A stretch of 40,446 nucleotides of DNA, from IMG/VR virus record IMGVR_UViG_3300043433_000087, positions 1 through 40,446 of that record; one strand, given 5' to 3'. The notes under the pieces were generated by a model. That model did no database searches. It saw nothing but the letters and a program-made list of their open reading frames with translations, and was not told where the DNA came from. Shown in pieces: positions 1-40,446 of this stretch; position 1 is the first letter of the stretch; each line of letters opens with the position of its first letter. The stretch is from a virus. The position numbers and the translations under genes are program-made.

Positions 1-229
1 CATCAGCCAGCTTTTTCCACATCAGACCGCGGGTGTTAAGCAGCTTTTCCCAACCGGCCCGATTGATCCAGTCGGGCAGGTGTTCAGCGGCGACGCCGGC
101 CTTTTTATAGTCGACGAAGGTGTATTCTTCGATACCGTTGGCGTCGAGCCAGGCGAATGCCTTCTTCATGGTGTCGCAGTTTTTGATGCCATAAATGCGA
201 CACCTTATACCATGCGGGTTTGCGGCCAT
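1..229 (-). CDS. Host ArsC/Spx-like reductase (YffB type), 3' end beyond the window
   Basis: Translating the minus strand from the ATG at 229 gives about 76 residues containing IYGIKNCDTMKKA and then FAWLDANGIEEYTFVDYKK. This matches the N-terminal thioredoxin-fold segment of the ArsC/Spx/YffB family, with Cys in NCDTMKK. The C-terminus lies off the left edge. Family members normally begin two or three residues before the IYGI strand; here the open frame adds about a dozen (MAANPHGIRCR). Those first codons overlap the proposed attL core (209-221), and the ATG with its AAAGGG upstream lies on the phage side. The prophage therefore seems to supply the present start. The cellular role of YffB-type proteins is not well defined. 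Confidence 0.75.
   Translation of the reverse strand, partial: MAANPHGIRCRIYGIKNCDTMKKAFAWLDANGIEEYTFVDYKKAGVAAEHLPDWINRAGWEKLLNTRGLMWKKLAD
209..221. other. attL: attL core (13-bp direct repeat)
   Basis: ACCATGCGGGTTT occurs here and again, in the same orientation, at 40160-40172. The two copies bracket the integrase at one end and the last lysis-cassette gene at the other, as expected for a core duplicated by integration. A separate 14-bp repeat lies inside both copies and is better read as integrase arm sites. The choice between the two is inferred, not proven. Confidence 0.6.
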
Positions 230-241
230 TTTTGCCCTTTT

Positions 242-1207
242 TCAATTAGACTGTCTAAAACTCACCGGTTCTGCGACCGGCGTTTCTTTACTTCTAAGGT
301 ACCGATTGTGGCTAGATTCTGACCTGTGGCCAAGCAGCTTTTTACTGTCCTGGCCATGCTTCTCTGCGTCTGTTGCAGCCTTAGCGCGAATGTCATGGAT
401 ACGCACATCGTCTACCTTGGCGGCAGACCTTGCGCGATCCCATAGCGTTCTGATTGTGGAGTAGGTGAATGGGTTTCCACGGCGCGTATGTAGAAGCGTC
501 ATACCTCGTAAACACTTGTGCAACGCCTTGGCATCTGCAATAACCTGCCGAAGCTCTGGTGACCAGCCAATAACCATCCGGTGCTTTGTTTTTGACTGAA
601 CCACATAGATTCCTTCGTCGGTTAGATCGCTGTATTTGATAGCCAGCACATCGCTGATGCGCTGCCCAGTTTGATAGCACAGATCCATCACAACCTTTAA
701 GGTAGGGGTTGCCTTATCCCTGATGGCCATAAACTCTACGTCTGTGATGTATCTGTCACGCGTGTTGATCGGGTAAGGCTTAACGTCAACGACGACATTG
801 CGCTCGATGATATTCTTCATAAAAGCCAGATCCATCGCGCCGAGCAGCACGTTGCGGTACAAATTGGCTGATGCTGGCTTTTTTCTGAAGTGATGCATCA
901 TTGCCAGTACGTCCCTGGCGGTTACCTGGTGGGGATCGAATTCAGCGAACACCTTGGATAGAACCTTAACGCCGTGGCGGTAGCTCTTTCTGGTCGCTGC
1001 ACTCACATCAAGGTCGCTAAACCACTCAGCCAATAATCCGGCGACACCATCATTAGGCATCAGCAGACGCTTGGAGTATTCTGCAAGCGCCGTTTTTTTA
1101 TCTTTGCCAAGGTTGTGCCACTTCCCGTTTTTAACGTAGAAGTAAGACCCGTGCTTAAGATAGACACAGGCGGGGAGTTCTCTGTTTTGTTTTCGTGGCC
1201 TGTTCAT
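242..1207 (-). CDS. int: Tyrosine recombinase (phage integrase)
   Basis: The 321-residue protein catalyses site-specific integration and excision between attP and attB. It starts at ATG 1207, preceded by GGAG; the longer open frame upstream overlaps the previous gene and has no better site. An N-terminal arm-binding region (about 1-50, rich in K, R, Y) is followed by a SAM-like core-binding domain and a catalytic domain. The catalytic set is visible: R183 (GQRISD), K206, H271 and R274 (HDIR), H294 (LLGH) and Y303 (NRYLR). Length is usual for a phage integrase. It is the last gene of the PL operon, adjacent to attL, and its start lies inside the DUF4224 gene, suggesting coupled translation. 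Confidence 0.95.
   Translation of the reverse strand: MNRPRKQNRELPACVYLKHGSYFYVKNGKWHNLGKDKKTALAEYSKRLLMPNDGVAGLLAEWFSDLDVSAATRKSYRHGVKVLSKVFAEFDPHQVTARDVLAMMHHFRKKPASANLYRNVLLGAMDLAFMKNIIERNVVVDVKPYPINTRDRYITDVEFMAIRDKATPTLKVVMDLCYQTGQRISDVLAIKYSDLTDEGIYVVQSKTKHRMVIGWSPELRQVIADAKALHKCLRGMTLLHTRRGNPFTYSTIRTLWDRARSAAKVDDVRIHDIRAKAATDAEKHGQDSKKLLGHRSESSHNRYLRSKETPVAEPVSFRQSN
250..263. repeat. Possible integrase arm-type site, left copy
   Basis: ACTGTCTAAAACTC is repeated exactly at 40130-40143 in the same orientation, both copies inside the proposed prophage ends. This left copy lies in the last codons of the integrase gene. Direct-repeat motifs inside both ends are typical of arm-binding sites for the N-terminal domain of tyrosine recombinases. 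The alternative is that this repeat is the core itself, but then the excised phage would lose the integrase stop codon. Confidence 0.4.
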
Positions 1208-1364
1208 GACCTGGTAGCTCCGAGCGGAATACAACAATACTCTTATCAGACCGAAGACGGTAGGGGATACCCATAGCGTCAAGTTCTTTGGCTTGAGACG
1301 ATCGCCTGATGCGTCCGGTAATAGTTGCCAATTCTGTAGGCGTTAGTATTGGGCATTCGCTCAC
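1155..1364 (-). CDS. DUF4224 small protein preceding the integrase
   Basis: A 69-residue protein starting at GTG 1364, with AGGA upstream. It carries LTPTELATITGRIRRSSQ and then AMGIPYRLRSD, the pattern of DUF4224 proteins commonly found just before prophage integrases. The basic helix followed by a short strand suggests DNA binding. An excisionase-like or integrase-accessory role is inferred from position only. Its GTG overlaps the stop of the 30-residue gene upstream (GTGA), and its last 53 bases overlap the integrase start. Confidence 0.75.
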   Translation of the reverse strand: MSECPILTPTELATITGRIRRSSQAKELDAMGIPYRLRSDKSIVVFRSELPGHEQATKTKQRTPRLCLS

Positions 1365-1453
1365 TTGCTGATCCTGCCAAGAAACGCACCAAAGGCAAAA
1401 AGCGCCACGGAAACCAGTGCGATTATCCAGATCGGGGCGTAAACGTGAGTCAT
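1361..1453 (-). CDS. 30-residue membrane microprotein
   Basis: This small gene is supported by its junctions. ATG 1453 overlaps the TGA of the HNH gene (ATGA), and its own TGA at 1361-1363 overlaps the GTG of the DUF4224 gene. The peptide starts MTHVYAPIWIIALVSVALF and ends in a basic GRISK tail. Residues 8-25 form one hydrophobic, probably membrane-spanning helix. No function is recognised. The double overlap and clean transmembrane pattern make chance unlikely. Confidence 0.6.
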   Translation of the reverse strand: MTHVYAPIWIIALVSVALFAFGAFLGRISK

Positions 1454-1944
1454 TTATTCTTCTCCCTATCAGCGGCAATGACGGCTTCTTTCGCTGAGAT
1501 ATACGCGCTGTGCGCTTCTTCTGGCGTATCGAAATAACCTAAATGTCGTTTCTGTTTGTTCACTGAAATCTGTGCTTTCCACTTACCGGTCGGCTTGTAA
1601 AAACTAACACCAGCAAAACCAGATGTGCTGTCTTTTCGGATTCCGCAATTCTGCGTGTTGAGATGTCGGTCTGCGAGACGAAGGTTCTTGATCCGGTTAT
1701 CACTTGGATTACGGTTGATATGGTCAATCTCGCAGTCAGGCATAACGCCATGCACATACAACCACGCAAGACGATGCCCTTTGTAGTGCTTACCGTTTAG
1801 CATCACACGATGATAGCCTTCACCATCAAAACCACCGGCAATAGCGCCCACCTTTAGTTTTGTATTGTGCGAAGTGTTCCATGTAAATAGACCGGTATCT
1901 GGGTCGTATTTAAGGAAGTGTTTTAGTTCGGCTTGTGTAATCAT
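1450..1944 (-). CDS. HNH endonuclease with AP2-like DNA-binding domain
   Basis: A 164-residue protein with an N-terminal NUMOD-like segment (DPDTGLFTWN), an HNH_3-type nuclease core (EIDHINRNPSDNRIKNLRLA) around residues 75-100, and a C-terminal AP2-like domain (GVSFYKPTGKWKAQISV...LGYFDTPEEAHSAY). This is the layout of free-standing phage homing endonucleases, which nick or cut DNA at a recognised site and spread their own gene. It starts at ATG 1944, overlapping by 4 bases the gene before it. It is a paralogue of the gene at 2197-2697. Confidence 0.9.
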   Translation of the reverse strand: MITQAELKHFLKYDPDTGLFTWNTSHNTKLKVGAIAGGFDGEGYHRVMLNGKHYKGHRLAWLYVHGVMPDCEIDHINRNPSDNRIKNLRLADRHLNTQNCGIRKDSTSGFAGVSFYKPTGKWKAQISVNKQKRHLGYFDTPEEAHSAYISAKEAVIAADREKNK

Positions 1945-2219
1945 TTTTGGTCTTTTGTACGGACAGGGGCGGCGTAGTTAGCTGCCCGAATAAGGCGTTC
2001 ACACTCGCTTCGTCGCAAAGGCGGATGGATGTTTTGCATCTCGACCATTGCTGCGTCCACGGCATCCGTCAGGTCTTTTGTACGGACAGGGGCGGCGTAG
2101 AGTGGTGTAGATTTCCATTTAGAAATATCTTGCACTGGTTCCCATTCAAGCCGTTCGCTACCGCGCTCATTAATCCACATCCACGCCACCGGCTCGTTAA
2201 TATCGTGCGAATTTGCCAT
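1941..2219 (-). CDS. Small phage protein with internally repeated YAAPVRTKD
   Basis: A 92-residue protein of unknown function. The first half (EPVAWMWINERGSE...WKSTPLYAAP) resembles a common class of small prophage proteins ending in PLYAAP. Here PVRTKD and a second segment follow, and YAAPVRTKD then recurs at the C-terminus. At DNA level this is a perfect 29-bp direct repeat (1949-1977 and 2072-2100). The gene lies between two HNH genes, overlapping both ends, so it may have been rearranged by homing or slippage. Confidence 0.6.
   Translation of the reverse strand: MANSHDINEPVAWMWINERGSERLEWEPVQDISKWKSTPLYAAPVRTKDLTDAVDAAMVEMQNIHPPLRRSECERLIRAANYAAPVRTKDQK
1949..2100. repeat. 29-bp perfect direct repeat pair
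   Basis: Positions 1949-1977 and 2072-2100 are identical over 29 bases and 123 bp apart. Both copies code for AAPVRTKD in the same frame of the 92-residue gene. The second copy runs to within five bases of the HNH start codon at 1944. The spacing is a multiple of three, so recombination between copies would delete 41 codons in frame. Confidence 0.85.
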
Positions 2220-2697
2220 GATGTTCCTCCGATGCTTTGATATAGACTTGATGCGCTTCCTCTGCTGTGTCGAAATACCCTAGAGGAATACGCTTCTTGT
2301 TGACACAGATACGGGCAGCAAACTTGCCAGTTGCTTTGTGCAAGCTAACGCCTTTGTATCCACAGGTATTATTGGACTGCTTTGTTCGGTTTCGGTTGTT
2401 ATCAGCAACAGTTGCTTCTCGAAGATTAGAAAAGTAATTGTCGCTACGCACAAGGTTTTCGTGGTCAACCATCTCAGGCAAATAACCTTTAACCATAAGC
2501 CATGCCAATCGACTCTCTGCAATCACGCTCCGTTTGAACTTGATATACCGGTAGCCGTCTGAAAACTGTGTTCCAGCACGAGTGCCGATAACCCTAGCGT
2601 GATACTTTGATGGCGCAGTAACCCATGTAAAAATCCCGTTATCTGGGTTGTATGATAGGTGCGTTGCCAGCAGTTTGTATTTTTCTTCAAGCGTCAT
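2197..2697 (-). CDS. HNH endonuclease with AP2-like domain (second copy)
   Basis: A 166-residue paralogue of the gene at 1450-1944, starting at ATG 2697 with GTGGAG seven bases upstream. A longer start at 2739 would lie deep in the preceding gene. NUMOD-like start (NPDNGIFTWV), HNH-type centre (EMVDHENLVRSDNYFSNLREAT; DHE rather than DHI) and AP2-like end (GYKGVSLHKATGKFAARI...LGYFDTAEEAHQVY). Probably a homing nuclease. Its 5' end overlaps the previous gene by 11 bases and its 3' end overlaps the 92-residue gene by 23. Confidence 0.88.
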   Translation of the reverse strand: MTLEEKYKLLATHLSYNPDNGIFTWVTAPSKYHARVIGTRAGTQFSDGYRYIKFKRSVIAESRLAWLMVKGYLPEMVDHENLVRSDNYFSNLREATVADNNRNRTKQSNNTCGYKGVSLHKATGKFAARICVNKKRIPLGYFDTAEEAHQVYIKASEEHHGKFARY

Positions 2698-3166
2698 CTT
2701 TTTCTCCACGCTCTGCTTGCTCGGCATTAAGCGTTTCACGAATGTAGCTTGCCTTCTTCCAGTCGTTGTTCTCTGCTTGCTCGGCTCTCGCTACGGAAAT
2801 TTTATTTTTCATTTCTTTTGAAAAAAATTCAACCATTTCGTTGGCTTCACCAGAATGGTCTAACGCTTTTCGCAGGGCGGCTCGCGCATATTCAAGCGCC
2901 AGCGTTTCTTCCGGCGTTGATTCATAACAGGCCATAGCCGCATACAAACCGCGAAGCGACTCCAACAGATCTGGCGCGGCGGCGATTAGCAAGGCGTTCG
3001 CTTGCTGTCTTTTATCGCGTAAGCGATCTGTGCCATCAAATTGACAGCCGTCTCTTACTCCGCTAACAACACATATAGATACACGATCTTCAGGATAAAG
3101 CTTAACTATAGATCTAGGCGAAAACGTTGAAATGGACCACGGCCCGGGTGTGTGTTTTGTAGTCAT
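2687..3166 (-). CDS. Conserved phage protein (HTPGPW ... ANALLIAAAPDLLE type)
   Basis: 159 residues of unknown function. It has two segments seen together in many prophage early-region proteins: HTPGPW at residues 5-10, and ANALLIAAAPDLLESLR around residue 56, followed by an acidic helix and LEYARAALRKAL. The last third is a charged helical extension (ARAEQAENNDWKKA) not usual for the family. It may have been acquired when the following HNH gene inserted. ATG overlaps the previous stop by 4 bases. Confidence 0.65.
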   Translation of the reverse strand: MTTKHTPGPWSISTFSPRSIVKLYPEDRVSICVVSGVRDGCQFDGTDRLRDKRQQANALLIAAAPDLLESLRGLYAAMACYESTPEETLALEYARAALRKALDHSGEANEMVEFFSKEMKNKISVARAEQAENNDWKKASYIRETLNAEQAERGEKDDA

Positions 3167-3672
3167 TCTGCACCCCCAAAGCTTCCTACATAGCGGTACG
3201 AACTAGACTGCCCGCCTTTGCCCGTGTGGCTTTCATAAAACACCTTTGCTTCGGCTATTTGTTCGTCTGTCAGGCGGTCGTGCTGGCCAATGCCGAGTAG
3301 TTTGCGAATTGGCTGCCCGATATCTGATGATCCACCCTGGTGGTGATACAGAGTCCACAGCAATGCCGCTTCTGCCTTTTGGCGTTCTGGATGATGCTCT
3401 ATTGTGTCTGCATCTGGATCTAGTAACTTGTTGGCCGGATCGCAAACAACAGCCATTCCAAAAATTACCCGGAACAAAGACCCTTGCTGCAAAAGCCTGC
3501 GAAGCCCATGGAAAAGCCTGTCATACTGCTCTTCGTTAGCGGTTTCTATCCACTCTATTTCTTCGCCTTCCGTCAAATCCTCTGGCATACGGCCGTTTTC
3601 AACCGACTCAAGCCAGTTGGCAAGCTTCATCGCCATTTCAATATCTGTTTCTGATGCTTTAGCCATTTTCAT
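3163..3672 (-). CDS. Hypothetical phage protein
   Basis: 169 residues, acidic N-terminal helices (MAMKLANWLESVENGRMPEDL), then a hydrophobic helix with LFRVIFGMAVVCDP and a polar C-terminus. No domain recognised. The ATG at 3672 forms ATGA with the previous stop; a second Met two codons in (3666) is a possible alternative. Part of the overlapped PL operon, so expressed early in infection. Confidence 0.6.
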   Translation of the reverse strand: MKMAKASETDIEMAMKLANWLESVENGRMPEDLTEGEEIEWIETANEEQYDRLFHGLRRLLQQGSLFRVIFGMAVVCDPANKLLDPDADTIEHHPERQKAEAALLWTLYHHQGGSSDIGQPIRKLLGIGQHDRLTDEQIAEAKVFYESHTGKGGQSSSYRYVGSFGGAE

Positions 3673-3863
3673 GCTGCTACTCCCTTAAATAACTCTTCCT
3701 GGCGTTTCATTAACTCTGACGGCACCATAAAAACCGAGCCGCAATATGGGCAGCTGGACGTATCCAGCCCATATCGCCTCACCCAGATTCGCTTTTCTTC
3801 CCGATGGATTGATCTACAGTTGTTGCATTGCTTCCAATCGTTTGTTGGATCGCCGAGTTTCAT
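3669..3863 (-). CDS. Small zinc-ribbon protein
   Basis: 64 residues with two Cys pairs, CNNC at residues 14-17 and CPYC at 38-41, the spacing of a zinc ribbon or rubredoxin-like knuckle. The region between is basic and aromatic (HREEKRIWVRRYG). Nucleic-acid or protein binding is likely; the specific role is unknown. One base separates its start from the preceding stop, and its stop overlaps the next start. Confidence 0.6.
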   Translation of the reverse strand: MKLGDPTNDWKQCNNCRSIHREEKRIWVRRYGLDTSSCPYCGSVFMVPSELMKRQEELFKGVAA

Positions 3864-3864
3864 A

Positions 3865-4332
3865 TCAAGCTGCCTCCTGGATTAGATTGCGTTTCTCAAA
3901 TTCAATGGCGATTTGCTCAGTTACCGAGTGGCGCTTGAGCACATGCGCTGGTGTTTTCATAAACACCTTGCGTGTTAACTCAACACAGTCTCTGGCGCGC
4001 TCGATGTCTTCAACCTCTAGCATCACGCCGTTTTCCAGTTTCTTTGCCAGCTTGCGGAGTGGGGTGGCATCGTAGGTCATGCCCTGGGCGCTGCAGATTC
4101 GCTCCCAGCAGCAAGCCCACCCAATCATTGCGGCGTGGATTGCCGCCCATTCGCCGTCAAACAGCATGATTGGGATGCCTTTATCGTGCTCGACTTCGCC
4201 ACTGGCAAGGTCGTCGAGTGTCTTGAAAATCGGCGTGAATAGCGCGTGCATCTCCAGTAGCGATGGCACTCGATCACCGGCATAACGACGATCAGGCCGG
4301 TAAGCCTTGCGTGGTTTTTTACTTTTAGGCAC
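3865..4332 (-). CDS. Conserved hypothetical phage protein
   Basis: 155 residues. A basic N-terminus (MPKSKKPRKAYRPDRR) precedes a helical body with GEWAAIHAAMIGWACCWERI and ELTRKVFMKTP. A lysine- and arginine-rich start before helices is common in small phage early proteins, but the function is unknown. It begins 8 bases inside the previous gene's end (stop at 4325), consistent with coupled translation. Confidence 0.6.
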   Translation of the reverse strand: MPKSKKPRKAYRPDRRYAGDRVPSLLEMHALFTPIFKTLDDLASGEVEHDKGIPIMLFDGEWAAIHAAMIGWACCWERICSAQGMTYDATPLRKLAKKLENGVMLEVEDIERARDCVELTRKVFMKTPAHVLKRHSVTEQIAIEFEKRNLIQEAA

Positions 4333-4663
4333 GTTTATTCATCCACTTGAACATGGCAGTCGGCAGGCCAATTGGGTGCAGCTTGGCTTTGCGCTTTGCA
4401 AGGACATGCTGGCTGGCAAGCCGGTTTAATAACTTCATGGAGTAGTCCTTGTGCAGCCCAGTCATGTCGGCTATGTCGTATGCAGTAAACCAGGTGCCTG
4501 GCTCTGCTTTAAGAATCAGCAAAACATCTTCAAGCGCCGATTCGCTTGGCTTTTTACCCGGCCTCTGGATGCGCTTCCACCGAGTGTCATCGAAGCTGAC
4601 AACGCGACCTGGCACGCTTGGCGGTACGTATGTGCCGTAAAGAACGGTATGCAATAGGCACAT
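4325..4663 (-). CDS. Winged-helix-like phage protein
   Basis: 112 residues. Residues 40-100 (ALEDVLLILKAEPGTWFTAYDIADMTGLHKDYSMKLLNRLASQHVLAKRK) fit a winged helix: a first helix, AYDIADMTGLHK as the turn region, a recognition helix and a basic wing. It may be a DNA-binding regulator or accessory replication protein. The fold call is from pattern only. One base separates it from the gene before. Confidence 0.55.
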   Translation of the reverse strand: MCLLHTVLYGTYVPPSVPGRVVSFDDTRWKRIQRPGKKPSESALEDVLLILKAEPGTWFTAYDIADMTGLHKDYSMKLLNRLASQHVLAKRKAKLHPIGLPTAMFKWMNKRA

Positions 4664-4664
4664 A

Positions 4665-4922
4665 TCAAGCCGCCAACTTGAGGCCGCTTTTGGCTTCGAT
4701 CATGCGGTCAACCTCACAGTCGATCTGATCTGGTTCGGCCATATGACCACCGGCACTGGTGAGAATCACCACTACGGCATCGAACTGGCTTTCGCGTAGC
4801 GTCTGGTAACGCAAGGCATCGCGCATGATCGGGTGCTGAGTGCGCAGCATGTCGGCAATAGTCTGCTCGTGCTGTTTTACCAGGAGACGCAGTTCGCAAA
4901 GTTCGTGTTCCGGGTGATTCAT
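4665..4922 (-). CDS. Hypothetical helical protein
   Basis: 85 residues with an N-terminal heptad-like helix (ELCELRLLVKQHEQTIADML), then RDALRYQTLRESQFDAVVVILTSAG and an acidic segment EPDQIDCEVDRMIEA. No known domain recognised. Its start overlaps the stop of the preceding gene (ATGA). Confidence 0.55.
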   Translation of the reverse strand: MNHPEHELCELRLLVKQHEQTIADMLRTQHPIMRDALRYQTLRESQFDAVVVILTSAGGHMAEPDQIDCEVDRMIEAKSGLKLAA

Positions 4923-5173
4923 ACCTGGCTCCGTAGTTCCAGGAACACATCGGCCGCATCCATTGCCTCAATAATCAGCGCCGGAGTGCATAGGCGATGC
5001 GCCTGGATCATCGCGCCGAGGATCTGCAGAGTCGCCACATCGCGCACGCTCATGCCGTTCATCGGCTGCTCGACAATATGGTACGAACGGGTTTCATCGG
5101 GCTGCAGCTGTACCTGATACTGCGTACCAGGGAACGCCGGGCCGCCGTTGGGCGGCTGGTTATCGTGCAGCAT
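4919..5173 (-). CDS. Small phage protein (NGGPAFP / GMSVRD type)
   Basis: 84 residues, starting at ATG 5173. The motif NGGPAFPGTQ near the start and GMSVRDVATLQIL in the middle are found in a widespread group of short prophage proteins of unknown function. The alternative longer frame to 5260 would run antiparallel through the 47-residue gene's coding region and is rejected. It overlaps the end of that gene by 14 bases. Confidence 0.65.
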   Translation of the reverse strand: MLHDNQPPNGGPAFPGTQYQVQLQPDETRSYHIVEQPMNGMSVRDVATLQILGAMIQAHRLCTPALIIEAMDAADVFLELRSQV

Positions 5174-5303
5174 AGGTCTGCACCTGGCTGGCCTTGGCAA
5201 TCTGTTCCTGATGCACGGCTTCGCGGTAGTCCATTTCGGACACAATGCAGAACAGCCCAAAAACGATCAGTCCAGCAATCCACGGTTTTATTTTCATGGT
5301 CAT
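5160..5303 (-). CDS. 47-residue single-pass membrane microprotein
   Basis: ATG 5303 follows AGGAG with seven bases between, a strong ribosome-binding site; a second in-frame ATG lies at 5297. The peptide begins MTMKIKPWIAGLIVFGLFC, one hydrophobic helix, then a charged tail (REAVHQEQIAKASQ) that ends at TAA 5160-5162. Basic residues before the helix favour N-in, C-out topology. Function unknown. Confidence 0.6.
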   Translation of the reverse strand: MTMKIKPWIAGLIVFGLFCIVSEMDYREAVHQEQIAKASQVQTYAAR

Positions 5304-5342
5304 GGCTATCTCCTGGCCCCGCCGGAGCGGGGCCGGTCAGGG

Positions 5343-6191
5343 TTACTCAGGGGTTCCAAACAGCACCGGCACACCGGCTTCGGCCTTGATCTTGCTGATC
5401 ATGTCGGCGCAGGCGTCTTCCAGTACCTTATCGGCGCGCTGCAGCTCGAACCAGAAACGTATCTCGCCTGAGTTACGATCGATGCGATAGCGCAGAAAGG
5501 CCTTGATTTCGTACGCCTGTCCGTGGTGGAACGGCCGGATACCGATGGCAAACTCCCGGAACATATCCAGTTTGCCCTTGGTGTTGTTGTCACCGTCTTC
5601 GACAAACTCGATCTGCACCATGCCGTTCTGCAGGTTGACAGCAGATCCGTACTTCACTTTGCGGGTTTCAGTCAGTGCGCTGACAAAGGTCAGCACCTCA
5701 GAGCCTGTGGGCATCTTGTTGGTTGCGTTGCCAACGATGTCGCCAATGTTCTTTTCAAGGAAGTTGGCCAACTCGACCTGGCTCATGGCGTTACCGCTGT
5801 GTTTCACCCAGCGATTCCATTCCTCCGACCAGCGCGGGTTAAACACGGCGCGGTGGTCGCGCCAGCCCGTAGCGGTTTCATCCTTGTCGGAGTGGTCGTT
5901 GAAAATCGCCACGGCCTTAACCTTGCTCTGGCCATAGTCAACATCCAGATAGATGTTCGAATAGGTCAGCGAGCCCTGGCGTTTCACGAAATCAATAAAG
6001 CTCTCAAGTTCGTGCAAGATGACGGTGCCGGACTTCCGCATCGGCTTCGGAAGGTAATTTTCCAGGCTGGCCATGCTGTATTGGCCACCGCCTGTTGGTG
6101 TAAATGCCAGCGGCGGCATGCCGTCTTCATGCTTAATCTGTGGCACGGCCGTCAGTTCGGCAATTGTTTGGGCTTCTGTCTTATCAGTCAT
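5343..6191 (-). CDS. yfdQ: DUF2303 protein (YfdQ family)
   Basis: 282 residues with the features of DUF2303/YfdQ: a central IYLDVDYGQSKVKAVAIFNDH, HRAVFNPRWSEEWNRWVKHSG, FLEKNIGDIV, and a C-terminal IGIRPFHHGQAYEIKAFLRYRI...FWFELQRADKVLEDA. The family is known from lambdoid prophages such as E. coli CPS-53 and lies in early operons, often with recombination genes; its biochemical role is unknown. AAGGGG precedes ATG 6191. It follows the 115-residue gene by ten bases, as a pair. Confidence 0.85.
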   Translation of the reverse strand: MTDKTEAQTIAELTAVPQIKHEDGMPPLAFTPTGGGQYSMASLENYLPKPMRKSGTVILHELESFIDFVKRQGSLTYSNIYLDVDYGQSKVKAVAIFNDHSDKDETATGWRDHRAVFNPRWSEEWNRWVKHSGNAMSQVELANFLEKNIGDIVGNATNKMPTGSEVLTFVSALTETRKVKYGSAVNLQNGMVQIEFVEDGDNNTKGKLDMFREFAIGIRPFHHGQAYEIKAFLRYRIDRNSGEIRFWFELQRADKVLEDACADMISKIKAEAGVPVLFGTPE

Positions 6192-6201
6192 GATCTACCC
6201 C

Positions 6202-6549
6202 TTAGCCGTTAACTGTTTTGAGGGTGGTAGCCGACTCTGCCGGTGCCGGAACTGATTTCAGTTCCAGGTCTTTTTGGCGCGGGTCGTTCGGTACCAGGCT
6301 GTTTTCGTTCGTGACGAACAGAATCGTCTCGCCCACTGGTAGCTCTGGCAGCTTGGCTTGCACCTTGTCTGTTACAACCACCGCGCCCTGGCCTTTGCTG
6401 GCTGGCTTAACGGTCAGGGTAATAATCAGCTTGGCGGTCTTGCCGGTCTCATCAACCGAGGCCACTACCTTTTGCAGCTCGTCGCCACAATCTTCCAGAA
6501 ACTCGCCGCGACGGATATCGCGGATCTGGTCAAAAAAACTACGTGACAT
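6202..6549 (-). CDS. Conserved phage protein upstream of yfdQ
   Basis: 115 residues: MSRSFFDQIRDIRRGEFLEDCGDELQ..., then strands with LIITLTVKPASKGQGAVVVTDKVQAKLP and GETILFVTNENSL. The layout suggests a small beta-rich domain after an N-terminal helix. It regularly accompanies DUF2303 genes in prophages. Role unknown. AGGAG lies seven bases before ATG 6549. Confidence 0.65.
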   Translation of the reverse strand: MSRSFFDQIRDIRRGEFLEDCGDELQKVVASVDETGKTAKLIITLTVKPASKGQGAVVVTDKVQAKLPELPVGETILFVTNENSLVPNDPRQKDLELKSVPAPAESATTLKTVNG

Positions 6550-6558
6550 TGCAATCTC

Positions 6559-6759
6559 CTAAATGAGTCGAGGCTGCAGATGCTGTTGCCGATACCGTTC
6601 TGCTGCTTTTCTGGCTGCCAGGGCTTGGCGTACCAGGCCCCAATAGACCAGCACCTTGCTTTTGGCCTGAACGAAGCTCATGCCCTGGTGCCACAGCCCG
6701 GCATCGTTGTATGCCTGGCGCAGCTCTTGCTCGGTTACTGCGGTGTCATCGATCTGCAT
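6559..6759 (-). CDS. Small early phage protein, first gene after PL
   Basis: 66 residues starting at ATG 6759 behind GGAGG. The body, TEQELRQAYNDAGLWHQGMSFVQAKS, then a basic helix AARKAAERYRQQ, resembles short phage early proteins. The frame stays open to another ATG at 6903, which also has AGGAG upstream and would add 48 residues. That extension is low-complexity and coincides with a large inverted repeat, so the shorter form is preferred. Confidence 0.55.
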   Translation of the reverse strand: MQIDDTAVTEQELRQAYNDAGLWHQGMSFVQAKSKVLVYWGLVRQALAARKAAERYRQQHLQPRLI

Positions 6760-6781
6760 CGTTGCCTCCGGTTGCAATTGC

Positions 6782-6873
6782 CTGAGTGACTCGCCCGGCC
6801 TATCTCTCGGTAAGCCATCAGGGCTATTTAGCGCCGCCCAGCCGGCGTAGTGCTCACCGGGCGAATCACTCAG
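6782..6873 (-). promoter_or_regulatory. Large imperfect inverted repeat in the PL leader
   Basis: Arms at 6782-6798 and 6857-6873 pair over 17 bases with one mismatch. The 58-bp spacer holds a further GC-rich hairpin near 6831-6846. PL transcripts would carry this structure about 150-250 nt from their 5' end, before the first gene. A structured early leader could be an antitermination element or attenuator; no function is shown by sequence. Confidence 0.4.
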
Positions 6874-7026
6874 ACAACTGCGGTTAGGTGCTACATGCCG
6901 CATTTCGCTTGCTCCTGGCTGCCCTAAGGCTTAACCGTTTGGAGCTACACCCTTGAGATGCCGTTCTCTTTCTCCCGTTTTGGCTTGCTTCGCTACGCGG
7001 GCATCGGTGTATTGCGGTGGTGCGTA

Positions 7027-7080
7027 TTTGCGAACGATAAGGCATACCTAATTATATGTCAATAGGCATTCCTAATTTTT
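7027..7080 (-). promoter_or_regulatory. Early leftward promoter PL with two operators
   Basis: On the minus strand, TTGACA (7062-7057) is followed after 17 bp by TATCGT (7039-7034). Two near-palindromic sites overlap it: TAAGGCATACCTAA at 7038-7051 and ATAGGCATTCCTAA at 7062-7075, 24 bp apart. The same motif, TTGACA and spacing are found at PR (14675-14716), so one repressor should control both. This is the only strong leftward promoter seen upstream of the integrase operon. Confidence 0.8.
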
Positions 7081-7300
7081 ATGGCACAATAGATACATTC
7101 CGCAGCACTTTGGGTTCACAAGATCCGATAGAAGGAATACCCACTGCCCGCTCTAGGACTGCTAAAGGGTAGTGGCCATACGCATGGTGATTGGCACAAA
7201 TGGCACACGCCGTAATGAACCGGCAAATAACGCGCTCTCGCCAAGCCGGGCTAACAGTCCCCAGCCGTATTAGATGCAAAATGTAAGCAACTAACCGTAA
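7080..7300. other. Intergenic region between PL and the P63C promoter
   Basis: No convincing gene. A minus-strand open frame crosses it but starts inside the P63C gene, lacks a ribosome-binding site and has no recognisable domain. A hairpin with arms CCACTGCCC (7141-7149) and GGGTAGTGG (7167-7175) and a small one (CCAT..ATGG) just after it could belong to a short RNA, but no promoter for one is evident. Confidence 0.4.
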
Positions 7301-7304
7301 TGCG

Positions 7305-7364
7305 TGCTTGCTAAATAATTGATTCGAGTCTACAATGCAAGCAAAAATATATAGGAGTGCTTGC
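7305..7364 (+). promoter_or_regulatory. P63C gene promoter with TGCTTGC sites
   Basis: TTGCTA (7308-7313), a 17-bp spacer and TACAAT (7331-7336) form a good sigma70 promoter. TGCTTGC overlaps the -35 (7305-7311), its inverse GCAAGCA follows the -10 (7337-7343), and a third copy lies between ribosome-binding site and start (7358-7364). Symmetric sites on both sides of a promoter suggest an operator, perhaps for autoregulation. Confidence 0.55.
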
Positions 7365-7365
7365 A

Positions 7366-8388
7366 ATGGACAATAATGAGAAAACCGGAAGAGCGAAAGG
7401 CGGTTTAGCAAGAGCCGCGAAATTGACCCAGGAAGAAAGAAGCGCGATCGCCAGAAAAGGGGCGATGGCTAAGAAAGCCAATAAAAATTCCATTGGTCTA
7501 CCACGTGCCGTTTTTGGCTCGCGGGACAACCCGCTGATGATCGGTGATTTATCCGTTGGCTGCTATGTATTGGAAGACGGAACACGTATTCTTACACAGG
7601 AGAGCTTTCTTACCGTTCTAGGCCGAGCAGCTAAGGCAAAGGGTGGGCACGGTGTCAGAACTGTAGTCGACAACCTCCCACCGTTTTTAGCCGCAGCAAA
7701 TCTTAAGCCATTGATTGATATAGAAATAACAAAGTCGACAACGCCGATAGAATTTATTTCACCAACTGGCGCTAAGGTATATGGGTATGCTGCGGAACTG
7801 CTTCCTGAAGTGTGCCGCGTATACCTATCGGCACGAGATAATGGCGTCTTGTTGCCAAGCCAGGAACACATTGCAGAACGAGCAGACATGCTTGTTCGTT
7901 CGCTGGCAAGTATTGGTATCGTGGCTCTCGTCGATGAGGCTACTGGCTATCAAGAGGTTCGTGACAAAAAAGCCCTATCGGCACTCTTGGATAAGTATCT
8001 CTTACAAGAGTTCGCAAAGTGGGCAAAGCGATTTCCAGACACATTTTATAAGGAGATGTTCCGATTGCGCGGATGGGAATATCCTACTATTTCGGGCGGT
8101 AAGCCAGGCGTTGTTGGCCGCTTTACAATGGACATTGTTTACCACCGTTTAGCACCTGGTCTAGTTAAAGAACTTGAAACAAGAAACCCCAAGGTAGATA
8201 ACGGTCGCCGCAAGTCTACGCATCATCAGTGGCTTACAGAAGACGTGGGCCACCCAGCTCTCAGCGAGCATATCCACGCAGTAACCGGTCTAATGCGTGC
8301 CGCTGATGATTGGGATCAGTTCAAGCGAATGTTAGATAGATCTTTTCCAGTGAAGGGTAATCAACTGCCATTAGCTTTTGAAGACTAG
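7366..8388 (+). CDS. P63C-domain protein
   Basis: 340 residues from ATG 7366 (AGGAG eight bases upstream). The N-terminus (KGGLARAAKLTQEERSAIARKGAMAKKA) is a basic helix-rich segment often seen in this family. Later come a middle domain (GCYVLEDGTRILTQESFLTVLGRA) and a C-terminal part with FPDTFYKEMFRLRGWEY and VVGRFTMDIVYHRLAPGLVKEL, which is the P63C signature. P63C proteins occur in phages and mobile elements; function unknown, DNA binding suspected. Monocistronic, with its own promoter, transcribed away from PL. Confidence 0.85.
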   Translation: MDNNEKTGRAKGGLARAAKLTQEERSAIARKGAMAKKANKNSIGLPRAVFGSRDNPLMIGDLSVGCYVLEDGTRILTQESFLTVLGRAAKAKGGHGVRTVVDNLPPFLAAANLKPLIDIEITKSTTPIEFISPTGAKVYGYAAELLPEVCRVYLSARDNGVLLPSQEHIAERADMLVRSLASIGIVALVDEATGYQEVRDKKALSALLDKYLLQEFAKWAKRFPDTFYKEMFRLRGWEYPTISGGKPGVVGRFTMDIVYHRLAPGLVKELETRNPKVDNGRRKSTHHQWLTEDVGHPALSEHIHAVTGLMRAADDWDQFKRMLDRSFPVKGNQLPLAFED

Positions 8389-8436
8389 CAATGGGCGCAC
8401 ATAAAAAACCCGCCTCAAGCAATGTCTGAAATTTCC

Positions 8437-8470
8437 TTGCGTTTTATTTATTTGTATATACAATAAAACC
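8437..8470 (+). promoter_or_regulatory. brnTA promoter and palindrome
   Basis: TTGCGT (8437-8442), a 16-bp spacer and TACAAT (8459-8464) place the transcription start at or next to the BrnT ATG (8471). A perfect palindrome, TTGTATATACAA (8452-8463), overlaps the -10. BrnA-BrnT complexes are known to repress their own promoter, so this palindrome is the likely operator. No Shine-Dalgarno sequence precedes the ATG, so the toxin message may be leaderless. Confidence 0.55.
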
Positions 8471-8734
8471 ATGCGATACGAATGGGACCCCAAAAAACTA
8501 GCCGAGAACGTGCAGAAGCACGGGGTTTGGTTTGGTGACGCAGACGCGTTTGAGTGGGAAACCGCACTGGTTAAGCATGACGACCGTAAGTACCCGGAAA
8601 CGCGGTTTAAAGCCATTGGTTACATTGGCATGCGTCTTTATCTCATGGTCTTCTGTTTTCGTGAGGTATCTGTTCGCATCATCAGTTTGAGAAAAGCAAG
8701 CCGTAAGGAGGTTAAGGAATATGCCGAAACTTAA
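8471..8734 (+). CDS. brnT: BrnT-family toxin (RelE-like ribonuclease)
   Basis: 87 residues with the BrnT pattern: YEWDPKKLAENVQKHGVWFGDA at the start, ETRFKAIGYIGMRLYLMVFCF in the middle, and VRIISLRKASRKEVKEY at the end. The RIISLRKASRKE segment carries the basic residues used for RNA cleavage in this family. BrnT cuts mRNA and stops growth until bound by BrnA. Length is normal. The antitoxin gene overlaps its end by 14 bases, the usual toxin-first order. Confidence 0.92.
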   Translation: MRYEWDPKKLAENVQKHGVWFGDADAFEWETALVKHDDRKYPETRFKAIGYIGMRLYLMVFCFREVSVRIISLRKASRKEVKEYAET

Positions 8735-9233
8735 AGCAGGTACGGTCATTCCAACCGTTGCAGAAGACAAGCGCATCAAGGAAGGTATCGCCCTGGATGA
8801 CAGTAATCCAGCGTGGACAAAGGCAGACTTTGCCAAGGCAAAGAAGGCCAGTGAGTTCTTTGACAAGAAGACTTATGCAGGCCTGGTCGAGCTCGAGAAG
8901 CGGGGGCGCGGCAAGCGTGGGCCACAAAAAGCACCGACTAAGGTGATGGCCAGTGTTCGCTTTGATACCGATGTTCTGGATCGTCTCAGGGGCCTTGGCC
9001 GAGGATGGTCAACTGTTGTGAATGAAAAAATGCGTGAGTGGCTTGAAACCGGGTCAACCACCTTTGTTGTAGCAAAGAAGGCAGCCAAAAGAACTGCCGT
9101 AACTCCGTCTCTGACGGGTAAAAAAGTGACTATGGGGAAGTACGTCTTGGGGAGCGGTAAGTCTGTCGCATCCAAACCTGTTGCTAGGGTTAGATCGGCA
9201 TCTAAAACCAAGTTAAAAACCCTTGAAAGGTAG
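8721..9233 (+). CDS. brnA: BrnA-like antitoxin with long basic C-terminal extension
   Basis: 170 residues, well above the roughly 80-110 of typical BrnA. The first half holds the BrnA/ribbon-helix-helix region (KVMASVRFDTDVLDRLRGLGRGWSTVVNEKMREWLE, about 74-110), which binds DNA and neutralises BrnT. After residue 115 comes about 55 residues rich in K, A, S, T and V, a low-complexity tail. It could bind nucleic acid or alter degradation. AAGGAGG lies before the ATG. This gene and the next are probably cotranscribed. Confidence 0.85.
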   Translation: MPKLKAGTVIPTVAEDKRIKEGIALDDSNPAWTKADFAKAKKASEFFDKKTYAGLVELEKRGRGKRGPQKAPTKVMASVRFDTDVLDRLRGLGRGWSTVVNEKMREWLETGSTTFVVAKKAAKRTAVTPSLTGKKVTMGKYVLGSGKSVASKPVARVRSASKTKLKTLER

Positions 9234-9239
9234 TGTCTT

Positions 9240-9485
9240 ATGGTTACAAAGAAGGATCGTATTGTTTCTCAGCGGAAAGACGGCTTATGGGAAAACAAGC
9301 GGGTTGGGGCAGATCGTCCAGCTGGCTTGCATAATACTCAAAAGCAAGCTGAGTCAGAGGCTAGAAGGATGCTCAACAACGCTGGTGGTGGTGAGTTAAT
9401 TACCAAAGGTATAGATCAAAAGATCAGGAGTAAGGACACCATTGGTAAGAAAGACCCGTGCCCACCAAAAGACAAAGAGCACTAA
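9240..9485 (+). CDS. DUF2188-like small protein
   Basis: 81 residues beginning MVTKKDRIVSQRKDGLWENKRVGADRP, then AGLHNTQKQAESEARRMLNNAGGGELI. This is the DUF2188 layout (short strands with a W, then a helix with TQKQAE). Six bases separate it from the antitoxin stop, so it is a third gene of the brn operon. DUF2188 function is not known. A strong terminator follows at once. Confidence 0.7.
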   Translation: MVTKKDRIVSQRKDGLWENKRVGADRPAGLHNTQKQAESEARRMLNNAGGGELITKGIDQKIRSKDTIGKKDPCPPKDKEH

Positions 9486-9489
9486 AGAG

Positions 9490-9516
9490 AAACCCGCCCG
9501 CGTGGCGGGTTTCGTT
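9490..9516 (+). terminator. Rho-independent terminator of the brn operon
   Basis: AAACCCGCC (9490-9498) pairs with GGCGGGTTT (9504-9512) around a 5-base loop, ending in a T-rich stretch, five bases after the DUF2188 stop. Confidence 0.85.
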
Positions 9517-9540
9517 TGGTCGCCGGCCACGAACGCTCAA

Positions 9541-9563
9541 CAAAAAACCCGCCGAAGCGGGTT
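9541..9563 (-). terminator. Terminator-like hairpin, minus orientation
   Basis: AACCCGC (9546-9552) pairs with GCGGGTT (9557-9563) around CGAA. On the minus strand it is followed by a run of six T, so it would stop leftward transcription coming from the right. No leftward gene is seen in 9564-10700. Confidence 0.6.
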
Positions 9564-9862
9564 AGCGTTAGCTGGAAGATCATTGTGTCTCGCACCGCCG
9601 ACAGCCTGGGGAGTCAGGCCGATCAACGCCTAATTTCCATAAATTTCAGTTGCTTACCACATTTTGGCGGGTTTGTGTAACGCTCTGATGCGTAACGCAT
9701 AATTCAAAATTAAGTGTTGCACATGCAAGTAAATTTCTATAAAGTGAAGGCGTGACAAGTTGATCTCCAAGCAAGGGCCGCATTCCGGTCTTTTTTGCGT
9801 GGTAAATTCACTTGGACTAAAGAAAGAATTTTGAGGTTGCATTCATTTTGAAGGGGGTCATC
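9564..9862 (+). other. Non-coding stretch with weak promoter, palindrome and attenuator-like hairpin
   Basis: No gene is supported. A palindrome, ATGCGT-A-ACGCAT, lies at 9688-9700. TTGCAC (9717-9722) and TATAAA (9738-9743) form a weak promoter with 15-bp spacing. A GGGCCG/CGGTCT hairpin (9775-9791) followed by six T could end a short RNA or attenuate transcription into the next gene. Confidence 0.35.
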
Positions 9863-10063
9863 ATGTCTGCCATTACTACCGGTCGTTTCAAGTTCTCTAC
9901 AAAAGACGCGAAGACCATTGAGGCAGCATTCGAGAAAGGTATCATGGAGCTTAACAAGTCTCTAGCTACCAGAAGCGGTTTGCGCGCCGACGCAAACAAT
10001 CACTTTGACGAGAAGTTCCATGAGGCGCTGCTGCGCGGCGAACATCTTAAACAGCCAGCCTAA
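9863..10063 (+). CDS. Hypothetical small protein
   Basis: 66 residues from ATG 9863, chosen because AAGGGGG lies five bases upstream (the open frame starts 15 bases earlier at a TTG). Sequence MSAITTGRFKFSTKDAKTIEAAF..., then helices with ELNKSLATRSGLRADANNHFDEKFHEALL. No domain recognised. Precedes the 197-residue gene by about 30 bases and may share its transcript. Confidence 0.5.
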   Translation: MSAITTGRFKFSTKDAKTIEAAFEKGIMELNKSLATRSGLRADANNHFDEKFHEALLRGEHLKQPA

Positions 10064-10092
10064 TCGCTGTTGGCTATTATTGGCTGCTGCTT

Positions 10093-10686
10093 ATGTCTTT
10101 AGATGTCGGTGCAAAGAAGTACCTGCGTGAAACGATTGAACTCTTCGTTGATTTAATTGAGATAGTTGCCGAAGAGGAAAACAAACCAAACCCAATTCAG
10201 TGTCGTAATGACTACGTCAAGTTCGTCATTACGTACATTGACCAGATCGTTATTAACTGGCGAACCGGCGTTGAGTACTACCTAAACTTCTACGATGTAT
10301 TCCCAAGCGACGGCAAGTGCGATGAGTTCAAAAACATCTACTTCATCGGAACTTCAATAAGCCAAAAACTACAGGATCGTGGTGTATCTGATCTGGCTAA
10401 ATTCCAGCAAATTGCTGTTATGAAGTTGCTTGATTACAGATTGTTCAAGGATGCCAATACGCTACGCCCTGAGCTATCTTTTAGAATTCGCCAATCAATC
10501 AATTTCAATAAGATCGATGAGGACCTTGGTCGATTCGGTTGGTACATGATTTATAAGTGCCTATTCAATGCAGCTATGGATGCAAAGAAGGTGGCTGTAA
10601 ATCCACCGAAGAAAAAACCTGTTGCGGCAAAAAAGGCAAAGCCAAAAGAGACCGTAGCCAAAGCGGCAACTAAAGCAAAGAAATGA
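10093..10686 (+). CDS. Unknown protein with histone-like basic tail
   Basis: 197 residues. The body (1-165) is mostly helical with conserved-looking aromatic stretches (YVKFVITYIDQIVINWRTGVEYYLNFYDVF, GRFGWYMIYKCLF). The last 30 residues are almost all K, A, P, V and T (PPKKKPVAAKKAKPKETV), like histone H1 or AlgP-type tails, suggesting DNA or RNA contact. No family recognised. A strong terminator follows two bases after the stop. Confidence 0.6.
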   Translation: MSLDVGAKKYLRETIELFVDLIEIVAEEENKPNPIQCRNDYVKFVITYIDQIVINWRTGVEYYLNFYDVFPSDGKCDEFKNIYFIGTSISQKLQDRGVSDLAKFQQIAVMKLLDYRLFKDANTLRPELSFRIRQSINFNKIDEDLGRFGWYMIYKCLFNAAMDAKKVAVNPPKKKPVAAKKAKPKETVAKAATKAKK

Positions 10687-10687
10687 C

Positions 10688-10712
10688 AAAGCCCCGCAAG
10701 GGGCTTTTTGTT
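10688..10712. terminator. Terminator between convergent genes
   Basis: AAAGCCCC (10688-10695) pairs with GGGGCTTT (10700-10707) around GCAA, then T-rich. It ends the 197-residue gene and may also serve the leftward gene cluster ending at 10729. Confidence 0.85.
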
Positions 10713-10728
10713 GTGCTTCAGAAATAGG

Positions 10729-10935
10729 TCAGTCTTCGTAGCACCCATCAAGCTTTGATGCTGCAGCTTGGTATGCCTTTTCTTCAGAGTCAAACGGCCC
10801 GTAGGTTGATTGTTGAGAGCTGTGGCGCCATATCCAACCACTAGAAGTTTGCTCCACAACAATATGAGCATATCTCCTCTCATAAAGGCCGCTGCTGTCT
10901 GGGCCAATTTCAATCATAAGTTCACGCATTGCCAT
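10729..10935 (-). CDS. Hypothetical small protein
   Basis: 68 residues from ATG 10935, preceded by AAGGAG seven bases away. Composition: MRELMIEIGPDSSGLYERRYAHIVVEQ..., then WIWRHSSQQSTYGPFDSEEKAYQAAASKL. The GPFDSEEKAYQAA pattern after a strand is typical of small beta-helix proteins that end in a helix (like DUF2188-type folds). Function unknown. Last gene of the leftward cluster. Confidence 0.55.
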   Translation of the reverse strand: MAMRELMIEIGPDSSGLYERRYAHIVVEQTSSGWIWRHSSQQSTYGPFDSEEKAYQAAASKLDGCYED

Positions 10936-10938
10936 GCT

Positions 10939-11178
10939 TCACTCCTTGGTTGAATTGCTATTCTTCGTATAAACCTCAGCCCTGTCGTACTGATCCCCAG
11001 CAGCCAGCATCATCTCCGTGACCTCATACACCACCTTATCCGCAGCCTCTTTGTCGTAACCGGGCAGGGCAGGGTCTAGCACTACATCCGTCTGTACAGC
11101 CAGTATCCGGTCAAGCGTGAACTGGCCACTCGGCATGATGGTCACGATGCGGTCGGTGCATTGTTTGGTGATGGTCAT
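10939..11178 (-). CDS. Hypothetical small protein
   Basis: 79 residues: MTITKQCTDRIVTIMPSGQFTLDRILAV, then ALPGYDKEAADKVVYEVTEMMLAAGDQYDRAEVY. Mixed strand-helix, acidic. No domain recognised. It begins two bases after the HEPN gene stop and ends just before the next gene, so it may belong to the same operon. Confidence 0.5.
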   Translation of the reverse strand: MTITKQCTDRIVTIMPSGQFTLDRILAVQTDVVLDPALPGYDKEAADKVVYEVTEMMLAAGDQYDRAEVYTKNSNSTKE

Positions 11179-11180
11179 AG

Positions 11181-11555
11181 TTAAACAATTTGCATCAATC
11201 TCTCGGCTTCAGCGATTGTTTGCTGGGCGAGATTGCTTTGTACCGTTTCGCTTAAGTGATAATCAGACTTAACCCGATGAGGCTTGATCATCTTTAAGAT
11301 GTATCCTACCCGGCGTGATTTGGTGGAAAGAGGGTCGCTTCTCGGTATGGTCGGGTTTGTAAGGCGCTGTATTAAACCTTCGTGCGCACCAACGTTAGCT
11401 GGTGCGATACCGAAGCTAGGCAATCCATCATGAAACGCTTTGGCCACATGATATGCAGCGTAGTAACCGCGACCAACTGCGTTTCTTATTTCAGGCTCGC
11501 TGGTTAGCGAAATGGATTTGGCTTGAGCTAGTAGTTGTTCAGGCGTAATTGGCAT
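11181..11555 (-). CDS. HEPN-domain protein (UPF0332-like)
   Basis: 124 residues from ATG 11555. Residues 18-45 read SEPEIRNAVGRGYYAAYHVAKAFHD, the core helix of HEPN/UPF0332 proteins (YYAAYHVAKA). R29 and H36 form an R-x6-H motif, within the R-x4-6-H range of HEPN ribonucleases. Many HEPN proteins are RNases in toxin-antitoxin or antiphage systems; some are inactive. It overlaps the 257-residue gene by 17 bases and so is very likely its functional partner. Catalytic activity is inferred. Confidence 0.75.
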   Translation of the reverse strand: MPITPEQLLAQAKSISLTSEPEIRNAVGRGYYAAYHVAKAFHDGLPSFGIAPANVGAHEGLIQRLTNPTIPRSDPLSTKSRRVGYILKMIKPHRVKSDYHLSETVQSNLAQQTIAEAERLMQIV

Positions 11556-12312
11556 TTGACGAGATGAATGACACGCAAAAGGCATTAGGGATACGTTCTG
11601 GCATAGCAGCAATTTTTTCAGCCAGTTCAAAGTTCATTTCTGAAGCTTCATTCGGGCTCAAAGGCACTTCGTATTGAAAGTGAGCGCAACCACTGTCACC
11701 GTATTCAGATGACTCAATAAAGAAGTGCGGACCACTACCAACAAAAAATGCTTTGCGACTACGCAACACCTCTCCAGCGGCATCAAGCAGGCGCATTGCG
11801 TCCTCTTGCGTTGTGCCGTCTTTTTCAAGAAGGTTGATGACCTTTTTAAAGCCATCTACACCTAGTCCGGAGAGATCCAGTTCCATCACCTTCGCCTCAT
11901 CTAAGAAGCGCTTAAGCGTCTCAAAAGCCCCGTAGGAAAAACCATTTTCAGCAAGTTCGGTAAACCTACCTTTAGTTGGGGCCCCAATTTCTCCGTATAG
12001 TGTAACACCTTCAGAAAAGTAGCCTAAATTTATAGCCGAAATCATCCAATGGTCTTTTGCAGCGTCTGGGTTACCTAATTGTGAGGCATTCTTGAATGCA
12101 TATCTTGCCTGGTCCATATCACCGCAAAGGCTGGCTATCATCCCTTTTGCGTACCAACCAGCCTCAGCATCAACATGAATCAGCTTTGATGATTGCGCAT
12201 CGAGCAGTTTAATGACAAGGCTATTTCTGTCTTGATAGAACCTAACTTGAGAGAACTGGTCGTTAATCTTGTCGATCAGATCAATGGCTATGGTTTGGGG
12301 TTGGTTAATCAT
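11539..12312 (-). CDS. TPR-like protein paired with the HEPN gene
   Basis: 257 residues, no family recognised with certainty. Residues 45-115 show helical hairpins like tetratricopeptide repeats (AGWYAKGMIASLCGDMDQARYAFKNA). The second half has ELDLSGLGVDGFKKVINLL and then a beta-rich part (FFVGSGPHFFIESSEYGDSG), ending NAFCVSFISS. The 17-base overlap with the HEPN gene argues for a two-gene unit in which this protein could be sensor or antitoxin. Weak ribosome-binding site at ATG 12312. Confidence 0.6.
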   Translation of the reverse strand: MINQPQTIAIDLIDKINDQFSQVRFYQDRNSLVIKLLDAQSSKLIHVDAEAGWYAKGMIASLCGDMDQARYAFKNASQLGNPDAAKDHWMISAINLGYFSEGVTLYGEIGAPTKGRFTELAENGFSYGAFETLKRFLDEAKVMELDLSGLGVDGFKKVINLLEKDGTTQEDAMRLLDAAGEVLRSRKAFFVGSGPHFFIESSEYGDSGCAHFQYEVPLSPNEASEMNFELAEKIAAMPERIPNAFCVSFISSNANYA

Positions 12313-12336
12313 GGCTGGAAAGTATTCGAAAATTTG

Positions 12337-12618
12337 TCATCTCATTGCCCTGCAGGTCTTCACATCTTCTTTGGTCTTGCGGCGGTGCGATGTCACAGTG
12401 AGCCATTGCATGTTATCTGCCGTATCAGATCCACCAGCGCATAGCGGCTTGATGTGGTCTATCTCATAGCCTGGGCATGATCCCTTGGTATTCCCATTCA
12501 TAGGGCAGGGCACTATGCGCTTGAACTCTGCCTTAGCCTGCTGTGAGCGGGTTGCGCCTGCCAATGCGTCGGGTGGCAGGGTGAGTGCAAGGCAAGCTAG
12601 AAGGGCGGGGATTATCAT
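12337..12618 (-). CDS. Exported HNH nuclease-like protein
   Basis: 93 residues. MIIPALLACLALTLPPDALAG looks like a signal peptide cut near ALA. The mature part contains two Cys (CPMNGNTKGSC), then the HNH core YEIDHIKPLCAGGSDTADNMQWLT and HRRKTKEDV. Small HNH proteins with signal peptides occur in several prophages; the role of exporting one is not established. It lies 24 bases before the TPR-like gene on the same strand. Confidence 0.8.
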   Translation of the reverse strand: MIIPALLACLALTLPPDALAGATRSQQAKAEFKRIVPCPMNGNTKGSCPGYEIDHIKPLCAGGSDTADNMQWLTVTSHRRKTKEDVKTCRAMR

Positions 12619-12642
12619 TAACTAAAGGTTGATTGTTTACGG

Positions 12643-13101
12643 TTATGATTTTAAAAGGCTGTCAAATTTCTGTTTGTCTTTCTTTGGCCCAATGATCTGC
12701 CAGCGTATATCAACGTATCCGTTTTTTCCTATGAATATCCGAACAAGCCTAGCTCTGACATCAGCGGCAAGCCCGCTATTGACTATCTGCTTTGCATCTT
12801 CTCTAGGAACGTATCCTATGAAGTAGCGCCCAGTTTTTGCCGTTCCGATCACCTTGATGGCATTTTGATCCGCAGGATTGTTTGGCTCTGGCTCAAGCTC
12901 AAGACCCTGTTCGTCGGAGAGGGCAAATCTTAGAAAATCCATTTTTCTGTGTTTGATTCCAACGATATCAGCGTTTTTTATGTATATCTGATACCCCGTT
13001 GGTATTGGGTCATGAAAATTAAATGCGCCTTGTTTTTGGCGCTTTTTGACAAAGAAATAGAGCAAAACAACTAAAAGCAATAGTATGAGAAGCAGCTCCA
13101 T
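12643..13101 (-). CDS. Membrane-anchored HIRAN-domain protein
   Basis: 152 residues. Residues 2-18 (ELLLILLLLVVLLYFFV) form one transmembrane helix followed by KKRQKQG, which places the rest in the cytoplasm. Residues 45-125 fit a HIRAN domain (GIKHRKMDFLRFA, ELEPEPNNPADQNAIKVIG, GRYFIGYVPREDAKQI). HIRAN domains recognise 3' DNA ends or unusual DNA in repair proteins. A membrane-bound HIRAN could sense incoming or damaged DNA at the membrane; that is inference. Confidence 0.8.
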   Translation of the reverse strand: MELLLILLLLVVLLYFFVKKRQKQGAFNFHDPIPTGYQIYIKNADIVGIKHRKMDFLRFALSDEQGLELEPEPNNPADQNAIKVIGTAKTGRYFIGYVPREDAKQIVNSGLAADVRARLVRIFIGKNGYVDIRWQIIGPKKDKQKFDSLLKS

Positions 13102-13145
13102 CCTTTTAAGCCCCCGTCTTTAATCAAGTCAATAGGCAGTTGTAA

Positions 13146-13325
13146 TCACTTGCCGGTACAGATCTTCTTAGACGCACTGGTAGAGCCATCTTTGCAGATG
13201 AACTTACCATTAGAGCAGTGTGAAACGCCGCCTTTCTTCCCAGAGCACGGGGTATTTCCTGCTAGCGCAGCGGTTGAAGCGAGGCTAAAAAGTGCTGTTA
13301 TAGCTAGTAATGTAAGTTTTTTCAT
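13146..13325 (-). CDS. Small secreted Cys-rich protein
   Basis: 59 residues from ATG 13325. A signal peptide (MKKLTLLAITALFSLASTAALA) is followed by a short mature peptide with four Cys: CSGKKGGVSHCSNGKFICKDGS...KKICTGK. Similar peptides are found scattered in proteobacterial genomes and prophages; function unknown. Probably periplasmic with two disulfides. The alternative TTG start at 13361 is less likely. Confidence 0.65.
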   Translation of the reverse strand: MKKLTLLAITALFSLASTAALAGNTPCSGKKGGVSHCSNGKFICKDGSTSASKKICTGK

Positions 13326-13399
13326 GGTGTCAATTACCGTTATTTGAAGAATTCTGAACAATGAAGAAATATGGATATTATTTAATTTCTATTTGTTAG

Positions 13400-13729
13400 C
13401 TAAGATGGAATAATTGCTGTGCCGCAATGCTTACACTTTTTAGCATCTTTTCTTATTAACTCTTTACAGTCTGGGCAGCGAACATGCGTGTCTGGTGAAA
13501 AAGCTTCTTGGTATAAACTTTGAAATCCATTATTGTATTTTTCGTTAAAACTCTGTTCGCTCATTGAAAACAAAACAATAGCCTCAATTAATGAAATGAA
13601 TGCTGGTAGAAATGTCCAGCAAAATAAAATATAAATAACGCCAGTTCCTGTTTTTCCCAAATAAAACTTGTGCATTCCAATGCCGCCTAAAAATAAGGCC
13701 AACAAAGCAGCTGTTGTTTTGTCTTTCAT
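13400..13729 (-). CDS. TM2-domain protein with zinc ribbon
   Basis: 109 residues from ATG 13729 (GGAG six bases before). The first 60 residues match the TM2 family (TAALLALFLGGIGMHKFYLGKTGTGVIYILFCW), two membrane helices around a GxHKFYLG turn. The C-terminus is a zinc ribbon (CPDCKELIRKDAKKCKHCG). TM2-plus-ribbon proteins are common but uncharacterised. Its ATG lies two bases after the preceding stop, so it is coupled to the 74-residue gene. Confidence 0.85.
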   Translation of the reverse strand: MKDKTTAALLALFLGGIGMHKFYLGKTGTGVIYILFCWTFLPAFISLIEAIVLFSMSEQSFNEKYNNGFQSLYQEAFSPDTHVRCPDCKELIRKDAKKCKHCGTAIIPS

Positions 13730-13731
13730 TT

Positions 13732-13956
13732 TCACTCCGCCTTTTTTGCTTCTGCAAAATCACTTAATAAGACGCGATTTGCAGGTTTTTTTCGAGCCCA
13801 TTTCCAAAAACCGTACGAGATTAATGCAAAAATTGCAGCGCTAATCCACAAACCGTAATAGCCTGAACGTATAGCGTTATATATTCCAAGTGCTGTAGTA
13901 AATACAAATAAAATGCATAACGTATACAGAATAAATCGCATAATCTTATCAAACAT
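13732..13956 (-). CDS. Two-helix membrane protein
   Basis: 74 residues from ATG 13956 (a TTG at 13965 is possible). Two membrane helices, IMRFILYTLCILFVFTTALG and YGLWISAAIFALISYGFWKW, then a basic and acidic tail. No family recognised. It directly follows the repressor gene on the same strand and so is likely expressed in the lysogen; superinfection exclusion is one possible role. Confidence 0.6.
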   Translation of the reverse strand: MFDKIMRFILYTLCILFVFTTALGIYNAIRSGYYGLWISAAIFALISYGFWKWARKKPANRVLLSDFAEAKKAE

Positions 13957-13966
13957 ATATGTCAAA

Positions 13967-14650
13967 TCAGAATTTAATAAAGTTCATTCTATGAGCACAG
14001 ATTACCTTGCCAACAATAAAAGTATCCTTGTCTCGATCACTCCAGTCCCAAGGAGCATATACTTTATTGTCAGATGTGATTTGAAGCGTCTTGCCAACCT
14101 TCTGAATACGCTTGCACAGCAATCCACCGGCGTGGATTATTAAATAAATCCCATCACCCCGCACTTCTTTGCATGACGTATCTATAAAAAGCAGATCATC
14201 GGGCTCGATTGTTGGAGTCATGCTATCGCTGTGAGCTGTGACGATCTTGATGTGAGAAGAGCGATTTACATGACCAACCAGCTTCTCTGCCACATGTAAC
14301 GGCATTTCAAGGCGTGAGATAACCACTGGGTGATCGTCATTTGCATAACCAGCTCCGCAAGCGGATTTTACGTCGAGTACGTCGAAATGCGCATAGCTGT
14401 TGCTTAAGTTCTCTAGATAAAAGTCACCAACCTTAGCAAACGGCTCCCCAATCCCTGTGGCTAACCAAAGTGGGTTGCACGCGAAAAATATAGAAGCCCG
14501 AACAAGGCTTTCCCCTTCAAGCTTCTTGGTCCGTCCATCGACCCAGTTTGAAACCGATGGCGGCTTTACACCACAAGCTTTAGCTAGTTCAGCTTTGCTG
14601 ACTGACTTGAATTCAAGCAAAAAGGTTATGCGTTCTGAAAGTGTATTCAT
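13967..14650 (-). CDS. cI: CI-like prophage repressor (HTH plus S24 peptidase)
   Basis: 227 residues. Residues 15-45 form an HTH (SKAELAKACGVKPPSVSNW). The C-terminal half is a LexA/S24 peptidase with S143 (AHSDSMTPTI) and K180 (LLCKRIQK) as the self-cleavage dyad and a hinge SACGAGYAN near 96-104 for the cut. It should repress PL and PR and be inactivated by RecA after DNA damage. Its ATG abuts operator 14650-14663 with no ribosome-binding site, suggesting a leaderless message as with lambda cI from PRM. Confidence 0.95.
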   Translation of the reverse strand: MNTLSERITFLLEFKSVSKAELAKACGVKPPSVSNWVDGRTKKLEGESLVRASIFFACNPLWLATGIGEPFAKVGDFYLENLSNSYAHFDVLDVKSACGAGYANDDHPVVISRLEMPLHVAEKLVGHVNRSSHIKIVTAHSDSMTPTIEPDDLLFIDTSCKEVRGDGIYLIIHAGGLLCKRIQKVGKTLQITSDNKVYAPWDWSDRDKDTFIVGKVICAHRMNFIKF

Positions 14651-14716
14651 TAGGCAAGCCTAAAGCATAGTTCGATAGGAATGCCTATTGACATTGTGTA
14701 AGGAATGCCTAACAAT
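14650..14716. promoter_or_regulatory. Right operator region with PR and probable PRM
   Basis: Three operators: TTAGGCAAGCCTAA (14650-14663), ATAGGAATGCCTAT (14675-14688) and TAAGGAATGCCTAA (14699-14712). PR on the plus strand is TTGACA (14688-14693), 17 bp, AACAAT (14711-14716). The outer two PR sites are 24 bp apart, as at PL. Leftward, TATGCT (14670-14665) is a candidate PRM -10. The transcription starts fall close to the cro and cI ATGs, so both may be leaderless. Confidence 0.8.
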
Positions 14717-14722
14717 TGGTGC

Positions 14723-14968
14723 ATGATGAAAACCCATGTTGAACTTATCGAAGAATTCGGTGGTACTTCAGCTGTCGCTGCATATGTTGGAGTGAAGCCT
14801 CCATCAGTTTCAGGGTGGAAGGCTAATGGACGAATACCTATCGGATCTCTAGCGGTGCTTGCGCCTGAACTTGAGCTCCGAGGGATTTGCTCAAGGAAAG
14901 AACTTTTTCCGAATGACTGGCAGAAGCGATGGCCTGAAATTGTGATGCGTGACGAGGACGCGGCATGA
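14723..14968 (+). CDS. cro: Cro/YdaS-like regulator
   Basis: 81 residues from ATG 14723 (a second ATG follows directly at 14726). The HTH is HVELIEEFGGTSAVAAYVGVKPPSVSGW. Its recognition-helix segment GVKPPSVSxW is the same as in the divergent repressor, which fits binding to the same operators. YdaS/Cro proteins turn off the repressor and tune early transcription. First gene of PR, with no Shine-Dalgarno site; its end overlaps the next gene by 4 bases. Confidence 0.85.
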   Translation: MMKTHVELIEEFGGTSAVAAYVGVKPPSVSGWKANGRIPIGSLAVLAPELELRGICSRKELFPNDWQKRWPEIVMRDEDAA

Positions 14969-15162
14969 ACACGCTCCGCAGACTCGCCTGCAAGGTTCTG
15001 GTGCGGGTAGCAGACTCAATCATCCGCACTCGGCTATATCGTTGGCTTTCTGCTGCCGAGCAGTCTGAGCTGGCCGTCATTTTTGACATTGATGGTTCTG
15101 CATCAGAGAACATGTCAAAGCAGTTCCGCTTCTGGTGCAAAGTTCGGAGAGCTGCGAAATGA
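14965..15162 (+). CDS. Small early phage protein
   Basis: 65 residues: MNTLRRLACKVLVRVADSIIRTRLYRWLSAAEQSELAVIFDIDG... A basic amphipathic N-terminus and polar C-terminus. No family recognised. It overlaps cro by ATGA and is therefore read on the PR transcript. Confidence 0.5.
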   Translation: MNTLRRLACKVLVRVADSIIRTRLYRWLSAAEQSELAVIFDIDGSASENMSKQFRFWCKVRRAAK

Positions 15163-15206
15163 ACATTGCCATCACTCTGCATTCCAGTCGGTTCAAGTCG
15201 CAGCTC

Positions 15207-15446
15207 TCACTGCTTTCCAAACTTCTTGAAAACGTCAGTAAGGCTCGCCGCCGCAAGATCCTGCGCGATCTTCTCTGCCTCCTGTCTGGACTGGTCGTTA
15301 GCCCTGTCACCGGCAATAAACATGGCGCCGCAGCTGGGGCAGGTGATTTCGCTTTCGAGATTTTCATTCCCGGTCTGGACGAGCTGATTGTTGCCGCACT
15401 TCGGGCAAGTAAGGGAAAAGGTTTTCTTGATGTCTGAATCGGTCAT
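15207..15446 (-). CDS. Small zinc-ribbon protein, leftward
   Basis: 79 residues from ATG 15446 behind AAAAGGAG. CPKCGN (14-19) and CPSCGA (36-41) form a zinc ribbon, followed by a helical acidic C-terminus (QEAEKIAQDLAAASLTDVFKKFG). It lies opposite to the early rightward genes. Its 18-base translation start region is identical to that of the gene at 15483-15953. Confidence 0.65.
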   Translation of the reverse strand: MTDSDIKKTFSLTCPKCGNNQLVQTGNENLESEITCPSCGAMFIAGDRANDQSRQEAEKIAQDLAAASLTDVFKKFGKQ

Positions 15447-15482
15447 GGCAACTCCTTTTGTTCGGCTGGCTTCAAAGATGCG

Positions 15483-15953
15483 TTACGAATCCATTGCCGG
15501 TTCATCAGACAAGATTCTCGTTTTGCAGACAGGGCAATCGTAATGAACACCACCGAAATACTCGTCCCGCAAGAGAACCACCTCTCTGCCGAGACTAAAG
15601 CATGGCTGGCACACGTAGTGCTTGGGCACAAAGACATCGGGAATGTCTTTGTCGACTCTTTGAGCAAGGGTCCAGTTACCAGCCTTGAGCTCGACCAGCG
15701 TGTAGTTAAGCTTGTTCGTTGCTTCCGCTTCCAGACTGCGCAGTCGCTCGCGGAGATCGAAGTTTTCCTGTTGGAGGCGCTGCAGTTCCGCGCTGTGTCC
15801 GAAGAGCGATTGCTGCGCTTTGAGCAGCAGCTCCTGAATTTCAATAACTTTGCTGTTCGCAACGGTGGCATCCCTAATGCCAACGATTGATTTACCAATG
15901 TCTGTGGCAGCCGTGAGGCAGCTTACGGCGGTGCCGAGCATGTTGACGTCCAT
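15483..15953 (-). CDS. Coiled-coil and Cys-ribbon phage protein, leftward
   Basis: 156 residues from ATG 15953 (AAGGAG, ideal spacing); an in-frame ATG at 16025 with GGAGG would add 24 residues. After a short helix (MLGTAVSCLTAATDIGKSIVGI) comes a long coiled coil (about 30-85, with HSAELQRLQQENFDLRERLR), then a C-terminal ribbon with CQPC and CPVC. Similar small proteins occur near prophage immunity genes; role unknown. Transcribed against PR. Confidence 0.65.
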   Translation of the reverse strand: MDVNMLGTAVSCLTAATDIGKSIVGIRDATVANSKVIEIQELLLKAQQSLFGHSAELQRLQQENFDLRERLRSLEAEATNKLNYTLVELKAGNWTLAQRVDKDIPDVFVPKHYVCQPCFSLGREVVLLRDEYFGGVHYDCPVCKTRILSDEPAMDS

Positions 15954-16156
15954 GGCAACTCCTTTTGTGGAATTTGGTGGGGTGAGAGCTTCCAATTTTC
16001 TCATGACTGGGGTTGCCGCCTTCATTGCTGTTGTTTCCTCCTGCGTGTGCCTTGCGCTGCGTTTACACCGTGGCGGTGAGCTGTCGTCACGGTCTTTTTA
16101 TTCACTATAGATACGCTTGATTGCGCTGTCATCTATAAAAAACGGAGTCTTTTGTC
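15954..16156. other. Divergent intergenic region upstream of the CII-like gene
   Basis: It separates the leftward coiled-coil gene and the rightward CII-like gene and must hold a promoter for the former. TATAGA (16106-16111) and TATAAA (16134-16139) are AT-rich candidates, but no clear -35 pairs are seen. AACGGAG precedes the CII-like start. Confidence 0.35.
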
Positions 16157-16666
16157 ATGACCCATGCTTATAGTCAGATAAACTTTTTCGATGCGATGTA
16201 CGTTTGTGCCCGCGCATATCCAGGCGGTGTTGAGGCGCTGGCATCGCGGATGCACATGCCAAGCTCTTCGCTCTATCTGAAGATGCGCCCAGGGGTTAAA
16301 ACACACAAGCTGACCCTTGATGAGGCGGTTCAGATTCTTGAGTGGTGCCAAGAGGCCGGTGTGAAAGAGACAGACGACGCGCTGGATGCCTTGAACTGGC
16401 GTTTTAACCGGGTATCGATTGAGCTGCCGAAGATTACCGAGTCGGGTGATGAGCTGGTGACTCATCTGCTGATGGTGATGCGCAGTGATGGCGAGCTGGC
16501 CAAGGATATTCAGACGGCGCTGGTTGATAACCGGATTACCGGCCGTGAGATGGATGGCCTGGAAAAGCGGGTTCAGGTGGCTACAGAGTCTCTGTTGCAG
16601 CTACTTGAGCTTTTGAAGGAAAAGCACAAGAAGGATTCGCCACGCGATTGTTTCGCCACAAAGTAA
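16157..16666 (+). CDS. CII-like regulatory protein (CP76 family)
   Basis: 169 residues of the phage regulatory CII/CP76 type: FDAMYVCARAYPGGVEALASRMHMPSSSLYLKMRP near the start, a predicted HTH, then KLTLDEAVQILEWC and a helical C-terminus with ESLLQLLELLKEKHKKD. CII proteins influence the lysis-lysogeny choice by activating promoters. ATG 16157 with GGAG upstream. The primase gene starts nine bases after its stop. Confidence 0.8.
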   Translation: MTHAYSQINFFDAMYVCARAYPGGVEALASRMHMPSSSLYLKMRPGVKTHKLTLDEAVQILEWCQEAGVKETDDALDALNWRFNRVSIELPKITESGDELVTHLLMVMRSDGELAKDIQTALVDNRITGREMDGLEKRVQVATESLLQLLELLKEKHKKDSPRDCFATK

Positions 16667-16675
16667 GGCGGTTTC

Positions 16676-19174
16676 GTGACCAATTTTTCCAAGATCGATA
16701 CGAAGGCGCTGTTAGAGCGCGTGGATATCGTTGACGTGATTGATGCCCGTGTGCCTTTGAGCAAGTCGGGGGTGGAGTGGGAGGCATGCTGCCCGTTCCA
16801 CACTGAGAAGACGCCATCGTTCAAGGTGAATCAGGCAAAGCAGATTTTCCAGTGCTTCGGCTGCGGTGAGCACGGCGATGCCATTGAGTTTCTGGTGAAG
16901 TACGAGGGGGTGAGCTTCAAAGAGGCTTGCCGGATCCTTGGTGCGGATATTCCTGCAGACGATGCGGCGCCGGCGCAGCCCGGGAAGCGTGTACAGCATG
17001 CCAGCAAGCAGGCAGCTGACGAGGCGTCTGAGTGGGTGGTGGTGCGTCCGGTGCCGGTGGATGCGCCGGAGCCATTTAAGGCCCATATCAAGCGCGGCAA
17101 GCCGCAGATGGTGTGGCAGTACCGCGATGGCGCAGGCCGCACGCTGGGTTATGTGTACCGCTTTACGACCAGTACGGGCGGCAAAGAGACGATTCCGCTG
17201 ACCTGGTGCAAGAATATCAAGACGGGTGCGCAGTCGTGGCGCTGGCGTTCTTTTGATGAACCGCGGCCTCTGTATGGACTGGATACGCTGGCATCAATGC
17301 CGAATGCACCGGTGTTGGTGGTGGAAGGCGAGAAGTGCCGAGATTTTGCCCAGGCGCAGCTGCCGGATTGGGTGGTGGTGAGTTGGCCAGGCGGTGGCAA
17401 GGCGGTTAAGAAGGCCGATTGGTCACCACTGTACGGCCGTCAGCTGACATTCTGGGCTGACGCCGATGCCAAGCGGGTCCCTTTGAGTAATGCCGAGAAG
17501 GCGACGATTAAGAAGCTGGTGGGTGAGGCCGGTGCGCAGTCGGCTATCGACGATGCGCAGCTGGCCAAGCCGTTGTTGCCTGAGCAAGACCAGCCGGGCG
17601 TTAAGGCGATGACGGCGATCTATACGCCGCTGCTGAGTTGCGGGGATGTGTCTGATGTGTGGTGGGTAAACATCCCGAAGCCGGGCGATAAGCCGGATGG
17701 CTGGGATTGCGCGGACGCGATTGCAGATGGGTTATGCGGCCCTGCGTTCGAGCGCTGGATCATCGCAAACCGGTCGCCCGTTGCGGGAGCCTGCGTAGGG
17801 GTAGAAATGCCTGCAGACACAGCGCAAACAGAACCCGCGCATACGCAACGCAAGCCTTCGGCGGTTGAGGTTGATGATGATGGTATTCCGGTGCTGCCTG
17901 AGCAGGCGTGGCGGAAGCGGTTGTTGCGCAAAGATGGCGAGTTTGTCGATTGCCGGGAGAATGTGTACCTGGTGCTGCGTCACCACCCGGACCTGAAAGA
18001 GTGCCTGTGGGCCGATGAGTTTGCCCGCAAGATTGTGAAGCGTAAAAAGCTGCCGTGGGAGTCGGTAGCCGAGTTCAATGAGCGCCCGATCTGGGGTGAA
18101 GATGACGACCTGCGTTTGGGGTTGTGGCTGGCTCGGGCGCTGGGGATGCGGATCCGTGCGACGGATACGCTGGCCACGGCGGTTGGCTGGGCGGCGCGTG
18201 ATTTGCGCTGCCACCCGGTGCGTGAGTATCTGGACGGCCTTGTCTGGGATGGTGTGGATCGTCTGGATCATTGGCTGGTGGAAACGCTGGGCACCAAAGA
18301 CACGGAGTACACGCGCCTGAGCGGTCGATTCTTTCTGATGGGTATGGTGGCTCGGATTTATAAGCCGGGCTGTCAGATGCGCTTTATGCCGATCCTTGAG
18401 GGCTATCAGTATCGGGGTAAGTCGTCAGCGCTGCGGGTGTTGGCTGGCGATTGGTTCAGTGATGCACCTTTGGATCTGAATAATAAGGATACCTATCAGT
18501 TGCTACAAGGTATCTGGCTGTTCGAGATTGCCGAGCTGGATGCGTTTAACCGGTCTGAGTCGACACGCATGAAGGCGTTTGTGTCGAGTCAGGAAGACCA
18601 CTTCCGGGCGCCATATGACCGAGCTCCAAAGAAGTGGCCGCGCCAGCTTGTGTTCGCGGGTACGACCAATCAGGACGAGTATTTCAAGGACAAGACGGGT
18701 AATACCCGCTATTGGCCGTGGCGCGTTGAGGAGCGGCATCCCATATCCCTGGACCTGCTATCCAGCTGGCGTGATCAGCTGTTTGCCGAGGCGGTGCAGC
18801 GATTCAATGCAGGTGAGCGTTTCCATCCGACAGCCGATGAGCAGATCAGGCTGTTCAGCAAAGAGCAGGAAAGCCGTGAGATTTCGGATCCGTGGCAAAC
18901 AAAAATTGAGGAGGCTCTGGAGTATTCAACACAGAACAGGTTCACGACGCTTGAGATCCTGACCGATATTCTGAAGGTGGAAGTCGGCCGGATCGATAAC
19001 GCGAACCAGATGAGTACACGCGTCGGTCAGATCATGCACAAGATGGGCTGGCTGAAGCGCCGTGAGACTTCGGGCAAGCGTACTTACTACTATGTGCGCC
19101 CGAACAATGAGCAGCATGGCGGCGACCCGTTGGCAGATATCGCCAGCAAGGACGATGGCAATGACCCGATTTAA
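16676..19174 (+). CDS. Primase-helicase (CHC2 zinc finger, VirE-type ATPase)
   Basis: 832 residues from GTG 16676 (AAGGCGG upstream). N-terminal CHC2 zinc finger with C39, H42, C60 and C63 (CCPFH...CFGCGEHGDAIEFL). A Toprim-like segment follows (VLVVEGEKCRDFAQAQ... FWADAD, about 215-265). The C-terminal half is the VirE/D5-like helicase domain (PF05272 type) with Walker A EGYQYRGKSS near 575 and acidic IAELDAFNR near 620. It should prime and unwind DNA at the phage origin directly downstream. Confidence 0.93.
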   Translation: MTNFSKIDTKALLERVDIVDVIDARVPLSKSGVEWEACCPFHTEKTPSFKVNQAKQIFQCFGCGEHGDAIEFLVKYEGVSFKEACRILGADIPADDAAPAQPGKRVQHASKQAADEASEWVVVRPVPVDAPEPFKAHIKRGKPQMVWQYRDGAGRTLGYVYRFTTSTGGKETIPLTWCKNIKTGAQSWRWRSFDEPRPLYGLDTLASMPNAPVLVVEGEKCRDFAQAQLPDWVVVSWPGGGKAVKKADWSPLYGRQLTFWADADAKRVPLSNAEKATIKKLVGEAGAQSAIDDAQLAKPLLPEQDQPGVKAMTAIYTPLLSCGDVSDVWWVNIPKPGDKPDGWDCADAIADGLCGPAFERWIIANRSPVAGACVGVEMPADTAQTEPAHTQRKPSAVEVDDDGIPVLPEQAWRKRLLRKDGEFVDCRENVYLVLRHHPDLKECLWADEFARKIVKRKKLPWESVAEFNERPIWGEDDDLRLGLWLARALGMRIRATDTLATAVGWAARDLRCHPVREYLDGLVWDGVDRLDHWLVETLGTKDTEYTRLSGRFFLMGMVARIYKPGCQMRFMPILEGYQYRGKSSALRVLAGDWFSDAPLDLNNKDTYQLLQGIWLFEIAELDAFNRSESTRMKAFVSSQEDHFRAPYDRAPKKWPRQLVFAGTTNQDEYFKDKTGNTRYWPWRVEERHPISLDLLSSWRDQLFAEAVQRFNAGERFHPTADEQIRLFSKEQESREISDPWQTKIEEALEYSTQNRFTTLEILTDILKVEVGRIDNANQMSTRVGQIMHKMGWLKRRETSGKRTYYYVRPNNEQHGGDPLADIASKDDGNDPI

Positions 19175-19190
19175 CCAGCGATGGGTGAAT

Positions 19191-19433
19191 CCGTCTAACC
19201 TAAGGTTAGACGGCCCCGAAAAGGTTAGACGGCTGAAAGCCTTTGTCCGTGCTGGTTCGTCTAACCTCCTAACCTCGTCCACCCTATTTCGACAGCGCCC
19301 CACACGGGCGCGCACACGCGCACGCACGCGCGTGATGTGTTGTGTATTTAGGTTAGACAAGGTTAGGAGGTTAGACAACGCCTTTGTTTATGCGGGTTTC
19401 AACCGTCTAACTTGCCGTCCGAGCGTCTAACCT
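19191..19433. other. ori: Probable replication origin: GTCTAACCT iterons
   Basis: Seven exact or one-mismatch copies of GTCTAACCT or its inverse lie at 19193, 19203, 19222, 19259, 19350, 19368, 19405 and 19425 (the 19405 copy has one mismatch), plus truncated copies at 19269 and 19360. The first two form a palindrome with arms CCGTCTAACCT and AGGTTAGACGG around one A. The block 19259-19275 is repeated exactly inverted at 19360-19376. The region follows the primase-helicase gene, the usual site of a phage origin. Confidence 0.7.
19308..19334. repeat. 27-bp alternating purine-pyrimidine tract
   Basis: Every base from 19308 to 19334 alternates purine and pyrimidine (mostly CG and CA steps). Such tracts can adopt left-handed Z-DNA under negative supercoiling. 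It lies between the two inverted iteron blocks and near the centre of the proposed origin. Confidence 0.7.
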
Positions 19434-19453
19434 TGGCTGTCGATATCCACCTT

Positions 19454-19690
19454 ATGCGCCGCAACTGGCGAATCGTCCAGCGTTTCTGGCTTGAGGTGGA
19501 TGGCTGGTCTGATGCAGACGTCGAAGAGGCACGGGTGGCCATCAAGCAATGCTCGGACAGCGGTGATTCAGAGCGCCTTGAGTGCTGGTTTAACTACCTG
19601 GCTGCCCTAGTTGAATCGATTAAATCAAACCCTGAGGCACTGAGCGTGCTTGGAAACGATAGGAATAGCCATGGCAGCGCCACCGTTTAG
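19454..19690 (+). CDS. Hypothetical early protein
   Basis: 78 residues from ATG 19454; the frame is open further upstream through the iterons from a TTG, which is unlikely to be used. MRRNWRIVQRFWLEVDGWSDADVEEARVAIKQ..., then ERLECWFNYLAALVESIKS. Helical and acidic. No domain recognised. No good ribosome-binding site. It overlaps the next gene by 20 bases. Confidence 0.5.
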   Translation: MRRNWRIVQRFWLEVDGWSDADVEEARVAIKQCSDSGDSERLECWFNYLAALVESIKSNPEALSVLGNDRNSHGSATV

Positions 19691-19862
19691 CTGGATGTGG
19701 GGTGATCCCGCTGAGTCGATTGACCGCCTTCGTGAGATGCGGGCAGAGGCTGAACGGTATGAGAAACAGCAGGCAGAACGCCTGCGCATCAAAAAGGCCC
19801 GTCGTATTCGGAAGCTGGTCAAGTTGGCTAAATCTGGAAAGCTCAAGAAAGGAATGAAATGA
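19671..19862 (+). CDS. Small basic coiled-coil protein
   Basis: 63 residues from ATG 19671 (AGGA upstream). MAAPPFSWMWGDPAESIDRLREMRAEAERYEKQQAERLRIKKARRIRKLVKLAKSG: an acidic-basic helix followed by a strongly basic one. It may bind nucleic acid. Overlaps the Q-like gene by 4 bases (ATGA). Confidence 0.5.
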   Translation: MAAPPFSWMWGDPAESIDRLREMRAEAERYEKQQAERLRIKKARRIRKLVKLAKSGKLKKGMK

Positions 19863-20239
19863 ACACCGGAATCATCCTGCATATCGACCATCTGCTGTGC
19901 GCCTGGGGCAGATGGTCTGCCCGTCAACGTGATGGTGGCAACGGATACCCATGCATATCGCCGATGTTCAACGACATGCCGAAGGGAGACGCTTACGAAA
20001 GCCATTGCCCGAATATAGACCAGGATCTGAGCGATACCGATGGCGCAATTCAGCGACTGAATCAGCGTGACAGATCAATCTGTGTCGAGATCTACCAGAT
20101 CGGTGGCTCGGTCAGAGAGATAGCCAGCCGCATGGGCATGGCTAGAACAACCTACGAAAGAAACGTGCTACGCATCGATCTACCGCGCATTCATCGTGAG
20201 GTGATGAGACACCTGAACGATATTTCAGCCGGTATTTGA
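19859..20239 (+). CDS. Q: Q-like antitermination protein
   Basis: 126 residues. The start TGIILHIDHLLCAWGRWSARQRDGGNGYPCISPMF and the C-terminal HTH (QIGGSVREIASRMGMARTTYERNVLRIDLPRIH) match the phage antitermination Q family (PF06530 type). Q loads onto RNA polymerase paused at the late promoter and lets it pass terminators. It stands just before a strong promoter and terminator (20249-20341), the arrangement expected for a late-gene switch. Confidence 0.85.
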   Translation: MNTGIILHIDHLLCAWGRWSARQRDGGNGYPCISPMFNDMPKGDAYESHCPNIDQDLSDTDGAIQRLNQRDRSICVEIYQIGGSVREIASRMGMARTTYERNVLRIDLPRIHREVMRHLNDISAGI

Positions 20240-20248
20240 AAAATGTGC

Positions 20249-20277
20249 TTGACTTCGTGGGCCACTTTTGGTGCAAT
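20249..20277 (+). promoter_or_regulatory. Late promoter (pR'-like)
   Basis: TTGACT (20249-20254), 17 bp, TGCAAT (20272-20277), ten bases after the Q-like gene. A terminator lies about 30 bases downstream of the expected start, as in lambda pR'-tR', so late transcription should require Q. Confidence 0.7.
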
Positions 20278-20309
20278 TCTGCTACGTGGTGATTTTTGTC
20301 ACTTGAAAC

Positions 20310-20341
20310 AACCCGCTCAGCGTTAGCTCGGCGGGTTTTTT
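20310..20341 (+). terminator. Terminator after the late promoter (tR'-like)
   Basis: AACCCGC (20310-20316) pairs with GCGGGTT (20331-20337), with a smaller AGC/GCT stem inside, followed by six T. In the absence of Q, it would give only a short leader RNA. Confidence 0.8.
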
Positions 20342-20354
20342 ATTGCCCAGACCA

Positions 20355-20735
20355 ATGCCTAATCTTTCCCCGAAGCCCTGCCGAAAACTTGGCTGTAATG
20401 CCTTGGTGCGCGATGGATCCAGCTATTGTTCTGCCCATAAGGTCGACGCAAAGATCGGTACCTTTGCCGATAAGATGCGTGGCAGTCGACAGTCACGCGG
20501 CTATGGCGCTGCATGGGATAAGCTGAGGAAGCAGATACTGCTGAGGGATAACGGGCTTTGCCAGCCATGCCTAAAGCAAGGCGCTGTTACACCGGCAAAG
20601 CAAGTTGATCACATCGTAGCGAAAGCACAGGGTGGAATAGACGATGAAGGCAACCTGCAGGCCATCTGCGTTGCCTGCCACAAGGCAAAGACGGCCAACG
20701 AGTCAGCGCGGGGCAGGGGGTATGCAAATGTTTAG
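20355..20735 (+). CDS. HNH endonuclease, packaging-associated
   Basis: 126 residues from ATG 20355. Cys pairs (CRKLGC...YCSAH) at the start, then YGAAWDKLRKQILLRDNGLCQPCLKQGAVTPAKQVDHIVAKAQGGIDDEGNLQAICVACHKAKT, a typical HNH with zinc-binding Cys. An HNH gene next to the terminase genes is conserved in HK97-like phages, where it is needed with terminase for cos cleavage. That role is inferred here. Confidence 0.9.
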   Translation: MPNLSPKPCRKLGCNALVRDGSSYCSAHKVDAKIGTFADKMRGSRQSRGYGAAWDKLRKQILLRDNGLCQPCLKQGAVTPAKQVDHIVAKAQGGIDDEGNLQAICVACHKAKTANESARGRGYANV

Positions 20736-20797
20736 AGCCCTGCAGCCTAGGACCGTAAGGGTAGACAAACTTTTACGTGCGGGGGTTATGGGTGGGG

Positions 20798-20807
20798 GGG
20801 GTACCCC
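20798..20807. other. Possible cos-region palindrome
   Basis: GGGGTACCCC at the end of a long G run, between the HNH and small terminase genes where many HK97-type phages have cos. An outer GGGT/ACCC pair flanks it (20790-20793, 20811-20814). No direct evidence of cleavage; a headful phage would not need it. Confidence 0.25.
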
Positions 20808-20818
20808 TTTACCCGTAG

Positions 20819-20841
20819 CGCTGATATTACAGCGTTTTTTT
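20819..20841 (+). terminator. Terminator-like hairpin just before terS
   Basis: CGCTG (20819-20823) and CAGCG (20830-20834) flank ATATTA and are followed by seven T, ending ten bases before the small terminase ATG. Q-modified polymerase should read through. It could instead limit terminase expression when Q is absent. Confidence 0.6.
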
Positions 20842-20851
20842 GGTGCGCGAC

Positions 20852-21400
20852 ATGGGAAGTAGAGGACCGCGTCCGCTGCCGGCCAATGTGCATATCTTGC
20901 GCGGCAATGCCAGCAAGAAACCGACCGCTGCCTTGATGGATGAGTTCCGGCCGGAAGTTGAGATCCCGGATTTTCCGGTGTGGATTTGGCCGGAAGCCAA
21001 AAAGGAATGGAAGCGCCTGACCGGTGAGCTTGAGCGGTACGGCCTGGTGTCTAAACTCGACCGCGCCGCCCTGGTGCTTTACTGCCAGGCGTGGGCGAAG
21101 ATGGTTTGGGCAGAGCGTCAGCTGGCACGCGCCATGAAAGACGCTGAGGCCGCCCGGGCACAGGCTGAGGAGCGCGGCGAAGTCTATGCCGGCGGTGATG
21201 GCATCATGATCAAAACCGCGAATGGCAACTTCGTCTATTCGCACCACTGGGTTGTCGGCCGCCACGCATCGGCCGAGGTTAAGCGCTACCTTGATCTGTT
21301 CGGGCTCTCGCCTTCGGCACGCTCGAAGGTGACCGCCAGCGACAACCGGCAGGGCACACTGTTTGAGCCGGCGACTCAAGATAAATGGAACTCGCTGTAG
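20852..21400 (+). CDS. terS: Terminase small subunit (P27 family)
   Basis: 182 residues from ATG 20852. MGSRGPRPLPANVHILRGNASKK is the standard start of P27-type small terminases. A helical core follows (WPEAKKEWKRLTGELERYGLVSKLDRAALVLYCQAWAKM). It recognises phage DNA for packaging and recruits the large subunit. The Shine-Dalgarno site is weak. It overlaps terL by 16 bases. Confidence 0.92.
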   Translation: MGSRGPRPLPANVHILRGNASKKPTAALMDEFRPEVEIPDFPVWIWPEAKKEWKRLTGELERYGLVSKLDRAALVLYCQAWAKMVWAERQLARAMKDAEAARAQAEERGEVYAGGDGIMIKTANGNFVYSHHWVVGRHASAEVKRYLDLFGLSPSARSKVTASDNRQGTLFEPATQDKWNSL

Positions 21401-23109
21401 TCAGTGAAACGCATTTTGGCGACATAGCAACGGCTTATGCCCAGGATGTAGTCGATGGAAAAATCATTGCTTGCAAGTGGCACCGGCTGGCTTGTGAGCG
21501 ACACCTAAAGGATCTGCAACGCGCCGCAAGCGATGGTTTCCCGTATACCTGGAATCCTGAGCTAACGGATATTCATCAAAAGACCTACAGACCGGCTGAG
21601 CGGATCTGTAAGTTCGGGGAGTTAATGCCCCACATTAAGGGAGACTGGGCTGCAAAAGGGCAGCTGATCACCTTAGAGCGCTGGCAGATATTTATTCTGG
21701 CCAGCGTGTTTGGCTGGGTACACATGATCACAGGAAAGCGCCGCTTCCGGGTTGCTGACGTGATCGTGCCACGCAAGAACGCAAAATCAACGCTGGCTGC
21801 CGTGATCGGCAATTTCATGCTGGCTGTGGATGGCGAGTTCGGCGCGGAAGTGTATTCCGGTGCTACATCACAGGATCAGGCCATGGAAGTATTCCGGCCG
21901 GCCCTGCTGATGGCGAAAGCCACGCCACGGTTTACCCAGACCTACGGCGTTGTCGTCAACGCCTCGAATCTCTCGATTGTTGATAACAACTCGAAGTTCG
22001 AGCCCGTCATCGGAAAACCCGGTGACGGCGCATCCCCCAGCTGCGCAGTGGTTGACGAGTACCACGAGCATAAAACCTCGGAACTGTATGACACCATGCA
22101 GACCGGGATGGGCGCCAGATCGCAACCGCTGATTCTGGTGATTACCACTGCCGGATCCGATATCTCCGGCCCGTGTTACCTGCACCAGGTAGAACTTCAG
22201 AAGATCCTTGAAGGCGTGATCGAAAACGATCAGCGCTTCGGGATCGTCTTCACCATTGATGATGGTGATGACTGGACTAGCGAAGAGGCCTTACGCAAAG
22301 CCAACCCGAACATGGGTGTCTCGGTTGACTGCGAGTACCTGATCCTTCAACAGCGTGATGCTGTCGCGGATCCGCGTAAGCAGAACATCTTCAAAACAAA
22401 GCACCTTGATATCTGGGTCGCGGCCGCAAGCCCGTGGCTCAATCTGTACAACCTTCAACAAGCTGGGGATGCCACGCTATCCATCGATAGCAAACCATGG
22501 GACGGCTGCATTGTCGGCCTGGACCTGGCGAGCAAACAGGATATCGCCAGCGCCGTATGGCTCTGCTGGATCGGTGATGGGGAAGCGCGCAATTACTACG
22601 CCTTCTCAAAGAACTACGTTCCGGAAGCTGCCCTAGAGAAACCGGAAAACGCCCATTACCAGGCGTGGGTGAACAGCGGTCACCTGATTGCCACCCCCGG
22701 CAACATGATCGCGCTCAGCCAGATAGAAGAAGACCTCATCGAATCAGCCAGCCAGATTCATATCCGCGAAGTCGCTAAAGACCCGTGGGGTGGTCACCAG
22801 CTGGGAGCAAACCTGCAGGAAGAGGGCTTTGTTGTTGTTGATATCCCGCAGCAAGTTCGGTTTTTGTCGGAACCCATGAAAGAAATCACCGCGCTCATCG
22901 ATGCCGGCAGATTCCACCATGACGACAACCCGGCTTACGTCTGGATGCTCAGCAACGTCGAAGTTAAAGAAGACCGAAACGAAAACGTCTTTCCAAGAAA
23001 ATCACGCGCATCAAACAAGATTGACGCTGCGGTAGCAACCATCGTAGCCATGAACAGAGCACTGGCAGCTGAAACTGAAAGTGCAGAACCCGGGATCGTT
23101 ATCTTATGA
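21385..23109 (+). CDS. terL: Terminase large subunit (YmfN type)
   Basis: 574 residues. ATPase domain: Walker A PRKNAKST (129-136) and Walker B AVVDE (221-225), then an ITTAG motif. C-terminal nuclease domain with GLDLASKQD and a second acidic cluster near the end (NKIDAAV). It powers DNA translocation into the prohead and cuts concatemers. Length is normal. Its stop overlaps the portal start (ATGA). Confidence 0.95.
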   Translation: MELAVVSETHFGDIATAYAQDVVDGKIIACKWHRLACERHLKDLQRAASDGFPYTWNPELTDIHQKTYRPAERICKFGELMPHIKGDWAAKGQLITLERWQIFILASVFGWVHMITGKRRFRVADVIVPRKNAKSTLAAVIGNFMLAVDGEFGAEVYSGATSQDQAMEVFRPALLMAKATPRFTQTYGVVVNASNLSIVDNNSKFEPVIGKPGDGASPSCAVVDEYHEHKTSELYDTMQTGMGARSQPLILVITTAGSDISGPCYLHQVELQKILEGVIENDQRFGIVFTIDDGDDWTSEEALRKANPNMGVSVDCEYLILQQRDAVADPRKQNIFKTKHLDIWVAAASPWLNLYNLQQAGDATLSIDSKPWDGCIVGLDLASKQDIASAVWLCWIGDGEARNYYAFSKNYVPEAALEKPENAHYQAWVNSGHLIATPGNMIALSQIEEDLIESASQIHIREVAKDPWGGHQLGANLQEEGFVVVDIPQQVRFLSEPMKEITALIDAGRFHHDDNPAYVWMLSNVEVKEDRNENVFPRKSRASNKIDAAVATIVAMNRALAAETESAEPGIVIL

Positions 23110-24488
23110 CTTCACCAACACAAAGCTGGTACAACACCGAGCGAGTCAAAGAGCCCGGTAGCGTCATTCTCAAAGCCTGGATGGCAGAGCGCCAGGCCGC
23201 CAAACAGCAGAACGCCACCGAGATCAGCAAAATCACGCCAGGCACCGACATGTACAACGTCCTGACGGGCGGCTTTGGTTTTGCACCGGCTGGCGTTAAT
23301 GTTACCGAACACAGCGCCATGTGCGTATCGGCGGTCTATGCCTGCGTCGGCCTCATTGGTGGCGCCATCGCCGCACTACCGTACCACCTCTACAAGCGGA
23401 TGGAAGACAGCCGGGAGCGCTACAACTCCGACCTCTGGTACCTCTTCAACGAATCCCCCTGGAACAACTGGACTGCTGCCAGCGCCTGGTCTTATGCCGC
23501 ACAGTCTATTGGCCTCAAGGGCGATTCATTCTGGCGTATTCACCGGGTAACCCCGTTCACCAACGCCATTCAAGGATTCGAACCGTATCACCCGGACCGC
23601 GTTAACGTCTTTCGCCAGAACGGCCGCAACTTCTACCGCATGCTTTCACCTGAAGGCGTGCTGGAAACTATTGATCAGGCTGACGTGCTGCACTTCCCCG
23701 GCATCGGCTTTGACGGCATCCGGAGCATGACCCCGATCCGTTCTGCGCTGAGCACATCAGCCGGCATCGGATTGGCCGCCGACCAGTTTGCCGGCTCCTT
23801 CTTTAAAAACGGCGCACGCCCAGACTTCGCCTTAAAAACCGCCGGAAAGCTGAGCGACGACTCCGCAAAACTACTCCGAGAAACCTGGATGAACCGTCAT
23901 TCCGGTGCCGAGAATGCCCACCTGCCGGCAGTCCTCACCGGAGGCCTTGAAGTACAGCAGCTCACCATGAATGCCGAGGATGCCCAGCTCCTCGGCACCC
24001 GCAAGTTTCAGGTGGAAGACATCGCACGCATCTTCGGCGTACCGCCGCACATGATTGGCTACACCGAAAAAACCACCAGCTTTGGTACCGGCGTTGAACA
24101 AATGTCGATCGGCTTTGTCCGTTACACCTTGTCACGGTACCTGGATGCCATCAGCCAGGAGATCAATCGTAAAGTCTGGCCACGCAGCACCCGCATCTAC
24201 GGTGAATTCAACCGTGACGCCCTGCTTGAAGGCGATGCCAAGGCACAGGCCGAATACTTCGCCAAAGCGCTGGGCGGCCCAGGCTCTCAGGGCTGGATGA
24301 CCGTTAACGAAGTTCGCAAGATGAAAAACCTGCAAGCCAAGCCGGATAACGACGAAATCATCAAAGCCGGTTCAACAAACACTGCACCAGACCAGCAAGA
24401 CAAACCAGACGGCAATCAAGACGACAACCCGGACGGTCAGGATAACCAAGACCCCAATAAGGAGGGTAGCGATGCATCCAATGCTTAA
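23106..24488 (+). CDS. Portal protein (HK97 family)
   Basis: 460 residues. HK97-type portal features: SAVYACVGLIGGAIAALPYHLYKR, VLHFPGIGFDGIRSMTPIRSAL, FKNGARPDFALKT, and FGVPPHMIGYTEKTTSFGTGVEQMSIGFVRY in the wing and crown region. The last 45 residues are rich in D, N and Q. It forms the dodecameric ring where DNA enters and the tail attaches. Confidence 0.95.
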   Translation: MTSPTQSWYNTERVKEPGSVILKAWMAERQAAKQQNATEISKITPGTDMYNVLTGGFGFAPAGVNVTEHSAMCVSAVYACVGLIGGAIAALPYHLYKRMEDSRERYNSDLWYLFNESPWNNWTAASAWSYAAQSIGLKGDSFWRIHRVTPFTNAIQGFEPYHPDRVNVFRQNGRNFYRMLSPEGVLETIDQADVLHFPGIGFDGIRSMTPIRSALSTSAGIGLAADQFAGSFFKNGARPDFALKTAGKLSDDSAKLLRETWMNRHSGAENAHLPAVLTGGLEVQQLTMNAEDAQLLGTRKFQVEDIARIFGVPPHMIGYTEKTTSFGTGVEQMSIGFVRYTLSRYLDAISQEINRKVWPRSTRIYGEFNRDALLEGDAKAQAEYFAKALGGPGSQGWMTVNEVRKMKNLQAKPDNDEIIKAGSTNTAPDQQDKPDGNQDDNPDGQDNQDPNKEGSDASNA

Positions 24489-25248
24489 ACTCATCACCAA
24501 CAATCAGCATCGCGGCAAACCCATTGTCGCCAAGAAAACAGCTGACAATGAAGCCACCATCTACCTGTATGACATGATCGTCAATACTGATGAAGAAGCA
24601 GCATGGTGGGGCGGCGTCAGCCCGCAGGCCTTTATCAAAGAACTGAATGGCATCACGGCCGAAACCATCCACCTGCGAATCAACTCGCCGGGTGGTTCGG
24701 TCTTTGCTGCACGGTCCATCGAACAGGCCATCCGCGAACACAAAAGCACCGTCATTGCCCACATTGATGGCTACGCTGCCAGCGCCGCCTCGTTTCTGGT
24801 CATGGCTGCTGATCAGATCGTCATTGCCCCCGGCGCGTTTGTCATGATCCACAAAGCCTGGACCATGACCTACGGTAACGAAAACGACCTCATCAAAGAA
24901 GCTGGCTTGCTGGGTCAGATCGATGGCAGCCTGGTTAAAACCTATGCCGCCAAAACCGGGCAGAGCCCCGAACAGATCCGGTCATGGATGACCGACGAGA
25001 CCTGGTTCGATGCCGAACAAGCGGTCGACCTCGGTTTTGCCGACAGCATCGCCACCGAAGAAAGCGTTAGCAATACAGAGACCGTCACCTGGAATCTATC
25101 CGCTTACGCCCACCCGCCGGAAGCGTCGCAACCGCCGGAAGCGCCACCCCCAGAACCGACAACCCCAACCGAAGAAGTAACACCGGACAGTACAGTGGAT
25201 CGTGATGCATTGCATCGCGCCGCCTTACTGGCCTTGATCCCCGCCTGA
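24472..25248 (+). CDS. Prohead protease (ClpP-like, S14)
   Basis: 258 residues, ATG 24472 with GGAGGG. ClpP fold with INSPGGSVFAARSI, the catalytic Ser in DGYAASAAS and His in FVMIHKAW; Asp is expected further on. The C-terminus is a Pro-Glu-rich linker (PPEASQPPEAPPPEP). It removes capsid scaffolding (delta domain) during maturation. Overlaps the portal by 17 bases. Confidence 0.93.
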   Translation: MHPMLKLITNNQHRGKPIVAKKTADNEATIYLYDMIVNTDEEAAWWGGVSPQAFIKELNGITAETIHLRINSPGGSVFAARSIEQAIREHKSTVIAHIDGYAASAASFLVMAADQIVIAPGAFVMIHKAWTMTYGNENDLIKEAGLLGQIDGSLVKTYAAKTGQSPEQIRSWMTDETWFDAEQAVDLGFADSIATEESVSNTETVTWNLSAYAHPPEASQPPEAPPPEPTTPTEEVTPDSTVDRDALHRAALLALIPA

Positions 25249-25270
25249 CGCTCACGCGCTGGCACCACCA

Positions 25271-25295
25271 AGCCACCCTCGGGTGGCTTTTTTTA
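25271..25295 (+). terminator. Terminator between protease and capsid genes
   Basis: AGCCACCC (25271-25278) and GGGTGGCT (25281-25288) with a two-base loop, then seven T. It may modulate the capsid-to-protease ratio; the late transcript would pass it under Q control. Confidence 0.8.
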
Positions 25296-25309
25296 TGGAG
25301 TAATACCCT

Positions 25310-26593
25310 ATGAAGAACCTACAAGCACTCCGTGAGCGCCGTGACCAAATTGCGCACACACTCCAAAACCTTGTCGACAAGGAAAAAACCCCGGAATGGA
25401 AGCCTGAGCACCAGGCTGCCTACGACACCGCCATGCAGGAAATCGGCACCATTGACGGCGAAATCAAGCGCCACAACGATGCCATGGCCGCCATCGGCAT
25501 GTCGGCCGCCAGCGGTAACGGCGGCGTACCTGACTCCCTGCGTGACCAGTACACACGCACACCCGGCGCCCACTCGGCTGATGCCAGCGCCATTCGCTCG
25601 TACCTCACTGGCGGCCTTCAGGCACTGAACACAGACCAGATGAACGCCATGCGCGCCCGTCAGTCGGGTGACATTGCCAACGCCATGCGTCTGCCGCAAG
25701 CTGCCATGTCCACGTCGACCCCGGCCGAAGGTGGCTACACCGTCGCTACCGAGTACTACCGTCAGCTGACCGAAGCCATGAAGCAATACGGTGGCATCCG
25801 TAACGTCGCCACCATCATCCAGACCGGCACCGGTGCCCAGATGAACTTCCCGACCGCCGATGCCACATCGGAAGAAGGTGAAATCGTTGGACAGAACGTT
25901 GCAGCCGCCCTGGGTGAAACTACCTTCGGCAACATCAGCATGGACGTGTACAAGTACTCGTCGAAAAAGATCGCCGTGCCGTTCGAACTGATCCAGGACT
26001 CCATGTTCGACATCGAAGGCTACATCAATGCGCTGCTCTCGCTGCGCATTGGCCGCATCACTGCCAAGCACTTCACCACCGGTAACGGCACCAGCCAGCC
26101 ACGCGGCATCGTCACCGCCGCCGGCGCCGGCAAAGTCGGTGCTACCGGCCAGACAACCACCATCGAATACGATGATCTGGTGGATCTGGAACACTCCGTG
26201 GATCCGGTCTACCGTGTCGGCGCCAAGGTCGGCTTCATGATGAACGACAGCACCATCAAGGCGCTGCGTAAGATCAAAGACACAGAAGGTCGCCCGATCT
26301 TTGTGCCGGGTTACGATCAAGGCAACCCGGGTGGTGCGCCGGACCGCCTGCTTGGCAAGCCGATCTTCATCAGCCAGGAAGTCGCCAGCATGGCTGCCAA
26401 CGCCAAATCGGTTCTTTTCGGCGATTTCAGCCGCTACATGATCCGCGAAGTGATGGATCTGACCCTGTTCCGCATGGCAGACAGCAACTTCATCCTCAAC
26501 GGCCAGATCGGCTTTGTCGCCTTCAACCGTCTGGGCGGCAACCTGATCGACGTCGGTGGCGCCGTCAAGTACTACCAGAACTCGGCATCGTAA
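25310..26593 (+). CDS. Major capsid protein (HK97 fold)
   Basis: 427 residues, GGAG upstream. Residues 1-105 form a charged helical delta/scaffold domain (RERRDQIAHTLQNLVDKEKTPEW). The mature part contains TEYYRQLTEAMKQYGGIRNVATIIQTGTG, FGNISMDVYKYSSKKIAVPFELIQDS, HFTTGNGTSQPRGI and FGDFSRYMIREVMDLTLFRM, all of the HK97 capsid. The protease upstream probably cuts near residue 105. Most strongly expressed late protein. Confidence 0.96.
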   Translation: MKNLQALRERRDQIAHTLQNLVDKEKTPEWKPEHQAAYDTAMQEIGTIDGEIKRHNDAMAAIGMSAASGNGGVPDSLRDQYTRTPGAHSADASAIRSYLTGGLQALNTDQMNAMRARQSGDIANAMRLPQAAMSTSTPAEGGYTVATEYYRQLTEAMKQYGGIRNVATIIQTGTGAQMNFPTADATSEEGEIVGQNVAAALGETTFGNISMDVYKYSSKKIAVPFELIQDSMFDIEGYINALLSLRIGRITAKHFTTGNGTSQPRGIVTAAGAGKVGATGQTTTIEYDDLVDLEHSVDPVYRVGAKVGFMMNDSTIKALRKIKDTEGRPIFVPGYDQGNPGGAPDRLLGKPIFISQEVASMAANAKSVLFGDFSRYMIREVMDLTLFRMADSNFILNGQIGFVAFNRLGGNLIDVGGAVKYYQNSAS

Positions 26594-26610
26594 TCGCCGT
26601 CAACCCAAAG

Positions 26611-26646
26611 AAGCCCCGAACCTCATCGCAGGATCGGGGCTTTTTA
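26611..26646 (+). terminator. Terminator after the capsid gene
   Basis: AAGCCCCGA (26611-26619) pairs with TCGGGGCTT (26634-26642), with an inner CCT/AGG, then T-rich. It would set high capsid expression apart from downstream head genes. Confidence 0.85.
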
Positions 26647-26665
26647 TTCAAAGGATCAAATCATC

Positions 26666-26992
26666 ATGGCAAAGAAAGCCCGAGTCCTGGTCGCCTCATT
26701 GATCGGCCTCATCACCTATCGTGCCAACGACGTCATCGAACTGGATGACAAACTGGCTGCCCAGCTTGAAAAACAAGGCGTCATCGACACCAACCCGGCA
26801 GCGGTGGCCTACGCCATCGAAGAGGGTGCCGAAGTTCAGAAACATGTCTCCCCGAAAAAGTCGTCTCATAAAAATGACCAAGACAGCACTGGAACTGGTC
26901 AAGACGGCCCACTGGCAGATAGCGAAGGCGCTCTGCAAGGTAATGCGCCAAACGATGACCCGGCTGGTGCAGAAACAAACCCACCAGCCTGA
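26666..26992 (+). CDS. Small head-region protein
   Basis: 108 residues with MAKKARVLVASLIGLITYRANDVIELDDKLAAQLEKQGVID, a beta domain found in many phages just after the capsid gene, then an acidic tail rich in D, G, N and P (45 residues). Function unknown; capsid decoration or connector accessory is possible. Confidence 0.7.
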   Translation: MAKKARVLVASLIGLITYRANDVIELDDKLAAQLEKQGVIDTNPAAVAYAIEEGAEVQKHVSPKKSSHKNDQDSTGTGQDGPLADSEGALQGNAPNDDPAGAETNPPA

Positions 26993-27060
26993 CAGCCACT
27001 GCAACATCGAAACAACCGGCGCGGCGCGTGCCGCACCGGTTTAATCATCCAGGACACACC

Positions 27061-27642
27061 ATGTCACTCATTCAAATCACACCGCCATCGATCACCCCGG
27101 TCGATAAAAACGACATCAAGCCCGCAGCACGCATTGATGGCGATGAATTTGATACTCAGCTAGACATCGTCATTCCGGCAATTACTCAGGCTGCCGAAGC
27201 CAAAATGGGGCGCAAACTCATCAACCAGACCATGGAGCTGGTACTCGATTGCTTCCCCGTCAGTGGGCAAAGCTACATCGAACTACCGCTCCCTAACGTC
27301 TCCAGCATCACCAGCGTCAAATACCTAGATGCCCTGGGTGCAGAGCAAACGCTCGGCCCATCAGCCTACCGTCTGACCAGCTCAGACCACGATAGCAAAA
27401 TCAGCCTAACTGGCGATAACGTCTGGCCAGTCACAGCGTGCCAACCCGCCGCTGTACGCATCCGCTTTGTTTGTGGCTACGGCGCCACCGCCGACAGCGT
27501 ACCGAATGCCATTCGACTCTGGATCATCAGCCAGTGCATCGCCGCCATCAGCAACCCGGACGGATTGGCTGGCAAAGAGTTGGCCACCATGGAATACGTT
27601 GATGCACTCCTAGAGCCATTCACCCTCTGGAGAATCGCGTGA
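27061..27642 (+). CDS. Head-tail connector (gp6-like)
   Basis: 193 residues from ATG 27061. Contains TPVDKNDIKPAARIDGDEFD...IVIPAITQAAEAKMGR at the start and YSYVDGYG-like IRFVCGYGATADSVPNAIRLWIISQCIA at the end, typical of the gp6 family that forms a ring under the portal. The earlier start at 27028 is not supported by a ribosome-binding site. Its stop overlaps the next start (GTGA). Confidence 0.8.
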   Translation: MSLIQITPPSITPVDKNDIKPAARIDGDEFDTQLDIVIPAITQAAEAKMGRKLINQTMELVLDCFPVSGQSYIELPLPNVSSITSVKYLDALGAEQTLGPSAYRLTSSDHDSKISLTGDNVWPVTACQPAAVRIRFVCGYGATADSVPNAIRLWIISQCIAAISNPDGLAGKELATMEYVDALLEPFTLWRIA

Positions 27643-27980
27643 ACGTCGGCCGACTCAACCGCCGCATCACGCTGCAGGCTCGCGGCGCTGGTTTTGATGA
27701 CTATGGCCAGCCCAGTGAGGCATGGGCTGACATCGCCAGCGTCTGGGCAAACATCAAACCCATCGGCGGCCGGGAAAAACTTCGGGCGCAAGCCGTTGAT
27801 GTACAGACATCGCAGACCGTGCTGATCCGCTACAACCCCGATTACCTGCCTGCCACCAAAGTCACCGGCTGGCGCATTAAATATCAGGATCGTACCTTGT
27901 CGATTACCGGCGCCATCGACCTCGAAGAGGCACATAAATACATCGTCTTTGATTGTATTGAAGGGGTAGATCATGGCTAG
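27639..27980 (+). CDS. Head-tail joining protein (SPP1 gp16-like)
   Basis: 113 residues from GTG 27639. Contains MNVGRLNRRITLQARGAGFDDYGQPSEAWADIASVWANIKPIGGRE and WRIKYQDRTLSITGAIDLEE, the phage head-tail adaptor pattern. It seals the portal exit and connects the tail. Overlaps both neighbours. Confidence 0.88.
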   Translation: MNVGRLNRRITLQARGAGFDDYGQPSEAWADIASVWANIKPIGGREKLRAQAVDVQTSQTVLIRYNPDYLPATKVTGWRIKYQDRTLSITGAIDLEEAHKYIVFDCIEGVDHG

Positions 27981-28599
27981 TACCGTCGAAATCAAAGGCC
28001 TCAAAGAACTGGATGCCGTCCTCAAGTCATTGCCAGCAAAGATTGAACAGAACGTCATGCGCGGCGCCATTCGCGCTGGCCAAAATGTCATGCTCAATGC
28101 CGTCCGTGAAAAACTACGCAGCAACGGGTCAATCCAGTCCGGGTTGCTTGCTGACAGCCTGCATATCAGCTTCAGCCGTAAAGCACTCAAGCGTGGCTGG
28201 TTGAATGCCAAAGTCATTGCTGGTCGCCGATCCAAAGCGTCAGCCAAATCCAAAACAGGCGATGCCGCAGAAAAGAAAAAAGAACCGTTCTATGCCCACC
28301 TGCTTGAATTCGGTACCGCCGCCCACTTCATCAGTATCAAAGAAGACGCCAAACCGAATAAGCAAACGCGCCGCGGCGAACGCAAGTACAGCTATCGCAC
28401 CATTAACAACATGGTCAAACGGGGCAGTCTAGTCATTGGCAAACACTTTGTCGGTCAGTCGGTCGCCCACCCAGGGGCAAGGCCAAAACCATTCATGCGC
28501 CCGGCCTTTGACGAATCGCAAGAAGCTGCTATTCAAGCCTTTGCCGAATACGTCCGTAAGCGCTTGCCCAAAGAACTCAAGAAAGCAGGGCGCGTATGA
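27973..28599 (+). CDS. HK97 gp10-like tail component
   Basis: 208 residues: MASTVEIKGLKELDAVLKSLPAKIEQNVMRGAIRAGQNVMLNAV, then FYAHLLEFGTAAHF and KPFMRPAFDESQEAAIQAF, the hallmarks of HK97 gp10/Phage_HK97_TLTM-type proteins needed for tail attachment. Basic linker in the middle (KASAKSKTGDAAEKKKE). Confidence 0.88.
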   Translation: MASTVEIKGLKELDAVLKSLPAKIEQNVMRGAIRAGQNVMLNAVREKLRSNGSIQSGLLADSLHISFSRKALKRGWLNAKVIAGRRSKASAKSKTGDAAEKKKEPFYAHLLEFGTAAHFISIKEDAKPNKQTRRGERKYSYRTINNMVKRGSLVIGKHFVGQSVAHPGARPKPFMRPAFDESQEAAIQAFAEYVRKRLPKELKKAGRV

Positions 28600-28991
28600 A
28601 CGCAGAAATCATCATTGCCGGCATGTTGTCTGACCCGGCAGTGACTGCCCTGGTCGGTCAGCGCCGCGCATTAGGCATGCTGCCTCAGAACACCGCCTTC
28701 CCGGCGGTGGTCTATCAAGTTATCGATAGCGTGCCAACCCCCAGCATAGACCTCGGTGACAAGCGCCTTGCCCGTGCCCGTGTGCAGATCAACCCGCTCG
28801 CCAAAACCATTGGCGAAGTTAAAGCCATTCATGCCGCCATTCGCGGCGCGCTCGACCATAAGCACCAGATCATCGTTGCGGGCAAGACCGTTGTTTCTTG
28901 CAACCTCGAATCGTTTGGTCCCGTCGATAACGACTTCGAAAGCAGCACCTGGACACAGCCAGCAGATTACCTGCTGGTCTATTACGAATAA
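28596..28991 (+). CDS. Tail completion protein (DUF3168)
   Basis: 131 residues, ATGA-overlapped. MNAEIIIAGMLSDPAVTALVGQRRALGMLPQNTAFPAVVYQVIDSVPTPSID and ARVQINPLAKTIGEVKAIHAAIRGAL are typical of DUF3168. The family terminates the tail and docks it to the head. Confidence 0.88.
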   Translation: MNAEIIIAGMLSDPAVTALVGQRRALGMLPQNTAFPAVVYQVIDSVPTPSIDLGDKRLARARVQINPLAKTIGEVKAIHAAIRGALDHKHQIIVAGKTVVSCNLESFGPVDNDFESSTWTQPADYLLVYYE

Positions 28992-29012
28992 GGCTTTTTT
29001 GCCTTTTGCATC

Positions 29013-29061
29013 AACCGCCCACGGGCGGTTTTTTTTCGCCCGCGTTTCTGCGGGTTTTTTT
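29013..29061 (+). terminator. Two tandem terminators before the tail tube gene
   Basis: AACCGCCC/GGGCGGTT (29013-29020, 29023-29030) with eight T, then CCCGC/GCGGG (29039-29043, 29050-29054) followed by seven or more T. Both precede the tail tube gene's AAGGAG. As at other late-gene hairpins, they may serve as RNA ends or stabilisers as well as terminators. Confidence 0.8.
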
Positions 29062-29077
29062 GTTTAAGGAGAAACAC

Positions 29078-29539
29078 ATGGGCGTTCATACATCCGCAGG
29101 CAGTACTTTCAAAATCTCGGCTGGCACCCCGGCTACATTCGATAGCACAGGCTATGCCGCGCTGACATTTACCACGGTCGGAGAAATTACAGACCTTGGT
29201 GAATTTGGCCGTGAATATGCACTAGTCACTCACCAGCCGGTAGGCTCGCGTGGCACCCAGAAAAAGAAGGGCAGTTACAACGAAGGCTCCATCACGCTGC
29301 AACTCGGTCTGGATACCGACGATGCTGGCCAAGTGCTTTGTAAGCAAGCCCGTGATTCAGATGCAGCGTACTCGATTCTGGTGACCACTCAGAACGGCGA
29401 TAAGTACTACGGTCAAGCCTTGGTCATGGGCTTCAAGGTTGGCGCCGGTGGTGTTGATTCCATTACCACAGCCACTTGCACATTTGAATTGACCACAACC
29501 AGCAATGGCGTCGGCATCGTTGAAGTTCTGGCGGCCTAA
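29078..29539 (+). CDS. Major tail (tube) protein
   Basis: 153 residues from ATG 29078 behind AAGGAG. MGVHTSAGSTFKISAGTPATFDSTGYAALTFTTVGEITDLGEFG..., ending FELTTTSNGVGIVEVLAA, matches phage tail tube proteins of the TP901/HK97-type siphophages. It polymerises along the tape measure to form the tail tube. Confidence 0.88.
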   Translation: MGVHTSAGSTFKISAGTPATFDSTGYAALTFTTVGEITDLGEFGREYALVTHQPVGSRGTQKKKGSYNEGSITLQLGLDTDDAGQVLCKQARDSDAAYSILVTTQNGDKYYGQALVMGFKVGAGGVDSITTATCTFELTTTSNGVGIVEVLAA

Positions 29540-29599
29540 CCCGTAACCCTTCATGCCCCAACAGGCAAAACCTGCACCGACTCGGCGCGGCGCTCATCC

Positions 29600-29651
29600 T
29601 TCGCGGGGTGAGGCCGTGCCGGGCACGGGCATTCCAACTCCCGCGAAAGGA
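29600..29651 (+). promoter_or_regulatory. Stem-loop enclosing the ribosome-binding site of the tail chaperone
   Basis: TTCGCGGG (29600-29607) pairs with CCCGCGAA (29640-29647), and TCC (29597-29599) can extend to GGA (29649-29651). A second stem (CCGTGC/GCACGG) lies inside. The Shine-Dalgarno GGA of the gene starting at 29658 would be partly covered, so translation may be tuned. Confidence 0.4.
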
Positions 29652-29657
29652 ATAGAA

Positions 29658-30062
29658 ATGACCAAATCAACCACCTTTGATATCTCCAACTTGGCTGTTA
29701 ACGCCACCACCATCATTGAACTGGAAAACCCAGACGGCGAACCGCTCACGAATGCCGAAGGCGAGACATTAAGCATTACCGCTTATGGCCCAGGCTCAAA
29801 GCAATACCAAAAAGCCCAGGGTATTCGAAACCGCGCCATTCTGGATTACGTCCGCAAGGGCGGTAAAAAAATGAAAGACGACGAGCAGCGCGAACTCGAT
29901 GCCGAGTTTCTGGCATCGTGCACCGTCAGCTTCAACGGCTTTGTCTACAAAGACCTGACCGGTGCTGAAATGTTCAAAGCCGCCTACCTAGACCCGGCCA
30001 TCGGTTTTATTGCCGATCAGGTCAATAAGGCCGTGGGTGACTGGGCAAATTTTACGAAGTAA
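29658..30062 (+). CDS. Tail assembly chaperone, short form (gpG-like)
   Basis: 134 residues, ATG 29658 with AAAGGA. Start MTKSTTFDISNLAVNATTIIELENPDGEPLTNAEGETLSITAYGPGS, then basic KKMKDDEQRELDAEF and FKAAYLDPAIGFIADQVNKAVGDWANFTK. This is the lambda gpG-type position between tube and tape measure. Near its end lies a canonical -1 slippery heptamer (30047-30053), so part of the product should continue into the following frame. Confidence 0.75.
   Translation: MTKSTTFDISNLAVNATTIIELENPDGEPLTNAEGETLSITAYGPGSKQYQKAQGIRNRAILDYVRKGGKKMKDDEQRELDAEFLASCTVSFNGFVYKDLTGAEMFKAAYLDPAIGFIADQVNKAVGDWANFTK
30047..30053 (+). other. Programmed -1 frameshift site AAATTTT
   Basis: In the frame of the short chaperone the bases read A-AAT-TTT (X XXY YYZ). 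After slipping back, translation continues TAC-GAA-GTA... with no stop until 30526. The stop of the zero frame follows three codons after the site. Same place as the lambda G-T shift. The efficiency cannot be judged from sequence. Confidence 0.7.
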
Positions 30063-30526
30063 CCGGCGAGGACCTCAACCTCTTCGCCCGGCAGTTGGGG
30101 TGGTTTCACGCCACCCCGAAGCCAACCGCATCAAAGCAGAGCAAGCTCGAACCAGAGCAACAGCAGAGCCGCGCAGAAAAGATCCAGGCAAACGGTGGCA
30201 CACCGCTGATGCCAGATCTTGGCCCTGCGCAGTATCTCGCCAATTACTGGTTCGAGCTGGGTCTAGTCGGCAATGGCGCCATGGGCCCCGTTGCCATCAG
30301 CGCAACCGAATTGCTGGCCTGGCAACAGGGCAGCGGCGTCGAGCTGACGCCCTGGGAGTTTCGCGTCCTACGCGACATGTCCCGGGCGTACATCGCATCT
30401 ATGAACGCCGCAGAAAAACCCGAATGCCCGCCGCCTTATGGCAAGCAGGTAGAAGAGTTTGACCGTGGGGTTATCAGCAACAAAGTCAGCAACGCCTTCA
30501 AAGCTTTCGCAAGGGCCACAAAATGA
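30053..30526 (+). CDS. Tail assembly chaperone extension (gpT-like), expressed by frameshift
   Basis: Read from the slip site the frame gives YEVTGEDLNLFARQLGWFHATPKP and then LMPDLGPAQYLANYWFELGL...LTPWEFRVLRDMSRAYIASMNAAEK, ending 4 bases into the tape measure. No good start or ribosome-binding site exists in this frame (the first plausible codon is a TTG at 30095), which supports frameshift expression. The fusion would be about 289 residues and bind the tape measure during tail assembly. Confidence 0.7.
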   Translation, partial: YEVTGEDLNLFARQLGWFHATPKPTASKQSKLEPEQQQSRAEKIQANGGTPLMPDLGPAQYLANYWFELGLVGNGAMGPVAISATELLAWQQGSGVELTPWEFRVLRDMSRAYIASMNAAEKPECPPPYGKQVEEFDRGVISNKVSNAFKAFARATK

Positions 30527-33500
30527 ACATCGGCACACTCACCATTGAAATGGCAGCCAATGTGGTTCGTATCCAGCAGGATATGGACCGCATTCGCCAG
30601 ACCGTAGATGGCACCATGGCTAAAGTACAAAAAGCAGCCAGCATGGCTGGCGCTGCCTTGGGCGCTTTGGGGGTTGCCATGTCTGTTGACGCCTTTGCTC
30701 GGTGGATCAAAGGCGCCATTGATGCGGCCGACAAAGCCAACGAAATGTCGCAAAAGATTGGGGTTGCGGTCAAGGACATGGCCGGTCTGCAACTGGCGTT
30801 CCAGCAGGGCGGAGTCGATGCAGACGGCATGCAGAAAGCGCTTGCCAAGCTCTCTGTCGGGATTATGGATGGCAATAGCGCCCTAAAAGCCATGGGTATT
30901 GCCACCCGCAATGCCGATGGGTCGTTGATGTCTACCCGTGAGGTTATCGCTCAGGTGGCAGACCAGTTCGCTGGTTATCAGGATGGCGTCTCTAAAACTG
31001 CATTAGCCGTCGAGCTATTCGGCAAATCAGGGGCAGACCTCATTCCCGTGCTTAACGGCGGAAGCGCTTCCTTTGCCGAGTTTGATGATTGGGCGAGAAA
31101 GCTTGGTGTCACGCTCTCTGAAGAAACAGCGCAGGCAGCCGACAAATTCAATGACACCCTAGACCTATTACAAACAGGCAGCCAAGGCATTGCCATGGGT
31201 ATTGCCGCAGGTCTATTGCCAACTCTGCAAAGCCTTGCTGGTGAGTTTCTGACGTTGATGTCTGACGGTCAGACGATGTCGCTAGTTGTCGATGCAATTT
31301 CACTATCCCTTAAAACACTTGGATCTATCGCAATCGGTGTTGTCGGTGCGCTTAAAGTACTTGCAACGTTTGTATCTGGGATCATTGATTGGGGCAAGGC
31401 GCTTGCCTCGCTTGATTTTGCAGGCACTTTTAAAGCCAATGCCAAAAGCCTCGATCAAATGATCAATACGGCTTCTGAGTCGTATCAATCAGTAGGCCGA
31501 CTGTGGTCTGACACAGGCAATTCAGCCATGGCTGCTATGGCCAGCATGGCCGCTGCCAGCAAGAAAGCCGCCCCGGAAATCGGCAAGGCCTCCGAAGAAG
31601 CCGCACGTGCTGCCAAGAAGCAGCGCGAAGAACAGGAAAAGGCCGTCAAGGCTGCCGAGGATCTGGTAGCGGCTATTCGCTTTGAAACCGATACCCAGAA
31701 AATGAGCAATCTCGAGAAAGAGATTGCCGTCAACCTACGCAAGCTGGAACAGACCGGGCTGCAACAGAACACCGAAGAATACCGTGCCTATGCCGAGGCC
31801 ATCCGTCAGGCCACCATCGAAAACGAAGGCATCAAAGAGCGCATCCGTCTCGAAAAGGAAGCCGCTGATCGCCGAAAAAAGATTGAAGAAGACTATGCCC
31901 GTGAGGTTGAGCAGATCAACTTCCAGATCGGGCAGAGCCTGACCGATGCGTTGATCAACGGTGGGCAGACCGCAAAAGAGTTCTTGATCAACATGTTCAA
32001 GACGCTGATTTTGCGCCCGATCCTGCAGCCGATTATCACCAGCGGTACTGCCATGGTTATGTCGGCGCTGGGTATGACAGCCAGCGGCTCGGCCTCGGCT
32101 AATTCCGGTTCTCTATCCAGCGTCTCGAATCTGGGCAGTCTGGCCAGCATGGCCTCATCGGTGAATAATGCCTATACCGCACTAACCTCAGCTACCCTTG
32201 GTGCCCTGGATTCCATTGCAGCCGGTGCCCAGGCTGCTACTTTTGCCGTCGGCGAAGGGTTAGCAAGCATGGGCTTTGAATCAGCCGGGGCGGCCGTCTT
32301 CAATTCGGCAGGCACCGTCGGTCTGGCAGCGCAGGGCGCAGCGGGCATCGGTGCAGGAACGCTGGCTGGCGAGTGGATCAGTAACGGCAAATCACTCATC
32401 GGTGGCAATTCGCTCTATACCACCGGCGGCGGTGCGGCTGCTGGTGCGGCCATCGGCACGGCCATCGTGCCCGGTATCGGCACCTTTGTTGGTGGCCTGA
32501 TCGGTGGGATCGTCGGCGGCATCGTCAATGCCGGGTGGGGCTCGGGTGCTAAAAACATCACCGGCAATAACCTCAGTGGCACCTGGACCCCGAATGGTCT
32601 GGTCGGCGGTCAGCAATTCGCCACCTGGGAGAAAAAAGGCGGTTGGTTCGGCGGCGGTGGATCCGGCCGTGACTACTCGCCCATCAGCTCAGAACTCGAA
32701 GCCTATATGAGCAGCGCCGTGGTTACGGTAGCCAATGCCGCCAAGGGCTATGCCGATATTCTCGGGGTTAATGCTGAAGCCATTGCCAACGTCAGCCATT
32801 ACTTCGAGATCCCTGCCAATTCGGTCGAGCAGGTTACCGAATACCTGCAAAAAGAGCTGGAAGGCTATGCCAACCAATTGGCCCAAGCCATGCTGGCAGG
32901 CACCAACTTTGGGCAGGCCGGTGAAACAGCTAGCGAAACGCTAGCACGGCTAGCTTCCAGCCTCACGACGGTGAATGCCACTTTCGATACACTGGGCTTG
33001 AAACTGCAGGAAACCAGCCTGGCTGGCGCCAATGTGGCCAGCGCCTTTATTGACATGATGGGCGGTCTTGAGGCATTTAACCAGGCCACTGACTTCTACT
33101 ACCAGAACTTCTACACAGAAGCAGAGCGTGTGGCACAAGCGACTCAGAATCTGTCGGATGTTTTGAAGGCCATGAACATTGAACTGCCAAGTACCCGAGA
33201 AGGATTTCGGGAACTGGTGGAATCGGCGCGCGCTGCCGGCAATGATGTATTGCTGGCCAACCTGCTCAAACTGGCACCGGCTTTTGCGGCAATCGCCAAA
33301 TCCACTGATGAAACGTACCAAGAATTAGTCAAGGCTGCACAAGATCAAGTAACCAAGGCTGCCAGCGCAACTGATGCTGCTTACGCTGCACTAGAGCGTG
33401 TCGTTAACAAACAAAAGGCAGCAGTCGAGCAGAATAAACAGGCAATTCAAACCAGTATCAGTACACTTAAATCACTGTTTGATTACCTATCTGGCCAAAT

Positions 33501-34536
33501 ATCAGATCTGAATAAAGAGGCAGGTATTGGCTCGGCAAGTGGCATTTCAGCAGCCTGGAACCTCATCAATAACGCTGCTGGCTCCGGGCCATTGCCTGCG
33601 CAGGATGCGCTGGCCAGTGCCGTATCAACCCTACGCGACAGCTTTTCAACTGCGCAATATGCCACGGCCTATGAGCAAAAGCGTGATCGACTCTTACTGT
33701 CAGGACAATTAGAGCTAATTAGCTTCAAGGCATCTGATCAGCTATCCATGGCAGAGCTTCAGCTTAAAGCAGCAGAGGATCAGATATCCCAGCTAGATAG
33801 CATCTTGCAAACGGCCAAAGATCAGATTGATATTGCCCGTGGGATTAAAACCAGCATTGAAGATGGCACGCTCACGATTGAAGGGGCTTTGGCTAATTTA
33901 GGCAGTGTGTTGGCCGCCGAGCTTGCAGCTATGACCAGCTTGCAAAAAGTCACCACGCAAACATCTACCGCTGCCACCAGAACATCAGTCATCAGTGGTT
34001 ATTACAACGATATTTTAGGTCGTAAACCTGACGCTTCCGGATTGGATTACTGGACAAATTCAGACCTAACACTGACCGAAGTTAAAACCGCTATTGAAAA
34101 CAGCGTCGAAAACCGCACGCAAGACATATCGGCCATGTACCAAAGTATTCTTGGTCGGGCTCCGGATACTGAAGGCTTATCTTACTGGACATCGCAAAAC
34201 ATCACCCTGGCAGGGGTAGAGGCTGCGATTAAGGCCAGCACCGAAGCGCAGCTCAAAGGCTTCGCCAGCGGTGGGCACTATCCGGGTGGTTTAGCCATGG
34301 TCGGCGAGCAGGGCCCTGAGTTAATCAACTTCAGCAATCCAGGCATGGTCTATAACGCCGATCAGACCAAAAAGCTAATGGGCGGTGGTCAGGAAGTCGC
34401 CAGCGAACTGCGCTTCTTACGAGAAGAAAACGCCGCCCAGGCGCGTAGCCTGGTTCAACTACAAAACCGCATGACCCGTCTGCTCGAGCGTTGGGATGGT
34501 GACGGCATGCCAGAAACTCGGGTGGTCACAGCATGA
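30523..34536 (+). CDS. Tape measure protein with C-terminal DUF4214 repeats
   Basis: 1337 residues. N-terminus MNIGTLTIEMAANVVRIQQDMDRIRQTVDGTMAKVQKAASMAG, a TMP start; then coiled-coil blocks (KKQREEQEKAVKAAEDLVAAIRF), a glycine-alanine-rich hydrophobic part (540-690) with probable membrane segments, and more helices. Near 1155-1240 two DUF4214 repeats occur: YNDILGRKPDASGLDYWT and YQSILGRAPDTEGLSYWT. Length predicts a tail of roughly 200 nm by the usual 0.15 nm per residue rule. Confidence 0.9.
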   Translation: MNIGTLTIEMAANVVRIQQDMDRIRQTVDGTMAKVQKAASMAGAALGALGVAMSVDAFARWIKGAIDAADKANEMSQKIGVAVKDMAGLQLAFQQGGVDADGMQKALAKLSVGIMDGNSALKAMGIATRNADGSLMSTREVIAQVADQFAGYQDGVSKTALAVELFGKSGADLIPVLNGGSASFAEFDDWARKLGVTLSEETAQAADKFNDTLDLLQTGSQGIAMGIAAGLLPTLQSLAGEFLTLMSDGQTMSLVVDAISLSLKTLGSIAIGVVGALKVLATFVSGIIDWGKALASLDFAGTFKANAKSLDQMINTASESYQSVGRLWSDTGNSAMAAMASMAAASKKAAPEIGKASEEAARAAKKQREEQEKAVKAAEDLVAAIRFETDTQKMSNLEKEIAVNLRKLEQTGLQQNTEEYRAYAEAIRQATIENEGIKERIRLEKEAADRRKKIEEDYAREVEQINFQIGQSLTDALINGGQTAKEFLINMFKTLILRPILQPIITSGTAMVMSALGMTASGSASANSGSLSSVSNLGSLASMASSVNNAYTALTSATLGALDSIAAGAQAATFAVGEGLASMGFESAGAAVFNSAGTVGLAAQGAAGIGAGTLAGEWISNGKSLIGGNSLYTTGGGAAAGAAIGTAIVPGIGTFVGGLIGGIVGGIVNAGWGSGAKNITGNNLSGTWTPNGLVGGQQFATWEKKGGWFGGGGSGRDYSPISSELEAYMSSAVVTVANAAKGYADILGVNAEAIANVSHYFEIPANSVEQVTEYLQKELEGYANQLAQAMLAGTNFGQAGETASETLARLASSLTTVNATFDTLGLKLQETSLAGANVASAFIDMMGGLEAFNQATDFYYQNFYTEAERVAQATQNLSDVLKAMNIELPSTREGFRELVESARAAGNDVLLANLLKLAPAFAAIAKSTDETYQELVKAAQDQVTKAASATDAAYAALERVVNKQKAAVEQNKQAIQTSISTLKSLFDYLSGQISDLNKEAGIGSASGISAAWNLINNAAGSGPLPAQDALASAVSTLRDSFSTAQYATAYEQKRDRLLLSGQLELISFKASDQLSMAELQLKAAEDQISQLDSILQTAKDQIDIARGIKTSIEDGTLTIEGALANLGSVLAAELAAMTSLQKVTTQTSTAATRTSVISGYYNDILGRKPDASGLDYWTNSDLTLTEVKTAIENSVENRTQDISAMYQSILGRAPDTEGLSYWTSQNITLAGVEAAIKASTEAQLKGFASGGHYPGGLAMVGEQGPELINFSNPGMVYNADQTKKLMGGGQEVASELRFLREENAAQARSLVQLQNRMTRLLERWDGDGMPETRVVTA

Positions 34537-35462
34537 GTGCAGAATCATTGTCGCTTTCGGTAGTACAGCCCATCGGCATTACCGATGCCATGCTGATATC
34601 AACCGACATTCCAGAAAACGAGTATAGCGCGTGGTCATCTGGAGCAACCTACACAGTTGGCCAACGGGTAATTGTTGCCTCAAACCATAAAGTCTATGAG
34701 TCGGTTCAAGGGGCTAATACCAACCATGATCCTCTCACCAGCCCAACCTGGTGGATTGAAGTCAGCCCAACCAACCGTTGGAAAGTCTTTGACCTGAGCA
34801 ATGGCTCAAAAACAGTTACCTCAGGCACAACCCCGCCAAAAATCTCCTACAGCATCAAGCCGGGGCAGGCAGTTACTGCACTGGCTGTGCTCGGTGTTGA
34901 GAATGCGGCCAGCTTACAGATCACTATGACCGACCCGGTATTTGGTCAGGTCTACAACAAAACCGTCAGTTTCAGCCCGGTACAACCGGCGTCATCGTGG
35001 TGGAGCTGGTTCTTTGGCCAGCGTGCAACCCCTACGCAGGAGATCGCTCTGGATCTGCCAACCTACCCAAATGCCACCGTCAGTATCGTATTAACCGGCG
35101 GGGCTGCGCTGGCTGTCGGTGCCATTCTCATGGGTCAGCAAATGCGTTTTGGCTTGGGTATTCGGCAGGGCGCTCGGGTTGGTATTCAAGACTACAGCCG
35201 CAAAGAAACTAATGAATTTGGCGACACCGTCTTTGTGCAGCGTGCCTTTGCCAAACGTGCCAGCTTCGACATGCTTATTGAAAAGGCCGAAGTCGATCCG
35301 TTTCAAAACTTCCTGGCCACAGTCCGTGCTGTGCCATGCCTATGGATCGGCTCAAACGATTACGAATCAACTGTTGTTTTCGGGTTCTACAAGAACTTCG
35401 ACATCTTAATCAGCTACCCAAACCACGCAGATTGCGGACTTGAACTAGAAGGATTGTCATGA
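34533..35462 (+). CDS. Tail tip/distal tail protein with CBM-like domain
   Basis: 309 residues. Residues 33-80 (AWSSGATYTVGQRVIVASNHKVYESVQGANTNHDPLTSPTWWIEV) match carbohydrate-binding modules of the CBM5/12 type (W, Y, W pattern). The rest, with FDLSNGSKTVTSGTT, WSWFFGQRAT and RASFDMLIEKAEVDPFQNF, is a tail structural protein of several Pseudomonas and Burkholderia phages. Located at the start of the adsorption block. Confidence 0.7.
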   Translation: MSAESLSLSVVQPIGITDAMLISTDIPENEYSAWSSGATYTVGQRVIVASNHKVYESVQGANTNHDPLTSPTWWIEVSPTNRWKVFDLSNGSKTVTSGTTPPKISYSIKPGQAVTALAVLGVENAASLQITMTDPVFGQVYNKTVSFSPVQPASSWWSWFFGQRATPTQEIALDLPTYPNATVSIVLTGGAALAVGAILMGQQMRFGLGIRQGARVGIQDYSRKETNEFGDTVFVQRAFAKRASFDMLIEKAEVDPFQNFLATVRAVPCLWIGSNDYESTVVFGFYKNFDILISYPNHADCGLELEGLS

Positions 35463-37027
35463 GCGATACCATTACTCAATTGCCATCAGCGCCGCTGCCA
35501 ACGGACACCACAGCGCAATTTAACGAAAAGGCTTTCAACCTGGTTGCAGCGCTGGATACTTTTGTTGATGAAAGCAATATCCTAGCGGCCTCCGTAGAGG
35601 CTGATGCTGCAACAGCAGAATCGGCGGCTACCACGGCAACCACCAAAGCCGGTGAAGCATTGGCCAGCAAGAATGCTGCCGAGTCTGCTAAAGATAGCGC
35701 GCTAACGTATAAAACAGCTGCAGAAACCGCAGCTGCATCAGCTGCATCCTCATACGATGCATTCGATGATCGTTATCTAGGGGCAAAGTCAGCAGACCCG
35801 ACAACTGATAATGATGGCCATGCACTGATCGAAGGCGCTGAATACTGGAACACAGTCAGCAAACAGCGGCGAACATGGGACGGGTTGCAGTGGGTAGCTA
35901 CATTTGTTCCTGCTGGTGATTACCTTACGAATTCAGACATAGGTCAATCAGTGCAGCCTTATGATCCAGATACTCCAACTGTTGCTGCGTCACAAGCAGA
36001 AATGGAAGCTGGTACTGAAGAAGCGTTGCGTTCAATGTCGCCTTTACGCGTCTCACAGGCAATTGCTGCATTAGCAAAAGGTTCTCCTGAAAAAACATGG
36101 TCAGCATATACGTATACAAATACTTATATAGTTCCTAGTGGTATATCTTCTATCAGAGCTTATGCTATTGGGGCCGGTGGAAATGGTCAAACTTCTAATT
36201 TCGGTAGTGGTGGCGGCGGTGGCGGTTGCGCATTTGGAGACATTTCTGTTACATCTGGTCAAACAGTTTCAATCACAATTTCTAATGGTATTGCTTCAGT
36301 AAGCGTTGGTGCAACAACATATCTAATAGCAAATCCTGGAGCAAACGGTGATGCAGGCAGAGTCGGTGGAACTGCGACCAAACACGCGTCAGTTACTAAC
36401 GGTGGAGCATATTCAGGTGGGAACGGCGGTACAAGTTTTGGTGGCGGCGGATCTGCTGCTTCACCATTAGGAAACGGGTTTAATGGTGGTTCAGGATTAG
36501 GTGGCGGCGGCGGAATAGGCGGTAAAGGCGGAAATGGAGATTCTGATTTTTGCGGTGGCGGTGGTGGTGCTGGTGGTGCTGGTGGTGATGGGTCATCATA
36601 TTATGGAAAGAATGGTGCTGGCGGCGGATCTTGGTCAGCGGCATCATATTCAACAGCTGGCCAAGGCAGGCCGCAATTTGCAAAATTTTCTGATCCTTTA
36701 TTGACACTAGCAAATGGGGTTGGTGGAAATTTTAGTTCTGATTGCGGTGGAAGCGGTGGTTACGGTGCTGGAGGCGGCGGTGCTGGGACCCAGTATGCAC
36801 AATCAGGTGGAAGCGGTGGATGTTTCGGCGGCGGCGGTGCTGTAAGTAGCGCAAATACACTAGCAGTAGCAGGTGATGGCGGATTTATGGGCGGAGGTGG
36901 TTCTGCTTATACTCCATCTGGAATTGTATTAAATAGAGGTGGTCATGGCGGCTATGGCGGTGGAGGCGGTTGTAATACAAGACAAGCAGGTTACGGTGGG
37001 CCAGCAATTGTCATTATCTACGCCTAA
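35459..37027 (+). CDS. Tail fibre protein with glycine-rich C-terminal domain
   Basis: 522 residues. N-terminus: strand region, then an alanine-rich coiled coil (AATAESAATTATTKAGEALASK, about 45-100) and the DAFDDRYLGAKSADPTTDNDG motif common to tail fibres. From about residue 220 the protein is a glycine-rich domain with GGGGGG blocks (260-520), like fibre tips that bind host glycan or protein through polyglycine-II sandwiches. The DNA for the tip is AT-richer than the front part, suggesting swap of the tip. Confidence 0.85.
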   Translation: MSDTITQLPSAPLPTDTTAQFNEKAFNLVAALDTFVDESNILAASVEADAATAESAATTATTKAGEALASKNAAESAKDSALTYKTAAETAAASAASSYDAFDDRYLGAKSADPTTDNDGHALIEGAEYWNTVSKQRRTWDGLQWVATFVPAGDYLTNSDIGQSVQPYDPDTPTVAASQAEMEAGTEEALRSMSPLRVSQAIAALAKGSPEKTWSAYTYTNTYIVPSGISSIRAYAIGAGGNGQTSNFGSGGGGGGCAFGDISVTSGQTVSITISNGIASVSVGATTYLIANPGANGDAGRVGGTATKHASVTNGGAYSGGNGGTSFGGGGSAASPLGNGFNGGSGLGGGGGIGGKGGNGDSDFCGGGGGAGGAGGDGSSYYGKNGAGGGSWSAASYSTAGQGRPQFAKFSDPLLTLANGVGGNFSSDCGGSGGYGAGGGGAGTQYAQSGGSGGCFGGGGAVSSANTLAVAGDGGFMGGGGSAYTPSGIVLNRGGHGGYGGGGGCNTRQAGYGGPAIVIIYA

Positions 37028-37039
37028 TTGGAGAAAATA

Positions 37040-37492
37040 ATGCACTTTGTATATCTGACAAACGACACAGTCACAGATCAATCACAAATTGATCCATTTT
37101 CTGTGTTCAACTCTGGCTACGCAGTTCAATTTATTGAAGCGCCAGATGAAGTAACTTTTGGATGGCGACTAGTTGATAGAGCATGGGTTGCACCAGAAAC
37201 CCCGCAGCCAACACCAGAGTCAATTATTCAATCCATTGTTACTGCAACTCAGAAACGTCTTGACGACTTTGCACGTACCCGTAACTACGATGGCATCCTG
37301 AGTTTGTGCACATATGCGACATCGACCGTGCCGAAGTTCCAAGCCGAAGGCCAGTACGGAGTCACTGCTCGTGATGCGACGTGGGCGCAGCTCTACGAGA
37401 TCATGGCTGAAGTAGAGGCCGGCATACGGCCTATGCCGGAAGGTTATTCCGATATTGAGTCAGAGCTGCCCGTGCTTGCATGGCCAATTTGA
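37040..37492 (+). CDS. Tail fibre-associated protein (chaperone-like)
   Basis: 150 residues from ATG 37040 (GGAG seven bases upstream). HFVYLTNDTVTDQSQIDPFSVFNSGYAVQFIEAPDEVTFGWRLVDRAWVAPE at the front; SIIQSIVTATQKRLDDFARTRNYDGILSLCTYATSTVPKFQAEGQYGVTARDATWAQLYEIM at the end, a block frequent behind phage fibre genes (DUF4376-type). Probably helps fold or attach the fibre. Confidence 0.7.
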   Translation: MHFVYLTNDTVTDQSQIDPFSVFNSGYAVQFIEAPDEVTFGWRLVDRAWVAPETPQPTPESIIQSIVTATQKRLDDFARTRNYDGILSLCTYATSTVPKFQAEGQYGVTARDATWAQLYEIMAEVEAGIRPMPEGYSDIESELPVLAWPI

Positions 37493-37505
37493 TGGCGTAG
37501 TATTA

Positions 37506-37523
37506 CCTGTTAAACATAACAGG
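37506..37523. promoter_or_regulatory. Inverted repeat before the cargo gene
   Basis: CCTGTTA and TAACAGG around AACA, just before ATG 37532. Its right arm includes AGG of the ribosome-binding site. It could be an operator or a translation-limiting hairpin. Confidence 0.45.
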
Positions 37524-37531
37524 ATGAAGCA

Positions 37532-38134
37532 ATGGTGATTCGCGGAGACTTATCAAATAAGCTGATTCATTTGACAAGATCAGATGATGCTTCGAATGCT
37601 CAGGAAAGATTTCTAGCAATTTACAACAGCGGTACATTGCTTGGATCTGATAGAGATGTGAGGGGTGGCTTCAAGTGTATTTGTTTCAGTGAAGCGCCTC
37701 TAACAGCTATTGCACAATCAATAGCTTCAAGTGATTCTTCGGTGCGGTATGCACCTTTCGGAGTCATGTTAAGCAAAAAATGGTTATTTAAGAATGGCGG
37801 AAGACCAGTCATTTATCAACCTGAATCTGACTATGAACAGCTCAACGAATCTAATCAATATCGGCATGTAAGGTATGACCCAATCAATGGACCAGACTAC
37901 TCGTGGGAGCGCGAGTGGCGCATCAGGACAGATGAACTAAAAATTGACCCACTCGAAGCGACTTTTATAGTTCCGACTAGAGCTTGGGCAAAACGATTTA
38001 TCGATAAACATACAACTCATGCCGTATTGATAAGTTCGATTGTTGAGATGCCGGTATCTTCTAAGATGAAACAGCACTTCATTGCGCTTGAGGATCTTGG
38101 AATGGAAGGCTTTGAAGAGTATTTGAACGAGTAA
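37532..38134 (+). CDS. Unknown cargo protein, weakly ADP-ribosyltransferase-like
   Basis: 200 residues, AT-rich compared with its neighbours. It has no tail or lysis features. Notable motifs: H13 in LIHLTRS, GGFKCICFSEAPL (46-57), GGRPVIYQP (89-97), RHVRYDP and SWEREWRI (124-131). An early His, a middle Tyr and a later E in W-E-R-E-W loosely recall DarT-like and DUF2971-type proteins, but I do not recognise the family with confidence. Own ribosome-binding site and terminator mark it as a separate insert (moron) between tail and lysis genes. Confidence 0.6.
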   Translation: MVIRGDLSNKLIHLTRSDDASNAQERFLAIYNSGTLLGSDRDVRGGFKCICFSEAPLTAIAQSIASSDSSVRYAPFGVMLSKKWLFKNGGRPVIYQPESDYEQLNESNQYRHVRYDPINGPDYSWEREWRIRTDELKIDPLEATFIVPTRAWAKRFIDKHTTHAVLISSIVEMPVSSKMKQHFIALEDLGMEGFEEYLNE

Positions 38135-38156
38135 TACAGCTAGATCATCAATAACC

Positions 38157-38180
38157 AAACCCGCTCCGGCGGGTTTTTTT
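38157..38180 (+). terminator. Terminator after the cargo gene
   Basis: AAACCCGC (38157-38164) and GCGGGTTT (38169-38176) around TCCG, followed by T. It separates the cargo gene from the lysis cassette. Confidence 0.85.
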
Positions 38181-38196
38181 ACGCCAATTCGAAAGT

Positions 38197-38571
38197 ATGC
38201 CTATGACAGAACCTGCAACATCTACCGCCGCAGCGTTATCCGTTGGCACGGTCACGCTGGTTGGCAGCATCTTTGGGATGCACTACGACTTGCTGCTGAT
38301 TGGTTTATTTGGCGGATTATTGCGCTTGGGTCAAGTCAAAAGCATCAGTCGTAAGGCAGCGTTTACCAGCGTTACCCTATCGGCCATGTTAGCCGGTGCC
38401 GTAGCGCCAGTTGCAGGGTCGATGACTGCGAACTTTTTTGGGTTGGCCAACCCTATACAAGAGCTTCGCATCTGCGCAGCGTTCTTGCTTGGTTATGGCT
38501 GGCAGATCATCACCCCGGTGCTGGTTGACCTGGTGAAACAGCGTCTTGGCGGTGGGGGGTATCAGCAATGA
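38197..38571 (+). CDS. Holin-like membrane protein
   Basis: 124 residues. Two ATGs two codons apart (38197, 38203) begin MPMTEPATST. Membrane helices lie at about 14-38, 50-75 and 85-110 (LSVGTVTLVGSIFGMHYDLLLIGLFGG, FTSVTLSAMLAGAVAPVAG, ELRICAAFLLGYGWQIITPVLV), then a basic tail QRLGGGGYQQ. Position before a holin-endolysin set supports a holin or pinholin. A dual start as in lambda S is possible but lacks the usual Lys. Confidence 0.7.
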   Translation: MPMTEPATSTAAALSVGTVTLVGSIFGMHYDLLLIGLFGGLLRLGQVKSISRKAAFTSVTLSAMLAGAVAPVAGSMTANFFGLANPIQELRICAAFLLGYGWQIITPVLVDLVKQRLGGGGYQQ

Positions 38572-38855
38572 ATACGCCGATCCTAATCCCGCTTGACCTA
38601 GTAAACGCCGTCGTATGCGTTGCGCTATCGATTCACGGCATCTGCACCATTAACCATTTCACCCGATCAACGCCGTGCTTCATGCGTATCGGCGTGGCGC
38701 TTTTCACCGTCGGCTGTGTTGGGGTTGCTATCGGCCCATTCTACGGGGTGGTCACCTCAGATCCGCTAGAAGTGGTGATGAATGCCGGTCTTTTGATCTA
38801 TTGCATGCGCAAAGAACTCTATACCTACATGAGCAACCGGAGCGGCCGCAAATGA
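38568..38855 (+). CDS. Second holin-like membrane protein
   Basis: 95 residues, ATGA-overlapped with the first. Three hydrophobic stretches: LIPLDLVNAVVCVALSIHGI, RIGVALFTVGCVGVAIGPFYGVV and VVMNAGLLIYCM, then a basic end (RSGRK). It may be an antiholin or a second pore component. Its stop overlaps the endolysin start. Confidence 0.65.
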   Translation: MNTPILIPLDLVNAVVCVALSIHGICTINHFTRSTPCFMRIGVALFTVGCVGVAIGPFYGVVTSDPLEVVMNAGLLIYCMRKELYTYMSNRSGRK

Positions 38856-39457
38856 TTGCGCCAGATCAACTTCGGGCTGTTTTTCCTGGCATTAAGCCCG
38901 GCTGCGCCTTTGGCCTGGTTCGCGCTATGGATTTTTACAAGATCAGAACGCCGCTGCAGCAAGCTGCATTTTTAGCGCAATGTGCCCATGAATCCCGAGA
39001 GTTCACCGTGACTGAGGAAAACCTCAATTATTCGGCGGATAGGTTACTCAAGGTATTCCCGAAGTATTTTAAATCGCTAGAACAGGCCACCATGTATGCC
39101 AGAAATCCCAGGGCAATCGCTAGTTATGTATATGCCAACCGTATGGGTAATGGCCCTGAATCAAGCGGTGACGGTTACCGCTTTCGCGGCCGTGGTTATA
39201 TCCAGCTCACTGGTCACGACAACTATATGCAGTATGCCGCTGCCACGGCTACCGATGCGCTGAATCAGCCTAGCCTGGTGTCAGATACTGATGGGGCGGC
39301 GCTCTCAGCGGGTTGGTTTTGGTCTAAAAATGGCTTAAACGCCATGGCTGACAAAGAGGATATGGTGAGCATCACTAAACGAATCAATGGTGGCCTCAAT
39401 GGTCTGCAGGAGCGCATGGCTTACTACCATGCAATCCGTCAGGCGCTCGGAGTATAG
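38852..39457 (+). CDS. Endolysin, glycoside hydrolase 19 family
   Basis: 201 residues from ATG 38852, which overlaps the previous TGA (a longer frame from 38675 would be antisense to nothing but has no support). It contains FLAQCAHESREF and TVTEENLNYSA with the catalytic Glu residues (E47 and E55/56), then FRGRGYIQLTGHDNY (111-125) and a long helix. GH19 endolysins cleave peptidoglycan glycan strands. No signal peptide, so export needs the holin. Confidence 0.93.
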   Translation: MIAPDQLRAVFPGIKPGCAFGLVRAMDFYKIRTPLQQAAFLAQCAHESREFTVTEENLNYSADRLLKVFPKYFKSLEQATMYARNPRAIASYVYANRMGNGPESSGDGYRFRGRGYIQLTGHDNYMQYAAATATDALNQPSLVSDTDGAALSAGWFWSKNGLNAMADKEDMVSITKRINGGLNGLQERMAYYHAIRQALGV

Positions 39458-39459
39458 AC

Positions 39460-39900
39460 ATGCCAACCCTTAATCCGTGGGTGTTGCTCGGGGCACTGGC
39501 AACAGCAGTCGGGCTATTGTTTGGCGGCTACTTATGGGGAGACAGCGCCAGGAATACTGCCTGGCTGGCAAAGACCGAGACTGACAAACGCGAGGCCATC
39601 GAATCAGCGCTCACCACAGAGCGTGCTAACCAGGAGAAAGCCAATGCTGCTATCCGAAAACAAGCCGCCGATCAGGCTGCTATCAATGCTCGCCTTCGGG
39701 CTGATCTTGCAGGCTTGCGCGACCGCCCCGAGCGTTCCGTCGACCTGTCCGCAGTTTCCCGCCCTGGATGCACGGGTGCCACTGGGGCAGAGCTTTCAAG
39801 ACAGGACTCAGAGTTTCTTATCTGGGAGGCTGCCCGAGCCGACGAAATCAGGGCAGGGCTTGCGGCCTGTTACGCGGTAATCGACGGGGTACGGCAGTGA
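39460..39900 (+). CDS. i-Spanin (Rz-like)
   Basis: 146 residues. One N-terminal membrane helix (NPWVLLGALATAVGLLFGGYLWG) and then a periplasmic coiled coil (WLAKTETDKREAIESALTTERANQEKANAAIRKQAADQAAINARLRADLAGL). With Rz1 it joins inner and outer membranes during lysis. Gene order and embedded Rz1 confirm the call. Confidence 0.85.
   Translation: MPTLNPWVLLGALATAVGLLFGGYLWGDSARNTAWLAKTETDKREAIESALTTERANQEKANAAIRKQAADQAAINARLRADLAGLRDRPERSVDLSAVSRPGCTGATGAELSRQDSEFLIWEAARADEIRAGLAACYAVIDGVRQ
39644..39880 (+). CDS. o-Spanin (Rz1-like lipoprotein), nested in Rz
   Basis: 78 residues in the +1 frame relative to Rz, from ATG 39644 with GGAG seven bases upstream. Basic start, hydrophobic stretch MLAFGLILQ and a lipobox ILQAC (Cys25), then a short proline-containing mature part. 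Nested Rz1 lipoproteins inside Rz are typical of lambda-like lysis cassettes. An earlier upstream open frame (39521) is not used. Confidence 0.85.
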   Translation: MLLSENKPPIRLLSMLAFGLILQACATAPSVPSTCPQFPALDARVPLGQSFQDRTQSFLSGRLPEPTKSGQGLRPVTR

Positions 39901-40115
39901 CAGACGCCATCGATAAAGCCTGCGACCGTGAACAGTTGGACCGTGACCTAGCAATTCAATCGGCAAGAAAGGGAGTTTCAGAGGCGCCAGTAACAGGCCA
40001 TTGCCTTTGGTGCAATGCCGAGCTCGCACAAGGAAAACGATGGTGCGATGCCGAGTGCCGCGAAGACTGGGAGCTCAATCAGGAAGCTGACAAAAGGCAC
40101 CGTGGCAGATGGTAA
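39897..40115 (+). CDS. Small zinc-ribbon protein at the end of the lysis cassette
   Basis: 72 residues from GTG 39897, overlapping the Rz stop as GTGA. CLWCN (36-40) and CDAEC (50-54) form a treble-clef-like zinc site. Small zinc-ribbon genes at the end of late operons are common in Burkholderia and Pseudomonas prophages. Function unknown. Confidence 0.65.
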   Translation: MTDAIDKACDREQLDRDLAIQSARKGVSEAPVTGHCLWCNAELAQGKRWCDAECREDWELNQEADKRHRGRW

Positions 40116-40118
40116 AAA

Positions 40119-40143
40119 ACGTCTCAAAAACTGTCTAAAACTC
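40119..40143. repeat. Possible integrase arm-type sites, right copy
   Basis: ACGTCTCAAAAACT runs into ACTGTCTAAAACTC (40130-40143), the latter an exact match to 250-263. Two closely related motifs in tandem inside the right end fit integrase arm sites next to the core at 40160. Confidence 0.4.
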
Positions 40144-40159
40144 CGAAAACGACCCAGCA

Positions 40160-40172
40160 ACCATGCGGGTTT
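40160..40172. other. attR: attR core (13-bp direct repeat)
   Basis: ACCATGCGGGTTT, identical to 209-221. The sequence after it is non-phage-like AT-rich host intergenic DNA leading to a terminator and the end of a host gene. Prophage length from core to core is about 39.95 kb. Confidence 0.6.
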
Positions 40173-40227
40173 CATAGCAAACCGAACCGCCAATTTTATT
40201 GGACATTGAACGGATAATTTATAAATA

Positions 40228-40252
40228 AAAACATGCAGTTAACGCATGTTTT
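40228..40252 (-). terminator. Terminator of the host tex-like gene
   Basis: AAAACATGC (40228-40236) and GCATGTTTT (40244-40252) around a 7-base loop. On the minus strand it is followed by a T-rich stretch, 41 bases downstream of the host gene stop. Confidence 0.75.
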
Positions 40253-40292
40253 ATAGTTTGCTGATGCCGTAAACCGTGATCATGGGTGGCCC

Positions 40293-40446
40293 TTATTTCT
40301 TCAGTTTGGCGAATGCGGTGGCCATGGCGTTGTTAGGCGGTGGTGCACTGGGTCGATTCGATTTGCCCGCATTGGGTTGACGCTGATGCGATGCGCGGTT
40401 GCCGCTGGAACTGGAGTGATCATGACGCTCTCGCTTCGGCGCCGCT
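40293..40446 (-). CDS. Host protein, C-terminal end (probably Tex)
   Basis: Minus-strand frame: a basic, disordered stretch (PKRERHDHSSSSGNRASHQR) ending NNAMATAFAKLKK and TAA at 40295-40293. The pattern of a Lys/Arg/Asn-rich linker and AMATAFAKLKK at the end fits the C-terminus of the S1-domain RNA-binding protein Tex (YhgF), but only about 50 residues are visible. Other basic RNA-binding proteins are possible. Confidence 0.4.
   Translation of the reverse strand, partial: AAPKRERHDHSSSSGNRASHQRQPNAGKSNRPSAPPPNNAMATAFAKLKK

Follow-up and report, generated by a model that had tools for sequence, protein, structure and literature searches.

A mirrored iteron array behind a CHC2-VapE primase-helicase gene is a probable replication origin of a temperate phage

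We propose that positions 19193 to 19433 of the virus record IMGVR_UViG_3300043433_000087 (40,446 bases; the whole stretch analysed is hereafter called the window) are the origin from which a temperate phage replicates, an origin of the type served by a self-loading initiator, which would here be the product of the gene immediately upstream, and we put the probability of this reading at about 0.88. The evidence is comparative throughout, and what the comparison establishes is how the sites are laid out, that this layout is conserved, and that it is linked to the gene and, in the gene product, to the winged-helix domain. In particular, the layout recurs behind VapE genes in other phages, in two plasmids, and in a SaPI, and the iterons vary together with the predicted DNA-binding domain, in agreement with the first-pass annotation, which had read the region as an iteron origin beside a VirE primase-helicase. 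Moreover, the same organization is a functional origin in PICIs, as determined by plasmid test (PMC6092414).

The initiator gene and the iteron array

The gene preceding the repeats encodes a protein of 832 amino acids, in which Pfam identified a CHC2 domain (PF01807, 1.7e-32) and a VapE/VirE domain (PF05272, 6.9e-72), and PHROG returned matches to DNA helicase/primase families. The assignment of a CHC2-VirE primase-helicase directly before the repeats is thus confirmed, with both domains present and the stop codon, which ends at 19174, located 18 bp ahead of the first iteron. The AF2 model of the protein, for which the input alignment consisted of the window and locus sequences only, has a mean pLDDT of 88.6, and its best fold match in the PDB, over the helicase part, is 7pds, PriRep1 with dsDNA (E of 4e-30; six chains, A to F, matched). 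The window protein shares 32% identity over 360 amino acids with this SaPI protein. The C-terminal 75 residues are modeled as helix-strand-helix-helix-strand-strand, the pattern of a winged helix, with a helix at 778 to 789 and wing strands at 793 to 796 and 804 to 807; the isolated domain gave weak Foldseek matches only (E of at least 0.09), including the winged helices of forkhead, SarA, PerR, and ArsR.

The features of the region are as follows.

16676 to 19174, plus strand: CHC2 zinc-ribbon primase/VapE (SF3-like) helicase, 832 amino acids, GTG start assumed (Pfam, PHROG, AF2)
18890 to 19111, plus strand: C-terminal winged-helix domain, residues 739 to 812, proposed iteron reader (secondary structure of the model, partial Mantel test)
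19193 to 19201, plus strand: left-half site a, GTCTAACCT
19203 to 19211, minus strand: left-half site b, GTCTAACCT
19222 to 19230, minus strand: left-half site c, GTCTAACCT
19224 to 19241, plus strand: conserved box adjoining site c, mirror of 19394 to 19411 (89% complementary)
19259 to 19267, plus strand: left-half site D, GTCTAACCT
19267 to 19275, plus strand: left-half site E, degenerate, TCCTAACCT, position kept in relatives
19277 to 19285, plus strand: left-half site F, innermost, degenerate, GTCCACCCT, position kept in relatives
19286 to 19349, no strand: 64-bp spacer, about 62% GC
19308 to 19334, no strand: 27-bp alternating purine-pyrimidine run, GCGCGCACACGCGCACGCACGCGCGTG, Z-DNA-prone
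19335 to 19349, no strand: AT-richer spacer end, candidate first melting site (sequence, position of the AT-richest 15-mer in relatives)
19350 to 19358, minus strand: right-half site F', GTCTAACCT
19360 to 19368, minus strand: right-half site E', degenerate, TCCTAACCT
19368 to 19376, minus strand: right-half site D', GTCTAACCT
19394 to 19411, plus strand: conserved box adjoining site c', mirror of 19224 to 19241
19405 to 19413, plus strand: right-half site c', variant GTCTAACTT
19425 to 19433, plus strand: right-half site b', GTCTAACCT

The array comprises 11 recognizable copies of a 9-bp iteron of the GTCTAACCT type and a degenerate twelfth. Throughout the window, GTCTAACCT has seven exact and three one-mismatch matches, compared to a mean of 4.7 matches with at most one mismatch in shuffled sequences, and all of them lie within 240 bp except two one-mismatch matches (20758 and 21049); outside the array, the window additionally contains one GTCTAAC. 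Counted outward from the innermost site, the left-half sites are found at offsets 0, 10, 18, 55, 74, and 84, and those of the right half, in inverted orientation and across the spacer, at 0, 10, 18, 55, and 75. The sixth right-half site, the minus-strand partner a', is not recognizable in the window. The repeats in both directions reported by the first-pass annotation were found on both strands at the places it gave. Its 23-bp palindrome corresponds to 19191 to 19213, CCGTCTAACCT-A-AGGTTAGACGG, with two perfect 11-bp arms around one central base, and its two 17-bp inverse blocks are GTCTAACCTCCTAACCT at 19259 to 19275 and the exact inverse at 19360 to 19376, 101 bp from start to start. This description can be extended by three degenerate sites (19267, 19277, and 19360), by the exactness with which the offsets of the halves mirror each other, by the 27-bp alternating run, and by the maintenance of the layout in relatives. 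The box adjoining sites c and c' is a second element mirrored like the iterons, in the window as in many close relatives, where it reads AAACCCGC/GCGGGTTT.

Conservation of the mirrored layout

Relatives were gathered in three ways, namely, by protein search of IMG/VR and GTDB genomes, by the origin DNA pattern, and from annotated phages, and the mirrored array was sought in the DNA behind the stop codon by an 8-mer search that is blind to the iteron motif. The layout was present at the same place in 139 of 186 distinct VapE relatives, compared to 0 to 12 of 166 to 186 control regions (score of at least 4); at a score of at least 6, the array was detected in 113 relatives and in 0 to 2 of the control regions and shuffled sequences. 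The 8-mer search gave no mirrored core in the remaining 47 of 186, some of which carry iterons too divergent for 8-mers, and the relatives Mica and L045 seem truly devoid of it. All 18 viral contigs retrieved by the origin DNA pattern alone encode a VapE protein.

The positions of the sites are nearly constant among relatives (-82, -73, -53, -18, -9, and 0, plus the mirror image), whereas the iteron letters vary: GTCYAACCT, TTCCATACC, TTCCTAACC, GCCCAACCT, TGTCCCAC, TGTCCTAC, GTCACCAA, GTCACCCC, TTGCCAAC, GTGGTCAT, and others were found. When 80 dereplicated loci were rescanned with a PWM, six was the commonest number of sites in each half, and 26 loci had exactly 6 plus 6. On this comparison, the conserved property of the putative origin is its geometry and not the GTCTAACCT motif. 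The search of related prophages for the same motif behind VirE genes, suggested by the first-pass annotation, would if done by motif only miss most relatives.

The layout extends beyond the proteobacterial phages. Iterons are found behind the VapE genes of phages of Staphylococcus, Paenibacillus, and Enterococcus (L207, L208, and L210, with TGTTGCA, CTGCAACA, and GTATCCA), and the module is thus present in phages of Firmicutes too. Furthermore, the SaPI encoding the 7pds protein PriRep1 (L214, NZ_CP095113) shares these site offsets, with TGTCC iterons, and the same layout occurs with TAGCAC iterons in pGO128, a 4.3-kb plasmid in which VapE is the only recognizable replication protein, and with TGCCACC iterons in the plasmid pKNA06.

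These data bear on the possibility that the sites are an operator through which the VapE protein or another regulator controls its own or downstream genes, a reading that we consider very unlikely. Initiators often autoregulate, and the genes after the repeats, including a Q-type antiterminator gene at 19859, run in the same direction. However, the sites lie behind the gene rather than in front of it, an operator would hardly need about 12 mirrored sites spread along 240 bp, and the plasmids and the SaPI retain the layout without these downstream genes. In addition, no sigma-70-like promoter was found in 18900 to 19900, and on this ground the promoter/operator reading was rejected.

Some relatives depart from the common arrangement. 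In a Pseudomonas group (L075 to L117 and L171 to L206; annotation of L042), a gene of about 375 bp separates the VapE gene from the origin, with the layout unchanged. Behind the primase stop of L163 (26 to 400), L168, and L177, 57-bp modules repeat the outer part of the left half, with sites in the order plus, minus, minus (26/46/57, 83/103/114, and 140/160/171), reaching up to 18 iterons, which is an amplification of the origin on one side only. In L021 (3938 to 6378), the VapE primase-helicase is split into two overlapping frames (3938 to 5023 and 4945 to 6378), with a well-kept mirrored origin behind them.

The winged-helix domain as the likely iteron reader

In pairwise comparisons, the distance between iteron matrices correlates with the distance between winged-helix domains (r of 0.53) and with that between helicase domains (0.41). 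Partial Mantel tests, which remove shared ancestry incompletely, left a correlation between iteron and winged helix given the helicase (r of 0.36; 0 of 2,000 permutations), whereas that between iteron and helicase given the winged helix vanished (0.017; P of 0.33). Since iteron divergence tracks the winged helix and not the helicase, the C-terminal winged-helix domain is the likely reader of the iterons.

Because ancestry is removed only in part by these tests, a finer case was examined, namely, the wing position aligned with residue 804, in the last wing strand. This position is Phe in 13 of 13 loci with TTCCAT-ACC iterons, one of which (L147) lies outside the main clade, and Tyr in all eight loci with TTCCTA-ACC or TTCCCA-ACC iterons; a ninth locus, with TTCCCAGCC (L067), has Arg. 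On the tree of the helicase part, five independent pairs change wing residue and iteron together and none changes them oppositely, giving a sign test P value of 0.0625 that is bounded by the number of pairs. The Phe/Tyr rule fails for the whole GTC-type group, where Phe occurs with GTCTAACC or GCCTAACC in L029 and L136. The apparent covariation of a wing residue with an iteron base looks new.

The link to the protein also weighs on two other explanations. According to the first, the inverted repeats form an RNA hairpin (a leader or an attenuator) or a DNA cruciform, and pairing between the halves is what has been selected. The transcript does fold far better than shuffled sequences (z of -8.5), and the 54-nt arms of the array are 74% complementary, but mirror partners resemble each other no more than nonpartners do (0.58 versus 0.52 mismatches; P of 0.15, in the wrong direction), and no Rfam match was obtained; the outcome of these two analyses led us to reject the RNA/cruciform reading. 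The change of the iterons along with the winged-helix domain and the near loss of the spacer hairpin signal against RY-preserving shuffles (z of -0.96 versus -3.0) are further arguments against it, and we regard it as extremely improbable. The second explanation assigns the repeats to partition (a centromere) or to DNA packaging (a pac/cos site). In its favor, iteron arrays also act as centromeres, and the terminase genes start about 1.4 kb downstream of the repeats. However, the HNH endonuclease gene of the window adjoins the terminase gene, as in cos phages, the layout accompanies the VapE gene across carriers as differently built as phages, a SaPI, and plasmids, and the iteron letters track the winged helix of the VapE protein, which makes this the least credible of the explanations considered.

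The spacer between the halves

The 27-bp strictly alternating run of the spacer is the longest in the window, where the next one measures 15 bp, and exceeds the maximum of 23 bp in 200 shuffles. Among relatives, the longest alternating run beats shuffles of the spacer's own composition (P of ≤0.05) in 127 of 137 spacers (median of 15 versus 6.8), many of which come from closely related Pseudomonas prophages, while 72 of the 76 others also exceed the shuffles. Furthermore, in 113 of 139 relatives, the spacer contains the longest alternating run of the whole fetched locus, and 82% of 78 loci have the AT-richest 15-mer of the spacer in its right half. Most of the hairpin potential of the spacer follows from the alternation.

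AT-type alternating runs occur in the PriRep1 SaPI (12 bp) and in an Enterococcus phage (21 bp). The test for an alternating run was negative in pGO128, pKNA06, and a Staphylococcus phage, and such a run is therefore not universal to the module. The GC-rich proteobacterial spacers with long, putatively Z-DNA-forming alternating runs look new, and they raise the question of how a GC-rich origin melts. It is possible to hypothesize, though we hold it to be rather doubtful, that the alternating spacer is a selected element that, by flipping to Z-DNA or absorbing twist under negative supercoiling or initiator binding, controls the melting of the AT-rich end. If so, it would act as a torsion switch and, in hosts with GC-rich DNA, take the place of the classical unwinding element, which is AT rich.

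Relation to known origins

Among the iteron origins of temperate phages is that served by lambda O; there, different from the window, the origin lies inside the O gene, the repeats are direct, P loads the host DnaB, and there is no homology. The alpha protein of phage P4, like the window protein, unites primase, helicase, and origin binding in one polypeptide, with iterons in both orientations, but it belongs to another helicase family and has another ori/crr arrangement, and we set it apart by description.

The closest likeness is to the SaPI/PICI origin (SaPI pri-rep-ori, Ubeda 2007, as cited in PMC7581432). As in that origin, the sites of the window and of its relatives lie directly 3' of the initiator gene, and two iteron sets flank a spacer with equal mirror offsets; the initiator likewise combines a helicase and a primase, separate or fused, with a C-terminal DNA-binding domain, which in the window protein is a predicted one. 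Homology of the window initiator to SaPI Rep/PriRep is indicated by the VapE domain, the 7pds fold, and the predicted winged-helix-like C terminus. Judged from sequence, the putative origin is homologous to the SaPI/PICI origin in both initiator and layout. In PICIs, the rep-ori segment of EcCICFT073 maintains a plasmid in Escherichia coli and fails to do so without ori (PMC6092414). For the module considered here, its carriage by pGO128 and pKNA06 is an indirect sign that it may drive autonomous replication of a plasmid.

However, the SaPI/PICI spacer is described as AT rich, while only the last 15 bp of the window spacer are AT-richer. Moreover, the carrier is a full-size temperate phage, the primase fused to the helicase is of the CHC2 type, the iteron letters are different, and the spacer of the window holds a long alternating run. 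Given the spacer composition and a carrier that is not a PICI, we describe the window origin as a variant of the SaPI/PICI type and not as an identical kind. The first-pass annotation did not recognize the repeat from a described phage origin; the kind of origin is a known one, that of SaPIs and PICIs.

Cch2 of SCCmec, a SaPI-Rep-like self-loading helicase, also has a C-terminal domain that binds short repeats downstream of its own gene (PMC7581432), as is predicted for the window protein. Different from the latter, Cch2 is a relative of D5/Primase_Cterm and has three AAGTG iterons and no mirrored 12-site array (PMC7581432).

In 2018, Fillol-Salom et al. considered the mirrored layout common to no other known replicon than these islands (PMC6092414). 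Against this claim, its occurrence in full-size phages and in plasmids of 4 to 26 kb looks new; our literature search, within one collection only, found no phage paper on VirE-linked iterons. Given its presence in small plasmids, in some Firmicutes phages, and in many temperate phages whose hosts are Proteobacteria, the layout is best described, on the evidence compared here, as a general module of VapE-type initiators, and it cannot alone mark a PICI.

Proposed mechanism and significance

We suggest that the winged-helix domain of the CHC2-VapE protein would bind the 9-bp iterons and that the six sites of each half would recruit one hexameric helicase each, in mirror orientation. Melting of the spacer would follow and would probably begin at the AT-richer right end, assisted by the adjacent alternating run, which is torsionally soft. 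Both hexamers would load and depart in opposite directions, giving bidirectional replication, with primers presumably made by the N-terminal CHC2 primase domain.

A specialist would expect the general features of such an origin; the breadth of its distribution, the constancy of its geometry, the alternation in the spacer, and the link to a wing residue would be of real interest. In particular, loci that keep one geometry but differ in letters form a natural series in which origin recognition by a self-loading helicase can be studied, and a single iteron base step is predicted by a single residue of the wing.

The phage genome

The window encodes an integrase, CI-, Cro-, and CII-like regulators, a terminase, a portal protein, a head protease, a major head protein, a tape measure protein, and a spanin. 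With an integrase, regulators, and a full set of virion genes, the carrier is therefore a temperate phage and not a satellite; PICI membership, which implies a satellite without its own full virion gene set, does not apply to the window.

The GC skew across the window shows no clear switch at the repeats; it mostly tracks gene direction and is uninformative for locating an origin. A skew of 0.30 at 36001 to 37000 corresponds to a putative tail protein (35459 to 37027) whose C-terminal domain is rich in glycine. A gene for a P63C-domain protein (7357 to 8388) lies on the plus strand among minus-strand early genes and is possibly a cargo gene of the lysogeny region.
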